Shown in pieces: positions 1 to 64,000 of a stretch of 64,000 nucleotides of DNA; positions within the stretch are counted from its first letter, which is position 1, and each line of letters opens with the position of its first letter. The position numbers and the translations under genes were made by a program. The notes under the pieces were generated by a model. It saw only the letters and a list, made by a program, of their open reading frames with translations. It had not been told where the DNA came from and did not search any database. Origin of the DNA: Halobacteriales archaeon QS_4_69_225 (lineage in GTDB: Archaea > Halobacteriota > Halobacteria > Halobacteriales > Haloarculaceae); contig PXRL01000007.1 of assembly GCA_003020965.1 (NCBI GenBank), positions 1-64,000 on the forward strand. Direction: 5' to 3'.

Positions 1-1
1 T

Positions 2-1501
2 ATGCCCGGCCAGGACGGCATCGAGTTCCTGCGGGCCGTTCGTGACGAGTATCCCGATCTCCCGTTCGTCCTGTTTACCGGGAAGGGGTCCGAAGAAGTG
101 GCCAGCAGGGCCATCTCGGCCGGCGTGACCGACTACCTTCAGAAAGGGTCGGGAACGGAGCAGTACGAAATCCTGTGCAATCGGGTACGCAACGCCGTCG
201 AGCGGTGTCGGGCCGACCGCGAGTGCGAGCGGATGCGCGAGCGAATGGAACTCGCGCTCGAAGTGACCGAATCTATCATCTTCGAGATCGATCCCGATAC
301 CGAGGTCCTGCGCAGTCACGGAGCGGTGGAAGAGACCTTCGACGAATCGACCGGGGATACGGAGAGCAGGGCTGACTTCCTCGAGCGTGCCGTCCACCCC
401 GAGGATCGAGACCGGTTCCGGGAGCTGTTCGGCCGGCTACAGCGGGGCGAGACGGATCACGACGTCGTCGACTACCGGACGAACCCCGCGGTCGGCACGC
501 AGCGCTGGATGCGGAGCCACGTCTACTACGAGGACAGCGACGGTTCCCGCATCGTCGGGCTCGCAAGGGACGTTACCGAGCAGAAAGCTCGGGAACAGCG
601 ACTCCAAGAGCTGAACGAGCGGTTCGAGCACCTCGCGGAGGCCGTGCCCGAGGGACTGTTCATCGTCGCGGCCGACTACTCGGAGGTCGTGTACACCAAC
701 TCCGCGGCGGAGGAACTGTACGGAGTCGAGAGCGAAGGACTCGCCGAGGACCCGATCTCGTGGCAGCGACACGTCCACCCCGATGATCTGGACCGACTCC
801 GGGAGGACGTCGAGACACAGGGGTCGGGAGACCTCGAGGGGTCACAGCACCAGGAGTTCAGGATTCGGCACCCGGAGCGCGGGACTCGCTGGCTCAGCGT
901 CGACCTGTACCCGATTCGGGAGAACCGCGAGGTCGACCGCCTCGCTGGCGTCGCAACCGACATCACCGAACGCAGGGAACGCGAGACGGAGCTGATGCGA
1001 TACGAACAGATAGTCGAAGATACGGACATCGTCGCCACGGTCGTCGCACCGGACGGAACGATCACGTACGCGAGTCCATCGGTGCGACGTACGCTGGGAT
1101 ACGACCCGGAGAGGTTGATCGGCGAGGAGGGCTTCCCGAACCAGCCGCAGACGACCGCCGACGCCGTCGCGGACGCGGTGGACGATGTCGTCGAGCACCC
1201 TGGCGATTCACGGACGATTCAGACCGAGTTCGAACGGAAAGACGGGTCCGTTTGCCTGGTCGAGGTGACGCTGCGGAACCGACTCGACGACGACGTGATC
1301 GAGGGCATCCTCGTGAGTATCCGAGCCCTCCGCTGCGACCGTCGGCTCGGGGTGCTGGACGCGGCGCTCTCGGTCGGCTGCTACGGGGAGCCGCGACGGG
1401 GAACGCAGGCCGACGTCGCGACGGTGGGGCTGGCCCCCGCGACGGTCGGCGAGCACCTCCGGCGCGTCGGGAAGATGGTCCTGCGGTCGCTCCGGGAGTG
1501 A
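2..1501 (+). CDS. Response regulator-like PAS-PAS-PAS-HTH10 protein, 5' end outside window
   Basis: This is the C-terminal part of a sensory regulator that enters from the left edge. Its first ~70 residues are the second half of a receiver domain (MPGQDGIEFL after the expected phospho-Asp, FTGKGS, and the conserved Lys of DYLQKG), so the true start lies upstream. Three PAS modules follow at about residues 80-195, 205-325 and 335-440; the first two end in the usual linkers (ARDVTEQK, ATDITERR). The last ~55 residues resemble an HTH-10 (bacterio-opsin activator type) DNA-binding domain, with GEHLRRVGKMVL as the recognition-helix region. The GAF-like Bat domain that normally precedes HTH-10 is absent, so PAS3 runs straight into a somewhat degenerate HTH. 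It is probably a one-protein signal sensor and transcription regulator. The signal is unknown. Confidence 0.8.
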   Translation: MPGQDGIEFLRAVRDEYPDLPFVLFTGKGSEEVASRAISAGVTDYLQKGSGTEQYEILCNRVRNAVERCRADRECERMRERMELALEVTESIIFEIDPDTEVLRSHGAVEETFDESTGDTESRADFLERAVHPEDRDRFRELFGRLQRGETDHDVVDYRTNPAVGTQRWMRSHVYYEDSDGSRIVGLARDVTEQKAREQRLQELNERFEHLAEAVPEGLFIVAADYSEVVYTNSAAEELYGVESEGLAEDPISWQRHVHPDDLDRLREDVETQGSGDLEGSQHQEFRIRHPERGTRWLSVDLYPIRENREVDRLAGVATDITERRERETELMRYEQIVEDTDIVATVVAPDGTITYASPSVRRTLGYDPERLIGEEGFPNQPQTTADAVADAVDDVVEHPGDSRTIQTEFERKDGSVCLVEVTLRNRLDDDVIEGILVSIRALRCDRRLGVLDAALSVGCYGEPRRGTQADVATVGLAPATVGEHLRRVGKMVLRSLRE

Positions 1502-2164
1502 CTACTCGACGAGTTCGGGCCTGACGCCCGGTCGGTCGGCGATGACGCCGTCGGCGCCCCACCGTGCCGCCGATTCCGCGGCCGCCCGCCGCTCGATCGT
1601 CCAGACGTCGACCGTCAGGCCGGCCGCGTGGGCGCGCTCGACCAGCCGCCCGTCGCAGCAGTCCAGCGACGGCTGCAGGCGGGCACATCCCAGGTCGGCG
1701 GCGGTCTCGACGGCCGCCGGGCCGCCGTCGTCGGTGAGCAGCGCCCGGGAGACCGAGGGGTCACGGTCCCGGCAGGCCGACAGCAGCGCCGGCGCGAACG
1801 ACGAGACGACCGCTCCGGGACGGGAGAGGCGGTCGACGGCCGTCTCGGTGCCGGCCGTCTTCAGGTCGACGACGACGCCGATCGAATCGGGAACCGCCGC
1901 CAGCACCGCTTCGAGCGTCGGGACCCCCTCGCCGGTGCCGAGGACGTCGAGCGCCCGCAGTTCCGCGAGCGTGTGGTCGGCGACCGGCCCGGAGCCGTCG
2001 GTGACGCGGTCGACCGTCTCGTCGTGGATGACGACGGGTTCGCCGGTCGCACACCGCCGGACGTCCACCTCGACGGCGTCGGCGACGGCGGTCGCCTCCC
2101 CGATCGCGGCGCGGGTGTTCTCCGGAGCGACCGCCGCGAAGCCGCGGTGGGCGATGAGTCGCAC
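1502..2164 (-). CDS. Glycerophosphodiester phosphodiesterase
   Basis: A compact 220-residue GDPD-family TIM-barrel enzyme, expected to hydrolyse glycerophosphodiesters to glycerol-3-phosphate and an alcohol. The start MRLIAHRGF carries the catalytic His-Arg pair at the very N-terminus. APENTRAAI, the metal-binding EVDV (about residues 32-35) and the second catalytic His in VVIHDETVDR follow in the family order. The length matches short soluble archaeal members, and no signal peptide is seen, so it is probably cytoplasmic. It is convergent with the upstream sensory gene, its stop abutting that gene's stop. Substrate preference cannot be read from the sequence. Confidence 0.9.
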   Translation of the reverse strand: MRLIAHRGFAAVAPENTRAAIGEATAVADAVEVDVRRCATGEPVVIHDETVDRVTDGSGPVADHTLAELRALDVLGTGEGVPTLEAVLAAVPDSIGVVVDLKTAGTETAVDRLSRPGAVVSSFAPALLSACRDRDPSVSRALLTDDGGPAAVETAADLGCARLQPSLDCCDGRLVERAHAAGLTVDVWTIERRAAAESAARWGADGVIADRPGVRPELVE

Positions 2165-2328
2165 GGCCGTACGAGGCGGGCGAGCGGCAAGTGTGCGGCG
2201 GTCAGATCGGCATTATATAAAGCTGTGCCACGCGGCGGAAGTGTTCGGGCGAAGGGCCGGCGGCCGACCTCTGCTTCGAACGGTACTGTACGGCTGGTTA
2301 TAGATTCACGTACGACTTCGAGGAGTGA

Positions 2329-2440
2329 GCCGATTCCGCCGACGTCGCCGACGTGGTCGTGTTCCTCCGCTCGCCGGAGGCGGAAGTGACCAGCGGCGCC
2401 GCGGCGCCGGTGTACGGCGAGTCCCGAGTCGCTGTCGCGG
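2329..2440 (+). pseudogene. Fragment of a short-chain dehydrogenase C-terminus
   Basis: The 363-base gap before the transporter gene contains a stretch reading DVADVVVFLRSPEAEVTSG and then a VYGE-like end. This is the usual C-terminal signature of SDR oxidoreductases (xxVAxxVxFLxSxxAxxxTGxxxxVDGG). The frame is closed by a stop just upstream at 2326-2328 and no Rossmann or YxxxK part is present, so this is at most a gene remnant. The rest of the gap (2165-2328 and 2441-2527) shows no gene. A TTTTTAT-like promoter element lies at about 2494-2500, ahead of the transporter gene. Confidence 0.45.
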
Positions 2441-2527
2441 TCCGGGTCGCGCTGCCACGGGCCGCACGGTCGCAGACCGGCACGGTTCCACCAGCTTTTT
2501 ATCTCGGTTGGGTCAGTCGGTCTAAAC

Positions 2528-3844
2528 ATGTCCGAACGAGAGACGTGGGCGACGCGGCTCGGCTTCATCCTCGCCTCGGTCGGGAGCGCGGTCGGCCTCG
2601 GAAACATCTGGCGGTTCCCCTTTCAGACCGCCGAAAACGGCGGGGCCGCGTTCGTCGTGGTGTACCTGGCCGCGGTCGTCATCATCGGACTGCCGGCCCT
2701 GTTGGCGGAGTTCGTGATCGGGCGTCGGGCGGAGGTCAACGCCATCACGGCGTTCGACCGACTGGATCGGCAGAACTGGAAGGTCATCGGCGCGATCGGC
2801 ATCTTCGCCGGCTTCTGGACGTTGTCGTACTACAGCGTCATCGGCGGCTGGGTCATCCGGTACGTCTACGGCAGCGCGACGGGGGCGTACTTCGGGAGCC
2901 CCGACGGCTACTTCGGGACTATCTCGACCGGCCTGGACGCGGTGGCACTGCATCTTCTGTTCATGACCGTCACCGTCGGTATCGTCGCGTTCGGTATCGA
3001 GGACGGTATCGAGAAGGCGACGAAGCTGATGGTTCCGAGCATCGTCGTCCTGATGTTGGGGCTGGCCGTCTACGCGGTGACGCTGCCGGGCGGCGGCGAG
3101 GGGTACGCCTTCTTCCTCTCGCCGGACGTCTCGGCCATCGTCGCGAACTACCGGTCGGTCGTACCGGCCGCGGTCGGGCAGGCGCTGTTCTCGCTGTCGC
3201 TCGGCTTCTCCGTCATGATCACCTACGCGTCGTACATCGGCGACGACGAGAACCTCGGAATCGACGGCGTCAGCATCGCCGCGTTCAACACGTTCATCGG
3301 CGTATTGGCCGGCTTCGTCGTCTTTCCGTTCCTCTTCGCACAGGGGGTCGACGTCGGCGACGCCGGCCCCGGAGCGGTGTTCGTCTCGGTCGCAACCGCA
3401 CTGGGTCAGCTCCCGTTCGGGCGGCTGCTGGGCGTCGTCTTCTTCGGGGTCGTCCTCATCGCGGCGCTGTCGTCGGCCATCAGCCTGCTGGAGGTCGTCG
3501 TCTCCTACGTCGTCGACAACTACCGGTTCGGCCGGACACGGACCGCCGTCACCCTGGGGGCGGTTCTGTTCGTGGTCGGCGTCCCCTCGGCGATGGAGAC
3601 CGCCTGGCTGGGCTGGTTCGACGCCGTCGCGGTGAACCTGCTGCTGCCGATTGCGGCGCTGGGTGTCGTCCTCTTCGTCGGCTGGGTGATGGGCGGGGAC
3701 GCCCTCGACGAGGTCCGGCGGGGAACCGGCGGCGCCGAGACGCTGTCGATGGTCTGGCTGTGGTCCCTCCGGACGGTCGTGCTGGTGGCGGTCGGACTGA
3801 CCGTGTACCTGAGCCTGTTGAAGTTGAGCGCACCGCCGCTATGA
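2528..3844 (+). CDS. Sodium-dependent NSS/SNF family transporter
   Basis: A 438-residue multi-pass membrane protein of the neurotransmitter:sodium symporter family. TM1 carries the signature GSAVGLGNIWRFPF (about residues 19-32), which forms the unwound substrate and Na+ site in MhsT/LeuT-type carriers, followed by ENGGAAFVVVYL. About 11-12 hydrophobic helices are visible, in line with the shorter prokaryotic members. The expected role is Na+-coupled uptake of an amino acid; the substrate cannot be assigned. The ATG at 2528 is leaderless-like, with an AT-rich promoter about 30 bp upstream. The gene is single, followed by a mobile-element remnant. Confidence 0.92.
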   Translation: MSERETWATRLGFILASVGSAVGLGNIWRFPFQTAENGGAAFVVVYLAAVVIIGLPALLAEFVIGRRAEVNAITAFDRLDRQNWKVIGAIGIFAGFWTLSYYSVIGGWVIRYVYGSATGAYFGSPDGYFGTISTGLDAVALHLLFMTVTVGIVAFGIEDGIEKATKLMVPSIVVLMLGLAVYAVTLPGGGEGYAFFLSPDVSAIVANYRSVVPAAVGQALFSLSLGFSVMITYASYIGDDENLGIDGVSIAAFNTFIGVLAGFVVFPFLFAQGVDVGDAGPGAVFVSVATALGQLPFGRLLGVVFFGVVLIAALSSAISLLEVVVSYVVDNYRFGRTRTAVTLGAVLFVVGVPSAMETAWLGWFDAVAVNLLLPIAALGVVLFVGWVMGGDALDEVRRGTGGAETLSMVWLWSLRTVVLVAVGLTVYLSLLKLSAPPL

Positions 3845-4330
3845 CATCCTCCCCGGCGTGAACGGAGAGGGAGCGAAGCTCCCTCAAGCAGTCGGGCTCG
3901 CCCGACGACAGCGTGGCGTCGAAGACGCCACGAGCAGACGGCGCAAGCGCCGTCGACGCCGTGGTTTCCCCACGCTCGGGGTCGGGCCGGCCCCGACACC
4001 GACGGAGGCAAGATTCCGCCGCATGGGCGTACTCCGGTTCGTGCTCGGTACGTGAGCCCCGCGAGGGGTGTGGCGGGTTCGGCGTCCCGACAGGGACGCG
4101 GTATCTCCTTGCACAGCGCCCGATACCGCATCGGGCGACCGCCCACGGTTGAGTGCGGACGGACACAGGCCGTGCCATCGGCCTGCCTGCCCTTTCTGTG
4201 GTTCGAGAATCAACGATTCTCGTCATCACGAAAGACGCCTTGCGTCTTTCGAACGACCACGGTGGACAGGCTCGCACGCCGAGGGGGTTGGATTGTGTCG
4301 TGCCGTCACCCCATCCTAAGTCCGTGGCAA
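3841..4330 (-). mobile_element. Decayed 3' part and right end of a TnpB (IS200/IS605-type) element
   Basis: Starting right at the transporter stop, the sequence TGACATCCTCCCCGGCGTGA resembles the right end of haloarchaeal TnpB elements; compare the intact one at 45528. Read on the minus strand, the adjoining codons give SGEPDCLRE and then SVHAGEDVI, a recurrent C-terminal tail of haloarchaeal OrfB proteins. Further upstream the same strand gives RYRVPVGTPNPPHPSRGSRT. No RuvC catalytic segment survives and frames are broken, so it is a remnant. It is studded with short perfect hairpins, described separately. Assignment of the tail as TnpB-derived is from remembered family sequence, not a search. 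Confidence 0.5.
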
Positions 4331-4472
4331 GTGGAGTGAAAGTGGACGCGATTCCCGCCCGTCCCCAGAATGCGAGGCGTTCTGGTGTGCGAACGAATCG
4401 CTCTGCGATTCGTTAACGTCGCAAACAGTGTGGCGTCTTTAACGCCACGGGCAGACGGCGCGAAGCGCCGTC
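3867..4472. repeat. Cluster of short perfect hairpins with 3-nt loops
   Basis: At least seven near-perfect inverted repeats with 8-10 bp stems and mostly exactly 3-nt loops lie in ~600 non-coding bases: 3867-3885 (loop GAA), 3912-3932 (GAA), 4204-4222 (AAC), 4229-4251 (CTT), 4365-4385 (GAG, one wobble), 4392-4414 (TCT) and 4454-4472 (GAA). The hairpins at 3937-3954 (2-nt loop) and 4430-4448 (5-nt loop) are close variants. Stem sequences are unrelated, except that 3912-3954 and 4430-4472 are diverged copies of one two-hairpin module. The rest of the gap to 4572 shows no gene; it includes the pccB promoter region. Confidence 0.85.
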
Positions 4473-4572
4473 GACGGTGGGACTCTCTCGCTGAAGAAGG
4501 TAGGGAGTCGGAAACCCTTTTTCAGCCGCCGCCGTTGGGGTCGGTAATGAGTCCAGCGGGGCGAGAGACGAC

Positions 4573-6123
4573 ATGACGACGGACGAGGAACTCGAGGAGC
4601 TGCGCGAGCGCAAACGTGAGGCCGAGCTGGGCGGCGGCGAGGAGCGCATCGCGAAGCAGCACGAGAAGGGCAAGATGACCGCCCGCGAGCGGGTCGAGTA
4701 CTTCCTCGACGACGGCAGCTTCCGGGAGTTCGACCGGCTGAAGACCCACCGGTGTACGAACTTCGAGATGGACGAACGGCAGCCGTACGGCGACGGCGTC
4801 GTCACCGGCTACGGCGAGGTCGACGGTCGGCAGGTGTTCGTCTTCGCCCACGACTTCACCGTCTTCGGCGGCTCGCTCGGCGAGGCCTTCGCCGAGAAGG
4901 TCTGCAAGGTGATGGATCGGGCCATCGAGACCGGCGCACCCATCGTCGGGCTGAACGACTCCGCCGGCGCCCGCATCCAGGAGGGCATCGACTCCCTTGC
5001 CGGCTACGCCGACATCTTCCACCGCAACCAGAAGGCGAGCGGCGTCGTCCCGCAGATTTCGGCGATCATGGGCCCGTGTGCCGGCGGCGCCGTCTACTCG
5101 CCGGCCATCACCGACTTCGTCTTCATGGTCGAGGACACCTCTCATATGTTCATCACGGGGCCGGACGTGATCGAGACGGTCACCGGCGAGGAGGTGGGGT
5201 TCGAGGAGTTGGGTGGCGCTCGCACCCACACCACCGAATCCGGCGTCGCACACTTCTCGGCGGCCGACGAGGAGCGGGCGCTGGACGACATCCGGCGGCT
5301 GCTGTCGTATCTCCCCGCGAACAACGTCGAGGACCCCCCGCGGGTCGAGCCGTGGGACGACCCCGACCGCCGCGACGAGGAGTTGGCCGACGTCGTCCCC
5401 TCCGAGCCGCGGAAACCGTACGACATGGTCGACGTCGTCGATCGGGTTCTCGATACCGATTCGTTCTTCGAGGTCGGCGAGGGGTTCGCGCGCAACCTCG
5501 TGACGGGCTTCGGCCGGCTCGACGGCCGCTCGGTCGGCGTCGTCGCCAACCAGCCCCGCGTCAACGCCGGCACCCTCGACATCGAGTCGTCGCTGAAGGG
5601 CGCCCGGTTCGTCCGCTTCTGCGACGCGTTCAACGTCCCCATCCTCACCTTCGTCGACGTCCCCGGCTTCATGCCCGGCACCGACCAGGAGCACGACGGT
5701 ATCATCAAACACGGCGCGAAGCTCCTCTACGCCTACAGCGAGGCGACGGTGCCGCTGCTGACGGTCATCACGCGGAAGGCCTACGGCGGCGCCTACGACG
5801 TGATGGCCTCGAAACACCTGGAAGCCGACGTCAACTACGCCTGGCCGGGCGCCGAGATCGCGGTCATGGGGCCGAAGGGCGCCGTCAACGTCCTGTACAG
5901 CGACGAGCTGGAGGCGGCCGACGACGTCGAGAGCCGCCGCGAGGAACTGATCGAGGGCTACCGGGACACCTTCGCCAACCCCTACACGGCGGCCGAACGG
6001 GGCTTCGTCGACGACGTCCTCGAGCCGCAGGAAACCCGCCCACGCTTGATCCGGGACCTCCGGATGCTCGAGTCCAAGCGGGCCGACGGGCCGGACCGCA
6101 AGCACGGCAACATCCCGCTGTGA
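4573..6123 (+). CDS. pccB: Propionyl/acetyl-CoA carboxylase carboxyltransferase (beta) subunit
   Basis: A 516-residue biotin-dependent carboxyltransferase that moves the carboxyl group from carboxybiotin to propionyl-CoA (or acetyl-CoA). The N-terminal crotonase-like half has [20 protein letters not shown] and the oxyanion-hole stretch [12 protein letters not shown]; the C-terminal half has [15 protein letters not shown] and [11 protein letters not shown]. Length and order are typical of the complete beta subunit. In haloarchaea this enzyme feeds propionyl-CoA into methylmalonyl-CoA and, in some species, PHBV metabolism. It is followed after 2 bp by the small pccX gene; the biotin-bearing pccA lies 2.2 kb further on, beyond an antisense sensor kinase. 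Confidence 0.93.
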
Positions 6124-6125
6124 CG

Positions 6126-6365
6126 ATGCGAATCGACGTTCCGGACGACGCCGACGACGCGGAAGCGGCGGCCATCGCCGCCGCCGTCCGGGCCCACGTC
6201 TCGGCGGACGACGACGGCGACGAGGGGGCCGACGACCGCGGCTGGGAGGGCCGCCGCTGGCGGTTCCGGGGCCGCGTCGACGCCCTCCGGCGGCGCCGCG
6301 TCCGGGTGCCGACGGCGGCGCCGCGGGACGCCTGGACCGTCACCGGCCGAACCGACCGGATGTAA
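6126..6365 (+). CDS. pccX: Small third subunit of propionyl-CoA carboxylase (PccX-like)
   Basis: A 79-residue protein beginning [20 protein letters not shown], with an Ala/Asp-rich helix (predicted about residues 8-30), an acidic linker and a C-terminal half rich in Trp and Arg. The position directly after pccB, the size and the [10 protein letters not shown] helix match PccX, the short essential third subunit described for the Haloferax mediterranei propionyl-CoA carboxylase, and the small acc-operon epsilon-like proteins. It starts 2 bp after the pccB stop, so translation is probably coupled. The role is inferred from context and size rather than from a catalytic motif. Confidence 0.8.
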
Positions 6366-6368
6366 CGG

Positions 6369-8177
6369 TCACCCATCGTCGTCGGCCGCCGGCAGCCGGA
6401 CGGTGACGACGGTCCCGCAGGGGTCATTGTCGTCGATGCCGATGCTACCGTCGGCGGTTTCGACGGACCACCGCACCAGCCAGAGGCCGAGTCCCTGGGT
6501 GTGTTCCAGCGGCGACTCGGCGCCTCGGAGCAGCGCCCGTCGGTCGGTCTCGTCGAGCCCCGGGCCGTCGTCGGCGACGCGTATCTCGACGGCGTCGGAG
6601 CGTTCGGTCACCGACACCTCGACCGTCGGGGCCGGGCGGTCGCTGTGGACGACGGCGTTCTCGACGAGCTCGTTCAGCGCGAGCTCGAACGTCTCGTGGG
6701 CGCAGACCGACGCCGACGCCGGCAGCGTGGTTCGTATCTCCGCCGCCGGGTGTTCGAGCCGGAGTTCCCGGACGACGTCCCGGGCGGTCTCGGCGGCGTC
6801 GACGGTCGTCGTCCGGCGGGCGTCGTCGGCGAAGACGCTCTCGAAGGCGCGGGCACTGTCGCTCAGCTCCAGCAGCTCCGTCGCCGACTTCTCGATGGCC
6901 TCCGCCCGCCGGGCCACCTCCGGGCTCGCCCTCGCGACGACGTCGCTCGCGTGGCCGAGGACGACCGACATCTTGTTGCGGACGTTGTGCCGGAGCACGC
7001 GGTCCAGCACCGACAGCTGGCGCTGGTGCTCCCGGAGGTCGGTGACGTCGTGGGCGGTGACGACGGTCCCCTCGAAGCGGCCGTCTTCGTGGATGGCGCC
7101 GAGGCTGATGTCGTACCGCCGGCGGGTGCCGTCGGCGGTCGTCATCTCGATTTCGGTGCTGGCCTGCTCGCGGTCGCCGGCCGCGAGCTCGGCGACCAGC
7201 GCCTCCTGTCGCCGGACGCCGGCCTCGGTCGTCACCGTCGAGACGTGGCTGCCGAGCAGCGTCTCGCGGTCGTACCCCAGCTCGTCGACCATCGCGTCGT
7301 TGACCCGGGCGAACCGCTCGTCGGCGTCCAGCAGGTAGATCGGTTCGGTCGTCGTCTCGACGATCGTCTCGTAGCGCTCCAGCTCCCGTTCCCGCTGTTT
7401 CCGCTCGGTGATGTCCCGGACGACGCCCATCAGCCCGTCGTAGGTGCCGTCGTCGTCGGTGAGGACCACGAAGTTCACCGACACCGTCACTCGGTCGCCG
7501 GACTTCGTCTGCATTTCCATGTCGATGATCTCGCTCTCGCGGCTGTCGGACTCGACGAGCTCGCCGACGAGCCGCTGACCCCGCTCGAGTTCGCCCTCGG
7601 CCATCGTTCGGGAGGCGTGGCTGCCGAGCAGCTCCTCGCGGTCGTAGCCGAGCATCGCGGCGAAGGAATCGTTGAGGTAGGTCACCCGAGCGTCGGCGTC
7701 GAGCGTGTAGAGGCCGTCCCGGGCCGACTCGACGAGCATCCGGTAGGTCTCCGGGCCGCGGGCGGTCCCGCCGGAGTCTTCGAGCGCCGCTCGGACCTTC
7801 TGGACGAGAAACGACCAGTCGTCGGGGTTCTCGGGCCGCTCGACGACCGTCGTCGCCGGGCCGAAGGCGCCGTCGCCGAGGCGGCTCATATCGGTGGTCA
7901 CCCAGACGACCGGGCGATCGGGGGCGACGCGTCGGACCTCCTCGAGGAAGCTCCCGGGCGGGGCGGCCAGCCGCGTCGGGTTCACGACGAGACAGGCCGC
8001 CTCCTCGGAGAGCCGCTCGATCGCCGCGGTCCCGTCGTCGACCGACTCCGTCGACGGCCCGGCGGCGGCGATCGCCTCGGCGGCGGTCGGATCCTCGAGG
8101 AGACAGACCGTCGGCTCCGCCTTACCGTCCGTCTTCGCGTCCGAGCCGTCGGCGTCCGTCGCCGTCGAGTCTCCCAC
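6369..8177 (-). CDS. PAS-domain sensor histidine kinase with N-terminal receiver-like domain
   Basis: A 602-residue soluble kinase. Residues ~25-132 resemble a receiver fold without a clear phospho-Asp (LLEDP, VVWVTTDMS, LVQKVRAAL), as is common in haloarchaeal kinases. Two PAS modules follow, ending with VVRDITERK and TAHDVTDLR. The H-box is VLRHNVRNKMSVVLGHA and the ATPase domain carries NELVENAV (N box), DDGPGLDE (G1) and GLGLWLV (G2). No membrane segment is seen, so it should sense a cytoplasmic signal. No cognate regulator gene is adjacent. It lies on the opposite strand between pccX and pccA, 3 bp from the pccX stop, and diverges from pccA. Confidence 0.9.
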   Translation of the reverse strand: MGDSTATDADGSDAKTDGKAEPTVCLLEDPTAAEAIAAAGPSTESVDDGTAAIERLSEEAACLVVNPTRLAAPPGSFLEEVRRVAPDRPVVWVTTDMSRLGDGAFGPATTVVERPENPDDWSFLVQKVRAALEDSGGTARGPETYRMLVESARDGLYTLDADARVTYLNDSFAAMLGYDREELLGSHASRTMAEGELERGQRLVGELVESDSRESEIIDMEMQTKSGDRVTVSVNFVVLTDDDGTYDGLMGVVRDITERKQRERELERYETIVETTTEPIYLLDADERFARVNDAMVDELGYDRETLLGSHVSTVTTEAGVRRQEALVAELAAGDREQASTEIEMTTADGTRRRYDISLGAIHEDGRFEGTVVTAHDVTDLREHQRQLSVLDRVLRHNVRNKMSVVLGHASDVVARASPEVARRAEAIEKSATELLELSDSARAFESVFADDARRTTTVDAAETARDVVRELRLEHPAAEIRTTLPASASVCAHETFELALNELVENAVVHSDRPAPTVEVSVTERSDAVEIRVADDGPGLDETDRRALLRGAESPLEHTQGLGLWLVRWSVETADGSIGIDDNDPCGTVVTVRLPAADDDG

Positions 8178-8255
8178 GGATACCGGTCATGACAACCCTC
8201 GGTACTTCAATATATCCCGTGTTACGACTCCGAAGACGTCGCAGAAATCGGCCGT

Positions 8256-8279
8256 CAACCGCCCGCGTAGCGGCGGTTG
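8256..8279. repeat. Hairpin in the divergent sensor kinase/pccA intergenic region
   Basis: CAACCGCC, then (C)GC, a GTA loop, then GCGGCGGTTG form a stem of about 10 bp with one bulged base and a 3-nt loop, midway between two divergent start codons (8177 and 8358). It could be an operator-like element for pccA, or another member of the triloop hairpin class seen elsewhere in the window. An AT-rich CTTCAATATAT stretch at about 8206-8216 is a plausible TATA region for the kinase gene. Confidence 0.5.
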
Positions 8280-8357
8280 CCGGCGTAAATTCCCCCGGTG
8301 TTGGCAGTTGTCCGAATCGATAGAGTAACGTACGCTCCGCGATAGGCCTCGGACAAG

Positions 8358-10199
<1,842 letters not shown>

Positions 10200-10281
10200 A
10201 CACGGTCGGATATATTTCCGGCCCACATCGGACGCCGTGTCGGTGCGGGCGACTACGTGCGAGGGACCCACACGGGAGCGC

Positions 10282-10434
10282 ATGTCGAGCGGCAAGAAGC
10301 TGCGGCACGGCGTCGGCGTGTGCGAGGACTGCGGTGCCATCCGGCCGGTGACGGTGAGTCCCGAGCACGGCATCCGGACCAAGGGCGACCCCAACTGCCG
10401 GTGCGGGAACAACCGCTTCCGGCTGATCGACTGA
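10282..10434 (+). CDS. Small zinc-ribbon protein, unknown function
   Basis: A 50-residue protein starting MSSGKKLRHGVGVCEDCGAI and containing two cysteine pairs (CEDCG and NCRCG) about 29 residues apart, which can form one rubredoxin-like zinc ribbon. The ATG at 10282 is chosen because upstream in-frame codons are not protein-like and the Cys knuckle begins only ten residues after it. Short haloarchaeal zinc-ribbon proteins are numerous and poorly characterised. It lies 82 bp after pccA and may be co-transcribed with it; no function is inferred. Confidence 0.75.
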   Translation: MSSGKKLRHGVGVCEDCGAIRPVTVSPEHGIRTKGDPNCRCGNNRFRLID

Positions 10435-10977
10435 CGGCATCGCTCGTCGCTCGCCGCTCCGCGCTCGCGGCCACGACGTACAGTACCACCCACGGCGACA
10501 CCGCCGTCACCGCCGACACCCCCACGAACAGGTAGCCACCGATGGGTCCGACCGAGACGGTCGGGCGCGGGACGACGACCCGGTCGGGGAGCATCGGACC
10601 GACGAGGACGAGCCCCGCGACGGCGCCGGCGAGCGTCACTCCGGCGGTCCCGGCCGGGCCTCCGAGGCCGTCGTCCGTGCTCCCGGTACGGCGCCGGATC
10701 CACGATCAATTGCGGGAGCGCCGACGAGGGCGGCGGTGCCGGACCACGGCGTCGCCGCCGACGGCCGACGGGAGAGCCGCCAGCGTCGGAACGGAAGCGA
10801 CCGGCGCAGCAGATGCCGTCTCCGATACGTCTTCGCGAGAGCACGGGCGCTCGGAAACCGGGTGGGGTCCTCGCGGCCGCATCCGCAGCTGCAGTCGCCC
10901 GCGTCGGCACCGGTGTCGGTATCGGTGGTGTCAATCGATGCGAGACGTTATGTCGAAGGCGAAAGGAGAGGGGGGTA
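10435..10977. other. Intergenic stretch with a possible minus-strand membrane-protein remnant
   Basis: This 540-base region has no convincing complete gene. On the minus strand from a GTG at 10639, codons give VTLAGAVAGLVLVGPML and later VVLYVVAAS, two hydrophobic segments with plausible haloarchaeal codon use. The frame then runs on antisense through the zinc-ribbon gene to 10253 and has a stop just upstream of the GTG (about 10705), so it may be the tail of a broken two- or three-helix membrane protein. Nothing else is recognised here. Confidence 0.3.
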
Positions 10978-12408
10978 ATGGGACGCTTCGACGAGTTCGT
11001 GCCCGCGTGGCTGGTGCTCGCGGCCTGCGGTCTCGGCGCCATCGGCGTCGCGGCGCGACACGCCACGGTCGTCGAGACGATCAACGAGCTGCTGCTGTTG
11101 GCGATCGCGCCGCTGTTCGTGGCGGGCGGGCTCCTGGTGACGCTGAGCTATCGGGTCCGGTCGCTGTCGACCGGCAACGCCAGGGTGGCGGCCTGGACCG
11201 TCGTCGCGGCCGTCGCCGTCGGCGGCGTCGGCGACTTCGTGCTGGCGCAATCTCTCGGCGTCACGCTGCCGGAGTCGACGCTGCCGATCGCGACCATCGC
11301 GTCGATGGCGGCGGCGGCCGGCGCCGTCGGCGGGTTCGTCGCCGCCCGCCGGGACGAGACGGCCGAGACGGCCCGGCGGCGGGCCGACCGCGCCAGGCGG
11401 GTCATCGAGGACGCCGGCGGGATGGTCGTCGTCCGGCTCGACCCCGAGGGGTTCGTCCGGACCTGGGGCGCCGGCGCCAGGGAGCTGACCGGCTACCGGG
11501 CCGAGGCGGTCGTCGGCTCGCGCATCGACGAGCTGTACGCCGACGACGACGCCGCCGAGGAGGTCCGGACGCACCTCCAGCGCGCGCTCCGGACCGACGC
11601 CGTCGAGCTCGAACGGGGGTTCCGCCGCAGCGACGGCTCGACGTTCCACGGCTCCGGCGTGCTGACGGCCATCGAAGACGAGAACGACGACCAGGACGGC
11701 GAGCTGCTCGGCTATCTGCTCCTGCTGGCCGATCGCACCGACGAGCGGGAGCGCCGCGAACAGCTCGAGCGCCGCAACGACCAGCTCGAGGCCTTCGCGT
11801 CGGTCGTCAGCCACGACCTCCGGAACCCGCTCAACGTCGCCATCGGCAGCATCGGCGTGGCACAGAAGCGGGAGGACAACGGGTCGCAGCTCGACTCCGC
11901 CGAGGAAGCCCTGGAACGGATGGAGCAGCTCATCGAGGACGTCCTCGCGCTGGCCCGCCAGGGGAAGGACGTCGACGAGTTCGAGCAGGTCGGTCTCGAG
12001 GAGACCGTCCAGCTCGCCTGGGGCACCATCGACCAGAAGCAGGCCACCATGGAGTACGAGACGCTGTCGACGATCACCGCCGACGGCAACCGGGTCCGAC
12101 AGCTTCTCGAGAACCTCTTTCGGAACGCCATCGAACACGGCGGCGAAGAGGTCGAGATCGACGTCGGGATGATCGACGACGAGGGGTTCTACGTCGCCGA
12201 CGACGGTCCCGGTATCCCCGAGCACAAGCGAGACGAGATCTTCGAGGCCGGCTACACCACCGGCGACGACGGCACCGGGCTGGGGCTGGCCATCGTCCGC
12301 AGCATCGCCGAGGCCCACGGCTGGGAGATCTCCGCCGCCAAGAGCCGCTCCGGCGGCGCCCGCTTCGAGGTCCGCGGCGTCCAGACGCTCGCCGACGTCG
12401 AGGCCTGA
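10978..12408 (+). CDS. Membrane PAS-domain sensor histidine kinase
   Basis: A 476-residue kinase. The ATG at 10978 opens directly into a membrane domain with about four helices (residues ~8-125: VLAACGLGAIGVAA, LLLLAIAPLFVAGGLL, VVAAVAVGGVGDFV, AAAAGAVGGFVAA). One PAS domain follows at about 140-255, then HisKA with the H-box ASVVSHDLRNPLNVA and HATPase_c with NLFRNAIEHG, DDGPGIPEH and GTGLGLAIVRSIAEAHG. All catalytic boxes are present, so it should be active. No response regulator gene is next to it. Open sequence before the ATG has no protein-like codon pattern, which fixes the start. Confidence 0.9.
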   Translation: MGRFDEFVPAWLVLAACGLGAIGVAARHATVVETINELLLLAIAPLFVAGGLLVTLSYRVRSLSTGNARVAAWTVVAAVAVGGVGDFVLAQSLGVTLPESTLPIATIASMAAAAGAVGGFVAARRDETAETARRRADRARRVIEDAGGMVVVRLDPEGFVRTWGAGARELTGYRAEAVVGSRIDELYADDDAAEEVRTHLQRALRTDAVELERGFRRSDGSTFHGSGVLTAIEDENDDQDGELLGYLLLLADRTDERERREQLERRNDQLEAFASVVSHDLRNPLNVAIGSIGVAQKREDNGSQLDSAEEALERMEQLIEDVLALARQGKDVDEFEQVGLEETVQLAWGTIDQKQATMEYETLSTITADGNRVRQLLENLFRNAIEHGGEEVEIDVGMIDDEGFYVADDGPGIPEHKRDEIFEAGYTTGDDGTGLGLAIVRSIAEAHGWEISAAKSRSGGARFEVRGVQTLADVEA

Positions 12409-12491
12409 CGCCCACTGACCCGTGCTACATGCTACGCGACCGGTCCACCCGACGCGCGGCGGTGACGACTCGCATACACGCTGCGAGCCGG

Positions 12492-12629
12492 TCAGCCGAG
12501 CGTCGTCGGCCGGTCGGCCTGAATCCAGGCTCCCTCCTCGTCCGTGTCGTAGACGATGAGGCCGCCGCCTTCGAGCTGGATCTCCCTGACGACCGATTCC
12601 GCGTCCCGTCGGTGCTGTTCGGCGCTCAT
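12492..12629 (-). CDS. Small acidic haloarchaeal protein, DUF7331-like
   Basis: A 45-residue protein starting MSAEQHRRDAESVVREIQ and ending in a beta-hairpin-like GGGLIVYDTDEEGAWIQAD. The IVYD...E.AWI pattern resembles the short haloarchaeal family I remember as DUF7331 (VVLYDxENPxAWI). A GTG 21 codons upstream (12692) would give a 66-residue version, but the added residues look less conserved. Function is unknown, and the family link is from memory of the pattern. Confidence 0.6.
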   Translation of the reverse strand: MSAEQHRRDAESVVREIQLEGGGLIVYDTDEEGAWIQADRPTTLG

Positions 12630-12861
12630 ACCCGTTGGTATCCCGTGGTCGCACTTGACCGTTCGCCGAATTCGATCTAAACTCTCACCCAATTTCGGCC
12701 CGGCCGACCCCTCTGCTCCGCCACGAGTGCCGGGGAGTTCGGTGCGGAACTCGCCGGAGAGAGACGCTGCCCGGGGTTGCGGGGACGACGAGCAGCTTCC
12801 AGGCCCGCGGCGGCGACCGGACGACCGGATAGGAGCCGAGGTGTAATCCCGCCGAGTGACC

Positions 12862-13314
12862 TCATCCCCCGTGGTCCGTGATGCCGACGTAGGTGTCCCA
12901 CCGCCGGTCGCCGGGGTACGGCACGTCGAACTGCCACCCGTCGCCTGGGTCGAGATCGACGGGGCCGTCGAGGCCGTCCCCGACCCAGGTCCGGCCGTGG
13001 TAAAACGACATCTCGACCCGGACGTCCCGCAGTCGCCGGTCGGCGGTATTCTCGACGGTCCCCCGGACGCCCGCGGCGCGGTCGTCGACGTATGCGCCGA
13101 CGGAGACCGGCTCGAGGTACCGTAGCTCGTTCAGCCAGCCGTCGACGTTCGCGGGAGACGGCCGCGGTGCCGGCGTCGCCGTCGTCACCTCGACCGCCGT
13201 GGCCGACCGCCGCCTCGCCGTTCCGTCGTCGGCACCCGAGGAGTCGTCCGAACACCCCGTCACGACGGCCGCCGAGGCCGCGCCGATCGTCGCCAGGACC
13301 TCCCGACGTCGCAT
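12862..13314 (-). CDS. Exported lipoprotein with FxLyD-like beta domain
   Basis: A 150-residue secreted protein. The start MRRREVLATIGAASAAVVTG has an Arg-rich n-region suited to Tat export and ends in a lipobox-like VVTGC, so the mature protein is probably lipid-anchored outside the cell. After a Thr/Pro-rich spacer, the rest has an immunoglobulin-like pattern of a kind often labelled FxLyD: GTVENTADRRLRDVRVEMSF, then DLDPGDGWQFDVPYPGD. Such domains occur in haloarchaeal lipoproteins of unknown role. The ATG at 13314 is selected because the signal peptide starts exactly there. The gene is single. Confidence 0.8.
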   Translation of the reverse strand: MRRREVLATIGAASAAVVTGCSDDSSGADDGTARRRSATAVEVTTATPAPRPSPANVDGWLNELRYLEPVSVGAYVDDRAAGVRGTVENTADRRLRDVRVEMSFYHGRTWVGDGLDGPVDLDPGDGWQFDVPYPGDRRWDTYVGITDHGG

Positions 13315-13542
13315 GTCACCTCCGTCCGGCCACGTCCGGATAAGCCCCGGGACGGCCGCGTGGCGGTCCGCCGCGCCGCCACCGCAGGCGGCGGTGGCCG
13401 ACCGGGTCGGATTCGGCTGGTACCCGGATGGACCCGGTGATGCACGCGGGCCGACATTGTTCCGCCCGGTAGGCCTCTGATAACTGGCGTCGCCGACACG
13501 GAGGGAGTGACGGTCGCAGCCGGTGGTCGAAGGCCAGGACTG

Positions 13543-13841
13543 GGATTTGAACCGGAGGGAGATTCGCTCCGCTCGTCTCCCAGGGTTCAAATCCGCTCGC
13601 TGCTCTTCGTCCTCGCTGGCTCGCGGCTTCACCGTCCGCTCACGGCGGCCCGAGGCCGCCGTTCGCATGGTCCGGGGGACCTCAGTTTCCCGCCACTCGC
13701 GCGCTTCGAGGCGCTTCCCTTCGGTCGCGCCTCACGAGTTCGGCGTCTCGCCAAGCCAGGGGAGGGATATTGAACCAGGGGGAGACTCGCTCCGCTCGTC
13801 TCCCAGGGTTCAAATCCGCTCGCTGCTCTTCGTCCTCGCTG
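13543..13841. repeat. tRNA-Thr-derived repeats and palindromes
   Basis: Two copies of a 62-bp direct repeat (13557-13618 and 13780-13841, one mismatch) lie just beyond the 3' end of tRNA-Thr. Each is the core of a palindrome whose outer arms are the tRNA T-arm: GGATTTGAACC at 13543-13553 pairs with GGTTCAAATCC at 13584-13594, around an inner GGGAGA/TCTCCC stem. The second palindrome begins with a near copy of the tRNA 3' half (13755-13776, GCCAGGGGAGGGAT...GAACC, one extra base relative to the tRNA) and closes at 13807-13817. Apart from this, 13315-13856 shows no gene. Confidence 0.85.
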
Positions 13842-13856
13842 CCGCTCGGACAGAAG

Positions 13857-13930
13857 AGCCAGGGGAGGGATTTGAACCCCCGAACTCCCGATTACAAGTC
13901 GGGTGCTTGTACCGCCCAAGCTCCCCTGGC
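13857..13930 (-). tRNA. tRNA-Thr (anticodon TGT)
   Basis: The reverse complement folds into a full 74-nt cloverleaf. The acceptor is GCCAGGG with CCCTGGC, the D stem GCTT/AAGC, the anticodon stem CCCGA/TCGGG around loop CTTGTAA (anticodon TGT), and the T arm carries GGTTCAAATCC. No CCA is encoded. Its 3' half is copied in the adjacent repeats, which also makes it a plausible integration target. Confidence 0.95.
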
Positions 13931-13941
13931 GCGTTCGTCCG

Positions 13942-14466
13942 TTATCGGTCGTCCGTTGTGAGCGTATCGCTTTCGACCGACTTCTCGAGTTCGACGCGGT
14001 GGGGCTCGTAGCCGTGCCGGCGATAGAAGCGCCGGGCGGCCTCGTTGTCGGCCATCGCCCGCAGCGCAACGGCCCCGACGCCACGGTCGGCCAGCGCCGC
14101 CTCGGCGGCCGCCAGCAGGGCGCTGCCGACGCCGTCGCCGCGGTCGGTCGGCCGGACGTAGAGGTTGTGGACGACCCCGCGGTCGACGTCCTGGGCGTAG
14201 CCCTCCGACTCCGTGCCGAAGGTGACGAAGCCGACGACGTCGGTGCCGTCGCGGGCGACGAAGGCGGTGGCGGCGGCGGCGTGACGAAGCATCGTCTCGC
14301 GGACCCGCTGGCGGTTCGCCGACGCGAGAAGATGCGAGCCGTGGTCGCGCTGGCCGGCCGCCAGTTCGACCCACAACGCCGCCGCGGCCCCGGCGTCGTC
14401 GGTGTCGAGCCGGTCGACGGCGTAGCCCGGCGGGGCCTCGACGTCGGGGTCGGCGTCGGCGCCCAC
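13942..14466 (-). CDS. GNAT family N-acetyltransferase
   Basis: A 174-residue protein with the GNAT fold. The middle strands GTDVVGFVTFGTES and VVHNLYVRPTDRGDGVGSAL contain the acetyl-CoA pyrophosphate loop (R/Q-x-x-G-x-G/A, here RGDGVG), and FYRRHGYEPHRVELEK is the usual C-terminal beta6-alpha4 element. The acceptor substrate cannot be told. It starts 3 bp after the pgk stop on the same strand and is probably co-transcribed with pgk. tRNA-Thr follows 11 bp downstream on the same strand. Confidence 0.88.
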   Translation of the reverse strand: MGADADPDVEAPPGYAVDRLDTDDAGAAAALWVELAAGQRDHGSHLLASANRQRVRETMLRHAAAATAFVARDGTDVVGFVTFGTESEGYAQDVDRGVVHNLYVRPTDRGDGVGSALLAAAEAALADRGVGAVALRAMADNEAARRFYRRHGYEPHRVELEKSVESDTLTTDDR

Positions 14467-14469
14467 GGC

Positions 14470-15654
14470 TCACCCCCGGAGGGCTTCGACGCCGGGGAGC
14501 GTCTCGCCGGAGAGCATCCGGAGGGCGGCGCCGCCGCCGGTGGAGACGTGGTCGAACCCCTCGACGTCGAGCCGGCGCATCGCCGCGGCCGTGTCGCCGC
14601 CGCCGACGATGCTCGTCTCCGCGCGGGTCGCCGCCTGATACAGCTCCCGGGTGCCGAAGGCGAAGCGGTCGTCCTCGAAGACGCCGGGCGGGCCGTTGAG
14701 GACCGCGGTGCCGGCGTCCTCGAGGATGTCGGCGTAGGCCGCCAGCGTCCGGGCGCCGATGTCCATGGCGGGCGACTCCGCGGGCATGTCGTCGAGGCCG
14801 AGTTCGGCGCGCTCGCCGTCTCGCTCGACGGCGACGTCGCGGGGGACGTAGATGCGGTGGCTGAAGTCGTCCAGCAGGTCACCGGCGGCCTTGACCGCGC
14901 CGTGGCTCCGCTCGTTGACGACGCCGGCGGAGGCCGCCCCCAGGGAGACGCCGTCGGCCAGTAAAAAGGCGTTGCCGGCGACGCCGGCCGTCAGGACGGC
15001 GTCGGCCAGCCCCCGCTCCAGCACCGACCGGGCGACGCCGATGGCGTCGTCGACCTTCGCGCCGCCGAGGACGTACACCCGGGGCTCGGGGCTCTCCTCG
15101 ATGGAGCCGAGCATCTCCAGCTCCCGCTCCATGACGCGGCCGGCATAGGCCGGCAGCGCGGTCGGGAAGCCGACGATCGACGGCTGCTTCCGGTGGGCGG
15201 CGGCGAAGGCGTCGTTGACGTAGGCGTCCAGCGCCGGCGCGAGCTTCGACACCAAGTGCGTCTCGGCGGCCGCCGCGGGCTCGAAGGACATGTACTCCTC
15301 GGAGTAAAAACGGGTGTTCTCCAGCAGGACGGCCTCGCCGGGATCGAGGTCGGCAATGTGATCGCGGGCCGCCGCGCCGAACGTGGCGTCGCAGTACGAC
15401 ACCGGCGCCGCCAGCAGCTCGTCGAGTCGGGCGGCGTGCGAGGAGAGGTCGGCGAACTCCTCGCCGCCCGGACGACCCTGGTGGGCGAGGAGGACGACCC
15501 GGCCGTCTCGCCGGCACAGCTCGTCGACGGTGTCGACGTGGGCCCGGAGCCGTGCGTCGTCGGCCAGCGTCCCCTCCGCGAGGGGGCTGTTGATGTCGAC
15601 GCGCACCCCGAGCGCCGCCCCCTCGGCCTCCAGGTCGTCGAGGGTCCGTATCAT
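14470..15654 (-). CDS. pgk: Phosphoglycerate kinase
   Basis: A 394-residue complete PGK interconverting 1,3-bisphosphoglycerate + ADP and 3-phosphoglycerate + ATP. The N-terminal substrate domain shows VDINSPLAEGTL, LLAHQGRPGG, LLENTRFYSEE and NDAFAAAHR; the nucleotide domain shows VLGGAKVDDAI, LNGPPGVFED, SIVGGGDTAAAM and the hinge end STGGGAALRMLSGE. The ATG at 15654 gives the normal archaeal length. It heads a two-gene unit with the GNAT gene and diverges from the liv operon, with which it shares a 165-bp intergenic region. Confidence 0.95.
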   Translation of the reverse strand: MIRTLDDLEAEGAALGVRVDINSPLAEGTLADDARLRAHVDTVDELCRRDGRVVLLAHQGRPGGEEFADLSSHAARLDELLAAPVSYCDATFGAAARDHIADLDPGEAVLLENTRFYSEEYMSFEPAAAAETHLVSKLAPALDAYVNDAFAAAHRKQPSIVGFPTALPAYAGRVMERELEMLGSIEESPEPRVYVLGGAKVDDAIGVARSVLERGLADAVLTAGVAGNAFLLADGVSLGAASAGVVNERSHGAVKAAGDLLDDFSHRIYVPRDVAVERDGERAELGLDDMPAESPAMDIGARTLAAYADILEDAGTAVLNGPPGVFEDDRFAFGTRELYQAATRAETSIVGGGDTAAAMRRLDVEGFDHVSTGGGAALRMLSGETLPGVEALRG

Positions 15655-15769
15655 GTATGGGCGTGCCCGCGGCGGAGAGATATGCGTTTCCCTTGCGACG
15701 AAACGACGGCGCCGGACGGCCGTATCCGGGCATGAGTGGTGCTTCTTAATACGCTGATGTTCAAAATAA

Positions 15770-15782
15770 CGAAGCTTTATTC
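15770..15782 (+). promoter_or_regulatory. Probable TATA region of the livHMGF operon
   Basis: GAAGCTTTATTCA lies about 40-50 bp upstream of the livH ATG within a locally AT-rich patch (AAAATAACGAAGCTTTATT). It is the only TATA-like element between pgk and livH on this strand. Confidence 0.5.
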
Positions 15783-15819
15783 AACATCCCGTGCCCCGGG
15801 TAGCGTGTGAGTCACACGT

Positions 15820-17049
15820 ATGGGTGTCGCAGACGGATATAGAACGCGGGCCGAGGGGCTCGTAGAGAACCCTTTCAACGGGTTACTCGTGTTCATCGGC
15901 CTCTATCTGGTCGCCGACCTGATCCTGAAGCTGAGTGGCGTCGACGTCGTCGTGAACGTTCCGGGGATGGGCGCGACCAAGATCATGGGCGGGGTCGAGC
16001 CGCTGGACAGCTTCCTGAGCAAGGTCATCAACGGTATCCTGAGAGGGCTCATCATCGGGCTGGCCGGAATCGGGCTCTCGATGACCTACAGCATCCTCGG
16101 ATTCGCGAACTTCGCTCACGGCGACTTCATCACCGTGGGTGCGTTCATGGGGGTGATGACGTCGTACATCGTCGCGGGCGTGGTCGGCGCCGCGACGTAC
16201 GACATCGGTACCCTGGCGCTCATGAAGGTCGAGGCGAGTCAGCTGGGACTGGCCATCACGGGGGGTCCGCTGGCCTTCGCGGCCATCGTGCTCGGACTGC
16301 TCATCGCCGGCGTCGGGACCGTCGGCGTCGTTTTGCTCGTCGACCGGCTGGCGTTCGAACCCATCCGGGACCGCTCGAGCGTCTCGCTGCTGATCACCAG
16401 CATCGGCGTCGCGCTCGTCATCCGGTATCTCGTCAACTTCATCTGGGGCATCGAGAAGTTCTCCGCCAACTCCCCGGGTGACACGTGGGAACTCGCCATC
16501 CGCGGCAGCGAACCCGCAAACGGTTTACAGCGAGGCCCGTCCACGTGGGAATTCGTCATCACCGAACTGACCGGCAGTATCAGGGTCAACGCACACGATT
16601 TCACCCTGCTGATCATCGCGGTGTCGCTGATGCTCGGCGTCCACGTCCTGTTGCAGACCTCGAAACTAGGCAAGGCGATGCGCGCCATGGCCGACAACAA
16701 GGACCTCGCCCGCGTGACCGGCATCCCGACGGACCGTGTCATCCGGTTCACGTGGGTGCTCGGCGGGAGTCTCACCGGAGTCGCCGGCTACACCTGGGTG
16801 CTATGGTCGGGAACCTTCGGCTGGTACGACGGCTGGCTGTTCCTGCTGTTGGTGTTCGCCGCGGTCATCCTGGGCGGCATCGGGTCGATCTACGGCGCGA
16901 TGGCCGGCGGACTCATCATCGGGCTGGCACGTGACCTCTCGATAATCTTCATTCCGAGTGCGTTTGCGAAGGCATTCGCGTTCGCGCTGATGATTGTCGT
17001 GTTGGTCGTCAAGCCGTCCGGACTGTTCGCAGGGAGGACGACAGCATGA
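15820..17049 (+). CDS. livH: Branched-chain amino acid (or amide/urea) ABC transporter permease, LivH type
   Basis: A 409-residue inner-membrane permease. The LivH signature GLSMTYSILGFANFAHGDFI occurs at about residue 87, and the C-terminal half has MAGGLIIGLARDLS and several further helices. About eight to ten membrane segments are visible. It is longer than bacterial LivH because of an N-terminal extension and an extracytoplasmic loop between helices (around the SANSPGDTWELAIRG region). It overlaps livM by 4 bp (ATGA) and heads livH-livM-livG-livF. Haloarchaeal clusters of this type may import branched-chain amino acids, amides or urea; the substrate is not determined. Confidence 0.92.
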   Translation: MGVADGYRTRAEGLVENPFNGLLVFIGLYLVADLILKLSGVDVVVNVPGMGATKIMGGVEPLDSFLSKVINGILRGLIIGLAGIGLSMTYSILGFANFAHGDFITVGAFMGVMTSYIVAGVVGAATYDIGTLALMKVEASQLGLAITGGPLAFAAIVLGLLIAGVGTVGVVLLVDRLAFEPIRDRSSVSLLITSIGVALVIRYLVNFIWGIEKFSANSPGDTWELAIRGSEPANGLQRGPSTWEFVITELTGSIRVNAHDFTLLIIAVSLMLGVHVLLQTSKLGKAMRAMADNKDLARVTGIPTDRVIRFTWVLGGSLTGVAGYTWVLWSGTFGWYDGWLFLLLVFAAVILGGIGSIYGAMAGGLIIGLARDLSIIFIPSAFAKAFAFALMIVVLVVKPSGLFAGRTTA

Positions 17050-18410
17050 GCGTCGGCGACAGCGTTCCGGACCGCGTCTCCGCGGTCGGGAGCAGCGACC
17101 CGGCGAAGATCATCGGGCTGCTGGTCTTCATCTACGCGGTGTATCTGGTCGCCGGCAGCATCGCCGGGATCAACCCCGTGTCGAACCTGACGTCGCTGAC
17201 CAGGTGGATCGGCCTGTTCGCCATCGCCGCGCTCGCACTGAACCTCCACTGGGGGTACACGGGTCTGTTCAACATCGGCGTCATCGGATTCATGGGCGTC
17301 GGCGTCTACGTGGCGGCGATCGTCTCCAAGGACCCGGTGGCGGCCGGAGGCGGCGGTGCGGTCGGCGGGGCGACCGGCGGACTCGGGCTCCCGCTTCCGA
17401 TCGGCATGCTGGCCGGCGCGGTCGCGGCGGCGCTGTTCGGCCTGCTCGTCGCGCTGCCGGCGCTTCGGCTCCGGGCCGACTACCTCGCCATCGTCACCAT
17501 CGCCGTCAGCGAGATCTTCCGGCTGTCGGTCCGGAACGGAAACATCGCCTCGTTCGACGTCGGCGGCCTGTCCGTCGGGTTCGGCGGCGGCGACGGACTC
17601 CAGCTCGACTGGGGCAGCGAGGTCGAACTCCTCTTCGACGCCCTGCTGCTCGGCGGGGTCTACGACAGCCTCAGCGCGACGGCGGAGCGGCTGATCGGCA
17701 GTCCGGTCGCCGTCGACCGGATCGGATACGCGCTGATACTGCTCGCCTTCATGATAGGGTACTACGCGCTGCTGCGGCGGATCGGCAACTCGCCGTTCGG
17801 GCGCGTTCTGAAGGCCATCCGCGAGGACGAGGAGGCGACCAACTCCCTTGGCAAGGACACCGACCGGTTCAAGATCATCGTGTTCATGATCGGCTGCGGG
17901 CTGATGGGGCTGGTGGGGGTGCTCTGGTTCATGAACGCCGGGGGCGGCGGCGGTTCGGTCAACCCCACGCAGTTCCGCCCGGACACGACGTTCTACATCT
18001 GGGTGGCACTGATAATCGGCGGCGCCGGCTCCAACACCGGCAGCGTGATGGGCGGAGCGCTGTTCGCCGCCTTCCTCTACCGCGGGCCACGGTTCCTGCA
18101 GACCGTCATCGACAAGCTGACGGAGACGGACCTAGGTAGCTTCGCGCGACGGACCGGGTTCGGCGAGGCGATGGCGCCCATCGCCGGGAGCTTCGACCCC
18201 ATCCCGCTACTGCTCTATGCCGTCACCAAAATCCAGAGTCTCCAGCTGCTCATCATGGGGCTGGTCATCATCTACCTGATGCAGAACCGCCCGCAGGGGC
18301 TGCTCGGCCACCGGAAGGAGCAGGCCGCCGCCATCTCGCTGTCGCGGCCGGACCGCCGGTCCGACGGCGACCGCGCGGTCGCCGCCGACGGAGGTGCCGA
18401 GGATGAGTGA
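17046..18410 (+). CDS. livM: Branched-chain amino acid (or amide/urea) ABC transporter permease, LivM type
   Basis: A 454-residue membrane permease that pairs with LivH. Typical LivM elements are the paired-helix stretch ALALNLHWGYTGLFNIGVIG, LPALRLRADYLAIVTIAVSEI and the coupling segment FGRVLKAIREDEEATNSLGK that contacts the ATPases. Its hydrophilic C-terminus (after residue ~425) is rich in Arg/Asp. It overlaps livH by 4 bp and livG by 8 bp, showing tight translational coupling. Confidence 0.92.
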   Translation: MSVGDSVPDRVSAVGSSDPAKIIGLLVFIYAVYLVAGSIAGINPVSNLTSLTRWIGLFAIAALALNLHWGYTGLFNIGVIGFMGVGVYVAAIVSKDPVAAGGGGAVGGATGGLGLPLPIGMLAGAVAAALFGLLVALPALRLRADYLAIVTIAVSEIFRLSVRNGNIASFDVGGLSVGFGGGDGLQLDWGSEVELLFDALLLGGVYDSLSATAERLIGSPVAVDRIGYALILLAFMIGYYALLRRIGNSPFGRVLKAIREDEEATNSLGKDTDRFKIIVFMIGCGLMGLVGVLWFMNAGGGGGSVNPTQFRPDTTFYIWVALIIGGAGSNTGSVMGGALFAAFLYRGPRFLQTVIDKLTETDLGSFARRTGFGEAMAPIAGSFDPIPLLLYAVTKIQSLQLLIMGLVIIYLMQNRPQGLLGHRKEQAAAISLSRPDRRSDGDRAVAADGGAEDE

Positions 18411-19308
18411 CACGGACATCGACCCGCCGGAGGAGGCGGTCCAGGCGAACGTTCCCGAGGATGCCGACGTCGACTACGAGAAGGCCGAAACACAGGACTC
18501 GGCCGCCGAGGAGGCCGCAAAGCACGTCCCCCAGGCCATCCCGCTGCAGGTGGAGAACCTGAGCAAGCGGTTCGGCGGGCTGACGGCCGTCGACGGCGCC
18601 TCCTTCGAGGTCGAACAGGGGACTCTGACCGGGCTCATCGGTCCGAACGGCGCCGGCAAGTCGACGACGTTCAACTGCGTCACCGGCGTTCTCGAGCCGA
18701 CCGCCGGCACCGTCCGGTTCAACGGCGAGGACATCACCGGGCTCGCCCCCCACCAGATCGCCGACCGGGGGCTCGCCCGGACGTTCCAGATCGCCCGCGA
18801 ACTCGGCGAGATGACCGTCCTCGAGAACCTGATGCTGGCGCCGACCCACCAGCGCGGCGAGTCGCTGTGGCGGAGCGTCCTGCCGTTCACCCGCGGATCG
18901 GTCGTCGAGCAGGAAGAAGAGGTGCTCGAGGATGTCTGGGAGACCCTGGATTTCTTCGACATCGACCACCTCGCCGACGAGTACGCGGGCAACCTCTCGG
19001 GCGGCCAGCGGAAGCTGCTGGAGCTGGCGCGCGTGCTGTTGACCGATCCCGACGTGCTCCTGCTGGACGAGCCGTTCGCCGGCGTCAACCCGTCGCTGGA
19101 GGAGCGACTCTTGGAGCACCTCCACGAGCTCCGCGAACAGGGCTACACCTTCCTCATCGTCGAACACGACATGGACCTCATCATGGACAACTGCGAACGC
19201 GTCATCGTGATGCACCAAGGCAGCGTCCTCACCGAGGGGACGCCGGAAGACGTCAAGGCCGACGAGCGCGTCCTCGAGGCGTATCTCGGCGGGGAGGTCG
19301 AGACGTGA
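18403..19308 (+). CDS. livG: ABC transporter ATP-binding protein, LivG type
   Basis: A 301-residue ATPase subunit. After an acidic ~40-residue N-terminal extension (MSDTDIDPPEEAVQANVPED...), the ABC domain shows Walker A GPNGAGKST, signature LSGGQRKLLE and Walker B VLLLDEPFAG, and the LivG-specific C-terminal end ERVLEAYLGGEVE. The ATG at 18403 is preferred over a GTG three codons upstream. It overlaps livM and livF and energises uptake with LivF. Confidence 0.92.
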   Translation: MSDTDIDPPEEAVQANVPEDADVDYEKAETQDSAAEEAAKHVPQAIPLQVENLSKRFGGLTAVDGASFEVEQGTLTGLIGPNGAGKSTTFNCVTGVLEPTAGTVRFNGEDITGLAPHQIADRGLARTFQIARELGEMTVLENLMLAPTHQRGESLWRSVLPFTRGSVVEQEEEVLEDVWETLDFFDIDHLADEYAGNLSGGQRKLLELARVLLTDPDVLLLDEPFAGVNPSLEERLLEHLHELREQGYTFLIVEHDMDLIMDNCERVIVMHQGSVLTEGTPEDVKADERVLEAYLGGEVET

Positions 19309-20066
19309 GCGCCGAGACGGACGCCACGAGCGGCGCCGCCACCGAGATCGACCGGTGGTCGGACGCGCTGCTGCAGGTGCGAAACCTCGACGCCGGCTAC
19401 GGCGACCTCCAGATCCTCACCGACGTCGACCTCGACGTCCGGGACGACGAGTACGTCACCATCGTCGGCCCGAACGGCGCCGGCAAGTCGACGGTGATGA
19501 AGTCCGTCTTCGGGCTCACCTCCCACATGGGCGGGACGGTGACGTTCGACGACGCGGACATCACCGGGATGCCGCCCGACGAGATCATCTACGAGGGGCT
19601 CGGTTACGTCCCGCAGAATCAGAACATCTTCGACTCGCTGTCGGTTCGGGAGAACCTCGAGATGGGCGCGTACATCCTCGACGAGGTGCCGGACGACGCC
19701 CTCGAGGAGGTGTTCCGGCGGTTTCCCATCCTCGAAGAGCGGGAAAACCAGACGGCCGGCACCATGAGCGGCGGCCAGCGACAGATGCTCGCGATGGGGC
19801 GGGCGCTGATGCTGTCGCCCGACATGCTGCTGCTCGACGAGCCGTCGGCGGGGCTGGCGCCGGACCTCGTCGACGAGATGTTCGAGAAGGTCGACGAGAT
19901 CAACGACTCCGGGACGGCCATCCTGATGGTCGAGCAGAACGCCAAGGAGGCGCTGCGGCGCTGCGACCGCGGCTACGTTCTCGTCGACGGTCAGAACCGC
20001 TACGAGGACAGCGGAATCGCCCTGCTGGACGACGAGCAGGTCAGACGCGACTTCCTCGGCGGCTGA
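19305..20066 (+). CDS. livF: ABC transporter ATP-binding protein, LivF type
   Basis: A 253-residue ATPase subunit starting with GTG that overlaps the livG stop by 4 bp. Walker A is GPNGAGKST, the signature MSGGQRQMLAMGRALM, Walker B MLLLDEPSAGLAP and the switch His-equivalent region MVEQNAKEAL, as in LivF. It closes the operon. Its binding-protein partner is probably the convergent gene at 20392-21738. Confidence 0.92.
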   Translation: MSAETDATSGAATEIDRWSDALLQVRNLDAGYGDLQILTDVDLDVRDDEYVTIVGPNGAGKSTVMKSVFGLTSHMGGTVTFDDADITGMPPDEIIYEGLGYVPQNQNIFDSLSVRENLEMGAYILDEVPDDALEEVFRRFPILEERENQTAGTMSGGQRQMLAMGRALMLSPDMLLLDEPSAGLAPDLVDEMFEKVDEINDSGTAILMVEQNAKEALRRCDRGYVLVDGQNRYEDSGIALLDDEQVRRDFLGG

Positions 20067-20391
20067 CGGCGGCCCCGCCGTGCGGTCGGGTCGCTCCGCT
20101 GCCATGCCCGGATTCTCCGCCGTGTGATCTTCGGCTTTTCGTCTCGAGTGCGTCGCGTGGAGCGACTCGTCGGACGCTCGGCGGGACGGTGGACTCCGGT
20201 GTCGACCACATTCGTCGTCGCCGCCGACCCGTCGAAAGGGAGCCAAGGAGCCGAGTGTCCGGGACGGGTAGTCCGGGGTGGCACGGACGGAGACCCGTTA
20301 CGGAGCCACGACTCGGGTCGGATACCGCCGGCGCCGGTCGGTCGTAGCGACAGGCGGACGGGATATATGTCAAAACGGGAGGGGCGTCAAC
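20067..20391. other. Convergent intergenic region between livF and the binding-protein gene
   Basis: This 325-base stretch contains no open frame with haloarchaeal protein character and no recognisable RNA. It separates two converging genes and should hold both transcription ends. The AT-poor sequence shows no clear T-run terminator. Confidence 0.5.
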
Positions 20392-21738
20392 TCAGCTGAT
20401 GTCGAGGTCGGCCTCGTTGACCTCGAGGGCGGCCATCTCGGCGGCCTGCACCATCGGTCCGCCCACGGACGCGAGGTTACCGGAAGTCGGCAGCAGGATA
20501 CCGAGTTCGACCGTCCGACCCGGGTCGCTGCCGGGCATCTCGTCGGCCGAGGAGCCGGAGCCGCCGGGGTTGTCGCCTTCGAAGGACTGGGTGTCGGCGA
20601 CCGAGGTGGACTGGTTGTCCTGGCCGTCGAACTCCCAGATGTCGTAGGCTGCGTTGGCGGGGTCGCCCGCCTCGTTGAAGTTGACGTCCGAGGAGGCGCC
20701 CTGGTAGTTGACCTGCTCGCCGTTGGCGGCCAGCTCGACGCCCTCGACGAAGTTGTCGGGGGTGATCTCCTCTCCGGGCGGGTTGGCGACGTTGCGCATC
20801 TGGTCGCGGACGGCCGTTCCGTCGTTTTCGCCGGCGGCGACGTTCGCCAGGATGAGAACGGCGGCCGAGTCGTACGACTGCGAGGTGAACACGCCGGGAG
20901 ACTCGCCGTACCGCTCCTCGAACGCCGCCGTGAACGCCTCCTGTGCCGGCCCGCCCGCGGCGGGCGCGGTGCCGGTGACGTTCGCCATGTCGTTGCCGAC
21001 CTGGCTCGGCAGCGCGCCGTCGCGCAGGCCGTCCGGGATCAGGATCTCCTCGTTGCCGTCGCTGGCGGAGTAGTAGTCCCGGAAGAGCTGTATGCCGTCC
21101 TCCGGGTAGCCGACGATGAACAGCCCGTCGGGGTCGCCGCTGAGCGCCGACTGGATCGTGGACCCGTACGACGACCCGCCCTGTGCGTAGGCGTTCTGAC
21201 TGAGCACCTCGCCGTCGAACTGCTCGGCGAACTGGTTGTTGAGCTGCTGGCCGTAGTCGTTGTCGACGTACAGCGTCGAAACCGACGAGGCTCCGAGCCG
21301 CTCGGACATGACCTGGGCGTCGACGGTGCCCTGGAGGATGTCGGACGGCGCCGTTCGGAAAATGTAGTCGTCGTCCTCGAGGTTGGTCACCGAGATGGCG
21401 GTCGAAGACGGCGAGCAGCCGACGGCCTCGTTGTCCGCGAGAACGCCGTCGGAAACGGGGACGTTGACGCCGGAGGAGGCGGTTCCACAGACCATCGGGA
21501 TGCCCTGACTGACGAGCCGCTGTGCGGCCTCGGTGCCGGCGTTCGAGCGGGTCTCGGTGTCCTCGACGGTCGGGTTGATCTCGAGGCCGCTGCCGCCACC
21601 GTTGCCGGTGTCGGTATCGTCGCCGCCGTTACCCCCGCCGTTACCCCCACCGTTACCGAAGCACCCGGCGAGACCGAACGAGACCCCGGCGATTCCGATA
21701 CCCTTCACCATGTCGCGCCGTCGCACGTCACGTGACAT
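20392..21738 (-). CDS. LivJ-type substrate-binding lipoprotein with circularly permuted order
   Basis: A 448-residue periplasmic-binding (Peripla_BP_6/ANF-receptor) lipoprotein. Residues 1-26 are a Tat/lipobox signal (MSRDVRRRDMVKGIGIAGVS...GLAGC), followed by a Gly/Asn/Asp spacer to ~51. The core then begins at LEINPTVEDTET, which in ordinary family members is the second strand, and runs through AQRLVSQGIPMVCGTASSG, FRTAPSDILQG, FIVGYPEDGIQLFRDYY and VFTSQSYDSAAVLILANVAAG to YDIWEFDG. A Gly/Ser linker and EMPGSDPG precede RTVELGILLPTSGNLASVGG at residues ~408-427, the motif that normally opens the mature protein. It should serve the livHMGF transporter encoded convergently. Confidence 0.85.
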   Translation of the reverse strand: MSRDVRRRDMVKGIGIAGVSFGLAGCFGNGGGNGGGNGGDDTDTGNGGGSGLEINPTVEDTETRSNAGTEAAQRLVSQGIPMVCGTASSGVNVPVSDGVLADNEAVGCSPSSTAISVTNLEDDDYIFRTAPSDILQGTVDAQVMSERLGASSVSTLYVDNDYGQQLNNQFAEQFDGEVLSQNAYAQGGSSYGSTIQSALSGDPDGLFIVGYPEDGIQLFRDYYSASDGNEEILIPDGLRDGALPSQVGNDMANVTGTAPAAGGPAQEAFTAAFEERYGESPGVFTSQSYDSAAVLILANVAAGENDGTAVRDQMRNVANPPGEEITPDNFVEGVELAANGEQVNYQGASSDVNFNEAGDPANAAYDIWEFDGQDNQSTSVADTQSFEGDNPGGSGSSADEMPGSDPGRTVELGILLPTSGNLASVGGPMVQAAEMAALEVNEADLDIS

Positions 21739-21818
21739 ACCCAACGGCACCATCCCGTGGTATATAAAATCTGGCCACGGAATGGCCGACGGACCGGACG
21801 ACCGTGATAACCGACCAG

Positions 21819-22593
21819 TTATAACCGCGTTCGCGGGATTTCAACTGACGATCGACAGAAAGGCTCACATCGGCGGGTCGACGACGGGATCGGCGGCGGT
21901 AGCACCTCCGCGTCGGGGTGCCGGTCGCGCCGGTCGGCCCACGTCGCCGCCGTCGAGAGTCGTACCGAGAGCCGATCCTCGGTCCTCGGACCGCAGGTCC
22001 CCCGCGCGAGCATCTGCACCGGTAGGAGCCGGTCCGGTCGTCGCACACGAGGTTGCCGTCGTCGGCGATGCTCGCCTCGCCGTCCGAGGACACCCGGCCG
22101 TCCTCGGCGGCGGCCGTCCGGACGCGAGGTGGGGTCCACAGTAGCCCCGAGGCGTCGGACCGTGCCGGGCGCCGTCGACCACCCGCTCGGCGATCATCCC
22201 GCCGCGGCAGATGGAGTAGTATGTCACGAGCACCGGGCCGCCGAGGTCGTCGTCGACGGCCTCGTGGACGTTTAACAAACACTGAAAGCGGATACGCGCA
22301 CGCGACATCGTCTTCCCCACAGTCCGATCATCGTCGACGTCGCCTCGAGCGGCCGGCAACTGTCGGAGTCGGCCGGCCACGCGTCGCCGGGACCGAACGC
22401 CGGGTCGTCGACGGCGCGAATGCCATACGGATAGGGTTCCTTCCCGTAGATGGTCGGGGGCGTCCTGCTCGGCGAGGGTCAGTATCTCGACCTCTCCGTC
22501 GTCGGACGTCCGGCCGGCGTAGCCGGCGACACAGCCGGCGGTCGCCGTCGCCGCCCCGAGAGCGGCCGCCACACCTCGTCGGCGCACGCTCAC
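21819..22593 (-). pseudogene. Frameshifted DUF3179-family lipoprotein
   Basis: A decayed gene read across all three minus-strand frames. It begins near a GTG at 22593 with a lipoprotein signal (RRRGVAAALGAATATAGC). It continues as LTLAEQDAPDHLREG, then in another frame YGIRAVDDPAFGPGDAWPAD and CRPLEATSTMIG, then LLNVHEAVDDDLGGPVLVTY and CRGGMIAERVVDG, then SGLLWTPP and DDGNLVCDDRTGSYR. It ends in a third frame with CGPRTEDRLSVRLSTAATWA and RDRHPDAEVLPPP. These blocks are in DUF3179 order, with at least four frame changes. The family's function is unclear. The 80-base gap to the binding-protein gene shows only promoter sequence. Confidence 0.8.
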
Positions 22594-22688
22594 GCTGTGA
22601 GAGCGACCCACAAACCACTCCCGGTCGTGGGCGCCGCGGAGTCGGGCGGCACCGGCGGCTCGACGTCGACGCGGCGGCGCCGTGCCGG

Positions 22689-22991
22689 TCAGACGCGGTC
22701 CGCGAGGTCGATCTCCCACATGCCGTTTTCGCGCATCGCCCCGCCGACGGCGACGTGGAACTCGGCGATGTCTTCGAACTCCGAGCGGTCGACGGCCTCG
22801 AGGATGTCGGCGACGCTGACGACCTCCTCGTGGTTGAGTCGGACGGGCTCGTCGCCGTGGGCCTCGATGAACTCCGCCTTCGTCAGCGGGAAGTCCGCCT
22901 CCTCGTCGAGCTTCTTCGCGAGGATCGCCTGTCCGTACTTGCGCATCCCCTCGGAGCCGTCCTCGCCGTCGGGGTCGTGCGGCCACTCCAT
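22689..22991 (-). CDS. Conserved haloarchaeal protein (DUF5785-like)
   Basis: A 100-residue soluble acidic protein starting MEWPHDPDGEDGSEGMRKYG. The sequence (LTKAEFIEAHGDEPVRLNHE, then VVSVADILEAVDRSEFEDI) matches what I remember as the haloarchaea-restricted DUF5785 family in full length and order. No catalytic motif is visible and the function is unknown. It is flanked by the DUF3179 pseudogene downstream and a divergent HTH gene upstream. Confidence 0.8.
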   Translation of the reverse strand: MEWPHDPDGEDGSEGMRKYGQAILAKKLDEEADFPLTKAEFIEAHGDEPVRLNHEEVVSVADILEAVDRSEFEDIAEFHVAVGGAMRENGMWEIDLADRV

Positions 22992-23066
22992 GTCCGCCGT
23001 CGGTAGGCCGGCATCAAAGCGCTTGCGACCCCGGCGTCGGGCGACGACCTTTGGAAGGTTTTGTCA

Positions 23067-23080
23067 TAATCTTAAATCCC
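23067..23080 (+). promoter_or_regulatory. Probable TATA region of the HTH-10 gene
   Basis: ATAATCTTAAATCC lies about 35-47 bp upstream of the ATG at 23114, in the only AT-rich patch of the divergent intergenic region (22992-23113). Confidence 0.45.
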
Positions 23081-23113
23081 CGTTGCACCCCGGTATCGTA
23101 CAGACCCTACACG

Positions 23114-23764
23114 ATGAAGTACCTGAAGCTCACCCTCTCGCCGACGGATCGGGCCGTCCATCCCATCGACCGGTTTCTCGCCGGCCACGACGGGATCACG
23201 CGGGAGGCCCTGTTGCACGTCGACGCGCGGGCCGACGGGACGACGGTGCTGCTCTACAGGGTGACCGGCGACGGAGCGAGGTTCGCCGACGCGCTCGAAA
23301 AGCGAGCGGGGGTGGTCGACCACGACGTGGTCGACCTCGCCGGCAACGGCTACCACGCCTTCGTCCAGGCGGACGCCGTCGACGACGGCGGGGTACTGCT
23401 GGAGATCGCCCGGGACAACGCGCTCATCGTCGACACGCCGCTGGAGTTCACCGACGAGGGGCTGCGGGCGACGCTCGTCGGCACCCACGAGAACCTCCGG
23501 GCGGCGCTGGGGGCCGTCCCCGACGGCCTCGACTTTTCGGTCGACAACGCCGGTACGTACGTCCCCGGCGGCGAGGACCTGTTGTCGCCGTTGACGGACC
23601 GCCAGCTCGAGGTGTTCGAGACGGCCGTCGAGGAGGGGTACTACGACGTCCCACGGCAGGCGACGCACAAGGACATCGCCGACAACCTCGGCTGTGCGCC
23701 GTCGACCGTCGACGAACACCTCCGGAAGGCCGAATCCCGGGTCGTCACTGGCCTCATTCAATAA
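23114..23764 (+). CDS. HTH-10 (bacterio-opsin activator-like) transcription regulator
   Basis: A 216-residue regulator. Its N-terminal ~150 residues (MKYLKLTLSPTDRAVHPIDR...) form the beta-rich sensor region found in many Bat-related haloarchaeal regulators. The last ~55 are a complete HTH-10 domain: LTDRQLEVFETAVEEGYYDV, PRQATHKDIADNLG and APSTVDEHLRKAESRVV. It has no receiver, PAS or GAF domain, so the N-terminal part probably binds the ligand. The ATG at 23114 sits at the normal distance from the TATA region; upstream codons are not protein-like. It likely controls unlinked genes. Confidence 0.9.
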   Translation: MKYLKLTLSPTDRAVHPIDRFLAGHDGITREALLHVDARADGTTVLLYRVTGDGARFADALEKRAGVVDHDVVDLAGNGYHAFVQADAVDDGGVLLEIARDNALIVDTPLEFTDEGLRATLVGTHENLRAALGAVPDGLDFSVDNAGTYVPGGEDLLSPLTDRQLEVFETAVEEGYYDVPRQATHKDIADNLGCAPSTVDEHLRKAESRVVTGLIQ

Positions 23765-23838
23765 CACCTCGGAGACCCCTTATCGTTTCTCGGCGAACCA
23801 TCCAAAGACATTTTTCGCCGCTTCTGTAACACCGGTTC

Positions 23839-24894
23839 GTGTACTGGGGACAGATTGCACTGTCTCTTGCGGCCGCGCTCGCGGGAGGGACGTATCTTCA
23901 CGATCAAGGATATCGGTCAGCGGTTGCCGTCCTTGCTGGCATTATCATATATATTGCCGTCCGATGGGGAATCGCCTGGGCGTTCCGGACTAAATTCTGG
24001 TACCGCCACGGTGGGAATCGGAATAATGGCGATTCATGCCCGAACTGTGGACAGTACATCTATCGATTCGAGCGCGATTGGATTCTGCGCTGTGGCCGCT
24101 GTGGATGGACCGCAGGATGGCCCGTACTCCGGTGGTTCACGAAGTCAGTTCCGTCGCAACAGTTGCGCCGAACTGCCGCGGGACCACGGCTCCTGTTGGT
24201 GGTGCTCGCAGTTTCGGGGCTCTTCGCACCTGCCGCGGTCTCTGGCGCCGTCTCCGATGCTACGGATCGAGTCACCCCTCTGGTGGATTCAATTGAATCT
24301 GCAGATGAAACGACTCCAACTGAGCAAGAATCTGAGGAAAATAAAAGACAGGGCGAAGACCGACAGGACGGGGTAAATCCTGAGAGACAGAATAAAAGTC
24401 AACGAAGCGGTGAGGGTGGTGGAACACGGGCGGAGTTGAATCGGGAGGACACTTCGAACGGGTTCGACGAACGGAGAGTCGAGCGGCTGGTTCTCGAAAG
24501 CATCAACGAGATTAGAACCGAACGTGGAAAGCGATCTCTACGGCCATTAGCTGTCGATTCTCCCGTCCGAACTGCAGCACGAGGTCACTCCGAGGATATG
24601 GCGACAAGAGAATACTTTTCACACACCTCACCCGACGGAGAAGGCATTGGAAAGCGGTACAGTTGCACTCCAGGTGAAAATATTGCGATGACTTATATCG
24701 ACAGGCGTGTTAGAACCGAGAACGGGACGGAAGTATACGATTCCGAAGCAGAATTGGCCGAGGGACTGGTCCGACTGTGGATGAACTCAGACCCACACAG
24801 AAAGAATCTACTACGTGAATACGAGTCGTCTGGTGTCGGTGTGTACATCACCGAAAGTCAGGAGGTCTACGCGACTCACGTATTCTGCCGGTGA
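23839..24894 (+). CDS. Membrane protein with zinc ribbon and extracellular CAP/SCP domain
   Basis: A 351-residue protein in sequence noticeably less GC-rich than its neighbours. Two hydrophobic helices lie near the N-terminus (ALSLAAALAGGTYL, AVLAGIIIYIAVRWGIAWAF). A zinc ribbon follows (CPNCGQYIYRFERDWILRCG, then RCG) and a third helix at about 115-138 (LLLVVLAVSGLFAPAAVSG). After a ~70-residue hydrophilic Glu/Arg/Ser linker comes a CAP/PR-1 domain (residues ~210-351) with INEIRTERGKRSLRPL, ARGHSEDMATREYFSHTSP, GENIAM and LVRLWMNSDPHRKNLL. The CAP domain is probably outside the cell and the ribbon inside. The GTG at 23839 gives the complete first helix. Base composition suggests recent acquisition. 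Confidence 0.85.
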   Translation: MYWGQIALSLAAALAGGTYLHDQGYRSAVAVLAGIIIYIAVRWGIAWAFRTKFWYRHGGNRNNGDSCPNCGQYIYRFERDWILRCGRCGWTAGWPVLRWFTKSVPSQQLRRTAAGPRLLLVVLAVSGLFAPAAVSGAVSDATDRVTPLVDSIESADETTPTEQESEENKRQGEDRQDGVNPERQNKSQRSGEGGGTRAELNREDTSNGFDERRVERLVLESINEIRTERGKRSLRPLAVDSPVRTAARGHSEDMATREYFSHTSPDGEGIGKRYSCTPGENIAMTYIDRRVRTENGTEVYDSEAELAEGLVRLWMNSDPHRKNLLREYESSGVGVYITESQEVYATHVFCR

Positions 24895-24978
24895 CTGAGA
24901 TGAGAACGGTTAGCATGGAAGATACCTACGATGTTTATATCGCGTAACCGTTTCGGGGCTCCAGCCCTTCCGTCCGGC

Positions 24979-25263
24979 ATGGGCGAGTGCGTGCTCTGTC
25001 GCCGACACGGGCCCGACCTGCCGACCGAACGGCACCACCTCCGGCCGGAGCGCCGCGCCGAGAGCCCGGTCGTCGAGGTCTGCTCGCCGTGTCACGATCA
25101 GCTCCACGCGCTGTTCACGAACGAGGAGCTCCGCGAGCGGTTCGACTCCGCCGCGGCGCTCCGGGGGGCCGACCGGATGACGGAGTACCTCTCGTGGATT
25201 CGCGGGACGAAAAAAACCGACATCAGCGTCGACACCTCGGGTCACGTCCGGGACCGGCGGTGA
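24979..25263 (+). CDS. HNH-like cysteine-rich small protein
   Basis: A 94-residue protein with a treble-clef HNH-like arrangement: CVLCRRHGPDLPTERHHLRP followed by CSPCHDQLHALFTNEEL. The paired CxxC motifs and HH/CH dyads match the metal-binding core of short HNH proteins often annotated as endonucleases. The catalytic His would be in ERHHL. The usual C-terminal HNH Asn/His pair is only partly recognisable, so nuclease activity is uncertain. The start MGECVLCRR is chosen over an upstream ATG at 24931 because the conserved knuckle follows immediately. It is convergent with the next gene. Confidence 0.7.
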   Translation: MGECVLCRRHGPDLPTERHHLRPERRAESPVVEVCSPCHDQLHALFTNEELRERFDSAAALRGADRMTEYLSWIRGTKKTDISVDTSGHVRDRR

Positions 25264-25270
25264 CTTACAG

Positions 25271-25741
25271 TTATAGCTCGACGCCGCTGGGGATGAGACT
25301 CCGGCTCCGGAGCAGTTCGCCGTCGCCGTCGTACACCAGAAGCGTCGACTTGTCGTAGGTAACCAGCTCCTCGCCGTCGCGCTCGACGACGATGCGGTAC
25401 CGCTCTTCGGTGTCGGCGGTCTGGCCGAACTCGCGGGCGGCCTCCACGAGCGCGAAGACGTCCGCCGACGGGGCGTTGAGCTCCAGGAGGTACTCGCCGG
25501 TGACGCGGTCGGCGACGGCGAGCACGCCGTCGGGGTCGTCATCGCCGCCGCCGTCGCCGTCGCCGTCGCCGCGGAGGCGGTAGCCGACGTCCACTTCGGG
25601 GTCGTCGAGCAGCGCCTCGCCCTTGGTCATCCGTGTTTCCAGCTGTCCGGCCGGGCCCTCGTAGCCGACGGTGACGACCGGCCGGCGGTCCGATTCGCCG
25701 CCGACGCCGTCGACCGTCAGAGTGAAATAATCACGCCGCAT
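25271..25741 (-). CDS. Conserved haloarchaeal protein (DUF5793-like)
   Basis: A 156-residue acidic soluble protein from MRRDYFTLTVDGV to SLIPSGVEL. Full-length order matches the family I know as DUF5793 (VTVGYEGPAGQLETRMT, GEYLLELNAPSADVFALVEAA, ELVTYDKSTLLVYD). A short Gly/Asp run (GDGDGDGGGDDD) interrupts the middle. No enzyme motif is seen and the function is unknown. Confidence 0.8.
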   Translation of the reverse strand: MRRDYFTLTVDGVGGESDRRPVVTVGYEGPAGQLETRMTKGEALLDDPEVDVGYRLRGDGDGDGGGDDDPDGVLAVADRVTGEYLLELNAPSADVFALVEAAREFGQTADTEERYRIVVERDGEELVTYDKSTLLVYDGDGELLRSRSLIPSGVEL

Positions 25742-25849
25742 CCCTTGTCGTTCGTGTAGTAGGCCCGGCGTGATGAACGTAACGCCATCGTCAAGCCGGC
25801 CGCCGTCGCGCCCGCCGCCCGGGCCGTCGTCGGCGCTCGTTTCGCTGGC

Positions 25850-25862
25850 GGGATTTATACCG
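25850..25862 (+). promoter_or_regulatory. Probable TATA region for the first pilus operon
   Basis: GGGATTTATACCG lies about 45-57 bp upstream of the ATG at 25908, the best AT-rich promoter match in the gap. Confidence 0.45.
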
Positions 25863-25907
25863 CCGGAGGACGTACCTACGGCAAGCGATCACGGACGCCG
25901 CGATCAC

Positions 25908-27548
25908 ATGGCACGAAACCAGGACGACCCCTCGAGCGGCGCCCTCTCCGACGTTCGCGAGCGACTGACACGGACCGCGGAGCTGCTCCGGGGGTCGACG
26001 GTTCCGAACGAGCGCTACCGACCGTCGGATCACGGCCGCCTCGTCGACGAGATGGAGTTCGACGACCGCGTCGTCGACCGGTACTGGCTGAACCCGCCGT
26101 TCGCCTACGCGGCCGTCACCTACGACGACCGGACGGACGAGCACCTCTACCGCGTCGTCGAGCCGGAGCTGGACCGGTTCGAGACGGACCTGCTGGAGGC
26201 GCTGTACGACGACGTCCGGACGCCGCTCGTCTACGGCACCGACGAGACGGAGGAGGACCCGGAGACGGTGCTCGGGCGGGAGCTACGGAGCCGGCTCGAG
26301 AAGTACGGCGTCGACGCCGACGTCGCCGGCTTCCACCGGCTCTACTACTACCTCCACCGGCGGTTTCGGGGCTTCGGGCGCATCGACCCGCTGATGCACG
26401 ACCCCGACATCGAGGACATCTCCTGTGACGGCTACGACTACCCGCTGTACGCCTACCACGACGACTACCAGGACATCAAGACGAACGTCGTCTTCGGCCG
26501 GGAGGAGCTGGACGACTACATCGTCCGGATGGCCCAGCAGGCGGGCCGGCACATCTCGGTCGGTAACCCCATCGTCGAGACGACGCTGGAGGACGGCTCC
26601 CGGGCGGAGCTGGCCCTCGGCGAGGAGGTGACGCCGCACGGCTCGGCGTTCACCATCCGGAAGTACAGCGAGGAACCGTTCACGCCGATCGACCTCCTAG
26701 AGTTCGGCACCTACTCGCTGGAGCAGATGGCGTACCTGTGGATGGCCATCGAGCACAACCGGAACATCATCTTCGCCGGCGGGACGGCCTCCGGCAAGAC
26801 CACCTCGATGAACGCCATCTCGATGTTCATCCCGCCGGGGTCGAAGCTCATCACCATCGAGGACACCCGCGAGCTATCGCTGAACCACGACAACTGGCTG
26901 TCGTGTGTCACCCGCGAGCGGCTCAACGAGGGCTCCAGCGTCTCGATGTACGACCTGCTGCGGTCGTCGCTGCGGCACCGGCCGGAGTACATCATCGTCG
27001 GCGAGGTCCGGGGTGCGGAGGCCATCACGCTGTTCCAGGCGATGAACACCGGCCATACGACGCTGTCGACGATGCACGCCGACTCGGTGCAGACGGTCAT
27101 CAACCGCCTGGAGAACGAGCCGATCAACGTGCCGCGGCCGATGGTGCAGTCGCTGGACGTCCTCTGCGTGCAGACGCTGGCGCGGTTCGGCGGCGAGCGG
27201 GTTCGGCGAGCCGACGCCGTCGCCGAGATCGAGGGCATCGACGGACGGACCGGCGAGCTCGACTACACGAACGCCTACGAGTGGCTGTCGGCCGACGACA
27301 GCTTCCGGGAGGGCAACCAGAACATACTGGACGAGATTCGCGAGGAGCGCGGCTGGGCGCAGTCGGAGCTGCTCCGGGAGATGCAGCGGCGGCGGCGGTT
27401 CCTCAAGCACCTCTGGGACGAGGGCGTCGACCGGCACCGGGAGTTCACGGCCATGGTGAACCGCTACTACGCCAGGCCGGACGAGGTGATGGACCGCATC
27501 GAAGAGTTCGAGGGACAGGAGGCGATGCGGCTCGGCCCGGACGACTGA
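25908..27548 (+). CDS. Type IV pilus/archaellum-type secretion ATPase (copy 1)
   Basis: A 546-residue VirB11/PilB-type ATPase that would power assembly of a pilus-like surface fibre. The N-terminal domain ends in the arrestin-like block MHDPDIEDISCDGYDYPLYA. The ATPase core has Walker A GGTASGKTTSMNA (about residue 288), the Asp box SKLITIEDTRELSL, Walker B PEYIIVGEVRG and the His box TGHTTLSTMHADSV. The C-terminal ~100 residues are helical. The chosen ATG at 25908 follows the TATA-like element; a far upstream start would add Pro/Ser-rich sequence unlike the family. It overlaps the downstream TadC-like gene by one base (TGATG). Confidence 0.93.
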   Translation: MARNQDDPSSGALSDVRERLTRTAELLRGSTVPNERYRPSDHGRLVDEMEFDDRVVDRYWLNPPFAYAAVTYDDRTDEHLYRVVEPELDRFETDLLEALYDDVRTPLVYGTDETEEDPETVLGRELRSRLEKYGVDADVAGFHRLYYYLHRRFRGFGRIDPLMHDPDIEDISCDGYDYPLYAYHDDYQDIKTNVVFGREELDDYIVRMAQQAGRHISVGNPIVETTLEDGSRAELALGEEVTPHGSAFTIRKYSEEPFTPIDLLEFGTYSLEQMAYLWMAIEHNRNIIFAGGTASGKTTSMNAISMFIPPGSKLITIEDTRELSLNHDNWLSCVTRERLNEGSSVSMYDLLRSSLRHRPEYIIVGEVRGAEAITLFQAMNTGHTTLSTMHADSVQTVINRLENEPINVPRPMVQSLDVLCVQTLARFGGERVRRADAVAEIEGIDGRTGELDYTNAYEWLSADDSFREGNQNILDEIREERGWAQSELLREMQRRRRFLKHLWDEGVDRHREFTAMVNRYYARPDEVMDRIEEFEGQEAMRLGPDD

Positions 27549-29641
27549 TGGCCGCCTTCCTGTGGTACCTGCCGGCGGTCGCGGCGTTCCTGCTGCTGTG
27601 TCTGTTCGTGGTGGTCCCGTACAGCGGCCGACTCGATCGGCTCTTCTCGCGGGTGGCCTTCGCGCTCTCGCCGGGGGTCGATCTCGAGCCGGACGGCTAT
27701 CGCGAACTGCTCCTCCGGCGGGCGGCGATCGGCACGCCGTACCGGGAGTACGCCGCCCGGACCCGGCTGTACGTCGCCGGGTCGGCGCTGGCCTGCGGCG
27801 TGCTGGGCGGCTACGCGGCCCGGATCGGGGCCCGGCTCCTCGGCGGGGCCGGACCCGTCTCGCTGCCGCAGTTGGGGTTGTTCACGAACGCGCCCGACCT
27901 CTCGTGGCTGCTCGAGGCGCTCAGGGGGGTGGCGGCGGCGGTCGGCGTCGACGGCGCCGTCGCCGTCGCCGTCGTCCTCGGGGCGGTCGTCCTCGGGGCG
28001 GTCGGCGGGGCCGTCACACACCTCGTCCGATGGCGGGGCCCATCGATACGGGCCGACACGCGGAGACGGCAGATCAACGCCGGAATGCCCCGGACCGTGG
28101 CGTTCGTCTACGCGCTCACCCGCGGGGGAATGTCGTTTCCGGACGTGATGCGGGCGCTGTCGCGCAACGAGGCGGTCTTCGGCGAGAGCGCGACCGAGGT
28201 CCGGGCCGCCGTCCGCAGCATCGACCTGTTCAACGCCGACTTCGTCACCGCGGTCCAGACGGTCTCCCTGCGGACGCCGTCCGAGCAGTTCGAGCAGTTC
28301 ACCGAGAACCTCGGGAGCATCCTCCGGAGCGGCGGCGACGTCTCGCAGTTCCTCCGCGACCAGTACGAGCGCTACCGCGAGGAGGCCGAAGAGCAGCAGC
28401 AGGAGATCCTCGACCTGCTGGCGACGACCGCCGAGGTGTACGTGACGGTCGTCGTCGCCGGGATGCTGTTTCTCATCACCATCCTGTTCATCATCGGGGT
28501 GGTGACGGGCCAGGCGCTGTTCGCGCTGCGCGTCATCACGTACGTCCTTCTGCCGGCGGTGAACCTGATCTTCATCGCGTACCTCTACGACGTCACCGGG
28601 CCGTTGCGGATCTCGCGGGACAGCGAGCGGGCACTGGTCGGCGGAACGGAAAGCGACTCACTCCGGGGCGTCCGCTCGGACGGCGGCTACCTCCGGCCGA
28701 ACTCCCGGCGCAACCACGGGCGGCTGCGGGCCTACGAGGCGGTCCGATCGCTCCGGACGAAGCTCGCCTCGCCGCTGCAGGCGCTGATCGACCGGCCGGC
28801 GCTGATGATCTACGTCACCGTGCCGGTCGCCGTCGTCGCGACGCTGTACCGACTCCGAGAGCCGGCCGCGGCGGGCGAACTCGGGGTCCGGCTGGTCGAC
28901 GACTACGTCGTACAGGCGCTGCTGTTCGTCATGGGGGCGTTCACCGTCGTCTACGAGCTGAAAAAGCGCCGGCTCCGACGGCTGGAAGGCGCCGTTCCCG
29001 ACCTGCTCGACCGGCTGGCCAGCCTCAACGAGGCCGGCACCGCCGTCGTCTCCTCGTTCGACCGGGTCCGCCGGAGCGACCTCGGCCCGCTCGACGACGA
29101 GGTCGAGCGCATCTGGCAGGACATCCGGTGGGGCGCGACCGTCGAGCAGGCGCTGGAGCGCTTCGAGAGCCGCGTCCAGACGGCCTCCGTCACCCGCGTC
29201 GTGACGCTCATCACGAACTCGATGCGGGCGTCCAACCAGATCGGGCCCGTGCTCCGGATCGCCGCCGAGCAGGCCCGCGCCGACCGGCTGCTCGAGCGCC
29301 AGCGCCGCCAGGAGATGCTCACGTACCTCGTCGTCATCTACATCTCCTTCGTCGTCTTCCTGGTCGTCATCATGGCCATCGACTTCGTGCTGATACCGAA
29401 CCTGCCCGACTCCGGGGCGATCAGCGGCGACGCCGCCGAACGGGCGCCGGGCGTCGTCGGCGGGGTCGAGAGCAGCGACGTCGACACCTACCGGCTCGTG
29501 TTCTTCCATTCGGCGCTGATACAGTCGCTGCTGTCGGGGCTCGTCGGCGGCATGATGGGCGGCGGCTCGCTGAAGGACGGCGCCAAGCACGCGACGGTGA
29601 TGCTGTCGATCACGTACCTCGTCCTCACACTCTTGGGGTAG
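27548..29641 (+). CDS. Type II secretion F/TadC-like membrane platform protein (copy 1)
   Basis: A 697-residue membrane platform with two T2SSF halves. The first has MPRTVAFVYALTRGGMSFPD, a cytoplasmic EQFEQFTENL region and paired helices (VVVAGMLFLITILFIIGVV); the second has VPDLLDRLASLNEAGTAVVS, VTRVVTLITNSMRASNQIG and helices to the C-terminus. About eight to nine membrane segments are visible. It partners the upstream ATPase, and the coupled start implies equimolar synthesis. No pilin gene lies directly downstream, unlike in the second pilus operon. Confidence 0.9.
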   Translation: MAAFLWYLPAVAAFLLLCLFVVVPYSGRLDRLFSRVAFALSPGVDLEPDGYRELLLRRAAIGTPYREYAARTRLYVAGSALACGVLGGYAARIGARLLGGAGPVSLPQLGLFTNAPDLSWLLEALRGVAAAVGVDGAVAVAVVLGAVVLGAVGGAVTHLVRWRGPSIRADTRRRQINAGMPRTVAFVYALTRGGMSFPDVMRALSRNEAVFGESATEVRAAVRSIDLFNADFVTAVQTVSLRTPSEQFEQFTENLGSILRSGGDVSQFLRDQYERYREEAEEQQQEILDLLATTAEVYVTVVVAGMLFLITILFIIGVVTGQALFALRVITYVLLPAVNLIFIAYLYDVTGPLRISRDSERALVGGTESDSLRGVRSDGGYLRPNSRRNHGRLRAYEAVRSLRTKLASPLQALIDRPALMIYVTVPVAVVATLYRLREPAAAGELGVRLVDDYVVQALLFVMGAFTVVYELKKRRLRRLEGAVPDLLDRLASLNEAGTAVVSSFDRVRRSDLGPLDDEVERIWQDIRWGATVEQALERFESRVQTASVTRVVTLITNSMRASNQIGPVLRIAAEQARADRLLERQRRQEMLTYLVVIYISFVVFLVVIMAIDFVLIPNLPDSGAISGDAAERAPGVVGGVESSDVDTYRLVFFHSALIQSLLSGLVGGMMGGGSLKDGAKHATVMLSITYLVLTLLG

Positions 29642-29685
29642 CGCGGAACCGCGGCGCTCTTGTCGCCGGCTCCGGAACGCGGAAC

Positions 29686-30324
29686 ATGGCCGACGACCGG
29701 GACCGGCGGGCCGTCCGGACGACCTACGACGCCATCGCCGAGCACTTCGCGCGGACGCGGGCCCACCCGTGGCCGGAGGCGGAGGCGTTCTGCGAGGACC
29801 GGAGCGGCGACGTCGCCGTCGATGTCGGCTGTGGCAACGGCCGCAACGCGGAGTTACTCGCCGGCGTCGCCGATCGGGTCGTCGGCGTGGACGCCAGCGG
29901 CGGGTTGCTGGCGACGGCCGCCGATCGGGTGCCGGCGGCGGCGCTCCTGCAGGGCGACGCCGCGCGGCTGCCGCTCGCGGCCGACGTCGCCGACCTCGGC
30001 GTCTACGTCGCGACGCTGCATCACCTCCCGGAGCGGCGGCTCCGACGTCGGAGCCTCGGGGAGCTGGCGCGGGTGCTCGCGCCCGGCGGCGAGGCGCTGG
30101 TCAGCGCCTGGAGCACGACCCACGACCGCTTCGACGCCGACGACGCCGAAATCGGCTTCGACACCCACGTCGACTGGACGCTCCCGGACGGCGAGACCGT
30201 CCCCCGGTACTACCACATCTACGCGCCGGCGGAGTTCGAGGCCGACCTGGCGGCCAGCGACCTCTCGGTCGCCCGCTCGTGGCGCTCCAGCGGCAACTGC
30301 TACGCCGTCGTCGTCCCGTCGTGA
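29686..30324 (+). CDS. Class I SAM-dependent methyltransferase
   Basis: A 212-residue Rossmann methyltransferase. Motif I is VAVDVGCGNGRNAELL (about residues 43-58), motif II VVGVDASGGLL, a QGDAARLPL motif III region and HHLPERRLRR after motif IV. The YDAIAEHFARTR start and VPRYYHIYAPAEFEADLA late region resemble tRNA wobble-uridine (Trm9-like) and ubiquinone-type methyltransferases; the H(I)YAPAEF block fits the Trm9-like group in particular. It may modify tRNA, consistent with but not proven by the neighbouring tRNA gene. Confidence 0.88.
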   Translation: MADDRDRRAVRTTYDAIAEHFARTRAHPWPEAEAFCEDRSGDVAVDVGCGNGRNAELLAGVADRVVGVDASGGLLATAADRVPAAALLQGDAARLPLAADVADLGVYVATLHHLPERRLRRRSLGELARVLAPGGEALVSAWSTTHDRFDADDAEIGFDTHVDWTLPDGETVPRYYHIYAPAEFEADLAASDLSVARSWRSSGNCYAVVVPS

Positions 30325-30408
30325 CCACGACGGAACGGAAAGGCCCTTAATCGGCGCCGTGTTACGTCGCCACGCGTGCCGACGGCGAACAGGTCGCAAG
30401 CCACGGGA

Positions 30409-30496
30409 CGCGAACGAAGTGAGCGCGCCGATGGTGAGCGATTCCGGAGGAATCGCGAGCCCCGGGGCGCGAACGAAGTGAGCGCGCCGATGGTCT
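30409..30496. repeat. Direct repeat holding the 5' end of tRNA-Gly, plus a triloop hairpin
   Basis: A 26-bp block ending in GCGCCGATGGT, the first 11 bases of tRNA-Gly, occurs at 30409-30434 and again at 30471-30496, where it runs into the real tRNA. Between them lies a perfect hairpin GCGATTCC-GGA-GGAATCGC (30438-30456). This looks like a partial tandem duplication of the tRNA 5' end. Confidence 0.8.
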
Positions 30497-30554
30497 AGTG
30501 GTAGGACCTGAGCCTTCCAAGCTCATGGCCCGGGTTCAAATCCCGGTCGGCGCA
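30484..30554 (+). tRNA. tRNA-Gly (anticodon TCC)
   Basis: A 71-nt cloverleaf: acceptor GCGCCGA/TCGGCGC, anticodon stem TGAGC/GCTCA with loop CTTCCAA (anticodon TCC), and T arm CGGGTTCAAATCCCG. CCA is not encoded. Both its 5' and 3' ends are partially duplicated nearby. Confidence 0.95.
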
Positions 30555-30876
30555 CTCCCTGCGGTCGTTTGCCGACCGACCTCCCGCTCACTTCTCTCGC
30601 GGGAGTCCCGGTCGGCGCATAGCGAGGCCGAACGTAGTGAGGCCTCGGAGACGCGAGCGGGGAGCGAAGCGACCCGCGAGTGCACTCCCTGCGGTCGTTT
30701 GCCGACCGACCTCCCGCTCGCTGTCTCACGGTTCCCTCCGGTCACCGTTCGGCCGCTCCGAGACGCTCCCTCCGGTCGCGTCTCGCCTCTCTTGCGGGAG
30801 TCCCAGTCGGCGCATAGCGAGACCGAGCGAACCGAGGCCTCGGAGACGCGAGCGGGGAGCGAAGCGACCCGCGAGC
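30541..30876. repeat. Interleaved direct repeats carrying tRNA-Gly 3' ends
   Basis: The tRNA 3' tail TCCCGGTCGGCGCA (30541-30554) recurs exactly at 30606-30619 and with one mismatch at 30801-30814. Two repeat units alternate. Unit A (38 bp, GCACTCCCTGCGGTCG...) lies at 30552-30589 and 30682-30719. Unit B (~80 bp, containing the tRNA tail and GAGGCCTCGGAGACGCGAGC) lies at 30599-30680 and 30794-30876. The A-B-A-B order suggests a tandem duplication followed by an insertion or deletion between the second pair. Confidence 0.85.
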
Positions 30877-31340
30877 GCATAGCGAGGCGCGAACGAAGTG
30901 AGCGTCTCGGAAACGCGAACGGCGAGCGAAGCGAGGCCTCGGAGATGCGAGCGGGGAGCGGAGTGAGCCGCAACTGCACCCTGCGACGACGCGAGGTGCC
31001 AGCGCCCGACGCGTCGGGCGCCGGCGTCAACGACGTACTCGACGGCCGACGACGCTTCCGGTCGGATGGCGGCGGTTCGACCGCCGTACGGTAGCATGGT
31101 CGCGTCCCGCGGTTAGAATCTTCCGCTTGGCTCACCAGTGGTTTTATTCGCCAGCGATAATAGGATGGGGCCACAGAACCCACACAGCAACCATGTCCCC
31201 GTCGTATACGGTCGACGAGGCGACATGCGTCACGAGAGCGGCCGACGGCCAGCGGTGTCAGTCCTGATACAGATGACCGACGGAATCGACGGAACACCGA
31301 CAGTGGGGAACCGGACTACGAACCGAGCGTGGGGAGTACC
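30877..31340. other. Intergenic region upstream of the second pilus operon
   Basis: The first ~100 bases continue the GAGCGAAGCGAG-type low-complexity sequence. At 31138-31147 GTGGTTTTAT is a plausible TATA region, about 200 bp from the ATPase start. The intervening ~190 bases are open in one frame ending in an ATGA overlap with the ATPase start (GTG near 31138 to 31344). They show no recognisable domain and could be an untranslated leader or a short leader peptide. No RNA gene is recognised. Confidence 0.4.
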
Positions 31341-33164
31341 ATGAGCAGCGACGGCGAGACGACCGACGGCGACGAGAACCTCGAGGTGGCCGACGAGGTC
31401 ACCGATGGGGCGGATGGCGCGAGCGAAGCGGACGGAGCGGATAGGGCGAGCGAAGCGGACGGAGCGGAACCCGACGAGGTCGGCGAGCCGATCGACGGCA
31501 TCGCCACCGACGACCGGTCGCTCGTCGCCGACCACCCGATAAAAGGCGAGATCCTCAGGGCGGTCGAGGAGTACTTCCAGAAGGCGGAGCTCGACGAGTC
31601 GTTCGCCGAGCGGCCCGACACCGAGTTCATCAAGAGCCGCTTTTTCGACTTCTCCTACCTCCAGAACCACGAGGAAATCGAGCGGCTCTGGGTCGACAAG
31701 CCGTACGCCTACGTGTCCATCCTGCGGCGGGACGGCGAGGACAAGCTCCGGTACCGGGTCCACGAGCCGGACCTCTCGGAGTTCGAGGAGTACGTCCGCG
31801 AGGACCTCGTGAAGATCCTGCGCAACAGCCTGATGTACCAGGACCTCGAGGACGGCGACGACCGGGAGGCGCTGTTCGAGGAGGAGGTCAAAGACGTCAT
31901 CTCCGATCACGCCGCCGCGACGATCGAGGGGGGCTCGCTGCTGAAGCTGAGGTACTACCTGATGCGGGACTTCGTCCACCTGGGGCCCATCGAGCCGATC
32001 ATGCGGGACCCGAACATCGAGGACGTCTCGTGTGACGGCGTCGGCATTCCGGTGTACGTCTACCACACCGAACACCGGGACATGCCGACGAACATCGCCT
32101 TCGAAAAACAGCAGCTGTCGTCGTTCGCGCTCCGGCTGGCCCAGCGGGCCGGCGAGCAGGTTTCGGTCTCGGAGCCGTTGATGGACGGCACCCTGCCGGA
32201 CGGCTCCCGGGTGCAGTTGACGTTCGGCTCGGACGTGGCGACGAGGGGGTCGAACTTCACCATCCGGAAGTTCGCGACCATCCCGTTCACGCCGGTCGAT
32301 CTCATCCAGAGCGGCACGTTCAGCACCGAGCAGATGGCGTACTTCTGGCTGGCGATCGAGAACAACCGCTCGCTCATCTTCTCCGGCGGGACGGGGTCGG
32401 GCAAGACCACCTCGATGAACGCCGTCTCGATGTTCGTCCCCGAGGACGCGAAGGTGGTCTCCATCGAGGACACCCGCGAGATAACGCTGCCGCACGACAA
32501 CTGGATCCAGAGTCTCACCCGGGAGTCGATCACCTCCGAGGGCCGCGGCGAGGTGTCGATGTACGAGCTCCTGCAGGCGGCGCTCCGGCAGCGACCGGAG
32601 TACCTGCTGGTCGGCGAGATCCGGACCGAGCAGAACGTCGCCTTCACGTTCTTCCAAGCCATCGGGACGGGCCACACCGCCTACACGACCATCCACGCCG
32701 AGAGCGTCGAGGGCGTGCTGAACCGCCTGGAGAACCAGCCGCTGAACGTGCCGACGCAGATGGTGCTGGAACTGGACATCATCTCCATCCAGAAGCAGAC
32801 GTTCATGGACGGCGACCGGGTGCGGCGGAACGACGGCGTCACGGAGATCCTGCCGAGCGGCGACGCGGAAGACGCCATCCGGGCGATCGACATCTTCGCC
32901 CGCGACGCCGACGAGGACATCATCCAGCGGGTGAACAACTCCCAGGTGCTGCAGGACATCGCCGACGACCGCGGCTGGAGCGGCCGCAGACTCGCCGAGG
33001 AGCTGCGGAAGCGCCGGGAGTTCCTCCAGTATCTCGTCGACAACGACATCTCCGACTACCAGGACGTCACCTCCGCCATCCACATGTTCGGCAACGACCA
33101 GGAGACGCTGCTGGAGCAGGTCGACCAGGGGACGCTCGAGTCCGGGGACTTCCAAGAGGAATGA
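31341..33164 (+). CDS. Type IV pilus/archaellum-type secretion ATPase (copy 2)
   Basis: A 607-residue ATPase homologous to the one at 25908-27548. The first ~50 residues are an acidic Gly/Ala/Asp/Ser repeat stretch (two tandem ASEADGAD-like units) absent from copy 1. The core has MRDPNIEDVSCDGVGIPVYV, Walker A GGTGSGKTTSMNAV, the Asp box VVSIEDTREITL, Walker B PEYLLVGEIRT and the His box TGHTAYTTIHAESV. The ATG at 31341 is used. It overlaps the TadC-like gene by 4 bp. A pilin-like gene follows, so this is a complete small pilus locus. Confidence 0.93.
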   Translation: MSSDGETTDGDENLEVADEVTDGADGASEADGADRASEADGAEPDEVGEPIDGIATDDRSLVADHPIKGEILRAVEEYFQKAELDESFAERPDTEFIKSRFFDFSYLQNHEEIERLWVDKPYAYVSILRRDGEDKLRYRVHEPDLSEFEEYVREDLVKILRNSLMYQDLEDGDDREALFEEEVKDVISDHAAATIEGGSLLKLRYYLMRDFVHLGPIEPIMRDPNIEDVSCDGVGIPVYVYHTEHRDMPTNIAFEKQQLSSFALRLAQRAGEQVSVSEPLMDGTLPDGSRVQLTFGSDVATRGSNFTIRKFATIPFTPVDLIQSGTFSTEQMAYFWLAIENNRSLIFSGGTGSGKTTSMNAVSMFVPEDAKVVSIEDTREITLPHDNWIQSLTRESITSEGRGEVSMYELLQAALRQRPEYLLVGEIRTEQNVAFTFFQAIGTGHTAYTTIHAESVEGVLNRLENQPLNVPTQMVLELDIISIQKQTFMDGDRVRRNDGVTEILPSGDAEDAIRAIDIFARDADEDIIQRVNNSQVLQDIADDRGWSGRRLAEELRKRREFLQYLVDNDISDYQDVTSAIHMFGNDQETLLEQVDQGTLESGDFQEE

Positions 33165-35182
33165 GCGGGGAAACGCTCGACGAGCCGGCGCCGATCCCGG
33201 ACTACGAACTGGAACAGCGGTTCCCGGAGCGACACGACCTCTCGGCGGACGACCGCGACCGGCTCAGAGACGAACACGGCCGCATCAGGACGTACTTCCT
33301 GTTGAACCCCGGCCGGTTCAAGAAGCTCCAGCGGTGGCTCAACCAGGCTCAGATGGGGTACACGTACGACGTCTACCTCGAGCGGGTGACGGGGTACGCC
33401 CTCATCGCGGGCGCCGTCGGACTGTTCCTCGGGACCGTGTTGAGCCTCCAGCTGTTCGTCTTCGGCGGCTGGGAGGCGCTGGGCGTCACGTCGACGGCAC
33501 TGCAGACCGGCGGGTCGGCGCTGCTGGTGGCGCTGACCGTCGGGCTGTTCGCCGGCGGTGCCTTCGCGACCGGCTACTACTACCCGGCGTCGCGGGCGAG
33601 TTCGCGGGAACGGCAGATCGACGTGCTGCTGCCGCACGCCATCGTCTACATGTACGCACTGAGCCACGGCGGGATGAACGCCTTCGAGGTGATGAAGGAG
33701 ATGGCCGAGGCCGAGGACGTCTACGGCGAGGTCGCCCAGGAGTTCGACACCATCGTCCGGGACGTGGAGCTGTTCGGCAACGACCTCTTTTCGGCGCTGC
33801 GGGACGCCCGCAGCGCGACGCCGTCGGAGAACTTCGAGCAGTTCGTCGACGACCTGATATCCGTGCTGGATTCCGGCAGCGAGTTCGCGACCTTCCTCGA
33901 GGACGAGGCCGAGACGTACATGAACCGCGCCCAAGACGAACAGGAGGGGTTCCTGGAGACGCTGTCGATTCTGGCGGAGATATTCATCGTCGCCTTCGTC
34001 GCCGCGCCGCTGTTTCTCATCGTCGTGTTGCTCGTGATCAGCCTGCTCGGCGGTCAGGCGCTGCTGCAGGTCGTCTTCTTAGTGTACGCCGGACTGCCGC
34101 TCGGAATGTTGGGGTTCCTGGCGGCCGTCGACATCCTCGCGAAGCCGTACGCCGAATCGACCGAGACGCTGGAGCTGGACCGCGAGGAGGTCCGCGCGGA
34201 ACCGACCGACCGGGTGACCTCGGACTCGGATTACGAGGAGTACGAGCGCCACAAGGAGAGGGCCCAGCGGCGGGAGAAGCTTCGGAATCCCATCGCACAG
34301 ATCAAAAAGCGGAACCCGCTGCTGTCGTTGGTGCTGACCGTCCCGGCGGCCGTCGTCTGCGTGGGCGCCCTCGTCGCGACGGGGAACGCGCCGGTGTCGC
34401 TGGAGGGGCTCTACGACGCGCCCGTCAGGGGGACCATCGCGCTGTTCGTGCTGCCGTTTCTCATCGCCAGCGTACCGCTGACGCTGCTGTACGAGTCGGG
34501 ACGGCGGCGGAAACAGCGCATCTCCGAGCGGTTTCCCGACACGCTGAACATCCTCTCCAGCGCCAACCAGATGGGCATCCGGCTCGTGGAGTCGCTGAAC
34601 CTCGTCGCCCGGTGGTCGGAGGGCGTTCTCGCCGAGGAGCTACGGAAGGTCCGCAACGACATCGCCTGGAACGAGGACGTCGAGCGGGCGCTCTTGGAGT
34701 TCGCCAACCGGCTCCGCGTTCCGCAGGTGACCCGGACGATGAAGCTCATCGCGAAGGGTAACCGCTCCTCGAGCGACCTCTCGCAGATCATCTCCATCGC
34801 GGCCCAGGACACGCGCAACCGCCACCAGATCGAGCGCCAGCGCCGCAGCCAGATGGGCGCCTACACCGCCATCGTCATCATCGGCGTGCTGGTGTTCCTC
34901 GGCGTCATCGCCGTGCTGGACATCGCCTATCTGGGCCGTATCGCCCAACTGGAGGCCGTCGAGTCGGCCCCGGAGCAGGCCAGCGGCCCCGGCGCCGCCC
35001 TCGGCAGCGTCGCCAACCTCCGGATCGGCCTCTACCGGGCAGTGTTCTTCCACTCGGTGCTCATCCAGGGCATCGGCAGCGGCCTGCTGGCCGGCAAACT
35101 CGCCGAGAACGAGGTACTGGGCGGGCTGAAGTACAGCATCGTTCTCGTGATCCTCAGCACGATCGTATTTCTGGTGATCTGA
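33161..35182 (+). CDS. Type II secretion F/TadC-like membrane platform protein (copy 2)
   Basis: A 673-residue two-half platform protein paired with the preceding ATPase. The first T2SSF domain has LLPHAIVYMYALSHGGMNAF, ATPSENFEQFVDDLISVLDS and helices around VAAPLFLIVVLLVISLLGG. A charged cytoplasmic linker (about residues 330-385) joins a second half with FPDTLNILSSANQMGIRLVE and VTRTMKLIAKGNRSSSDLSQ. It overlaps the ATPase gene by 4 bp and ends one base before the pilin-like gene. Confidence 0.9.
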   Translation: MSGETLDEPAPIPDYELEQRFPERHDLSADDRDRLRDEHGRIRTYFLLNPGRFKKLQRWLNQAQMGYTYDVYLERVTGYALIAGAVGLFLGTVLSLQLFVFGGWEALGVTSTALQTGGSALLVALTVGLFAGGAFATGYYYPASRASSRERQIDVLLPHAIVYMYALSHGGMNAFEVMKEMAEAEDVYGEVAQEFDTIVRDVELFGNDLFSALRDARSATPSENFEQFVDDLISVLDSGSEFATFLEDEAETYMNRAQDEQEGFLETLSILAEIFIVAFVAAPLFLIVVLLVISLLGGQALLQVVFLVYAGLPLGMLGFLAAVDILAKPYAESTETLELDREEVRAEPTDRVTSDSDYEEYERHKERAQRREKLRNPIAQIKKRNPLLSLVLTVPAAVVCVGALVATGNAPVSLEGLYDAPVRGTIALFVLPFLIASVPLTLLYESGRRRKQRISERFPDTLNILSSANQMGIRLVESLNLVARWSEGVLAEELRKVRNDIAWNEDVERALLEFANRLRVPQVTRTMKLIAKGNRSSSDLSQIISIAAQDTRNRHQIERQRRSQMGAYTAIVIIGVLVFLGVIAVLDIAYLGRIAQLEAVESAPEQASGPGAALGSVANLRIGLYRAVFFHSVLIQGIGSGLLAGKLAENEVLGGLKYSIVLVILSTIVFLVI

Positions 35183-35183
35183 C

Positions 35184-36824
35184 ATGCACACGCGACTCGA
35201 TTCGGACGACAGAGGGGTATCGGAGGTCGTCGGGGCCATCCTGGTGTTCGGCGTCCTGGTGACGCTTCTGGGCATCATCCAGGCACAGGCGGTGCCGGAC
35301 CAGAACCGAGAGGTCGAAATCCAACACACCGCCCAGGTGCAGGAGGACCTCATCAAGTTCCACGAGGTCGCCTCCGCCGTCGCCGCCGGCGGCGACGAGC
35401 AGTCCGTCGCAGTGCAGAGCGGCACCGGCTACCCCTCGCGGCTCCTGTTCTTCAATCCGCCGCGGGTGCAGGGAGCAGTGAGTACCACGGGGAGTCAAAC
35501 GGTGGAGATACGGAACGTCAAAGCCAGCGGCGAAGCCGACGATTACTTCACCGACGACGCCAGCAACGACCTAGACTTGTCCACCAGACGGATCGAGTAC
35601 AGCGCCAACTACAACGAAGTGCAGAACGACCCGACCATCCGTTACGAGTACGGCGTCCTCTACAGCAACTACAGCGACGGGACAACGATACAGAACGAGG
35701 GGTCCATCATCGATGGGAACAACATCAACCTGATATTCGCCGCCGGCGACTACAACCGAACGAGTTCGACATCTCAGTCGCTGGCCGTCCGGCCCGTTAG
35801 CGCGCCGTCGCGGAGCATTTCGGTTGAGGGAACGGGCAGCAACGATATCGTGCTGTCGCTACCGTCGGAGCTGCCCGAATCGGAATGGCAGGAGCTCTAC
35901 GGCTCGTCGGGTAGCGTCGTGAACATCAACAAGCCGTCGTCGGACACCATCGAGATAACGCTGGACGGGTCACAGCAGTACAATCTCAGGACGTCACGTA
36001 TCGCGCTCGGCACGGACGTGCCCGAGGAGGACGGATACTATATCGTCCCCGCCAATCCAGGGACGGCATCCGTTGCAGAGGGAGGGACAGCAAACGCCAG
36101 GTACGAGGTTCGTGACAAGTACAACAACCCCGTCAGTAACGTGACGGTCCGGGTCGACAAGCCAAACTCGGCGGGATCGAACCCAGTAGAGAGAACAACG
36201 AACGCAGATGGCCAGATCACGGTTCCAGTAACACCGACCGATTCGGGGACGAAGTTTGCAACCGCGTCGATAAGGGACCAATCAAACGTAGACGGGTGTA
36301 CGAGTAGCCCGGGGAGCAAGGCCCCGCGGTGCCGGGCCGAGTTCACGCTCCAGGTTACCGACCTGAGTATCAATCCTGGAGCGGGTGTCCGACTGAGCGA
36401 TTCTTCTATTGTGACCAGACCTGAAATTAACGTATCGGAAGTTGGTGTTACTGCTATCGGTACGAACACGAACGTTGTCAACGCAACGTTCGAAGTGACT
36501 GGGAGCAGTAACCGAGAAATAGAGTCAATCCGGATGAACCTCTACAGTACCAGTGAAAATGGACCTGTCACCGCCGGTATGAATAATAGTGATTTCTCGA
36601 TAGCAATCGAGAACATGGAAATCGGTGGAGAGTTCTACACGTCATCGGATTCCGAATGGGTGAACGGCCCGGAAACGTTACAGAGCGGCACCAAGACGAC
36701 GTACTCGTTCCTGTTCTACGAAAGCGACGGTAGCGGCCGAGTCGTCGAACAGAGCGATTACTTTGTCCTCACCGTCAAGTTTGGGAACAACGAACGAGCG
36801 GTGTACTTCGTTTCGCCGGACTGA
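35184..36824 (+). CDS. Large pilin-like surface protein with class III signal and Ig-like domain
   Basis: A 546-residue exported protein. The N-terminus DDRGVSEVVGAILVFGVLV is an archaeal type IV pilin/archaellin start, with a PibD cleavage site before GVSEVVG and a hydrophobic assembly helix. The body is Ser/Thr/Asn-rich and beta-rich, with N-glycosylation sequons (NYS, NRT, NVT). Residues ~295-350 form an invasin/Big-1-like Ig repeat (PGTASVAEGGTANARYEVRD, NPVSNVTVRVDKPN). It is far longer than ordinary pilins (120-200 residues), so it may be an adhesive tip or a fused pilin-adhesin. Directly after an ATPase-TadC pair, it is the obvious cargo. GC drops in its last third. Confidence 0.85.
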   Translation: MHTRLDSDDRGVSEVVGAILVFGVLVTLLGIIQAQAVPDQNREVEIQHTAQVQEDLIKFHEVASAVAAGGDEQSVAVQSGTGYPSRLLFFNPPRVQGAVSTTGSQTVEIRNVKASGEADDYFTDDASNDLDLSTRRIEYSANYNEVQNDPTIRYEYGVLYSNYSDGTTIQNEGSIIDGNNINLIFAAGDYNRTSSTSQSLAVRPVSAPSRSISVEGTGSNDIVLSLPSELPESEWQELYGSSGSVVNINKPSSDTIEITLDGSQQYNLRTSRIALGTDVPEEDGYYIVPANPGTASVAEGGTANARYEVRDKYNNPVSNVTVRVDKPNSAGSNPVERTTNADGQITVPVTPTDSGTKFATASIRDQSNVDGCTSSPGSKAPRCRAEFTLQVTDLSINPGAGVRLSDSSIVTRPEINVSEVGVTAIGTNTNVVNATFEVTGSSNREIESIRMNLYSTSENGPVTAGMNNSDFSIAIENMEIGGEFYTSSDSEWVNGPETLQSGTKTTYSFLFYESDGSGRVVEQSDYFVLTVKFGNNERAVYFVSPD

Positions 36825-36914
36825 CCCTATTGCGGTTTCTCGCCATCGGCTCGTCTTCAACAGAGGTCCCGAAGCCAAACTATACCTTCCTCCCGGCGAA
36901 ATATCGAATATCGA

Positions 36915-37514
36915 ATGAGCGACTCGGACCAGCCGACGGTACTCGTCGTCGAGGACGAGCGGGCGTTGATAGAGTTGTACGTCCGGTGGCTCGGCGACGA
37001 GTACGACGTGCGGACGGCGGAGGGGGGCGAGGAGGCCCTCGAGAAGTTCGACGGGGACGTCGACGTCGCCCTGCTCGATCGGCTGATGCCGGGGATGAGC
37101 GGCGACGAGGTGCTCGAAGCGATCCGGGAGCGGGACACCGACTGCAAGGTGACGATGGTGACGGCCGTCGAGCCGGACTTCGACGTCATCACGATGGGAT
37201 TCGACGATTACCTCACGAAGCCGGTCGAACAGGAGACGCTGTTGGAAACCATCGATCGGCTGCTGTCCCGGACGGAGTACGTCGACCTCGAACAGGAGCT
37301 GTACGCGCTGGTCTCCAAGCAGGCGGCGCTGGAGGCCTCCAAGTCGGTCGAGGAGCTACAAAAAAGCGAGGAGTTCGCCGATCTCGAGGAGCGCATCGCC
37401 GAGGTTCGGGACCGACTCGACGAGACGCTGGCCGGAATGCAGGACGACGAGTTCGTCGCGATGGTCCGGGAGCTGGAAGGCGACGGCGGCGACGAGCGGG
37501 AGGGCGGAGAGTGA
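36915..37514 (+). CDS. HalX-domain response regulator
   Basis: A 199-residue regulator: receiver domain (residues 1-~120, VLVVEDERALIELYVRWLGD, phospho-Asp in VDVALLDRLMPGMSG, TMVTAV and the Lys of DDYLTKPV) followed by a HalX coiled-coil region (~125-190, LEQELYALVSKQAALEASKS). HalX proteins are haloarchaeal one-component-like regulators without a classic DNA-binding domain. The stop overlaps the start of the next gene (GTGA), so the two are an operon. AAACTATACC at 36878-36887 is a plausible TATA region. Confidence 0.92.
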   Translation: MSDSDQPTVLVVEDERALIELYVRWLGDEYDVRTAEGGEEALEKFDGDVDVALLDRLMPGMSGDEVLEAIRERDTDCKVTMVTAVEPDFDVITMGFDDYLTKPVEQETLLETIDRLLSRTEYVDLEQELYALVSKQAALEASKSVEELQKSEEFADLEERIAEVRDRLDETLAGMQDDEFVAMVRELEGDGGDEREGGE

Positions 37515-38107
37515 GCTACCGCGTCGAGGGGTTCGGCGGGACCGGTTCCTTCGACGAGGGGACGAGTCTCCTGCTGACCGGGCCGCCGGCGCTGACCGAC
37601 GAGCAGCTCTTCGACGTGGTGACGCCGCGACGCGGCGAGACGGCCGTCATCGTCACCACGAACACGAGCGCCTCGCGGGTGGCCGAGGAGCTGCTGGACC
37701 GCGGCGCCGCCGGCGACCAGGTCGGTATCATCGACTGCACGAGCCAGGAGTCCGACGTCGACGACGACGGCGTCCGGGTCCGGCAGCTGGGGTCGCCGGG
37801 CGATCTCACCGGCATCAGCCTGGAGTTCGCGAAGCTGCTCGACGACGAGGGCGACGACGCGCAGGTCCGGGTCGGCTTTGCCTCGGTGTCGACGGCGCTG
37901 ATGTACACCGAACAGCAGACGCTGTTCAGGTTCCTGCACGTCTTCACCGCCCGCATCAGCTCCGGCGGGATGTTCGGGACCTTCGCGATGGACCCCGGAA
38001 TGCACGACGAACAGGCGTACAACACCATCCGTGCGGTGTTCGACGCCGAGTCGGAGGTCGCCGACGACGGCGTCGCCTCGCTCCGCGGGATGGGCTTCGA
38101 GGGGTAA
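37511..38107 (+). CDS. RecA/KaiC-like P-loop domain protein (DUF7504-like)
   Basis: A 198-residue protein starting GTG (VSYRVEGFGGTGSFDEGTSL). It has the layout of the degenerate KaiC/RecA-like proteins that sit beside haloarchaeal response regulators: LLLTGPPALTDEQLFDVV replaces a true Walker A (no GKT/S), and a Walker B-like VRVGFASVSTALMYTEQQTL is followed by FRFLHVFTARISSGGMFGTF. ATP hydrolysis is doubtful because the P-loop Lys is missing. It is probably a signalling partner of the HalX regulator; the DUF number is from memory. Confidence 0.75.
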   Translation: MSYRVEGFGGTGSFDEGTSLLLTGPPALTDEQLFDVVTPRRGETAVIVTTNTSASRVAEELLDRGAAGDQVGIIDCTSQESDVDDDGVRVRQLGSPGDLTGISLEFAKLLDDEGDDAQVRVGFASVSTALMYTEQQTLFRFLHVFTARISSGGMFGTFAMDPGMHDEQAYNTIRAVFDAESEVADDGVASLRGMGFEG

Positions 38108-38160
38108 CCGACGCCGTCGCCGGTGCCATCCCGTCCCGTCCCGTCCCGCCCCCTCCGGCG

Positions 38161-38979
38161 TCACATTTCGATGCGCTCGACGATCTTCTCTTCTCCCTCG
38201 TGGATGTTGACGGCGACGATGCGGACGGCCTCTTCGATGCCCGAGCGGTGGAGCTTCGACTTCAACAGCTCGTCGACCTGGTAGACGCCGGCGGCGTCGA
38301 CCATCTCGATCTCGGCGGTGACGGGGACGGTGTCGCCGGCATGGAGCGTCACGCTCCGGATGGCCTGACTCGAGATGGTGTTGATGCCGCGGCCGCCCTT
38401 CTCGTAGGGGATGCGCGAGCGGCCGTGTTCCATGTCGAGGGCGTCGGCGACGCGGACGACGCCGGCCTCCCGCGTGAGCGGTTCTTCGGCGGTGTGGTGA
38501 CAGAGGATGGCGTGCAGCACCTCGCCCTTCAGTCGGACTGTCTCGGCGACGTCGTAGCCCAGCTCCGGCAGCAGCCGGTCGAGGACGTCCGCGGCGAGCG
38601 GAATCGAGTAGTAGGGGTGGTCGTCGCGGTGGACGACGTGGCCGATGTCGTGTAGCGTCGCCGCCAGGGCGATGACGACCGGCTCGTCGGCCTCCGGCAG
38701 CCCCTGCTCGCGGGCGCCGTTGAACCCGACGTCGCCACGCTTCAGCAGGTCGTACAGCCGCAGGGCCCGATCCCGGACGATCTCGACGTGCTTCGTTCCG
38801 TGGTCGTTGTACCCCTTCCGGGTGACGGGGTTGACGTTCTGTGCCTCGAGGTAAGCGGTAATCTCGGCGTCGTCCTCGACGGCCGCGAGGGCGGCGTTCA
38901 GCCGGTCGTCGGGGAAGGCGTGGTCGTCGTCGGGGTCGTACGTCCGGGGGTCCGTCTCGGGGCGGTCGGGGTCGCTCAT
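38161..38979 (-). CDS. HD-domain phosphohydrolase
   Basis: A 272-residue metal-dependent hydrolase. HD signature residues are present: H in NDHGTKHVEIV, HD in LAATLHDIGHVVHRDDHPYY, H in AILCHHTAEEP and D in VVRVADALDMEHGRSR. The C-terminal ~70 residues (TVPVTAEIEMVDAAGVYQVD) form an added alpha-beta domain. Substrate unknown; nucleotides or phosphoesters are typical. It is a single gene convergent with the RecA-like gene. Confidence 0.88.
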   Translation of the reverse strand: MSDPDRPETDPRTYDPDDDHAFPDDRLNAALAAVEDDAEITAYLEAQNVNPVTRKGYNDHGTKHVEIVRDRALRLYDLLKRGDVGFNGAREQGLPEADEPVVIALAATLHDIGHVVHRDDHPYYSIPLAADVLDRLLPELGYDVAETVRLKGEVLHAILCHHTAEEPLTREAGVVRVADALDMEHGRSRIPYEKGGRGINTISSQAIRSVTLHAGDTVPVTAEIEMVDAAGVYQVDELLKSKLHRSGIEEAVRIVAVNIHEGEEKIVERIEM

Positions 38980-39023
38980 ACGTCCGAAAGGCCCGGCGCG
39001 CGGAAAAGCAACGGGGCCGCCGG

Positions 39024-39503
39024 TCAGGCGTCGACGACGGCGGCCACGACCGCGTCGTAGTCGGGCTCGCGGGTCGGGTCGTCGGCGACCCAGGCGTCGG
39101 TCACCGTCCGGTCGGGGTCGACGATGAAGACGGCCCGCCGGGCGAGCCCCCCGACGGCGGGCGACTCGAACTCCGTTCGGACGCCGTAGGCGTCGACGAG
39201 CCGCCGCTCGGTGTCGCCGACCAGCGGGAAGTTCAGGTCGTGCCGGTCGGCGAACGCCCGGAGCGCGAACGGCAGGTCGGTGCTGACGCCGTAGAGGGTC
39301 GCGTCGGCCGCCCGGAGCTCCCCGAGCCGGTCGCGGAAGGTCGTCATCTCGGCGGAACAGACGCTGGTGAACGCGCCGGGGAAGAACGCCAGCACCGCCG
39401 GCCCGTCGGCGGTCGCCTCGGAGAGGGTCACGGTCTCGATGTCGCCGTCCGGCAGTGCCGCCGGCGCGGCGAACCCCGGGGCCTCGTCGCCGTCTGCGAG
39501 CAT
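39024..39503 (-). CDS. Peroxiredoxin (AhpC/TSA-redoxin family)
   Basis: A 159-residue thioredoxin-fold peroxidase. The peroxidatic motif is FFPGAFTSVCSAEM (PxxxTxxC) with the Cys at about residue 49; the conserved Arg lies in the GGLARRAVFIVDPDRTV region. No second (resolving) Cys is seen, so it would be a 1-Cys or BCP-like enzyme needing an external thiol. Expected role: peroxide detoxification in the cytoplasm. It is divergent from the first tatA gene. Confidence 0.88.
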   Translation of the reverse strand: MLADGDEAPGFAAPAALPDGDIETVTLSEATADGPAVLAFFPGAFTSVCSAEMTTFRDRLGELRAADATLYGVSTDLPFALRAFADRHDLNFPLVGDTERRLVDAYGVRTEFESPAVGGLARRAVFIVDPDRTVTDAWVADDPTREPDYDAVVAAVVDA

Positions 39504-39603
39504 ACGACCGGTAGCGGCGCCGTCGGCTTGAAGCTAGCCGTCTACGACCGCCCGGACTGACGGGCGGCGAAAGGCCTACAAGCGGGCGCGTGAAGGGAGA
39601 AAT

Positions 39604-39864
39604 ATGATATTCCCACTCCAACTCGGCATCCCCGGCGGTCCGGAGCTGCTGCTGATCGTCGCGGTTGTCGTGCTATTGTTCGGCGCCAGCAAACTGCCGA
39701 AGCTCGCCCGGTCGATGGGGTCGGCCACCGGCGAGTTCAAGAAGGGCCGCCAGGAGGTCGAGGAGGAACTGGAGGACATGCAGGGCGACTCCGGAGAGGA
39801 CGTCGCCACGGAGGCCGACGCCGACGTCGCCACGGAAGCCGACACCGAAGGATCCAACGTCTGA
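39604..39864 (+). CDS. tatA: Twin-arginine translocase subunit TatA/E (copy 1)
   Basis: An 86-residue pore-forming Tat subunit: short N-terminus, one membrane helix (GGPELLLIVAVVVLLFGASK), the FG hinge and a conserved amphipathic helix (KLPKLARSMGSATGEFKKG), then an acidic tail with VATEADADVATEADT repeats. Tat carries most exports in haloarchaea, in agreement with the many RR signal peptides here. A near-identical paralogue follows 57 bp later. Confidence 0.93.
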   Translation: MIFPLQLGIPGGPELLLIVAVVVLLFGASKLPKLARSMGSATGEFKKGRQEVEEELEDMQGDSGEDVATEADADVATEADTEGSNV

Positions 39865-39921
39865 TCGCCGCCCGACGCGAGGAAAAAGCCTATAATCGAT
39901 ACTGAGTTATCCACCGACACG

Positions 39922-40257
39922 ATGCTGAATACGATTCCGCTTCAGCTCGGCATTCCCGGCGGACCGGAGCTGCTGGTCATCCTGTTGATCGCGGTGCTCC
40001 TGTTCGGCGCGAACAAGATCCCGAAGCTCGCCCGCTCGACCGGCGAGGCCATGGGCGAGTTCCAGAAGGGTCGCGAGGAGGTCGAACAGGAGCTGCAGGA
40101 CATGCGCGACGGCGAGTCCGTCGACGACGCCGGCACGGCGACCGGCGCCGGCAACGAACTCGACGCCGACGCGACGACCGGCACCGACGAGGAGTTCATC
40201 TCCGACGCCGAAACCGAGACCGAGACCGAAGCCGAGACCGGGGCCAGCGACAGCTGA
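39922..40257 (+). CDS. tatA: Twin-arginine translocase subunit TatA/E (copy 2)
   Basis: A 111-residue paralogue of the preceding gene: GGPELLVILLIAVLLFGANK membrane helix, NKIPKLARSTGEAMGEFQKG amphipathic helix, and a longer acidic tail ending in a TETETEAETGA repeat. The two genes are a tandem duplication that diverged mainly in the tail. No TatC gene is in the window. Confidence 0.93.
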   Translation: MLNTIPLQLGIPGGPELLVILLIAVLLFGANKIPKLARSTGEAMGEFQKGREEVEQELQDMRDGESVDDAGTATGAGNELDADATTGTDEEFISDAETETETEAETGASDS

Positions 40258-40287
40258 CCGACCGGACGACTCCGTTTTCCGCCGCTC

Positions 40288-40360
40288 GGGCATGTGGCCT
40301 AGCGGACAGGGCGAGAGGTTCCTAACCTCTAGATCGCGGGTTCGAATCCCGTCATGCCCG
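40288..40360 (+). tRNA. tRNA-Arg (anticodon CCT)
   Basis: A 73-nt cloverleaf: acceptor GGGCATG/CATGCCC, D arm GCCTAGCGGACAGGGC, anticodon stem AGAGG/CCTCT around TTCCTAA (anticodon CCT) and T arm CGGGTTCGAATCCCG; no encoded CCA. It lies 30 bp after the second tatA stop. Confidence 0.95.
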
Positions 40361-40377
40361 TGCAACGAGGAGCGAAG

Positions 40378-40709
40378 CGACGAGTGAACCGGAACGGGAT
40401 TCGAACCACGCGAGGCGAGCGAAGCGAGTCTCGCCTCGGGTTCGAATTCCGAGAGACGCCGATGGCGTCTCTCGACCCTCGCGAACCCTGCGGGTTCGCT
40501 CAGTCCCGCCGTACCCGCTTTGCCTCACTTCGTTCGGCTCGCGCACATGCCGACCCTCGCGGCGCCCGGGGCGCTGCTCGGTCCCGCCGTGCCCATGCAT
40601 TGCGAGGCGCGAGCAGAGCGAGCGCCCCGTGGAGGTGAACGGCGAGCGAAGCGAGCCGTGAACGAGTGGAGCGAAACGACGAGTGAACCGGAACGAGACT
40701 CGAACCACG
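40378..40709. repeat. tRNA-Arg T-arm palindrome, direct repeats and triloop hairpins
   Basis: Downstream of tRNA-Arg, GGGATTCGAACC (40396-40407, the reverse complement of its T arm) pairs with GGTTCGAATTCC (40439-40450) around an inner CGAGGCGAG/CTCGCCTCG stem. The 33-bp left flank (40378-40410) recurs at 40677-40709 with two mismatches. Two perfect triloop hairpins adjoin: 40450-40474 (11-bp stem, GAT loop) and 40481-40499 (8-bp stem, TGC loop). No gene is seen in 40361-40831. Confidence 0.85.
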
Positions 40710-40831
40710 GGAAACGACCGCCGGGGGCCTCGCCGGGAAGCCAAACGTTCCGCCGTCCCGTTCGAGCGACGGCGAGCATAACACCGGGCCGGACCGGACG
40801 AGCTTTTGCTCGCGGCCGCCGAACTCCGGGC

Positions 40832-41113
40832 ATGGAACGACCGACCGAGGACGACCTCGCGGCGCTCGTCGGCGGACGGGTCCGACTGATCGTTCCGAAG
40901 CCGCGCGAGGACATGCGGCTCGTCGGGCGCGTTGCGACCGAGGACGACGACCCGATACTGCACGTCGACGGCGACCCGTCGGCCGACCGGTTCGGGGTCG
41001 TCCGGCTCCGGGAGCGGGACCGCGATGCCGTGCTGCGGGCCTACCGGAACGACGGGACGCTGCTGGGACGGGTGAGGCGTCTCGCCGTGCTCGAAAAGTC
41101 GGAAGAGAAGTAG
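40832..41113 (+). CDS. Uncharacterised small protein
   Basis: A 93-residue soluble protein (MERPTEDDLAALVGGRVRLI...). Its pattern of short beta strands (RVRLIVPK, LVGRVATEDDDPILHVDGD, FGVVRLRERD) suggests a small SH3-like or Sm-like barrel, but I recognise no family. The ATG at 40832 is taken because upstream sequence is non-coding repeat. It is convergent with the following HTH gene, with stops one base apart. Confidence 0.6.
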   Translation: MERPTEDDLAALVGGRVRLIVPKPREDMRLVGRVATEDDDPILHVDGDPSADRFGVVRLRERDRDAVLRAYRNDGTLLGRVRRLAVLEKSEEK

Positions 41114-41114
41114 C

Positions 41115-41372
41115 TCAGGCCGCCGCCGGCGTGGCGTCGGCGTCGGCGGACACCGCCGTGTACATCGACTTCCGGGCGTCCATCAGGTAGGCCGATTCCT
41201 CGACGGCGCCGGCGTCCTGGAGCTTGCCGAGGGCGTGGCGGACGGTCCGCTGCGGGAGCAGCGACTCCTCGGCCAACTGCGACTGCGTCAGCGAGCCCTC
41301 GTACTCGAGAGTCTTGTAGACGAGCTTCGCGCTCGGCGGCAGGTCCGCGACCGCGGACTCGGTATCTCTCAT
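41115..41372 (-). CDS. Small MarR/TrmB-type winged-helix protein
   Basis: An 85-residue single winged-helix domain: LPPSAKLVYKTLEYEGSLTQ, SQLAEESLLPQRTVRHALGK as the recognition helix region, then the wing AGAVEESAYLMDARKSMYTA. Haloarchaea have many such MarR-like one-domain proteins; this one matches the ~85-residue group often beside metabolic genes. The start MRDTESAVADL is preferred over an upstream GTG/ATG in a basic non-conserved stretch. Confidence 0.85.
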   Translation of the reverse strand: MRDTESAVADLPPSAKLVYKTLEYEGSLTQSQLAEESLLPQRTVRHALGKLQDAGAVEESAYLMDARKSMYTAVSADADATPAAA

Positions 41373-41448
41373 GTTCGTACACAACGGCGGCCGTCGTTTA
41401 ATCCCTCGGCCGGTTGTGTGCCCCGGCCGCACGGACGTCCGGCCCTCG

Positions 41449-42480
41449 TCACCGACCGTGCCGCGGCGACGCCGGGAGATCGGGGAACAGCCGCGCCACG
41501 TCGGGGTCGTCGACCAGCCGCTCGAACCGCCGGCCCTCGGGGCCGGCGCGACCGACGATGCCCCCCGCCTCGAGGTGTTCGAGGTGGGCGAAGGCCTCGC
41601 CGGGGCCGTGGAGGACGTGAATGTCCGACAGCGATCCGAACAGCTCGTCGGACACTGTCCACGGCGTCGCCGGGCCGTCCGAGAGGATCTCGAGTACGCG
41701 CTCGGTGCGCCGGCGGTGGTGGGCGACGATGTCCGCCGCTCGACCGGGCGGGTCGACGATCGGGCCGCGGTGGCCGGGCCACGCGCGGGTGTAGCCCCGC
41801 TCGGCGACCGCGGCGAGGGTGTCGAGGTACTTCGCCAGCGCGCCGTCGACCCGCGTGTCGGCGCCGCCGACGTTCGGCGTGTAGTACGGCAGCAGTGCGT
41901 CGCCGCTGAACAGCTCCTCGCCGTCCCGGCCGTCGAAGGCGAAGCCCGCGAGGCCGGCGGCGTGGCCCGGCAGGTGGACGGCCTCCAATTCGACGCCGCC
42001 GACGTCGAACGTCGCTCCGTTCTCGAACGGCGTCACCTCGGGCGGCTCGCCGTCGATACCGTCGGTGGCGTCGAGGAAGGCCAGCAGCTCCTCTCGCTTC
42101 GGGTCGGGCATCCCCCACGCGTCGACGCGGTCGCGGAGCCGGTCCTCGGCGGCATCCGTCGCCGCCGGCTCCTGGGCAACCAGCGGGGCGTCGGCCTCAT
42201 GGACGTGGACCGGACAGCCGCTCGCGGCCTGGATCTCGCCGGCCAGCCCGGCGTGGTCGGCGTGGTGGTGGGTCAGAAGCACCCGCTCGACGTCGGCGAA
42301 GCCGAGCCCGCGGGCGTCGAGTCCCGCCCGCAGCTGCCGACGGGTCGCCTCGACGGCGACGCCCGTGTCGATCAGTGTCGTCTCCTCCGTATCGATCAGG
42401 TAGCTGTCGTTGTTCCCCTCGAAGGCGCGGTTGCCGAGCGACACCACCTCGAGATCGAAGCCGAGACCGGGGTCGGTCAC
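41449..42480 (-). CDS. MBL-fold metallo-hydrolase with C-terminal winged helix
   Basis: A 343-residue beta-lactamase-fold hydrolase of the LACTB2-like type. The metal site is visible as LLTHHHADHAGLAGE (HxHxDH), GHAAGLAGF, the Asp of FSGDALLPYY and TRAWPGHRGP for the last His. The C-terminal ~75 residues (VDPPGRAADIVAHHRRRTER, LEHLEAGGIVGRAG) form the winged-helix tail of LACTB2-type proteins. Substrate unknown (thioesters, RNA or lactones in the family). It begins with GTG in a GTGA overlap with a 19-codon upstream reading frame starting at about 42534. Confidence 0.88.
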   Translation of the reverse strand: MTDPGLGFDLEVVSLGNRAFEGNNDSYLIDTEETTLIDTGVAVEATRRQLRAGLDARGLGFADVERVLLTHHHADHAGLAGEIQAASGCPVHVHEADAPLVAQEPAATDAAEDRLRDRVDAWGMPDPKREELLAFLDATDGIDGEPPEVTPFENGATFDVGGVELEAVHLPGHAAGLAGFAFDGRDGEELFSGDALLPYYTPNVGGADTRVDGALAKYLDTLAAVAERGYTRAWPGHRGPIVDPPGRAADIVAHHRRRTERVLEILSDGPATPWTVSDELFGSLSDIHVLHGPGEAFAHLEHLEAGGIVGRAGPEGRRFERLVDDPDVARLFPDLPASPRHGR

Positions 42481-42813
42481 ACCCGACCCGCCTCCGGCGA
42501 GCGCCCGCGGAACCGCCGTTCGACGTCCGTGTCCATATCCGAGACGCGGACGCCCGGCAGCAAAGCCTTTCGTTCCGGTCGCCGTCCGGCGCGGCCGTGT
42601 GTACCGCCGGGAGACGGCGGCCTTTCGGCTACCTTTAGTACCACCGGACGTCGGAGTCTACTCGTGGGTGCTTCTGCCAGGGGTAACCATGCGTCGGCGA
42701 GACACGGACCTGTCCCGGCGCTCGATATTTCGTCGCCCGAGCGTCACACACGGTCGGGGGCCAGGCGAAACGTGTCTCAACCCCCGATCGCGTCGGCACC
42801 GCCCCGGCGGGGT
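42481..42813. other. Intergenic region between the MBL and VOC genes
   Basis: A 333-base stretch without a convincing gene. A short minus-strand frame (MDTDVERRFRGRSPEAG) ends exactly at the MBL start and may be a leader peptide. On the plus strand at about 42689, MRRRDTDLSRRSIFRR looks like the start of a Tat signal but loses coding character within 20 codons, so it may be a remnant. GGCTACCTTTAGTACC at 42627-42642 is a possible promoter for the MBL gene. Confidence 0.4.
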
Positions 42814-43422
42814 TCAGACCCCGGTACCGGTCGGCGCGTCGCCCTCGAACTCGGGCGTCGGGTCCAGGCCCAGTTCCTCGAGGGCCGCCTGCATGTGCTC
42901 GTCGTCGACGAATCCGGCGCCGGCCTCGACCCGCTTGTCGTGGGCCAGTGCCAGCACCTCGCCGCGGCGGTCGTCCGGAATCTCGTACTTCTCGACGACC
43001 AGCTCGACGACGAGCCCCGAGGGGTCCTGGGTGTACAGCGAGTGGAAGGCCCCGCGGTCGAACTCGTTGAAGCCGTAGCCCGCGTCCTCCAGGGCGGCTT
43101 TCGTGTCGTCGAACTCGCCGGAGGCGATGGAAAACGCCAGGTGATGGACGTTGCCGGGGCCGCGGTGGGGCCGGGTCTGGCGGTCCTCGCCGACGAAGAA
43201 GGTGAGAACCCGGCCGTCGCCGGTATCGAAGAACAGATGCGTCAGCTCCGGCGCGTCGAGGTTGGGCTGCTCGAGGACGAGCGGCATCCCCAACAGGTCG
43301 CGGTAGAAGGCGATGGTGCTGGCGGCGTCGCCGCCCATCACCGTCATGTGGTCGGTGCCGGCCAGATGGACCGGGCTGTCGGGCCGCTCTGCGGTGACGT
43401 CGTGCTCCGGGGTATGTTCCAT
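42814..43422 (-). CDS. VOC-family (glyoxalase/extradiol dioxygenase-like) protein
   Basis: A 202-residue protein with two VOC modules in the first ~150 residues: HLAGTDHMTVMGGDAASTIA, FYRDLLGMPLVLEQPN, GNVHHLAFSIASGEFDDTK and the metal Glu in QDPSGLVVELVV. Candidate metal ligands are H (TDHMTV), H (VHHLAF) and E (VELVV). An Asp/Glu-rich C-terminal extension (~50 residues, ALAHDKRVEAGAGFVDDEH) resembles ring-cleaving dioxygenase-like haloarchaeal proteins. Substrate unknown. The ATG at 43422 is supported by loss of protein character upstream. Confidence 0.85.
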   Translation of the reverse strand: MEHTPEHDVTAERPDSPVHLAGTDHMTVMGGDAASTIAFYRDLLGMPLVLEQPNLDAPELTHLFFDTGDGRVLTFFVGEDRQTRPHRGPGNVHHLAFSIASGEFDDTKAALEDAGYGFNEFDRGAFHSLYTQDPSGLVVELVVEKYEIPDDRRGEVLALAHDKRVEAGAGFVDDEHMQAALEELGLDPTPEFEGDAPTGTGV

Positions 43423-43768
43423 ATCCGACGTACGGTCTGGAGGTGCAAGTAGGCTTCTCCGGACGATGGTATCCGCTGTCGTGGGTCCGGCGACCGGCGA
43501 CGATACCCCGCCGAGGGGAAGCGGTGGCGTGCCCATCGTCGCGACGCCCGCGGAGCGGGTCACCGACGTCCCGGACCACGACCACACCTGCGACGCCCGC
43601 GGCCCGCTCGGGGAACATTTCAACCGCGAGCGACCAGCCCGACACCCAACTCGAGGGCGCGATGCACTCCCTCCGGGAGGATTCGAGCGAGGCGATCGCC
43701 GAATAGGTCGTCGTCTTCGTCGACCGGACCTGACGAACGCTTTTGCGCTTGTGTGCACAAACACAGCC
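43423..43768. other. Intergenic region with a possible coding remnant
   Basis: The 346-base gap between divergent genes has no intact gene. A plus-strand stretch ending at 43706 (SDQPDTQLEGAMHSLREDSS, then EAIAE and a stop) has amphipathic, haloarchaeal-like character and may be the tail of a lost gene. CGCTTTTGCGCTTGTG at 43739-43754 may belong to the vapB promoter. Confidence 0.35.
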
Positions 43769-44029
43769 ATGGGAACGAAGACGATCGGGCTCGACGACGA
43801 GGCTTACGAGCGGCTCAAGGCCCAGAAGCGAGAGGGAGAGAGCTTCAGCGATACGGTGAAACGCATCACGGAGACAGTGACGAGGGACTGGCGGGAGGGG
43901 TTCGGCCGCCTCGACGACGAGACCGCGGACCGGATCGCCGCCGCCGTCGCCGAGAGCCGTGAGTCGACCGGCCGGGGGCTCGCCGACAGGCAGCGGCGGG
44001 CGCTCGAGGCGATGACCGACGAGGAATGA
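43769..44029 (+). CDS. vapB: VapB-type antitoxin
   Basis: An 86-residue antitoxin. The N-terminal MGTKTIGLDDEAYERLKAQK followed by GESFSDTVKRIT is a ribbon-helix-helix-like DNA-binding start typical of archaeal VapB (DUF217/UPF0330-like) antitoxins; the C-terminal half is the toxin-binding helix region. It overlaps the vapC start by 4 bp (ATGA). It should neutralise VapC and repress its own promoter. Confidence 0.9.
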   Translation: MGTKTIGLDDEAYERLKAQKREGESFSDTVKRITETVTRDWREGFGRLDDETADRIAAAVAESRESTGRGLADRQRRALEAMTDEE

Positions 44030-44424
44030 AACTGCTCGACACCACGTTCCTCGTCGACTACGAGCGCGGCGAGGAGGCAGTCGCCGGGTACCTCGAAGCG
44101 AACGAGGCGGCCGAGTTCATCACGTCAACGCTCTGCGTCAAGGAACTGGCCGTCAGCAAACACATCGTCGATGACCCGACGTTGGCCGACGTGCTCGCGC
44201 CGTACGGCTGGCTGGAGGTAGTCCCGTTCCGGACCGACCACGCGATCGTGGCGGGCGAGATGGAGGCCGAACTGCACGCCGACGAATCGGTGAACCGAGA
44301 CTACATCGATGCCGTTGCCGGCGACCTGCTCATCGCCGCCGTCGCACGGGCGATGGACGCGACGGTCGTCACGAACGACCGCGACGACTTCGAGCGGTTC
44401 GACGTGGCGGTCGAGGGGTACTAA
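44026..44424 (+). CDS. vapC: VapC-type PIN-domain ribonuclease toxin
   Basis: A 132-residue PIN-domain toxin, expected to cleave RNA (often initiator tRNA or rRNA loops in the family). The acidic active site is visible: D5 in MKLLDTTFLVDYERG, E in CVKELAVSK, D in AVAGDLLIAAVARAM and D in VVTNDRDDFERF. All four acids are present, so the toxin should be active. Its stop overlaps the stop of the convergent glycosylase gene by 4 bp. Confidence 0.92.
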   Translation: MKLLDTTFLVDYERGEEAVAGYLEANEAAEFITSTLCVKELAVSKHIVDDPTLADVLAPYGWLEVVPFRTDHAIVAGEMEAELHADESVNRDYIDAVAGDLLIAAVARAMDATVVTNDRDDFERFDVAVEGY

Positions 44425-45008
44425 CCGACCCGCGTGGCGACGCCCTTCGTCTGCCGGTAGTCGCCGTCGAGAATCGACTCGAGGCGGTCGAGGAGCGCCG
44501 TCTCGTCGCCGTCTTCCCACCGGGCGGGCTCGCCGACCGGCACCACGAGGAAGCCGCGGCCGCGAACCTCCGTCACGTGGAGCGCGTCGGCGTCGTGGGG
44601 CAGTTTCCGGGCCTGCGTCGTGAACTCCTCGAGAACGTACGAGACGGCGTCGTCGCCGACCGGCAGCAGGATGTGTGCGTTGATCGCCCGGAGCTCGGCG
44701 TCGAGGTACCGCTCGAGGTCGACGGGGTCGCCGGGCGACAGCCGCAGGTACGACAGATAGCAGTTCGACAGCGTCGGCTCGACGTCGTAGGCGTCGGCGG
44801 CGAAGCCCGCCGCGTGCAGCACGCCCTGGAGCCGCCGGCCGGCGACGGAGTCGGTGAACGGCACCCCGGTCGCGGCGCCGCCGTGGGTCTCGGCGTCGGC
44901 GCCGACGACGTGGAAGTCGGCGTTCGCGTCGCCGTAGCCGTACACCGCCGGCTCCCCCGGCGCCCGCATCCCGAAGGGATTCGAGCTCCGGTCCGTCACT
45001 CGCTTCAC
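44421..45008 (-). CDS. Uracil-DNA glycosylase superfamily protein
   Basis: A 195-residue protein resembling the haloarchaeal single-domain UDG-like group (NPFGM, YGYGDANADFHVVGADAETH, GVPFTDSVAGRRLQGVL, LSNCYLSYLRLSPGDP, HILLPVGDDAVSYVLEEF). Motif 1 (GDANADFHVVGADAE) and the substrate-loop GVPFT are recognisable. It has no 4Fe-4S Cys cluster. Uracil removal from DNA is likely but not certain, since several clades of this superfamily have other or unknown substrates. Confidence 0.75.
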   Translation of the reverse strand: MKRVTDRSSNPFGMRAPGEPAVYGYGDANADFHVVGADAETHGGAATGVPFTDSVAGRRLQGVLHAAGFAADAYDVEPTLSNCYLSYLRLSPGDPVDLERYLDAELRAINAHILLPVGDDAVSYVLEEFTTQARKLPHDADALHVTEVRGRGFLVVPVGEPARWEDGDETALLDRLESILDGDYRQTKGVATRVG

Positions 45009-45048
45009 GCCGCCCGGTACGGCCGCCCGGGTAAAAAAACGCCGCGCG

Positions 45049-45495
45049 TCACTCCGCGATTGCGACGGCGCCGTACATCCCTTGAGCCCGGTGGGGGTTG
45101 CAGAAGTACAGCTGCGGCCCCGACTCGAAGGTCTGCCGGAAGGTGACCCCCTTCCCGCCGGCGAGGTCGCTTTCGAACTCCGAGGCCGACTCCTCGGCGG
45201 CGACGACGTTGTGCCGGCCGCCCCGGCCGGTCCACTCCCAGGTGACCGTCGTGCCGGCGTCGACGCGGACCGCCGCCGGGTCGAAGGCGAGTCCGTTGCC
45301 CGCGCCGACGGCGACCGTCACCTCGCTCTCGCCGGTCATGTCGACGACCGTGCCGTCGTAGTTGTTGGCGCCGGAGAGATGGCCGTCGATGGTCCCGTCG
45401 CCCTCGCCGTCGCCGCCGATACAGCCGGCGACTGCGCCGGCCGCCAGCGCCGCACCCGCGCCGCGCAGGATCCGCCGTCTGCTCAGGTCGCTCAT
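45049..45495 (-). CDS. Halocyanin-like exported blue-copper protein
   Basis: A 148-residue cupredoxin. The signal MSDLSRRRILRGAGAALAAG...VAGC has a Tat motif (SRRRIL) and a lipobox, so it is exported folded and anchored by a lipid. Type I copper ligands are the His of GGRHNVV and the C-x2-H-x4-M set in YFCNPHRAQGM. Expected role: a small mobile electron carrier at the outer face of the membrane. It is a single gene next to a TnpB element end. Confidence 0.93.
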   Translation of the reverse strand: MSDLSRRRILRGAGAALAAGAVAGCIGGDGEGDGTIDGHLSGANNYDGTVVDMTGESEVTVAVGAGNGLAFDPAAVRVDAGTTVTWEWTGRGGRHNVVAAEESASEFESDLAGGKGVTFRQTFESGPQLYFCNPHRAQGMYGAVAIAE

Positions 45496-45529
45496 CCGAG
45501 TGTCCGTAGAGGGCGAAGCCGGTTGACAT

Positions 45530-45700
45530 CTTCCCCGCCCTGAAGGGCAGGGATTCCCGAGGTTGGGATATTAGGGTTTGCAGTCTACCACCTCTCGTCG
45601 GGGTTGGAATCCCCGGGAGAGGTCATGAAGGTAGACTCCGGGCTGTGCCAACCAGCCGGTACTCCTATCGCCACCCAAACCAGGCGGAGACTCGGAGTTA
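45530..45700 (-). ncRNA. Probable reRNA/omegaRNA region of tnpB
   Basis: Inferred by analogy with other TnpB elements: the guide RNA scaffold overlaps the 3' part of tnpB and the right-end hairpin, with the guide in the flanking bases just beyond about 45528. The hairpin CGCCCT-GA-AGGGC is seen directly; the RNA boundaries are not. Confidence 0.4.
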
Positions 45701-46887
45701 CTTTTAGTATTGGTGTTGAGACGGATGTTTTCCGCCCCGTTCACGTCAGCGTTGAACGCCGCATCACACATCTCGCAGACGTACAGGCCGCGTTCAACAC
45801 GCTGACTGTCGTCTTTCCTCCCGCACACGCAACATATCCTGCTCGTGTCGCGTTCTGAAACTTCCACGACTTCGATACCCTCGACCTTCGCCTTATATGC
45901 GAGAATCGACCCAAAGCGGTCGAACGCCCACCCGTGTAGGTCAAGGTTCCCGTGCCGACCCCAGTTTTTTGACTCGCCGTCTTCGTCTTCACGCACTCCT
46001 TCCAAGTCACCGATATTGATGCGACCAACACCCTTCTTGACACACCGCTGGACGATGTGTTTAGCGAGACTGTGGAAGAAGTGCGTGCGGCGTTCCGACC
46101 ACTTGTGGTGCAAGCGAGTTGCCCGCTCACCGCTGCTGTCGTCGCATTTCGCGATTTCTTTCGGGAAGTAATAGCCGTCCTGTTTCAACCGGTTGCCGGG
46201 GTACAGGTCGGCGTCGTCCGTACTGTAGGCGACGGCGGCGAAGTTACAGATGCCAAGGTCAATGCCCGCCGTCTCGGTGCCGGGTGCGTTGGGCGTCTCA
46301 ACCTCGTCCGTGCAGACGAGATGGAGTTCCCACCGTTCCATTGCGCTGTCGTAGACAGCGCGAACCTGTTGCAGGTTCTCAACGGTGACACCGGGACGTG
46401 TCTCGTATTCGACAAGGATGTATTCCCGCGCTCGGGGGTATTCCTTATGATTCGCCCCTTTGGAGAGTCGAACACGGTCGTTATTCGTGTCGTGGCGGAT
46501 GCCGTTCTGCTTCCACGTCACGGTGCTGCGTGGGTGTTCTTCGTGGACGCGTCGACCTTCCGAGTCGTAGTAGTTTTCTTTGCGGTAGCCGGGTGGGTCA
46601 TCCCGCGGGTCGTCAGAGGAGTACCACGAGTTGAAGGCTTCAGCGAGTTCCTCCAGAACCCGCTGACTGGACTGACTGTGCAGCCCGTCGTATTTACTGT
46701 GAGTCTTCAACTCGTCTTTGAGGTCGCCGTGGTCGGGAATCTTCCCGGTTTCCTCCCATACGGTGCGGGAGTGGTAGTTGGCGACGTTCCAGAGTTTGCT
46801 GGCTGCCCACCCGTGCCGGTCGAGCGAATCCGCGACCTGGCTGTGATTATGGATTTTCGCCCGATGCGTACGGTGGACTGTCAGCAT
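45571..46887 (-). CDS. tnpB: RNA-guided endonuclease TnpB (IS200/IS605 OrfB)
   Basis: A 438-residue TnpB. The N-terminal HTH/OrfB region (LDRHGWAASKLWNVANYHSR) precedes a split RuvC nuclease with D210 in ETAGIDLGICNFA, E296 in RINIGDLEGV and D381 in FNADVNGAENI. The four-Cys zinc finger has C352/C355 and C371/C374. All catalytic and zinc residues are present, so the nuclease looks functional. TnpB cuts DNA under guidance of an RNA made from the element's own right end, which helps retain the element at its site. The C-terminal tail PGVYLHDLSRGFQ is typical of haloarchaeal copies. Confidence 0.93.
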   Translation of the reverse strand: MLTVHRTHRAKIHNHSQVADSLDRHGWAASKLWNVANYHSRTVWEETGKIPDHGDLKDELKTHSKYDGLHSQSSQRVLEELAEAFNSWYSSDDPRDDPPGYRKENYYDSEGRRVHEEHPRSTVTWKQNGIRHDTNNDRVRLSKGANHKEYPRAREYILVEYETRPGVTVENLQQVRAVYDSAMERWELHLVCTDEVETPNAPGTETAGIDLGICNFAAVAYSTDDADLYPGNRLKQDGYYFPKEIAKCDDSSGERATRLHHKWSERRTHFFHSLAKHIVQRCVKKGVGRINIGDLEGVREDEDGESKNWGRHGNLDLHGWAFDRFGSILAYKAKVEGIEVVEVSERDTSRICCVCGRKDDSQRVERGLYVCEMCDAAFNADVNGAENIRLNTNTKSNSESPPGLGGDRSTGWLAQPGVYLHDLSRGFQPRREVVDCKP

Positions 46888-47010
46888 CTATGGAATGCCT
46901 GTATAACATCTTATACTCATATTCAGTATAAATTATTCGGATTCAGCGTGGGAAAGAATATCCGGTAATAGTGTTGATAGTGGGATGCGTCATTGGGTGA
47001 CAGCGCGTAT

Positions 47011-47036
47011 CCCCGCCCTGAAGGGCGGAGTTTTGC
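47011..47036 (-). mobile_element. Solitary right-end-like hairpin of an IS200/IS605 element
   Basis: TATCCCCGCCCTGAAGGGCG repeats the right-end core found at 45537-45556 in the same orientation, 1.5 kb away on the far side of tnpB. A direct, not inverted, copy is unexpected for one element's left end, so it may be a leftover from a second insertion or part of a composite left boundary. Confidence 0.55.
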
Positions 47037-47196
47037 GCCTGCTCGTCGGATAAGCGCGTCAGAACCGGTCGAGGCCGGGGCGATGATGGGCCCGGTTCGC
47101 GCCGAACGCAGCGGCCCGTCGGATCGACGACGGTATCGAGGATCGCGAGGGCGTCGTCGAACGGTCCGGGCCGCGACGGCGACCCGCGGGCCGGTC

Positions 47197-49236
47197 TCAG
47201 GTCGAGACCGGCGCGACGAACAGCGTCTCGACGGAGCCCGCAAGGGTCTCCCAGTCCTTGCCGCCGCGGGAGGGGTCGGCCTCGACGCTGAACTGCACCG
47301 GCCCGACCTGCTCGTCGGCGGCGCCGTCGACCGTGACGAACACCGACCGGCTGCCGCTGCGGGCCGTCACCGTTTCGTCGAACTCGACGACGAGGCCGTC
47401 GCCGGTGTCGTAGGTCGTGGTCGCGTCGCCGCCGGTGACCTCCCAGTTGCTGGGCAGCCGGTCGCGAATCGTCACTTCCTCGTCGGTCTCGACTTCGTAG
47501 TCGATGCGATTGGTCTGGCCGCTCGTGAACGCGCTGGCGTCGTCGGTCCGCGTCACGGAGACATCCGCCGCGGTCCGGGTACCGACCTCCATCGGATCGG
47601 CGGCGAGGGCGTACAGTCCGGTGTGCTGGCCGGCGCCGAACGTGACGCCGTTCAGCGAGCGGGCGTCCCAGAAGTTCGGGAACGCGTTGTCGTCCGTGGC
47701 CGACTCCGGCGGTACCTCGACGTGGCTGCTGTAGTAGGCCTTCGCCTCCTCGGCGAGTCGGGCGTTCTCGAAGCCGCTGGTGAAGACGCCGTTTCTGTCT
47801 GTCTCGAAGGTCGTGACCAACTCCTCCTCGCCATCTCCGTCGAGGTCCTTCCGCTCCTGTCTGATCGGGTTGCCGTCGGTCGTCCTGACGCGCCGGCCGG
47901 CGATGTGCCACCCGTCCGTTCCCCCCTCACCCGGGGGCTCGATTTTCAGGAACCGTACGCCAGCGTGGTAGTTGGCCTGCACGATCCACGTGTCCCCGTC
48001 GTCCACGACGACGTCGTGGTTGTGCGGGCTGTACGCGTACGTCCCGTTGGCGAACTCGACGTTGTCGTACAGCGTCCACTGGGCGAGCGGCTCGACGGAG
48101 GTGAACCCCTCGCCCTCGATGATCGCGTCGAGGTCGAAGAGGTTGACGTATCCCGAATAGGTCGGGCCGCCCTCCGGGCTTTCGTCGCGCTCCTGGCCGG
48201 CGACGAGGAGACGTTTGCCGTCGACGAGTGCCGGGGCGGGCTGGGTGTAGTGGGCGACGTTCATCTTCCCGCGGCCGAGCGTCTCGATGTCGGTCGGGTC
48301 CGACATGTCGAGAACGACGGTGCCGAAGTTCCAGTTGGCGACGAACCCGAGCGGCGTGCCCGTCTTGGGGTCCCGGTGGACGAAGAAGTCGTGACAGTAG
48401 AAGCCCGGAATCGGACCGAACAGCCCGCCGACCGCGTTCGTGCCGTAGTCCGTCACCGGGAGGTCGTCCCCGCCCCAGAAGTTCACGGGGATCACGCCGG
48501 CGTCGGTGATCTGAAAGATCTGGACACCGGCGGTTCCGGTGCCGACCCCCTGGACGCCGAACACGTAATAGTCTCCACCGATCTGGTGGATGAAGCAGTT
48601 GTGGAACCCCGCGTGCGGGCCCTGGGCGCTCCCGATGTAATCCGGGTCGCCCGGATCGGAGATGTCGTAGACCTCCGCTCCGGTGACGTTCGGCCCCGGC
48701 GCGTCCTGGTCCTCCGTCGACGGCGATGCTGGCCGGCCGTACCTCGCCCCGATGGCCTGCTTCGAGAACACGAGATACTGGCCGTCGTCGCTCACCTTCA
48801 CGGAGTTGCCCGCCCCGGCCTCCGTCTCGTTGCCGATGTAGGACAGCACCGTCATCTCGGCGTTTTCCAGCTCCACCCGACTCTCCGCCCGGGTGTAGGC
48901 GCTGACGTCGAGGATCGCCACCCCGCGGTTGCCCGTCGGTTCCGACGTCGTCTGCATGGAGACGAACCCGAGGTCGCCCTCCAGCCAGACGTCCGTGATC
49001 ATCCCGTACAGCGGGTTGTCCGGCCCGCCGCTGACGGACTCCGACCCGACGTTGCCGAGGGTGTGAAAACCCACGAGATCGGTGTTCTTCGTTTTGTCGT
49101 GCCGGTGGATGCCGTGGCCCTCGCTGAAGTTGGGGTGTTCCCCGTCGCTCGGGTGGCCCGTCGCGCTCCCTACCGCACCGAGCGCGAGCGCGCTGGTCAG
49201 TCCCTTGACGAACGTCCGTCTGTTTGGCGATGTCAT
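47197..49236 (-). CDS. Tat-exported LVIVD-type beta-propeller surface protein 1 (intact)
   Basis: A 679-residue exported protein. The Tat signal is NRRTFVKGLTSALALGAVGS and the mature protein starts near GHPSDG. Repeated blade motifs such as GVAILDVSAYTRAES, AEVYDISDPGDPDYIG, VVLDMSDPTDIETLGRG and VNLFDLDAIIEG are of LVIVD type, pointing to a seven- or eight-bladed propeller. A conserved C-terminal block (DASAFTSGQTNRIDYEVET) ends in an Ig-like domain. His-rich patches (HGIHRHDK, SPHNHDVVV, HAGVRFLKI) suggest metal binding. It is the distal member of a tandem family of four; no enzymatic function is known to me. Confidence 0.85.
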   Translation of the reverse strand: MTSPNRRTFVKGLTSALALGAVGSATGHPSDGEHPNFSEGHGIHRHDKTKNTDLVGFHTLGNVGSESVSGGPDNPLYGMITDVWLEGDLGFVSMQTTSEPTGNRGVAILDVSAYTRAESRVELENAEMTVLSYIGNETEAGAGNSVKVSDDGQYLVFSKQAIGARYGRPASPSTEDQDAPGPNVTGAEVYDISDPGDPDYIGSAQGPHAGFHNCFIHQIGGDYYVFGVQGVGTGTAGVQIFQITDAGVIPVNFWGGDDLPVTDYGTNAVGGLFGPIPGFYCHDFFVHRDPKTGTPLGFVANWNFGTVVLDMSDPTDIETLGRGKMNVAHYTQPAPALVDGKRLLVAGQERDESPEGGPTYSGYVNLFDLDAIIEGEGFTSVEPLAQWTLYDNVEFANGTYAYSPHNHDVVVDDGDTWIVQANYHAGVRFLKIEPPGEGGTDGWHIAGRRVRTTDGNPIRQERKDLDGDGEEELVTTFETDRNGVFTSGFENARLAEEAKAYYSSHVEVPPESATDDNAFPNFWDARSLNGVTFGAGQHTGLYALAADPMEVGTRTAADVSVTRTDDASAFTSGQTNRIDYEVETDEEVTIRDRLPSNWEVTGGDATTTYDTGDGLVVEFDETVTARSGSRSVFVTVDGAADEQVGPVQFSVEADPSRGGKDWETLAGSVETLFVAPVST

Positions 49237-49260
49237 ATACTGCTGTACACTTCCCTTCGG

Positions 49261-49288
49261 AAAAGGGATTGTGACAAAAGCGTCAAAA
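49261..49288 (-). promoter_or_regulatory. Shared upstream motif, copy 1
   Basis: On the plus strand GTGACAAAAGCGTCAAAA (49271-49288) with the preceding AAAAGGGATT; it begins 35 bp from the start codon of propeller gene 1. Four copies are found, one ahead of each family member. This is the most diverged. Confidence 0.6.
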
Positions 49289-49398
49289 GGTCGGCAGAAT
49301 GGAGTTTCCCGGCCGAAGTGGTCGACCGACGGCAGCCGGCGCTGGCCGCACGGGACACCGTCCGTCAGGTGGCGGTGTCGGTCGACCGTCGCCCGGAG

Positions 49399-51263
49399 TC
49401 AGGGCTGTTCGGACCCGACGACCACGTTCGAACTCTCCGTGTCGGGGACGGCCCGCCAGACCTGCTGATCGTTTTCGGCGCCGACGTCGCCGGTCACCTC
49501 GACCGGGCCGAGCGTCTGGACCGACCCGGGCTGTGACCCGTCGATATCGACGAAAACGTCGCGGGTGCCGGTGCCGTCGACCGGGTCGTCGAACTCGACG
49601 ATGGTGCTGTCGGCGACGTCGCGCTCCTCGTAGTCGTCGCCGTCGACCGCCGTCCAGCCGTTCGGGAGGTTGACGCGGACCTCCGCCTCGGCTGACGTCG
49701 AGACGTCCAGCGTGACCCGGTTGGTCTGGCCGGCGGTGAACGCCGATCCGTCGTCGCGCAGCTCGACCTTCGGCTCGATGGTGTCGCGGGTCCCGACCGG
49801 AATCGCGGGGTCGTCGAGGCGCATCACGTACACGCCCGTCGAGATGTCCGACGAGAAAACCACGCCGTTGGCCTCGATGGCACACCAGCGGTACGGCGTC
49901 GCCGCCGACAGCGAGCCGAACTTCGCCTCCTTGGGCGTGTTGAAGTGGGTCCGCGACCACGATCTCGAGGATACGCGTGCCGGCGTGGTAGTGGCCGACG
50001 GTGACGAACAGCCGGCGGGTGCCGTCGATTTCGGTGTCGATAGTGCCGATGTTGTGGGCGCTGTAGGTGTACGCGTCGAAGGCGACGTTGGATCGCCACA
50101 CCCACTTTGCGAGCTCGTCGCTCGGGGTCGTCGGCGCGCCGTCGAGGGAGGCCGTCCCCAGCTCGACGCCATCCTCGACGCCCGTCGCGTCGACGAGGTA
50201 GAAGTGCCCCGTGTGGCCGCGCTTGTTGCCGTACTGCTCGGAGCCGTCGCCGGTGTCGGGGTCGGGGTCGGGGTTCTCCTGGCCGACGACGAACAGTCGC
50301 CTGCCGTTCACCGTCCGGCGGAGCGGCTCGATGGTGTGTGCCCGCTCCATCGTGAACAGGCCGAGTTCCTCGATGTCGCCCGGGTCGCTCACGTCGAGGA
50401 TGCGGGCGCCCGACTGGCTCTCGCCGGCGTCGTGGTTGGTCCCCCAGTTGGCCAGATACGCGTACGGGTCGCCCGTGACGGGGTCGTCGATGACCGTGAT
50501 GTCGTGGGCATAGTACTCGTTGCCTTCGAAGAGGCCGAGGCCCTCGGTCTTGTTCGTCGGATTGCCCGGCTGCCCCTGGCGGAGTTCGGTGTCGTGGGCC
50601 CAGAAGTTGACCAGCTCGATGTCGCCGGACGACCGGTCGAACCGGTGGACGTACACGCCGGCGGGGTCGCCCAGCGGGCCGGTGACGCCGAAGACGTAGT
50701 CCTCGCCCCCGATGCGGTGGTGATAGCAGTTGTGCATCCCGAAGCCGTACTCCTGGCGGCCGAGGATTTCGGGGTCACCGGGGTCGGAGATGTCGACCGC
50801 CAGCACGCCCGCGTGCTCGACGTTGTCGGCGCTGTCGCCCTCCGTACGGGCCTCCGGAGCGTTGCCGGCCAGCGCCGCGAACAGGCCCGCGACCGGCTGC
50901 TGTGTCACGAACAGGTACTTCCCGTCGTCGGAGAACTTGACGTCCATCACCGACGTCGCGTTGTCTTCGTTGGGGATGAACGACAGGACGGTCATCTCGG
51001 CGCGCTCGAGCTCCTCGCCGCTCTCGGTAGTGGGGGTCGTCCGCGCTTCCGCTGACGGACTCGCTGCCGACGCCGCCCAGCGAGTGATAGCCGACGTTCG
51101 TCATTCCGAAGTCGTCCTCGAGGACGTGCTCGTGGTCCTCGCGCCCGTGGTCGCCGCTGGAGGGGTGGCCCGTCGCCACGCCCGTCGCCGCGACGCCGAG
51201 CGTCCCCGCGACGCCCTTCAGGATCGCCCGTCGCGTTTCGTCGTCTATCGTATCCTCTGTCAT
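49399..51263 (-). pseudogene. LVIVD-type propeller gene 2, broken by deletion and frameshift
   Basis: The gene starts normally at 51263 (DDETRRAILKGVAGTLGVAA, a Tat signal) and reads to SESVSGSADDPHY near 51045. About 40 codons expected there are then missing and the frame changes, resuming as ESGEELERAEMTVLSFIPNE. A second frameshift near 49957 separates HAGTRILEIVV from THFNTPKEAKFGS. The remaining propeller and the C-terminal SGQT-type domain (DGSAFTAGQTNRVTLDVSTS) to NVVVGSEQP are well preserved. Translation from an internal ATG could give an unexported fragment. Decay looks recent because the rest of the frame is clean; assembly error is the alternative. Confidence 0.8.
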
Positions 51264-51292
51264 GGCTCTACACGAATGTAGGTTTCACTACA

Positions 51293-51319
51293 AAGAAGGG
51301 TTGTGACAAATCCGTCCAA
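51293..51319 (-). promoter_or_regulatory. Shared upstream motif, copy 2
   Basis: On the plus strand GTGACAAATCCGTCCAA (51303-51319) preceded by AAGAAGGGTT, beginning 40 bp from the start of propeller gene 2. This is close to the consensus of the four copies. Confidence 0.7.
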
Positions 51320-51467
51320 TCGTCGGACGAACGCCGGGAACTCCCGGAACCCGACGGTCGCCGGCGGGTGGCGCCGGCCCGCCCGTGCCGATTGCCGTAC
51401 CTGTCTGGCTCGAACGACCGCGCGCTTTCGTGCGGTCGATAACCGAAACGGCTTGCAGTAATCGCTA

Positions 51468-53490
51468 TCAGAGGTTCGTTCCGACGCCCACGACGAGAAC
51501 GGTGGTTTCGGTTCCGGCGACGGGCTGCCATTGGCCGTCGATCGCCCGCGGCCCGCCGTCGTCGACGGCGAACTCCGTCCGCCCGAGGGTGTACGAGCCG
51601 GTCTCCGCGGGCGCCTCCACGAAGTACGTCACTTCGTCGCCGTCCTCGACGGTTCCCTCGATGGTGACGAGTTGGCCGTCGCCGGCGTCCTCGACGGACT
51701 CGACGTCGCCGTTGGCCTCGAGCACGTTCCACTCGCTCGGGACGCGGTCCCGGAGCCGAACCGGCGCATCAGTCTCGACGGAGAGTTTCACCATGTTCGT
51801 CTGGCCGGCCGTGAACGCCGAGGCGTCGTCGTTCCGGTCGATCCGGATGTCGGCCGGCGTCCGGGTGCCGACGGGCACGTCGGGGTCGTCGACCGTGACC
51901 GCGTACACGCCGGTGTTGATGCCGGAGCCGAACACGACGCCGTTCTCCTCGACCGCACACCAGAAGTCCGGCGTCGCCGCCGTCAACTCGGCGAACTTGG
52001 CCGACTCGGGATAGTCCTCGACGTGCGAGCGGAAGTACGCGACCTGCCCCATACCGTCGTCGCCGTTCGACACCGGCGCGCCCCAGTCGTACTCCTCGGC
52101 GTGGTCGTCGTCGTGGTCGTGCTCGTCCGGGTCGACGTCGTCCTCAGCTACCGTGGTGTCGTCGATGTAGTTCGTCTCCACCTGGTGGCCCAGCGCCTCC
52201 GAGAACTCGAGGAACCGGATGCCGGCGTGGTAGTGGCCGGCGGCGACGAACTGCCGGACCTGGCCGTCTTCGACCGTCTCGAACGGCTCCACGTTGTGGA
52301 GGCTGAACGTGTAGTTCTCGAAGGATACCTGGTCGGACAGTTGCCAGCGCGCGAGCGGCGGCTCTCGACTCTTGTCGTAGTCGTGATGCTCCCGCGCCGC
52401 GCCCAGGTCGATCGATTCCTCCTGGGCGCCGGGGTCGAGTGCTTGGGCGTCGACGAGGTACAGCCAGCCCGTGTCGCCGTCGACGTTCTGCCCGTAGCTG
52501 CCGAAACCGTCCTCGAACGTCGAACTCGGGTTCTCCTGGCCGGCGACGAACAGCCGACGCGCGTTGCCGTCGCCGTCCGTCGCGGTGATTGGCCAGATTT
52601 CGTGGGCCCGATACATGTCGAAGTGTCCGAGGGTCTCCATCTCGGTCGGGTCGGAGGCGGAGAGCACGAACGCGCCGTTGTTCAGGTCCGCGGCGTACGC
52701 GACCGGAACGCCGGTCTGTGGGTCGCGCTCGACCCGGATGTCGTGGAGGTAGTAGTCGTAGCCGCGGGTCGCGTACTGACCCTTCCGCGGGTCACTGATC
52801 TCGCCCGCCGCGTGGTTCTTTTCGTTCGACCAGTAGTTGACCAGCGACATCGATCCCGTCGTTCGGTCGAACCGGACGACGTAGATGCCGGCGTTCACCC
52901 CGATCGGGCCCTTGACGGCGAACACGTAGTCGGTGCCGCCGATGCGGAGGTGATCGGCGTTGTGGACGCCCAGGCCGTAGGCGCTCCACCGGCCGACGAC
53001 CTCCGGGTCGCCGGGGTCGCGCACGTCGACGGCCTGGATCGACCCGGCTTCGGGACTGGTCCCCGCGCTGTCGGGCTCCGTCCGGACCTCCTCGTCGCCG
53101 TACAGAACGGCGATGGCCTGCTTGCTGACGAAGACGTAGTTGCCGTCGGCGCTCGGGCGGACGTCCATGACCGAGGCCCCGCCGTTCTCGTTGGGCAGGA
53201 ACGAAAGCACCGTCATCTCGGCCCGGTCCAGTTCCGCCTCGCTCTCGGCCCGGGTGTAGGCGCTGACGTCCAGGATGGCCATCCCCCGGTCGATCGTCGG
53301 GTCCTTCGAGGAGAGGATGCCGACGTAGGCCGGTCGCGTCCTCGGCGGGGTGGTCGTGACCCTCGGGGCCGTGGTCGCCGGCGCCGGGGTGGGCGGTCGC
53401 GAGGCCGCCGACCGCCGACACGCCGAGGGTGCCGGCCAGACCCTTCAGGATCGCTCGCCGCGTCGCGTCGTCGATGCTGTCGTCTGACAT
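51468..53490 (-). pseudogene. LVIVD-type propeller gene 3, broken near its 5' end
   Basis: A Tat signal begins at 53490 (DDATRRAILKGLAGTLGVSA) and reads to GHDHPAEDATG near 53345. A segment that in the intact relatives carries the GYHSLGG...ITEVR block is then missing, and the frame shifts to AYVGILSSKDPTIDRGMAIL. From there about 620 codons are clean to the stop at 51468, including MAILDVSAYTRAESEAELDR, IQAVDVRDPGDPEVVGRWSA and DASAFTAGQTNMVKLSVETD. A His/Asp-rich loop (DDVDPDEHDHDDDHAEEYDW) suggests metal binding. The long clean frame could still be translated from GTG/ATG near 53282, without a signal peptide. Confidence 0.75.
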
Positions 53491-53519
53491 GGATCTACCC
53501 GGTTTATTACGGTATCGTA

Positions 53520-53546
53520 AAGAAAGATTCTGACAAATCCGTCCAA
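53520..53546 (-). promoter_or_regulatory. Shared upstream motif, copy 3
   Basis: On the plus strand CTGACAAATCCGTCCAA (53530-53546) preceded by AAGAAAGATT, beginning 40 bp from the start of propeller gene 3. Confidence 0.7.
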
Positions 53547-53645
53547 ACGAGTCGGCCGCAAGCCTCAATCGGCTGTTGTAGCTGTGTATCCGGTGCGACC
53601 ACGGCCTCGTGCGGTCGATACCGGAAGGACCGACGGTAGTCGCTA

Positions 53646-55871
53646 TTAGTCCTCGCCGGATCGCAACTCGGCCACGCGGTCGACGATCGCCTCGCGCTTC
53701 TTCGACAGCGCGCCGGCACTGCCGACGGCGACGCCGCCGGCAGCGGTGGACTGGCCGACGACGACGGCGGTGTCGGTCGTGTCGGCCAGCGTGTGCCACG
53801 TCTTCCCTCCATCGGCGCTCACTTCGACCGGGCCGAAGGTGTACGAACCGGTCTCGTCAGGAGCCTCCGCGAAGTAGGTGAGCGACTCCGACTCGTCGAG
53901 GTTGGCCTCGGAGCTACCTTCCACGACCTCCCACCCCGAAGGGAGGGTATCGCGGACGAGCACGTCGCGGTCGGCGAACTCGAGGGTGATATCCACCTGG
54001 TTCGTCTGCCCCGCGGTGAACGCAGAGGCATCGTCGGCACGGGTGACGCCCGCGACGGGGTCGGCGCCGCCGACCGGGATACCGTCCGCCTTGATGGCGT
54101 GGAGGCCCTGGTTGATGTCAGAGGCGAACGTGATACCGTTCTCTTGGTTCGCACCCCATACGAACGGCGTGATGTAGTTGAGCCCCTCCAGCCGGGAGTC
54201 CTTCGGCGTGTCGTACTGCGGGCGGGAGTAGCCGCGCTTGGTCAGGCGCCAGTCGGTGGTGTCGTGGGCGTCCGCGGCACCGCTGAGACCGTCTCCGTCT
54301 AAATCTTCGCCGGGTTCTTCGAACCGGTCGTCACCGGTGAGGCCGTCGTCCGTCCCGGGGATGACCTCGAGGAACTGGACGCCGCCGCCGTAGTGCGCCT
54401 GGTGGACCCAGAACGACTCCTCGCCGGTGTCGGGGTCGACGTGGCGGGCGAAGTCGGAGTTGTGCGGCGACAGCGAGAAGTCGTACGGGCCGAACTCGAC
54501 CTCGCTATCGTCGTCGGTCGTGTCGCTGTTGGACTTCTTAGGGTTGGTGTACTCGTTCTGCCACTCCCACATGTTGAGTTCGCCGAGCTGGGTCGGGCCG
54601 TCCGGATTGTATCCGTCCTCGCCCTCGAACAGTCCATCGGCGTCGACAAGATAGACCCGGCCGGTGTGTGTGCTGCTCTCGGAGATTTCCTGGCTCGTGA
54701 TGACGACACGCTTGCCGTCGATGAGTGTCGGCGCTGGGGAGGCGAAGTGGGAGGCGCCCATTTTGAAGTAGCCGAGCGCCTTCAGGTTTGACGGGTCGGA
54801 GGCGTCCAGCGCCCACATTCCACGGTTCCAGTAGGCGAGATAGCAGACAGGCGTCCCGGTGCGCGGATCGTCCTGAATCTCCATGTCGTGGATGTACGCG
54901 CCGCCCTCCTGTCCGACGGGGTCGACGCCGAAAACGTCACCAGGGTAGATGTCCTTCTCGTCAATATCTCCCTGGGCGAGGTTCCCCTCGTACTCCCACT
55001 GGTTGACGAGTTCGAACGTGCCCGTCGTTCGGTCGAACCGGAGGACGAACATCCCCTCGCCGGTGCTGACAAGGTTGCCCGAGTCGTTGATACCGAAGAT
55101 GTAGTCGTCACCGTCGATCCGGTGGTGGTAAGCGTTGTGCGATCCGGAGCCCTCGAGCGAGAAGTTGGCGAGCGTCTCCGGGTTGGACTTGTCGCTCACG
55201 TCGACCGCGACGATGCCCGAAGTCTGGGCCGTCGCGCCCTCGTCCCCAAGATTGGGCGTGGGGTCGAACCCCTCTAGGCGCGTGGGATCGTCCGTGTTGC
55301 CCGCGATGGTGCCGAACAGCTGCTGGTACGGCTGGGTCGACAGGAACGCGTAGTCCCCGTCGTCGCTCACCTTCACGTCCATCACCGACGCGCTGGCGGT
55401 GTTGTTCCGAAGGAAGGACACGACCGACAGTTCGGCGTTCTCGAGCTGTGCCTGCTGTTCGGACGTGTCGGCGTCAGCCGGGATGCGCGTGTAGTCGGAG
55501 ATGTCGAGGATGGCCATCCCGCGCCCAGGCGTCTCCGACCCCGACGAGAAGAACCCGACGTACGCGTAGTCGCCGTTCGTCCGCACCTCGGTGATGCCGC
55601 CGTAGTGGGGCCGCTGGGCCTCCCGCTCCGGGTCGCGGCGGGCCGTCCCCTCCGCGCCGAGCGCGTGGTAGCCGACGACCTCGGCGTTCTCCGTCTTTCC
55701 GCGGGTGTCCTCCCGCTGGCTCGTCCAGGTGTTCTCCCCGGCGGGACCTTTCTCCTCGCCCCACTCGTGGGCGCTCGCGGAGCCGGCCGTGGCGCCGACG
55801 CCGAGCGCCGCTCCGACCGTCTTCAACACCGTCCGTCGCGTCTTTTCGGATATGTCAGAGGGGTTTGTCAC
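53646..55871 (-). CDS. Tat-exported LVIVD-type beta-propeller surface protein 4 (intact)
   Basis: A 741-residue member of the tandem family. The Tat signal EKTRRTVLKTVGAALGVGAT ends near SASAHEWG. Blades include GRGMAILDISDYTRIPADAD, GIVAVDVSDKSNPETLANFS, MWALDASDPSNLKALGYFKM and VYLVDADGLFEGEDGY, and the C-terminal block is ADDASAFTAGQTNQVDITLE. Unlike protein 1 it ends in a Gly/Ala-rich hydrophobic stretch plus a basic tail (GGVAVGSAGALSKKREAI...), a possible C-terminal anchor or sorting signal. It is the longest member and the only one of the three upstream copies with an unbroken frame. Function unknown; its family resembles choice-of-anchor/LVIVD surface proteins. Confidence 0.85.
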   Translation of the reverse strand: MTNPSDISEKTRRTVLKTVGAALGVGATAGSASAHEWGEEKGPAGENTWTSQREDTRGKTENAEVVGYHALGAEGTARRDPEREAQRPHYGGITEVRTNGDYAYVGFFSSGSETPGRGMAILDISDYTRIPADADTSEQQAQLENAELSVVSFLRNNTASASVMDVKVSDDGDYAFLSTQPYQQLFGTIAGNTDDPTRLEGFDPTPNLGDEGATAQTSGIVAVDVSDKSNPETLANFSLEGSGSHNAYHHRIDGDDYIFGINDSGNLVSTGEGMFVLRFDRTTGTFELVNQWEYEGNLAQGDIDEKDIYPGDVFGVDPVGQEGGAYIHDMEIQDDPRTGTPVCYLAYWNRGMWALDASDPSNLKALGYFKMGASHFASPAPTLIDGKRVVITSQEISESSTHTGRVYLVDADGLFEGEDGYNPDGPTQLGELNMWEWQNEYTNPKKSNSDTTDDDSEVEFGPYDFSLSPHNSDFARHVDPDTGEESFWVHQAHYGGGVQFLEVIPGTDDGLTGDDRFEEPGEDLDGDGLSGAADAHDTTDWRLTKRGYSRPQYDTPKDSRLEGLNYITPFVWGANQENGITFASDINQGLHAIKADGIPVGGADPVAGVTRADDASAFTAGQTNQVDITLEFADRDVLVRDTLPSGWEVVEGSSEANLDESESLTYFAEAPDETGSYTFGPVEVSADGGKTWHTLADTTDTAVVVGQSTAAGGVAVGSAGALSKKREAIVDRVAELRSGED

Positions 55872-55894
55872 ATTATACGATCACCGTATCTGTA

Positions 55895-55922
55895 AAAAGA
55901 GGTTGTGACAACACCGTCCAAA
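55895..55922 (-). promoter_or_regulatory. Shared upstream motif, copy 4
   Basis: On the plus strand GTGACAACACCGTCCAAA (55905-55922) preceded by AAAAAGAGGTT, beginning 34 bp from the start of propeller gene 4. The motif sits where BRE/TATA elements of leaderless haloarchaeal genes are expected, so it could be a factor-specific promoter or operator. Confidence 0.7.
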
Positions 55923-56084
55923 TGTGTGTGACATGGATTGGCACGGGCGGCGTCGCCGACGGCCGTCGCTCGTCCGGCGGGCCGGCGGTGCGACGCGTCG
56001 ACCGCTCCGGCCGGCTCTCGCGCAATTAAACATGGTCGAGCCGACGGCGCGAACCTTTTGACGCCGGCCGACCAACCTCGAAAC

Positions 56085-57353
56085 ATGAACGTCGAGGATG
56101 CCGCCGAGGAGCTCGCTTCCGAACTCGGGGTCGAGACCGCGGAGGTCGAGGAGGACCTCGAGAAGCTCGTCTCCTACTCCGTCCCGCTGGAGGAGGCGAA
56201 AAGCAGCCTCCGTCGCAAGTACGGCGACGGGGCCGGCGGCGGCGACACGCCGCCGGAGACCGACGTCGGCGCGGTCGGCCCCGACGACGGCAGCGTCACC
56301 GTCACCGCCCGGGTGCTGACCGTCGGCAAGCGCTCGATCCAGTACGACGGCACCGAGCAGGCGATCTTCGAGGGAGAGCTGGCCGACGAGACCGGCCGCA
56401 TCTCCTACACCGCCTGGACGGACTTCGCGCTGTCGCCGGGCGACACCATCACGGCCGGCAACGCCGGCGTCCGCGAGTGGGAGGGCGAACCCGAACTCAA
56501 CCTCGGGGAGTCGACGACCGTCACCGTCCAGGAGGAGCCGCTCGAGGTGCCGCACGAGGTCGGCGGCGAGCGGGACCTCGCCGACCTCGAGCCAGGCGAC
56601 CGCGGCCGGACCGTCGAGGTCCGGGTCCTGGAGGTCGAGTCGAAGACCATCGACGGCCGCGACGGCGAGACGGAGATCCTCAGCGGCGTCGTCGGCGACG
56701 AGTCCGCCCGGCTGCCCGTCACCGACTGGGACCCACACGACGCGGTCGCCGCCGGCGAGTCCGTCCGGCTGGAGGACGTCTACGTCCGGGAGTTCCGCGG
56801 CGTCCCGTCGGTCAACGTCACGGAGTTCTCGACGGTCGAGCCGACCGCCGACGTCGACGTCGACGACTCGGCGGCCCGGATGACCGTCCGGGAGGCCGTC
56901 GCGTCGGGCGGCGTCTTCGACGTCGAGGTCGTCGGCAACGTCATCGAGGTGCGGGACGGCTCGGGGCTCATCCAGCGCTGTCCCGACTGCGGCCGCGTCG
57001 TCCAGAACGACCAGTGCCGCAGCCACGGCGCCGTCGACCCCGAGGACGACCTCCGGGTGAAGGCCATCCTCGACGACGGCACCGACACGGTGACGGTGGT
57101 TCTCGGCCGGGAGCCCACCGAGGCAGTGTACGGCGGGACGCTGGAAGAGGCCCTCGAGGACGCCCGCGACGCGATGGACCGCGGGGTCGTCGCCGACGCC
57201 ATCGCCGACGACATCGTCGGCGGCGAGTTCCGCGTCCGCGGGATGCTGTCGGTCGACGAGTACGGCGCCAACCTCGACGCCGACGACTTCGCCGAAAGCG
57301 ACGACGACCCCGCCGACCGGGCCCGCGAGCTGCTCGCGGAGGTGACGACATGA
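56085..57353 (+). CDS. rpa1: Replication protein A large subunit (OB-fold ssDNA-binding)
   Basis: A 422-residue archaeal RPA. After a short helical N-terminus (EDAAEELASELGVETAEVEE) there are three OB folds (about residues 60-150, 160-255 and 270-360), with SVTVTARVLTVGKRSIQYDG opening the first. A C4/C3H zinc finger interrupts the third, CPDCGRVVQNDQCRSHG. It coats single-stranded DNA in replication and repair. The ATG overlap with the next gene and the three-gene order match the haloarchaeal rpa1-rpap1-rpe operon of Haloferax, on which the symbol rests. Confidence 0.92.
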   Translation: MNVEDAAEELASELGVETAEVEEDLEKLVSYSVPLEEAKSSLRRKYGDGAGGGDTPPETDVGAVGPDDGSVTVTARVLTVGKRSIQYDGTEQAIFEGELADETGRISYTAWTDFALSPGDTITAGNAGVREWEGEPELNLGESTTVTVQEEPLEVPHEVGGERDLADLEPGDRGRTVEVRVLEVESKTIDGRDGETEILSGVVGDESARLPVTDWDPHDAVAAGESVRLEDVYVREFRGVPSVNVTEFSTVEPTADVDVDDSAARMTVREAVASGGVFDVEVVGNVIEVRDGSGLIQRCPDCGRVVQNDQCRSHGAVDPEDDLRVKAILDDGTDTVTVVLGREPTEAVYGGTLEEALEDARDAMDRGVVADAIADDIVGGEFRVRGMLSVDEYGANLDADDFAESDDDPADRARELLAEVTT

Positions 57354-58966
57354 GCGACGCCGACGACTCCGGGCCCGGCCGCCGCGAGGTGGCCTACCGG
57401 CTGTTCACCGCCGAGTTCGACGACGCCGAGTTCGATTACAGCGAAAGCGACGAGGAGCGGGCGCCCAACTACGTCGTCACGCCGACCGGCGCCCGCGCCA
57501 ACCGGCTGTTCGCGGTCGGCGTCCTCACGGAGGTCGAAAGCGTCAACCCGGAGATGGTCCGGGGCCGGGTCGTCGACCCGACGGGCGCGTTCGTCACCTA
57601 CGCCGGCCAGTACCAGCCCGAGGCGCTCGCGGTCCTCGAGCGGACGGAGCCGCCGGCGTTCGTCGCGCTGTCCGGGAAGGCCCGGACCTTCGAGCCGGAC
57701 GACGACGACGTCGTCTACTCGTCGGTCCGGCCGGAGTCGGTCAGCGCCGTCGACGCCGAAACGCGGGACCGCTGGGTCGTGACGGCCGCCGAGCGGACGC
57801 TCGACCGGGTCGGCGTCGCCGCCGCCGCCCTGGAGTCGGGGCTGACCGGCGACGCCCTCCGGGCGGCGCTGGCCGACGCCGGCGTCGACGACCGGCTGGC
57901 CGACGGCGTCGCCCTCGCCCTGGAGTACTACGACACCACGCCGGCGTACCTCGGGGCGCTCCGGGAGACCGCACTCGACGCCGCCCGCGTCGTCGCCGGC
58001 GACGCCGACGAGGCCGACGCCCCGGCGCTGGCGCCGGGCGATTCCGGCGGCCCGGACGCTCCGACGGCGGCCGACCTCGCGACGATGGAGCTGTCGGCGC
58101 CCGCGACGGCCGGCGACGCCGGCGGTGCCGGCGCGACGACGGCCGCCGAGCCGGAGCCCGAACCCGAGCCCGTGGAGGCAACCGCCGGCGCCGGAACGGA
58201 CGTGGAGTCGACGACCTCGACTCCGGACGACGACGCCGCCGAGGCGGAGCCGACGGCGGCGACGGCCGATACCGGGGCCGACTCGGGCGTCGGTGCGGAC
58301 GCGGACACGGACACGGAGGCCGACGCCGACGTCGACGCGGACGCGGCGGTCGATTCCGACGTCGAGACGGAGACGGAGGCGGACGTGGAGACCGAAATCG
58401 GAGACCTGGAGGCAGCCACGGCGGACACCGCCGAGGCCGACGACGAGCCCGCCCTCGACGCGGACCGCGGCGACGCCGAGGAGCCCGGCGAGTTCGAGCC
58501 CGGCGAGTTCGACCTCGACGAGGAGACCAGACAGGAGGTCGAGGAGGAGTACGGCACGGAGTTCTCGACGGCCGACGAGGTCGAGGAGGCCGACATCGAA
58601 ACCCCGGAGCCCGACACCGAGGCCGAGGAATCGGACGAGACGGCCGACGAGCCGGCGGGCGACGATGACGACGACGACGGCGCCGACGTCGATGCCGAGG
58701 CCGACGAGCCCGAGTCCGACCCGGAGGAGGAGGCCGGCGAGGCCGACGCCGGAGACGACGAGGACGAAGACGTCGACCTCGAGGACGCGGTCATGACGGC
58801 GATGGAGACGGTCGGCGACGGCGACGGCGCCGACCGGGAGGCGCTGGTGGCGGCCGTCGTCGACGAGCACGGCGTCGACCCGGAGGCCGTCGAGGAGGCC
58901 ATCCAGGACGCGCTGATGAGCGGCCGGTGTTACGAGCCGGCCGACGGGACGCTGAAGGCCATCTGA
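57350..58966 (+). CDS. rpap1: RPA-associated protein (Rpap)
   Basis: A 538-residue protein. The N-terminal ~200 residues are the conserved COG3390-type OB-like domain (REVAYRLFTAEFDDAEFDYS, ERAPNYVVTPTGARANRLFA, RVVDPTGAFVTYAGQYQPEA). A very long acidic low-complexity region, roughly residues 225-475, is rich in Glu/Asp/Ala/Thr with ADADVDADAAVDSDVETE-like repeats. The last ~55 residues are a helical domain (LEDAVMTAMETVGDGDGADR ... LMSGRCYEPADGTLKAI). It is needed with RPA in Haloferax. The start overlaps the rpa stop (ATGA). The acidic region is much longer than I would expect, and may be a slipped-repeat expansion. Confidence 0.9.
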   Translation: MSDADDSGPGRREVAYRLFTAEFDDAEFDYSESDEERAPNYVVTPTGARANRLFAVGVLTEVESVNPEMVRGRVVDPTGAFVTYAGQYQPEALAVLERTEPPAFVALSGKARTFEPDDDDVVYSSVRPESVSAVDAETRDRWVVTAAERTLDRVGVAAAALESGLTGDALRAALADAGVDDRLADGVALALEYYDTTPAYLGALRETALDAARVVAGDADEADAPALAPGDSGGPDAPTAADLATMELSAPATAGDAGGAGATTAAEPEPEPEPVEATAGAGTDVESTTSTPDDDAAEAEPTAATADTGADSGVGADADTDTEADADVDADAAVDSDVETETEADVETEIGDLEAATADTAEADDEPALDADRGDAEEPGEFEPGEFDLDEETRQEVEEEYGTEFSTADEVEEADIETPEPDTEAEESDETADEPAGDDDDDDGADVDAEADEPESDPEEEAGEADAGDDEDEDVDLEDAVMTAMETVGDGDGADREALVAAVVDEHGVDPEAVEEAIQDALMSGRCYEPADGTLKAI

Positions 58967-59704
58967 ATGCTGGAGCCGGTTCCAGGCGAGCCCGCGGCGG
59001 TCGCCGATTGCGGGCCGGAGCGGGCCCTCGTCGTCGCCGACTACCACGCCGGCCTCGAGGTCGGCCTCCGTTCGGAGGGCGTCGAGATACGGAGCCACGC
59101 CGGAGAGCGCCGCGAGCACCTGCTGGAGCTGCTGGCGGCGACGAGCGCCGACCGGGTCGTCTTCCTCGGCGACCTCGGCAACGGCATCGGCGAGCCGACC
59201 GGCGCCGAGCGGGTCGAGCTCCGGGAACTGCTGTCGGCGGTGACGGACCGGGTGCCCGTGATAGTGACGAAGGGCAACCACGACGGCGACCTGTCGGCGG
59301 TGACCGACCGCTTCGCCGGCGTCGAGCTCGCCGACGGCCCGGGGACGCGCGTCGGCGACGTCGGCTTCTGTCACGGCCACACCTGGCCCGACGAGGCGGT
59401 GCTCGCGGCGCCGACGGTCTGTACGGCCCACGAGCACCCGCAGGTGGCCCTGGAGGACGCCGTCGGCGGCCGCCGCACCGAGCGGGCGTGGCTCCGGGGC
59501 CGGCTCGACTCCGAGGCGTTCGATCACGACTACGACCGCGTCGGCGACCGGCTGGTCGTCTGTCCCGCGTTCAACGACCTCTCGGGCGGCACCCACGTCA
59601 ACGAGGCCGACGACTTCCTGTCGCCGTTCCTGCCGGCGGGGCTGGACGACGGCGAGGCGTACCTGCTGGACGGCACCCGACTGGGGCCGTACCGGGCGGT
59701 CTGA
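58967..59704 (+). CDS. Calcineurin-like metallophosphoesterase of the RPA operon
   Basis: A 245-residue phosphoesterase starting immediately after the rpap stop. Metal-binding motifs: VVADYHAGLE (DxH), VVFLGDLGNG (GDxxD-like), VTKGNHDGDL (GNHD), VGFCHGHTWP and CTAHEHPQVAL (GHxH-like). This gene is the third member (rpe) of haloarchaeal rpa operons; the enzyme presumably processes a phosphodiester linked to DNA repair, but its substrate is unknown. Confidence 0.9.
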   Translation: MLEPVPGEPAAVADCGPERALVVADYHAGLEVGLRSEGVEIRSHAGERREHLLELLAATSADRVVFLGDLGNGIGEPTGAERVELRELLSAVTDRVPVIVTKGNHDGDLSAVTDRFAGVELADGPGTRVGDVGFCHGHTWPDEAVLAAPTVCTAHEHPQVALEDAVGGRRTERAWLRGRLDSEAFDHDYDRVGDRLVVCPAFNDLSGGTHVNEADDFLSPFLPAGLDDGEAYLLDGTRLGPYRAV

Positions 59705-60153
59705 CCGCCCGCTGCCGGCCATCCGACCCGGCGACCGGCGCGGACACAGATGCGGGTGCGGGTGGTTCGACAGTAGTGTTAGATAAGAACTCGTAGAGAG
59801 GCTTGAAGACGTAGAAAGCCCTCGACGCTCTCGACTCCCGCGACTCGCTGTCGTCCGAGAGAGCGATGCTCTCTCGTGATGACGAAAGACGCGTCGCGTC
59901 TTTCGAACCACGCGCTTCGGCCGCGGTGCGGCCTGCAGTGTCCTCGCGCGGCGCAGCCGCGCGAGCGGGCCGAGGGACCTCCGGTCCCTCGCGGCTTGCG
60001 TCGTCGGGGTTCGCCGAGAGCGCCTCGCCCTTTCAGTCCGCCAGGAGTCAGTTGAGCGGCCGACAGAAACTAACTCGGTGCTCGGTGCTTATCTGAACAC
60101 CGCCGGTTCGACAAGCGGGCCGCTTAATCGGCTCGCGCTATTAGGGTAGAGCG
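59705..60153. repeat. Non-coding gap with a run of triloop hairpins
   Basis: No gene is seen here. Four perfect inverted repeats with 3-nt loops stand almost in a row: 59856-59876 (GAT loop, 9 bp), 59883-59905 (GTC loop, 10 bp), 59943-59965 (GCA loop, 10 bp) and 59971-59991 (TCC loop, 9 bp), with a 6-bp one at 59919-59933. The stem CGAAAGACGC of 59883 is identical to that at 4229-4238, with a different loop. The 59.76-59.83 kb part is plain, and the last ~50 bases hold the helicase promoter (GGCTCGCGCTATTAGGG near 60132). Confidence 0.85.
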
Positions 60154-62912
60154 ATGAGTGACACCCTAGCCGCCGGCATGGACGCCTTCGCCAGCCTCCA
60201 CCCGGCGGTGCGCGAGGCGCTGTCCGAGCGGGGGTTCACGACGCCGACCGAGCCACAGCGCGAGGCGATTCCGGCGCTCGTCGCCGGCGAGCACGGCCTC
60301 GTCGTCGCGCCGACCGGTACGTGACGCCGCTGCGGGCGCTGAACCGCGACATGCGCGAACGGCTGGAGTGGTGGGGCGAGACCCTCGACATCGATGTGGA
60401 CGTCAGACACGGCGACACGACGGACTACCAGCGACAGCAGCAGGCCGAGAACCCGCCGGACGTGCTGGTGACGACGCCGGAGACGATGCAGGCGATGTTC
60501 ACCGGCGAGAAGCTCCGCCGGGCGCTTGCCGACGTCGAGCACGTCGTCGTCGACGAGGTCCACGAACTCGCCGAGTCCAAGCGCGGCGCCCAGCTGACGG
60601 TCGGCCTCGAGCATCTCCGGGAGCACGCCGGCCCGGTCCAGCGGATCGGGCTGTCGGCGACGGTCGGCGACCCCGCGGAGGTGGGGCGGTTCCTCACCGG
60701 CGACCGCGGCTGCCGGGTCGTCGAGGTCGAGGCCGGCACCGACCTCGACGTCGAGGTTCGGACGCCGCGGATCCGGTCGACGGACCACGAGACCGCCAGC
60801 CGGCTGATGACCGACGCGACCGTCGCCAGTCACGTCCGCTGTATCGACGGGATCGTCGCGGACAACGACTCGACGCTGGTGTTCGTCAACACCCGTCAGA
60901 CCGCCGAGGGACTCGGCTCCCGGCTGAAGGCCTACGGCACCGACGTCGGGGTCCACCACGGCTCGCTGTCGAAGGAGGCCCGGATCGACGTCGAGGACCG
61001 GTTCAAATCGGGCGAGCTGGACGCGCTGCTGTGTACGTCGTCGATGGAGCTGGGCATCGACGTCGGCCGCATCGACCACGTGATCCAGTACGCCAGCCCG
61101 CGGGAGGTGCGGCGGCTGCTCCAGCGGGTCGGCCGGGCGGGCCACCGCCGGGACGAGGTCTCGGCCGGCACGGTCGTCACGACCCACCCCGACGACACCC
61201 TCGAGGCGCTGGCCATCGTCGACCGTGCCGAGCGCGGCGCGGTCGAGGCGGCCGGCATCCACCACGCCAGCCTCGACACCGTCGCCAACCAGGTCTGTGG
61301 GCTGCTGATGGGGCTCGGCGACCTGTCGGCGGCCCGCGCCTACGAGATCGTCACGCGGGCCTACCCGTTCCGGGAGCTCGCCGAGACCGACTTCAAGGCC
61401 GTCGTCCGGCAGCTGTCGGACAACCGCGTCCTCTGGCTCGACGAGGAGGCCGACCGCATCGAGTCCTCCGGCGGCACCTGGCAGTACTTCTACGCCAACC
61501 TCTCGATGATTCCGGACGAGGCCAACTACATCGTCTCGGACATGGCCTCCGGCCGGACCGTCGGGACGCTGGCCGAGCGGTTCGTCGTCACCTTCGCCCA
61601 GCCCGGCGAGACGTTCATCCAGGGCGGCGACATGTGGCGCATCACGGAGATCGACGACGGCGAGGAGGAGGTACTCGTCACGCCGGTCGAGGACCCCGCC
61701 GGCGAGGTGCCCTCCTGGGTCGGCCAGGAGATTCCCGTCCCGTACGACGTCGCCCAGCGGGTCGGCCGGACGCGGGCGACGATCGCCCGGGGGTTCGACG
61801 AGGGCGCCTCCCGGGCGGCCGTCGCCGCCGACCTCGCCGGGCGGTTTCCCACCGACGAGCACACCGCCGAGACGGCGCTGGAGCCGTTCGAGCGACACGA
61901 GGCGGCAATGCCGACCGACGACCGCGTCGTCGTCGAGGGGTACGGCCGCAACGTCGTCGTCAACGCCGCCTTCGGCCACACGATCAACGAGACGCTCGGG
62001 CGGCTGCTGTCGGCGCTGATCGGCCAGCGCACCGGCTCGTCGGTCGCCCTCGAGACCGACCCCTACCGCATCGAGCTGGAGGTGCCGGGCGGGACGAGCC
62101 TCGGCGACGTTCGCGAGCTGCTGGCGGAGACCGACCCCGCCCACGTCGCCGGGCTGGTCGAGCTGAGCCTGAAGAACGCCGATTCGCTGAAGTTCACCCT
62201 GGCGCAGGTCGCCGCCAAGTTCGGCGCGCTGAAGCGCTGGAAGGGCAAGGGCTCGAGTCAGAACGGCTTCGGCAAGGACCGGCTGCTCGAGGCGCTGGAG
62301 GACACCCCCATCTACGACGAGGCCGTCCGGGTCGTCCTCCACGAGCAGCTCGACGTCGACGGCGCCGCGGCGGCGCTGGAGCGCATCCAGTCCGGCGACC
62401 TCGCCCTCGAGACGGTCGGCGAGCGCACGCCGGTCGGCGGTGCCGGCCGCTCGTCCGGCCGGGAGCTGCTCGCGCCGGAGAACGCCGACGCCTCCGTTAT
62501 CGAGACCGTCAAGGAGCGCATCCAGGAGGACCGCGTGCTCTTGGCGTGTCTCCACTGCAAGGAGTGGGACCGCCGCCAGCAGGTCAGCCGCGTCGACGAC
62601 CAGCCCGAGTGCCCGGCCTGCGGGTCGACGCGGGTGGCGGCGCTGAACCCCTGGGCCGACGAGGTACTGGCGGCCGTCCGGGCCGACGAACGCGACGAGG
62701 AGGCCGAAAAGCAAACCCGGCGGGCCTACCGGGCCGCCAGTCTCGTCCAGAGCCACGGCAAGAAGGCCGTCATCGCGCTCGCGGCCCGCGGCGTCGGCCC
62801 CCGCAACGCCGCCTACGTCATCAACAACCACCGCGAAAACGAAGACGACTTCTACCGGGACATCCTCGAGCGGGAGCGCAACTACGCCAAGACGAAGTCG
62901 TTCTGGGACTAA
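60154..62912 (+). pseudogene. Lhr-type DExH helicase with the Walker A segment deleted
   Basis: The reading frame opens at 60154 (FASLHPAVREALSERGFTTP, TEPQREAIPALVAGEHGLVV) and reaches APTGT, where motif I (GKTET) should follow. Instead the sequence hits a stop (60319-60321) and resumes one frame over as VTPLRALNRDMRERLEWWGE. About 75-80 bases, including the ATP-binding Lys, appear to be missing; GTAC at the junction is a candidate microhomology. Everything after is intact: DEVHEL (motif II), LSATVGDP (III), TSSMELGIDVGR and RVGRAGHRRDE (VI), the Lhr winged-helix region and a C-terminal four-Cys knuckle (CLHCKEW...CPACG). A shortened product from 60321 would lack ATPase function. Confidence 0.8.
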
Positions 62913-64000
62913 TCCTCGATCTCCAGCTCGTTGGTCGTCACGTGGAGGTACTGGACGCTCGTGGTTCCGTTCTTGCCGTCGCCGACGGTCCGGCCCGAGA
63001 GGTCCTCGTCGTAGTGAACCTGTGCGCCGCCGTCGCCTTGGACCTTCTTGGCGATGATCGCCCCGTGGATGTGGGTATCAGAGTTGTCGATGTCGACCTT
63101 GGCGTTCGGCGCGTTGATGACGCCGGTGATATTGGTCTTGACGTTGGCACCCCCGGTGCCGTAGTAGTTGATCTCGACCCGCGTGGCGTCGTGCTCGCCG
63201 TCCGGCGCCGTCGTGATGTTGCCGCCGCTGAGTGAGAGGTCGTTGGAGACGTACAGCTCGACCCGGCCGCCCTCCTCGAAGATGACCTTCCCCTGGTCGA
63301 CGTCCAGTCTCGAGACGTCGTACGTGCCGGGCGGAAGTTCGCAGACGTGACTCGAATCGCCGACCTGAATGGTGCCGCCGTCGTTCGTACAGCCCGCGGG
63401 AACGGGGTCGAGTTCGCTCTCAGGCGGGACCTCGATTTTGGGGGGGTCCGGCGCCGGCTCCTCCGGCGACTTCGGCGGGTTCGGGTCGTCCGGCGAGGTC
63501 GGGGCCGTGACGCTCGGCGAGCCGGTCGTGACACAGGACAGCGACGTATCTACGTGATGAACGTCGCCCGTGACGGTCACATTGGAACAACTGATGTTGC
63601 CGTCGACGTGGAGGTCGCCGCCGATAGTGGTCGACTTCAGATCCGCGTCGCCCCCGACGTAGACCGTGCCGGTGGCCTTGGTATCGCTCGAGGTGTCGAG
63701 GGCGCCGTCCACGAAGACATCGCCCGAGACCGTCGTCCCCGACAGGTCGGCGTCGCCGCCGACGTGGACGTCGCGCTCGTAGTCGCTGTCGGTGTCCTCG
63801 AGGTCCGCATCGGTGTAGGCTGACCTGTTGACGGTCGTGTCGTCGGTGTAGATGCCGCCGCTGGCGTGCAGTTCGCCAGGTACCTCGACCCCGGCGCTGT
63901 TGCTTTGCGTTCCGTAGGTGTCGTTCGTGTACACGTCGCCGCTCAGGATGGGGTTCTTGTTCCCGAGATCGTTCAGCGTCTCGGCGTGGATGTCGCCGTC
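62909..64000 (-). CDS. Exported beta-helix/polymer-forming surface protein (DUF7305-like), 5' end outside window
   Basis: The gene runs off the right edge: the frame is open through 64000 (22 codons before the GTG at 63934), so only ~363 C-terminal residues are visible. The first ~130 are short repeats such as GDADLSGTTVSGDVFVDGAL, GTVYVGGDADLKSTTIGGDL and HVDGNISCSNVTVTGDV, a bactofilin-like right-handed beta-helix. A Pro-rich linker (PTSPDDPNPPKSPEEPAPDP) follows, then a globular domain with GTYDVSRLDVDQGKVIFEEG, TNITGVINAPNAKVDIDNSD and HIHGAIIAKKV. Such architectures occur in haloarchaeal pilin-like/DUF7305 surface proteins. The stop overlaps the helicase stop by 4 bp. Confidence 0.75.
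   Translation of the reverse strand, partial: DGDIHAETLNDLGNKNPILSGDVYTNDTYGTQSNSAGVEVPGELHASGGIYTDDTTVNRSAYTDADLEDTDSDYERDVHVGGDADLSGTTVSGDVFVDGALDTSSDTKATGTVYVGGDADLKSTTIGGDLHVDGNISCSNVTVTGDVHHVDTSLSCVTTGSPSVTAPTSPDDPNPPKSPEEPAPDPPKIEVPPESELDPVPAGCTNDGGTIQVGDSSHVCELPPGTYDVSRLDVDQGKVIFEEGGRVELYVSNDLSLSGGNITTAPDGEHDATRVEINYYGTGGANVKTNITGVINAPNAKVDIDNSDTHIHGAIIAKKVQGDGGAQVHYDEDLSGRTVGDGKNGTTSVQYLHVTTNELEIED

Follow-up and report, generated by a model that had tools for sequence, protein, structure and literature searches.

The window, the whole 64,000-nucleotide stretch of haloarchaeal DNA analysed here, encodes on its minus strand a LivJ-type substrate-binding lipoprotein in which the opening strand and helix of the fold lie at the C-terminus. 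We consider it probable (roughly 0.8) that this protein serves the neighbouring Liv-type ABC importer as its substrate-binding lipoprotein and that it has an ordinary two-lobed type I fold whose chain was rotated twice. For comparison with relatives the fold was split into segment A (canonical strand 1 and helix 1), segment B (strand 2 into lobe II) and segment C (the rest), so that the canonical order is A-B-C and that of the window gene is B-C-A. The ORF extends from an ATG at 21738 to a TGA at 20394-20392, with the following parts.

20392 to 21738, minus strand: permuted LivJ-type substrate-binding lipoprotein gene, signal-B-C-A (ORF, 448 aa)
21761 to 21769, minus strand: TATA-like element TTTTATATA, lying some 27 nt before the ATG
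21661 to 21738, minus strand: RR-containing signal peptide with lipobox LAGC and Cys 26, read from the sequence
21586 to 21660, minus strand: Gly/Asn/Asp-rich linker from lipobox to fold, residues 27-51, read from the sequence
21139 to 21585, minus strand: segment B, residues 52-200, running from canonical strand 2 into lobe II
20578 to 21138, minus strand: segment C, residues 201-387, remainder of the canonical chain
20521 to 20577, minus strand: C-A linker GDNPGGSGSSADEMPGSDP, residues 388-406, in a form common to the C-A-B relatives of the main clade
20395 to 20520, minus strand: segment A at the C-terminus, residues 407-448, comprising canonical strand 1 and helix 1

The closest two relatives, L035 and L036, retain both the TATA-like element and the start codon, and TTTTATATA may serve as a promoter.

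The window protein matches the Pfam families Peripla_BP_6, ANF_receptor and Peripla_BP_5. The match to Peripla_BP_6 (PF13458) is significant (118.1 bits, E 8.9e-34, cut-off 31.7) and pairs residues 47-317 with profile positions 36-311; because it begins at profile position 36, the start of the profile is absent from the N-terminus of the protein. Rewriting the sequence in the order A-B-C raised the score by 8.9 bits to 127.0 and brought profile positions 1-311 into one stretch. The same rewriting improved the matches to PDB entries 4gnr (from 61.2 to 72.1 bits, now starting at 4gnr residue 6) and 3td9 (from 55.3 to 63.1 bits); 2lbp showed no gain, staying at 31 bits, and 1usg dropped off the list. 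For a Haloferax C-A-B protein the PF13458 score rose from 90.3 to 104.5 bits. The window protein does not follow the canonical chain order from strand 1, and the profile and PDB matches obtained after reordering bear out the proposal of a first-pass annotation that the native opening of the family has moved to the C-terminus, where it occupies residues 407-447 (GRTVELGILLPTSGNLASVGG...LDI). That annotation also had the linker of the lipobox moving with the opening, which proved mistaken: GDNPGGSGSSADEMPGSDP is the joint between C and A, present likewise in C-A-B relatives of the main clade, and the Gly-rich lipobox linker remains at its usual position. Profile tools rate such permuted genes as ordinary LivJ-type proteins and leave the order unflagged.

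Structure prediction, proposed at first pass as a check on whether the C-terminal strand acts as strand 1, gave a two-lobed model that matches solved LivK and LivJ structures. Alignment of the model with LivK 3td9 starts at chain residue 56, and after segment C the model contains a predicted strand (365-372) and helix (376-398, model numbering). Best Foldseek TM-scores were 0.58 and 0.66, residues from about 41 to 90 are of low confidence (block means 44-58) and one of the five models averages 49.8. On this prediction, strand 1 of the window protein would probably insert at its canonical place.

The B-C-A order of the window gene is real, and the original observation is confirmed. It recurs in 5 of the 146 family genomes (the window's own, G127, G133, G139 and G140, with the order checked on the loci), which excludes chance as its source, and in the other four the protein is 66 to 98% identical to that of the window. 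Records holding three of these loci are PXRZ01 (L035), JAHENN01 (L036) and JAHENO01 (L054). The search of related genomes suggested at first pass has thus turned up the same order in other assemblies, where a misassembly had been named as one way in which the reading could fail. Tandem half-genes, the other such way, were seen in no relative: the complete genes of L001-L071 each form one ORF, the only partial gene in L035-L096 is L071, and no segment is present twice in the best ORF of any of 148 loci. Together, recurrence and the absence of tandem half-genes support a natural, linker-joined circular permutation of an ABC-importer binding protein, as had been suggested. The gene is under purifying selection, segment A included, with Ka/Ks against L036 of 0.064/0.216 over the full gene and 0.029/0.194 within segment A; for L054 against L009, the second B-C-A pair, the values were 0.062/0.461.

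All three orders adjoin the same genes, livF-livG and DUF5785. In the window these neighbours are as follows.

19305 to 20066, plus strand: livF-like ATPase gene, convergent with the binding-protein gene (LivF model 215.8 bits, cut-off 441)
18394 to 19308, plus strand: livG-like ATPase gene (243.6 bits, cut-off 362)
17046 to 18410, plus strand: livM-like permease gene (77.5 bits, cut-off 366)
15811 to 17049, plus strand: livH-like permease gene, start uncertain (111.9 bits, cut-off 379)
22689 to 22991, minus strand: DUF5785 gene, upstream neighbour of the slot (PF19098, E 4e-45)

The window gene lies next to permease and ATPase genes of Liv/Urt type; the best matches of the importer genes are the LivH, LivM, LivG and LivF models, all below the curated NCBIfam cut-offs and with urea-type models close behind. 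Among L001-L096, a convergent livF (with livG where the flank reaches) accompanies 16/16 labelled A-B-C and 5/5 labelled B-C-A loci and adjoins most C-A-B loci. It is absent from the available flank sequence at eight loci (L002, L042, L044, L071, L072, L075, L092 and L093), and livM was seen only at loci with longer flanks, all of them C-A-B or B-C-A. DUF5785 lies upstream at 38 loci, of which 26 are C-A-B, 6 are A-B-C, 5 are B-C-A and one is the broken L071. The five B-C-A loci represent three genomes, all of the window's group, and no DUF5785 occurs in the available flank of the second B-C-A lineage. Many loci are too short to show this gene, and the divergent C-A-B groups 2-5 fall mostly outside the neighbour comparison.

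Relatives of the window gene carry the same segments in other cyclic orders. The 148 loci gave 122 distinct ORFs that hold both B and C in one frame, and these comprise 78 C-A-B, 39 A-B-C and 5 B-C-A rows. C-A-B records include strains of Haloferax, Halorubrum, Haloplanus, Halobellus, Halorussus, Haloprofundus and Haloglomus, and the C-A row typical of this order was found in 47 of 146 genomes, the order being sequence-checked only at fetched loci. Within the main clade, C-A-B and B-C-A proteins are about 57-77% identical per segment. The C-A-B N-terminus starts at a strand reading like [PV][DE]xLxVIGYP and the C-terminus follows a conserved helix end by 1-4 residues; the cut therefore falls in one loop, which alignment with LivK and knowledge of the fold place in lobe II. 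All C-A-B groups have nearly identical ends in this loop, while their C-A linkers vary from group to group. A lipobox-like motif precedes the fold in 77 of 78 C-A-B rows, the exception apparently being L096. Four of the 39 A-B-C rows have a B-C gap of more than 3 residues, and four lack the lipobox-like motif. The B-C joint has its canonical length in both B-C-A lineages, and the ends of segment A differ between the two. One C-A-B-type gene, in a Haloplanus metagenome record (L071:2890-3216), has a normal start and then runs into unrelated sequence and a stop within segment C; we read it as truncated, interrupted or chimeric.

Before trees were built, L044 (which has unread stretches) and identical ORFs were dropped, as was L071, which has no segment B. 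In the 59-row tree the permuted rows stand apart from A-B-C at 99/100 and the B-C-A rows fall at two places within C-A-B, the window group adjoining the C-A-B row L038 (100/99) and L009/L054 beside another C-A-B group (96/94). B-only and C-only trees of this set each need two places for B-C-A. A single B-C-A clade was rejected both here (p 5e-6) and in the larger set with long branches omitted (p 0.017), and the 59-row set also rejected a single C-A-B clade (p 2e-4). The larger tree held 97 of the 122 rows after thinning of near-copies, together with 7 A-B-C rows drawn as an outgroup from elsewhere in the phylum; eight of the 97, on long branches, were left out of the segment trees and subsequent clade tests of this set. 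In the 97-row tree the order labels require six changes and C-A-B itself is split, and support for the second B-C-A group with its C-A-B sister is down from 96/94 to 91/81. The C-only tree of the larger set gives the second B-C-A pair no clear placement inside C-A-B1. Clade tests rejected C-A-B2 with C-A-B3-5 (p 0.005), and C-A-B3 to 5 as a single clade escaped rejection (p 0.594), the tree found being better by 5.65 log units; the p-values of these tests flatter, because the groups were named only after the tree was seen. C-A-B2 (L109-L111, L113-L115 and L118) is a second C-A-B clade with its own type of C-A linker, and its members come from the window's genus and from elsewhere in the order.

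Under parsimony, two origins of C-A-B and two of B-C-A are firm as counts, which by themselves do not separate gains from losses, and further origins of either order are likely. On the trees, C-A-B arose at least twice, barring a regain of A-B-C. Since B-C-A nests within C-A-B, the window gene probably arose when an already rotated gene was rotated again. The first-pass reading of a natural circular permutation is supported, with the correction that the gene was probably not opened straight from the canonical order, because it is nested in a large C-A-B clade. Its C-A linker GDNPGGSGSSADEMPGSDP is inherited from the C-A-B main clade.

We propose that an A-B-C ancestor would first have become C-A-B when a linker fused its old ends and a loop between a helix and a strand of lobe II was opened to give new ones. 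C-A-B would then have become B-C-A, with the lobe II loop re-sealed and the chain opened in lobe I, after helix 1 and before strand 2, and the C-A linker would have been carried through this second rotation. As the signal peptide and lipobox come first at each step, what changes would be the point at which the lipid anchor meets the fold; rotation most likely keeps the fold and shifts this point, and the lobe that carries the anchor is one that we infer. The window protein most likely acts outside the cell as the lipid-anchored receptor for the adjacent importer and would bind substrate and deliver it. Each rotation could have proceeded through tandem duplication and then trimming, and permutation by duplication is the likeliest genetic route. 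In its favour, 12 of the 78 C-A-B rows have a short overlap, P[DE], at both termini; these rows belong mostly to one genus group and therefore point to few events. Against this route, duplicated intermediates were found neither among L035-L096 nor in the best ORFs of the 148 loci, and past or unsampled ones are possible. The canonical B-C joint length in both B-C-A lineages, which need not be expected of a fresh fusion, also speaks against it. For the family as a whole we are inclined, by a modest margin of confidence, to a reading in which Liv-type genes of haloarchaea rotate recurrently in one slot, from A-B-C to C-A-B at least twice and from C-A-B to B-C-A twice, using the same lobe II loop, and driven either by selection for an anchor shift between lobes or by an easy recombination route.

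A single origin of C-A-B, with the several A-B-C lineages arising by reversal or by recombination between paralogues, is a possible though doubtful alternative to such recurrent rotation. It would account for the lobe II loop shared by all C-A-B groups; C-A-B1 with C-A-B3-5 as one clade was rejected only at the borderline (p 0.0498), joining groups 3 to 5 is acceptable to the test given above, and row L031, which is A-B-C, lies inside C-A-B2 in the B-only tree of the larger set (99/69). However, one clade for all permuted rows was rejected (p 3e-4), as was C-A-B1 with C-A-B2 (p 7e-4), values again flattered by the post hoc naming of groups, and both segment trees of the larger set put C-A-B2 with L031 and away from C-A-B1. 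An ancestral tandem dimer (A-B-C-linker-A-B-C) that was long-lived and trimmed differently by lineage could have yielded both C-A-B and B-C-A without a second rotation, and the canonical B-C joints and nearly constant C-A-B ends would suit it. We regard this as unlikely, for no dimer was found at L035-L096 or in the best ORFs of the 148 loci, and it would have had to persist across several splits and be trimmed repeatedly to the same C-A-B ends.

Less likely again is a fission of the gene at a segment border, with the two lipoprotein half-genes later fusing in the other order. The cuts sit in loops, so that the halves could perhaps fold and pair, but L035-L096 contain no half-gene pair (the 122-row set, selected for B and C in one ORF, is uninformative here), and the terminal overlap in C-A-B rows suits duplication better. 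Least credible of all is a misassembly or rearranged pseudogene, which we consider very improbable. The five B-C-A assemblies are fragmented (28 to about 330 contigs, 57 to 89% complete) and at least three are, to judge by their titles, metagenome bins, and this fragmentation is the remaining weakness of the verdict that the order is real. Against an artefact stand the five genomes in two lineages with different segment A ends, the window group's conservation of open frames, TATA-like element and neighbours, and the purifying selection that extends to segment A; moreover, bin records of similar name yield both B-C-A (L036, L054) and C-A-B (L042).

Most natural circular permutations have been inferred by comparing two distant proteins. 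In these related archaea, one protein occurs in all three cyclic orders beside the same genes, with what would be two nested second rotations, and the C-A-B order is carried by cultured genera such as Haloferax and Halorubrum. The family thereby offers a natural test case of how protein ends move during evolution and permits direct testing of the origin and consequences of rotation. If anchor position drives rotation, it would also test how tethered binding proteins reach their transporters. In sequence family, predicted fold and adjoining importer genes the window protein resembles LivJ/LivK-type proteins (Peripla_BP_6, PF13458; type I or cluster B; PDB 3td9 and 4gnr), from which it differs in having strand 1 and helix 1 at the C-terminus, whereas its C-A-B relatives have their ends in a lobe II loop. 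We found no report of permuted haloarchaeal Liv proteins among the open-access literature matches searched by title and the start of the abstract.

One permuted binding-protein lineage with another cut site is already known, according to PMC4990184. This is Tp0684 (TpMglB-2) of Treponema, a solved, circularly permuted type I binding lipoprotein for which the authors proposed a permuted subclass, 'Type Ic' or 'Cluster Bc', and raised membrane tethering as a possible reason for the permutation. Being likewise a naturally permuted type I lipoprotein, the window protein fits 'Type Ic' as regards permutation. Tp0684 moved the first three strands of the N-lobe, whereas the window protein (B-C-A) moved one strand-helix and its C-A-B relatives are cut in lobe II. 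Tp0684 is a relative of the sugar-binding MglB, to whose sequence family the window protein does not belong, and unlike Tp0684 the haloarchaeal family has three orders. DNA methyltransferases and saposin/swaposin also have the same segments cyclically permuted, for which duplication and trimming were proposed, and permutation intermediates are documented for the methyltransferases, according to the review PMC3320104. Compared with the methyltransferases as described there, no intermediate was found in the haloarchaeal loci, and the haloarchaeal orders share chromosomal neighbours.

Several further features of the neighbourhood were observed. DUF5785 is a frequent neighbour of the importer slot across haloarchaea (38 loci). 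Near the slot, window positions 23051-23764 encode a regulator-like protein with HVO_0513_N and HTH_10 domains, and positions 23839-24894 a protein with a CAP (cysteine-rich secretory protein) domain preceded by a CxxC...CxxC stretch. Contig 15 of the window's genome (L002) carries a second, distant LivJ-like protein of 31% identity, read in the canonical order, and a livH-like match is present at that locus.
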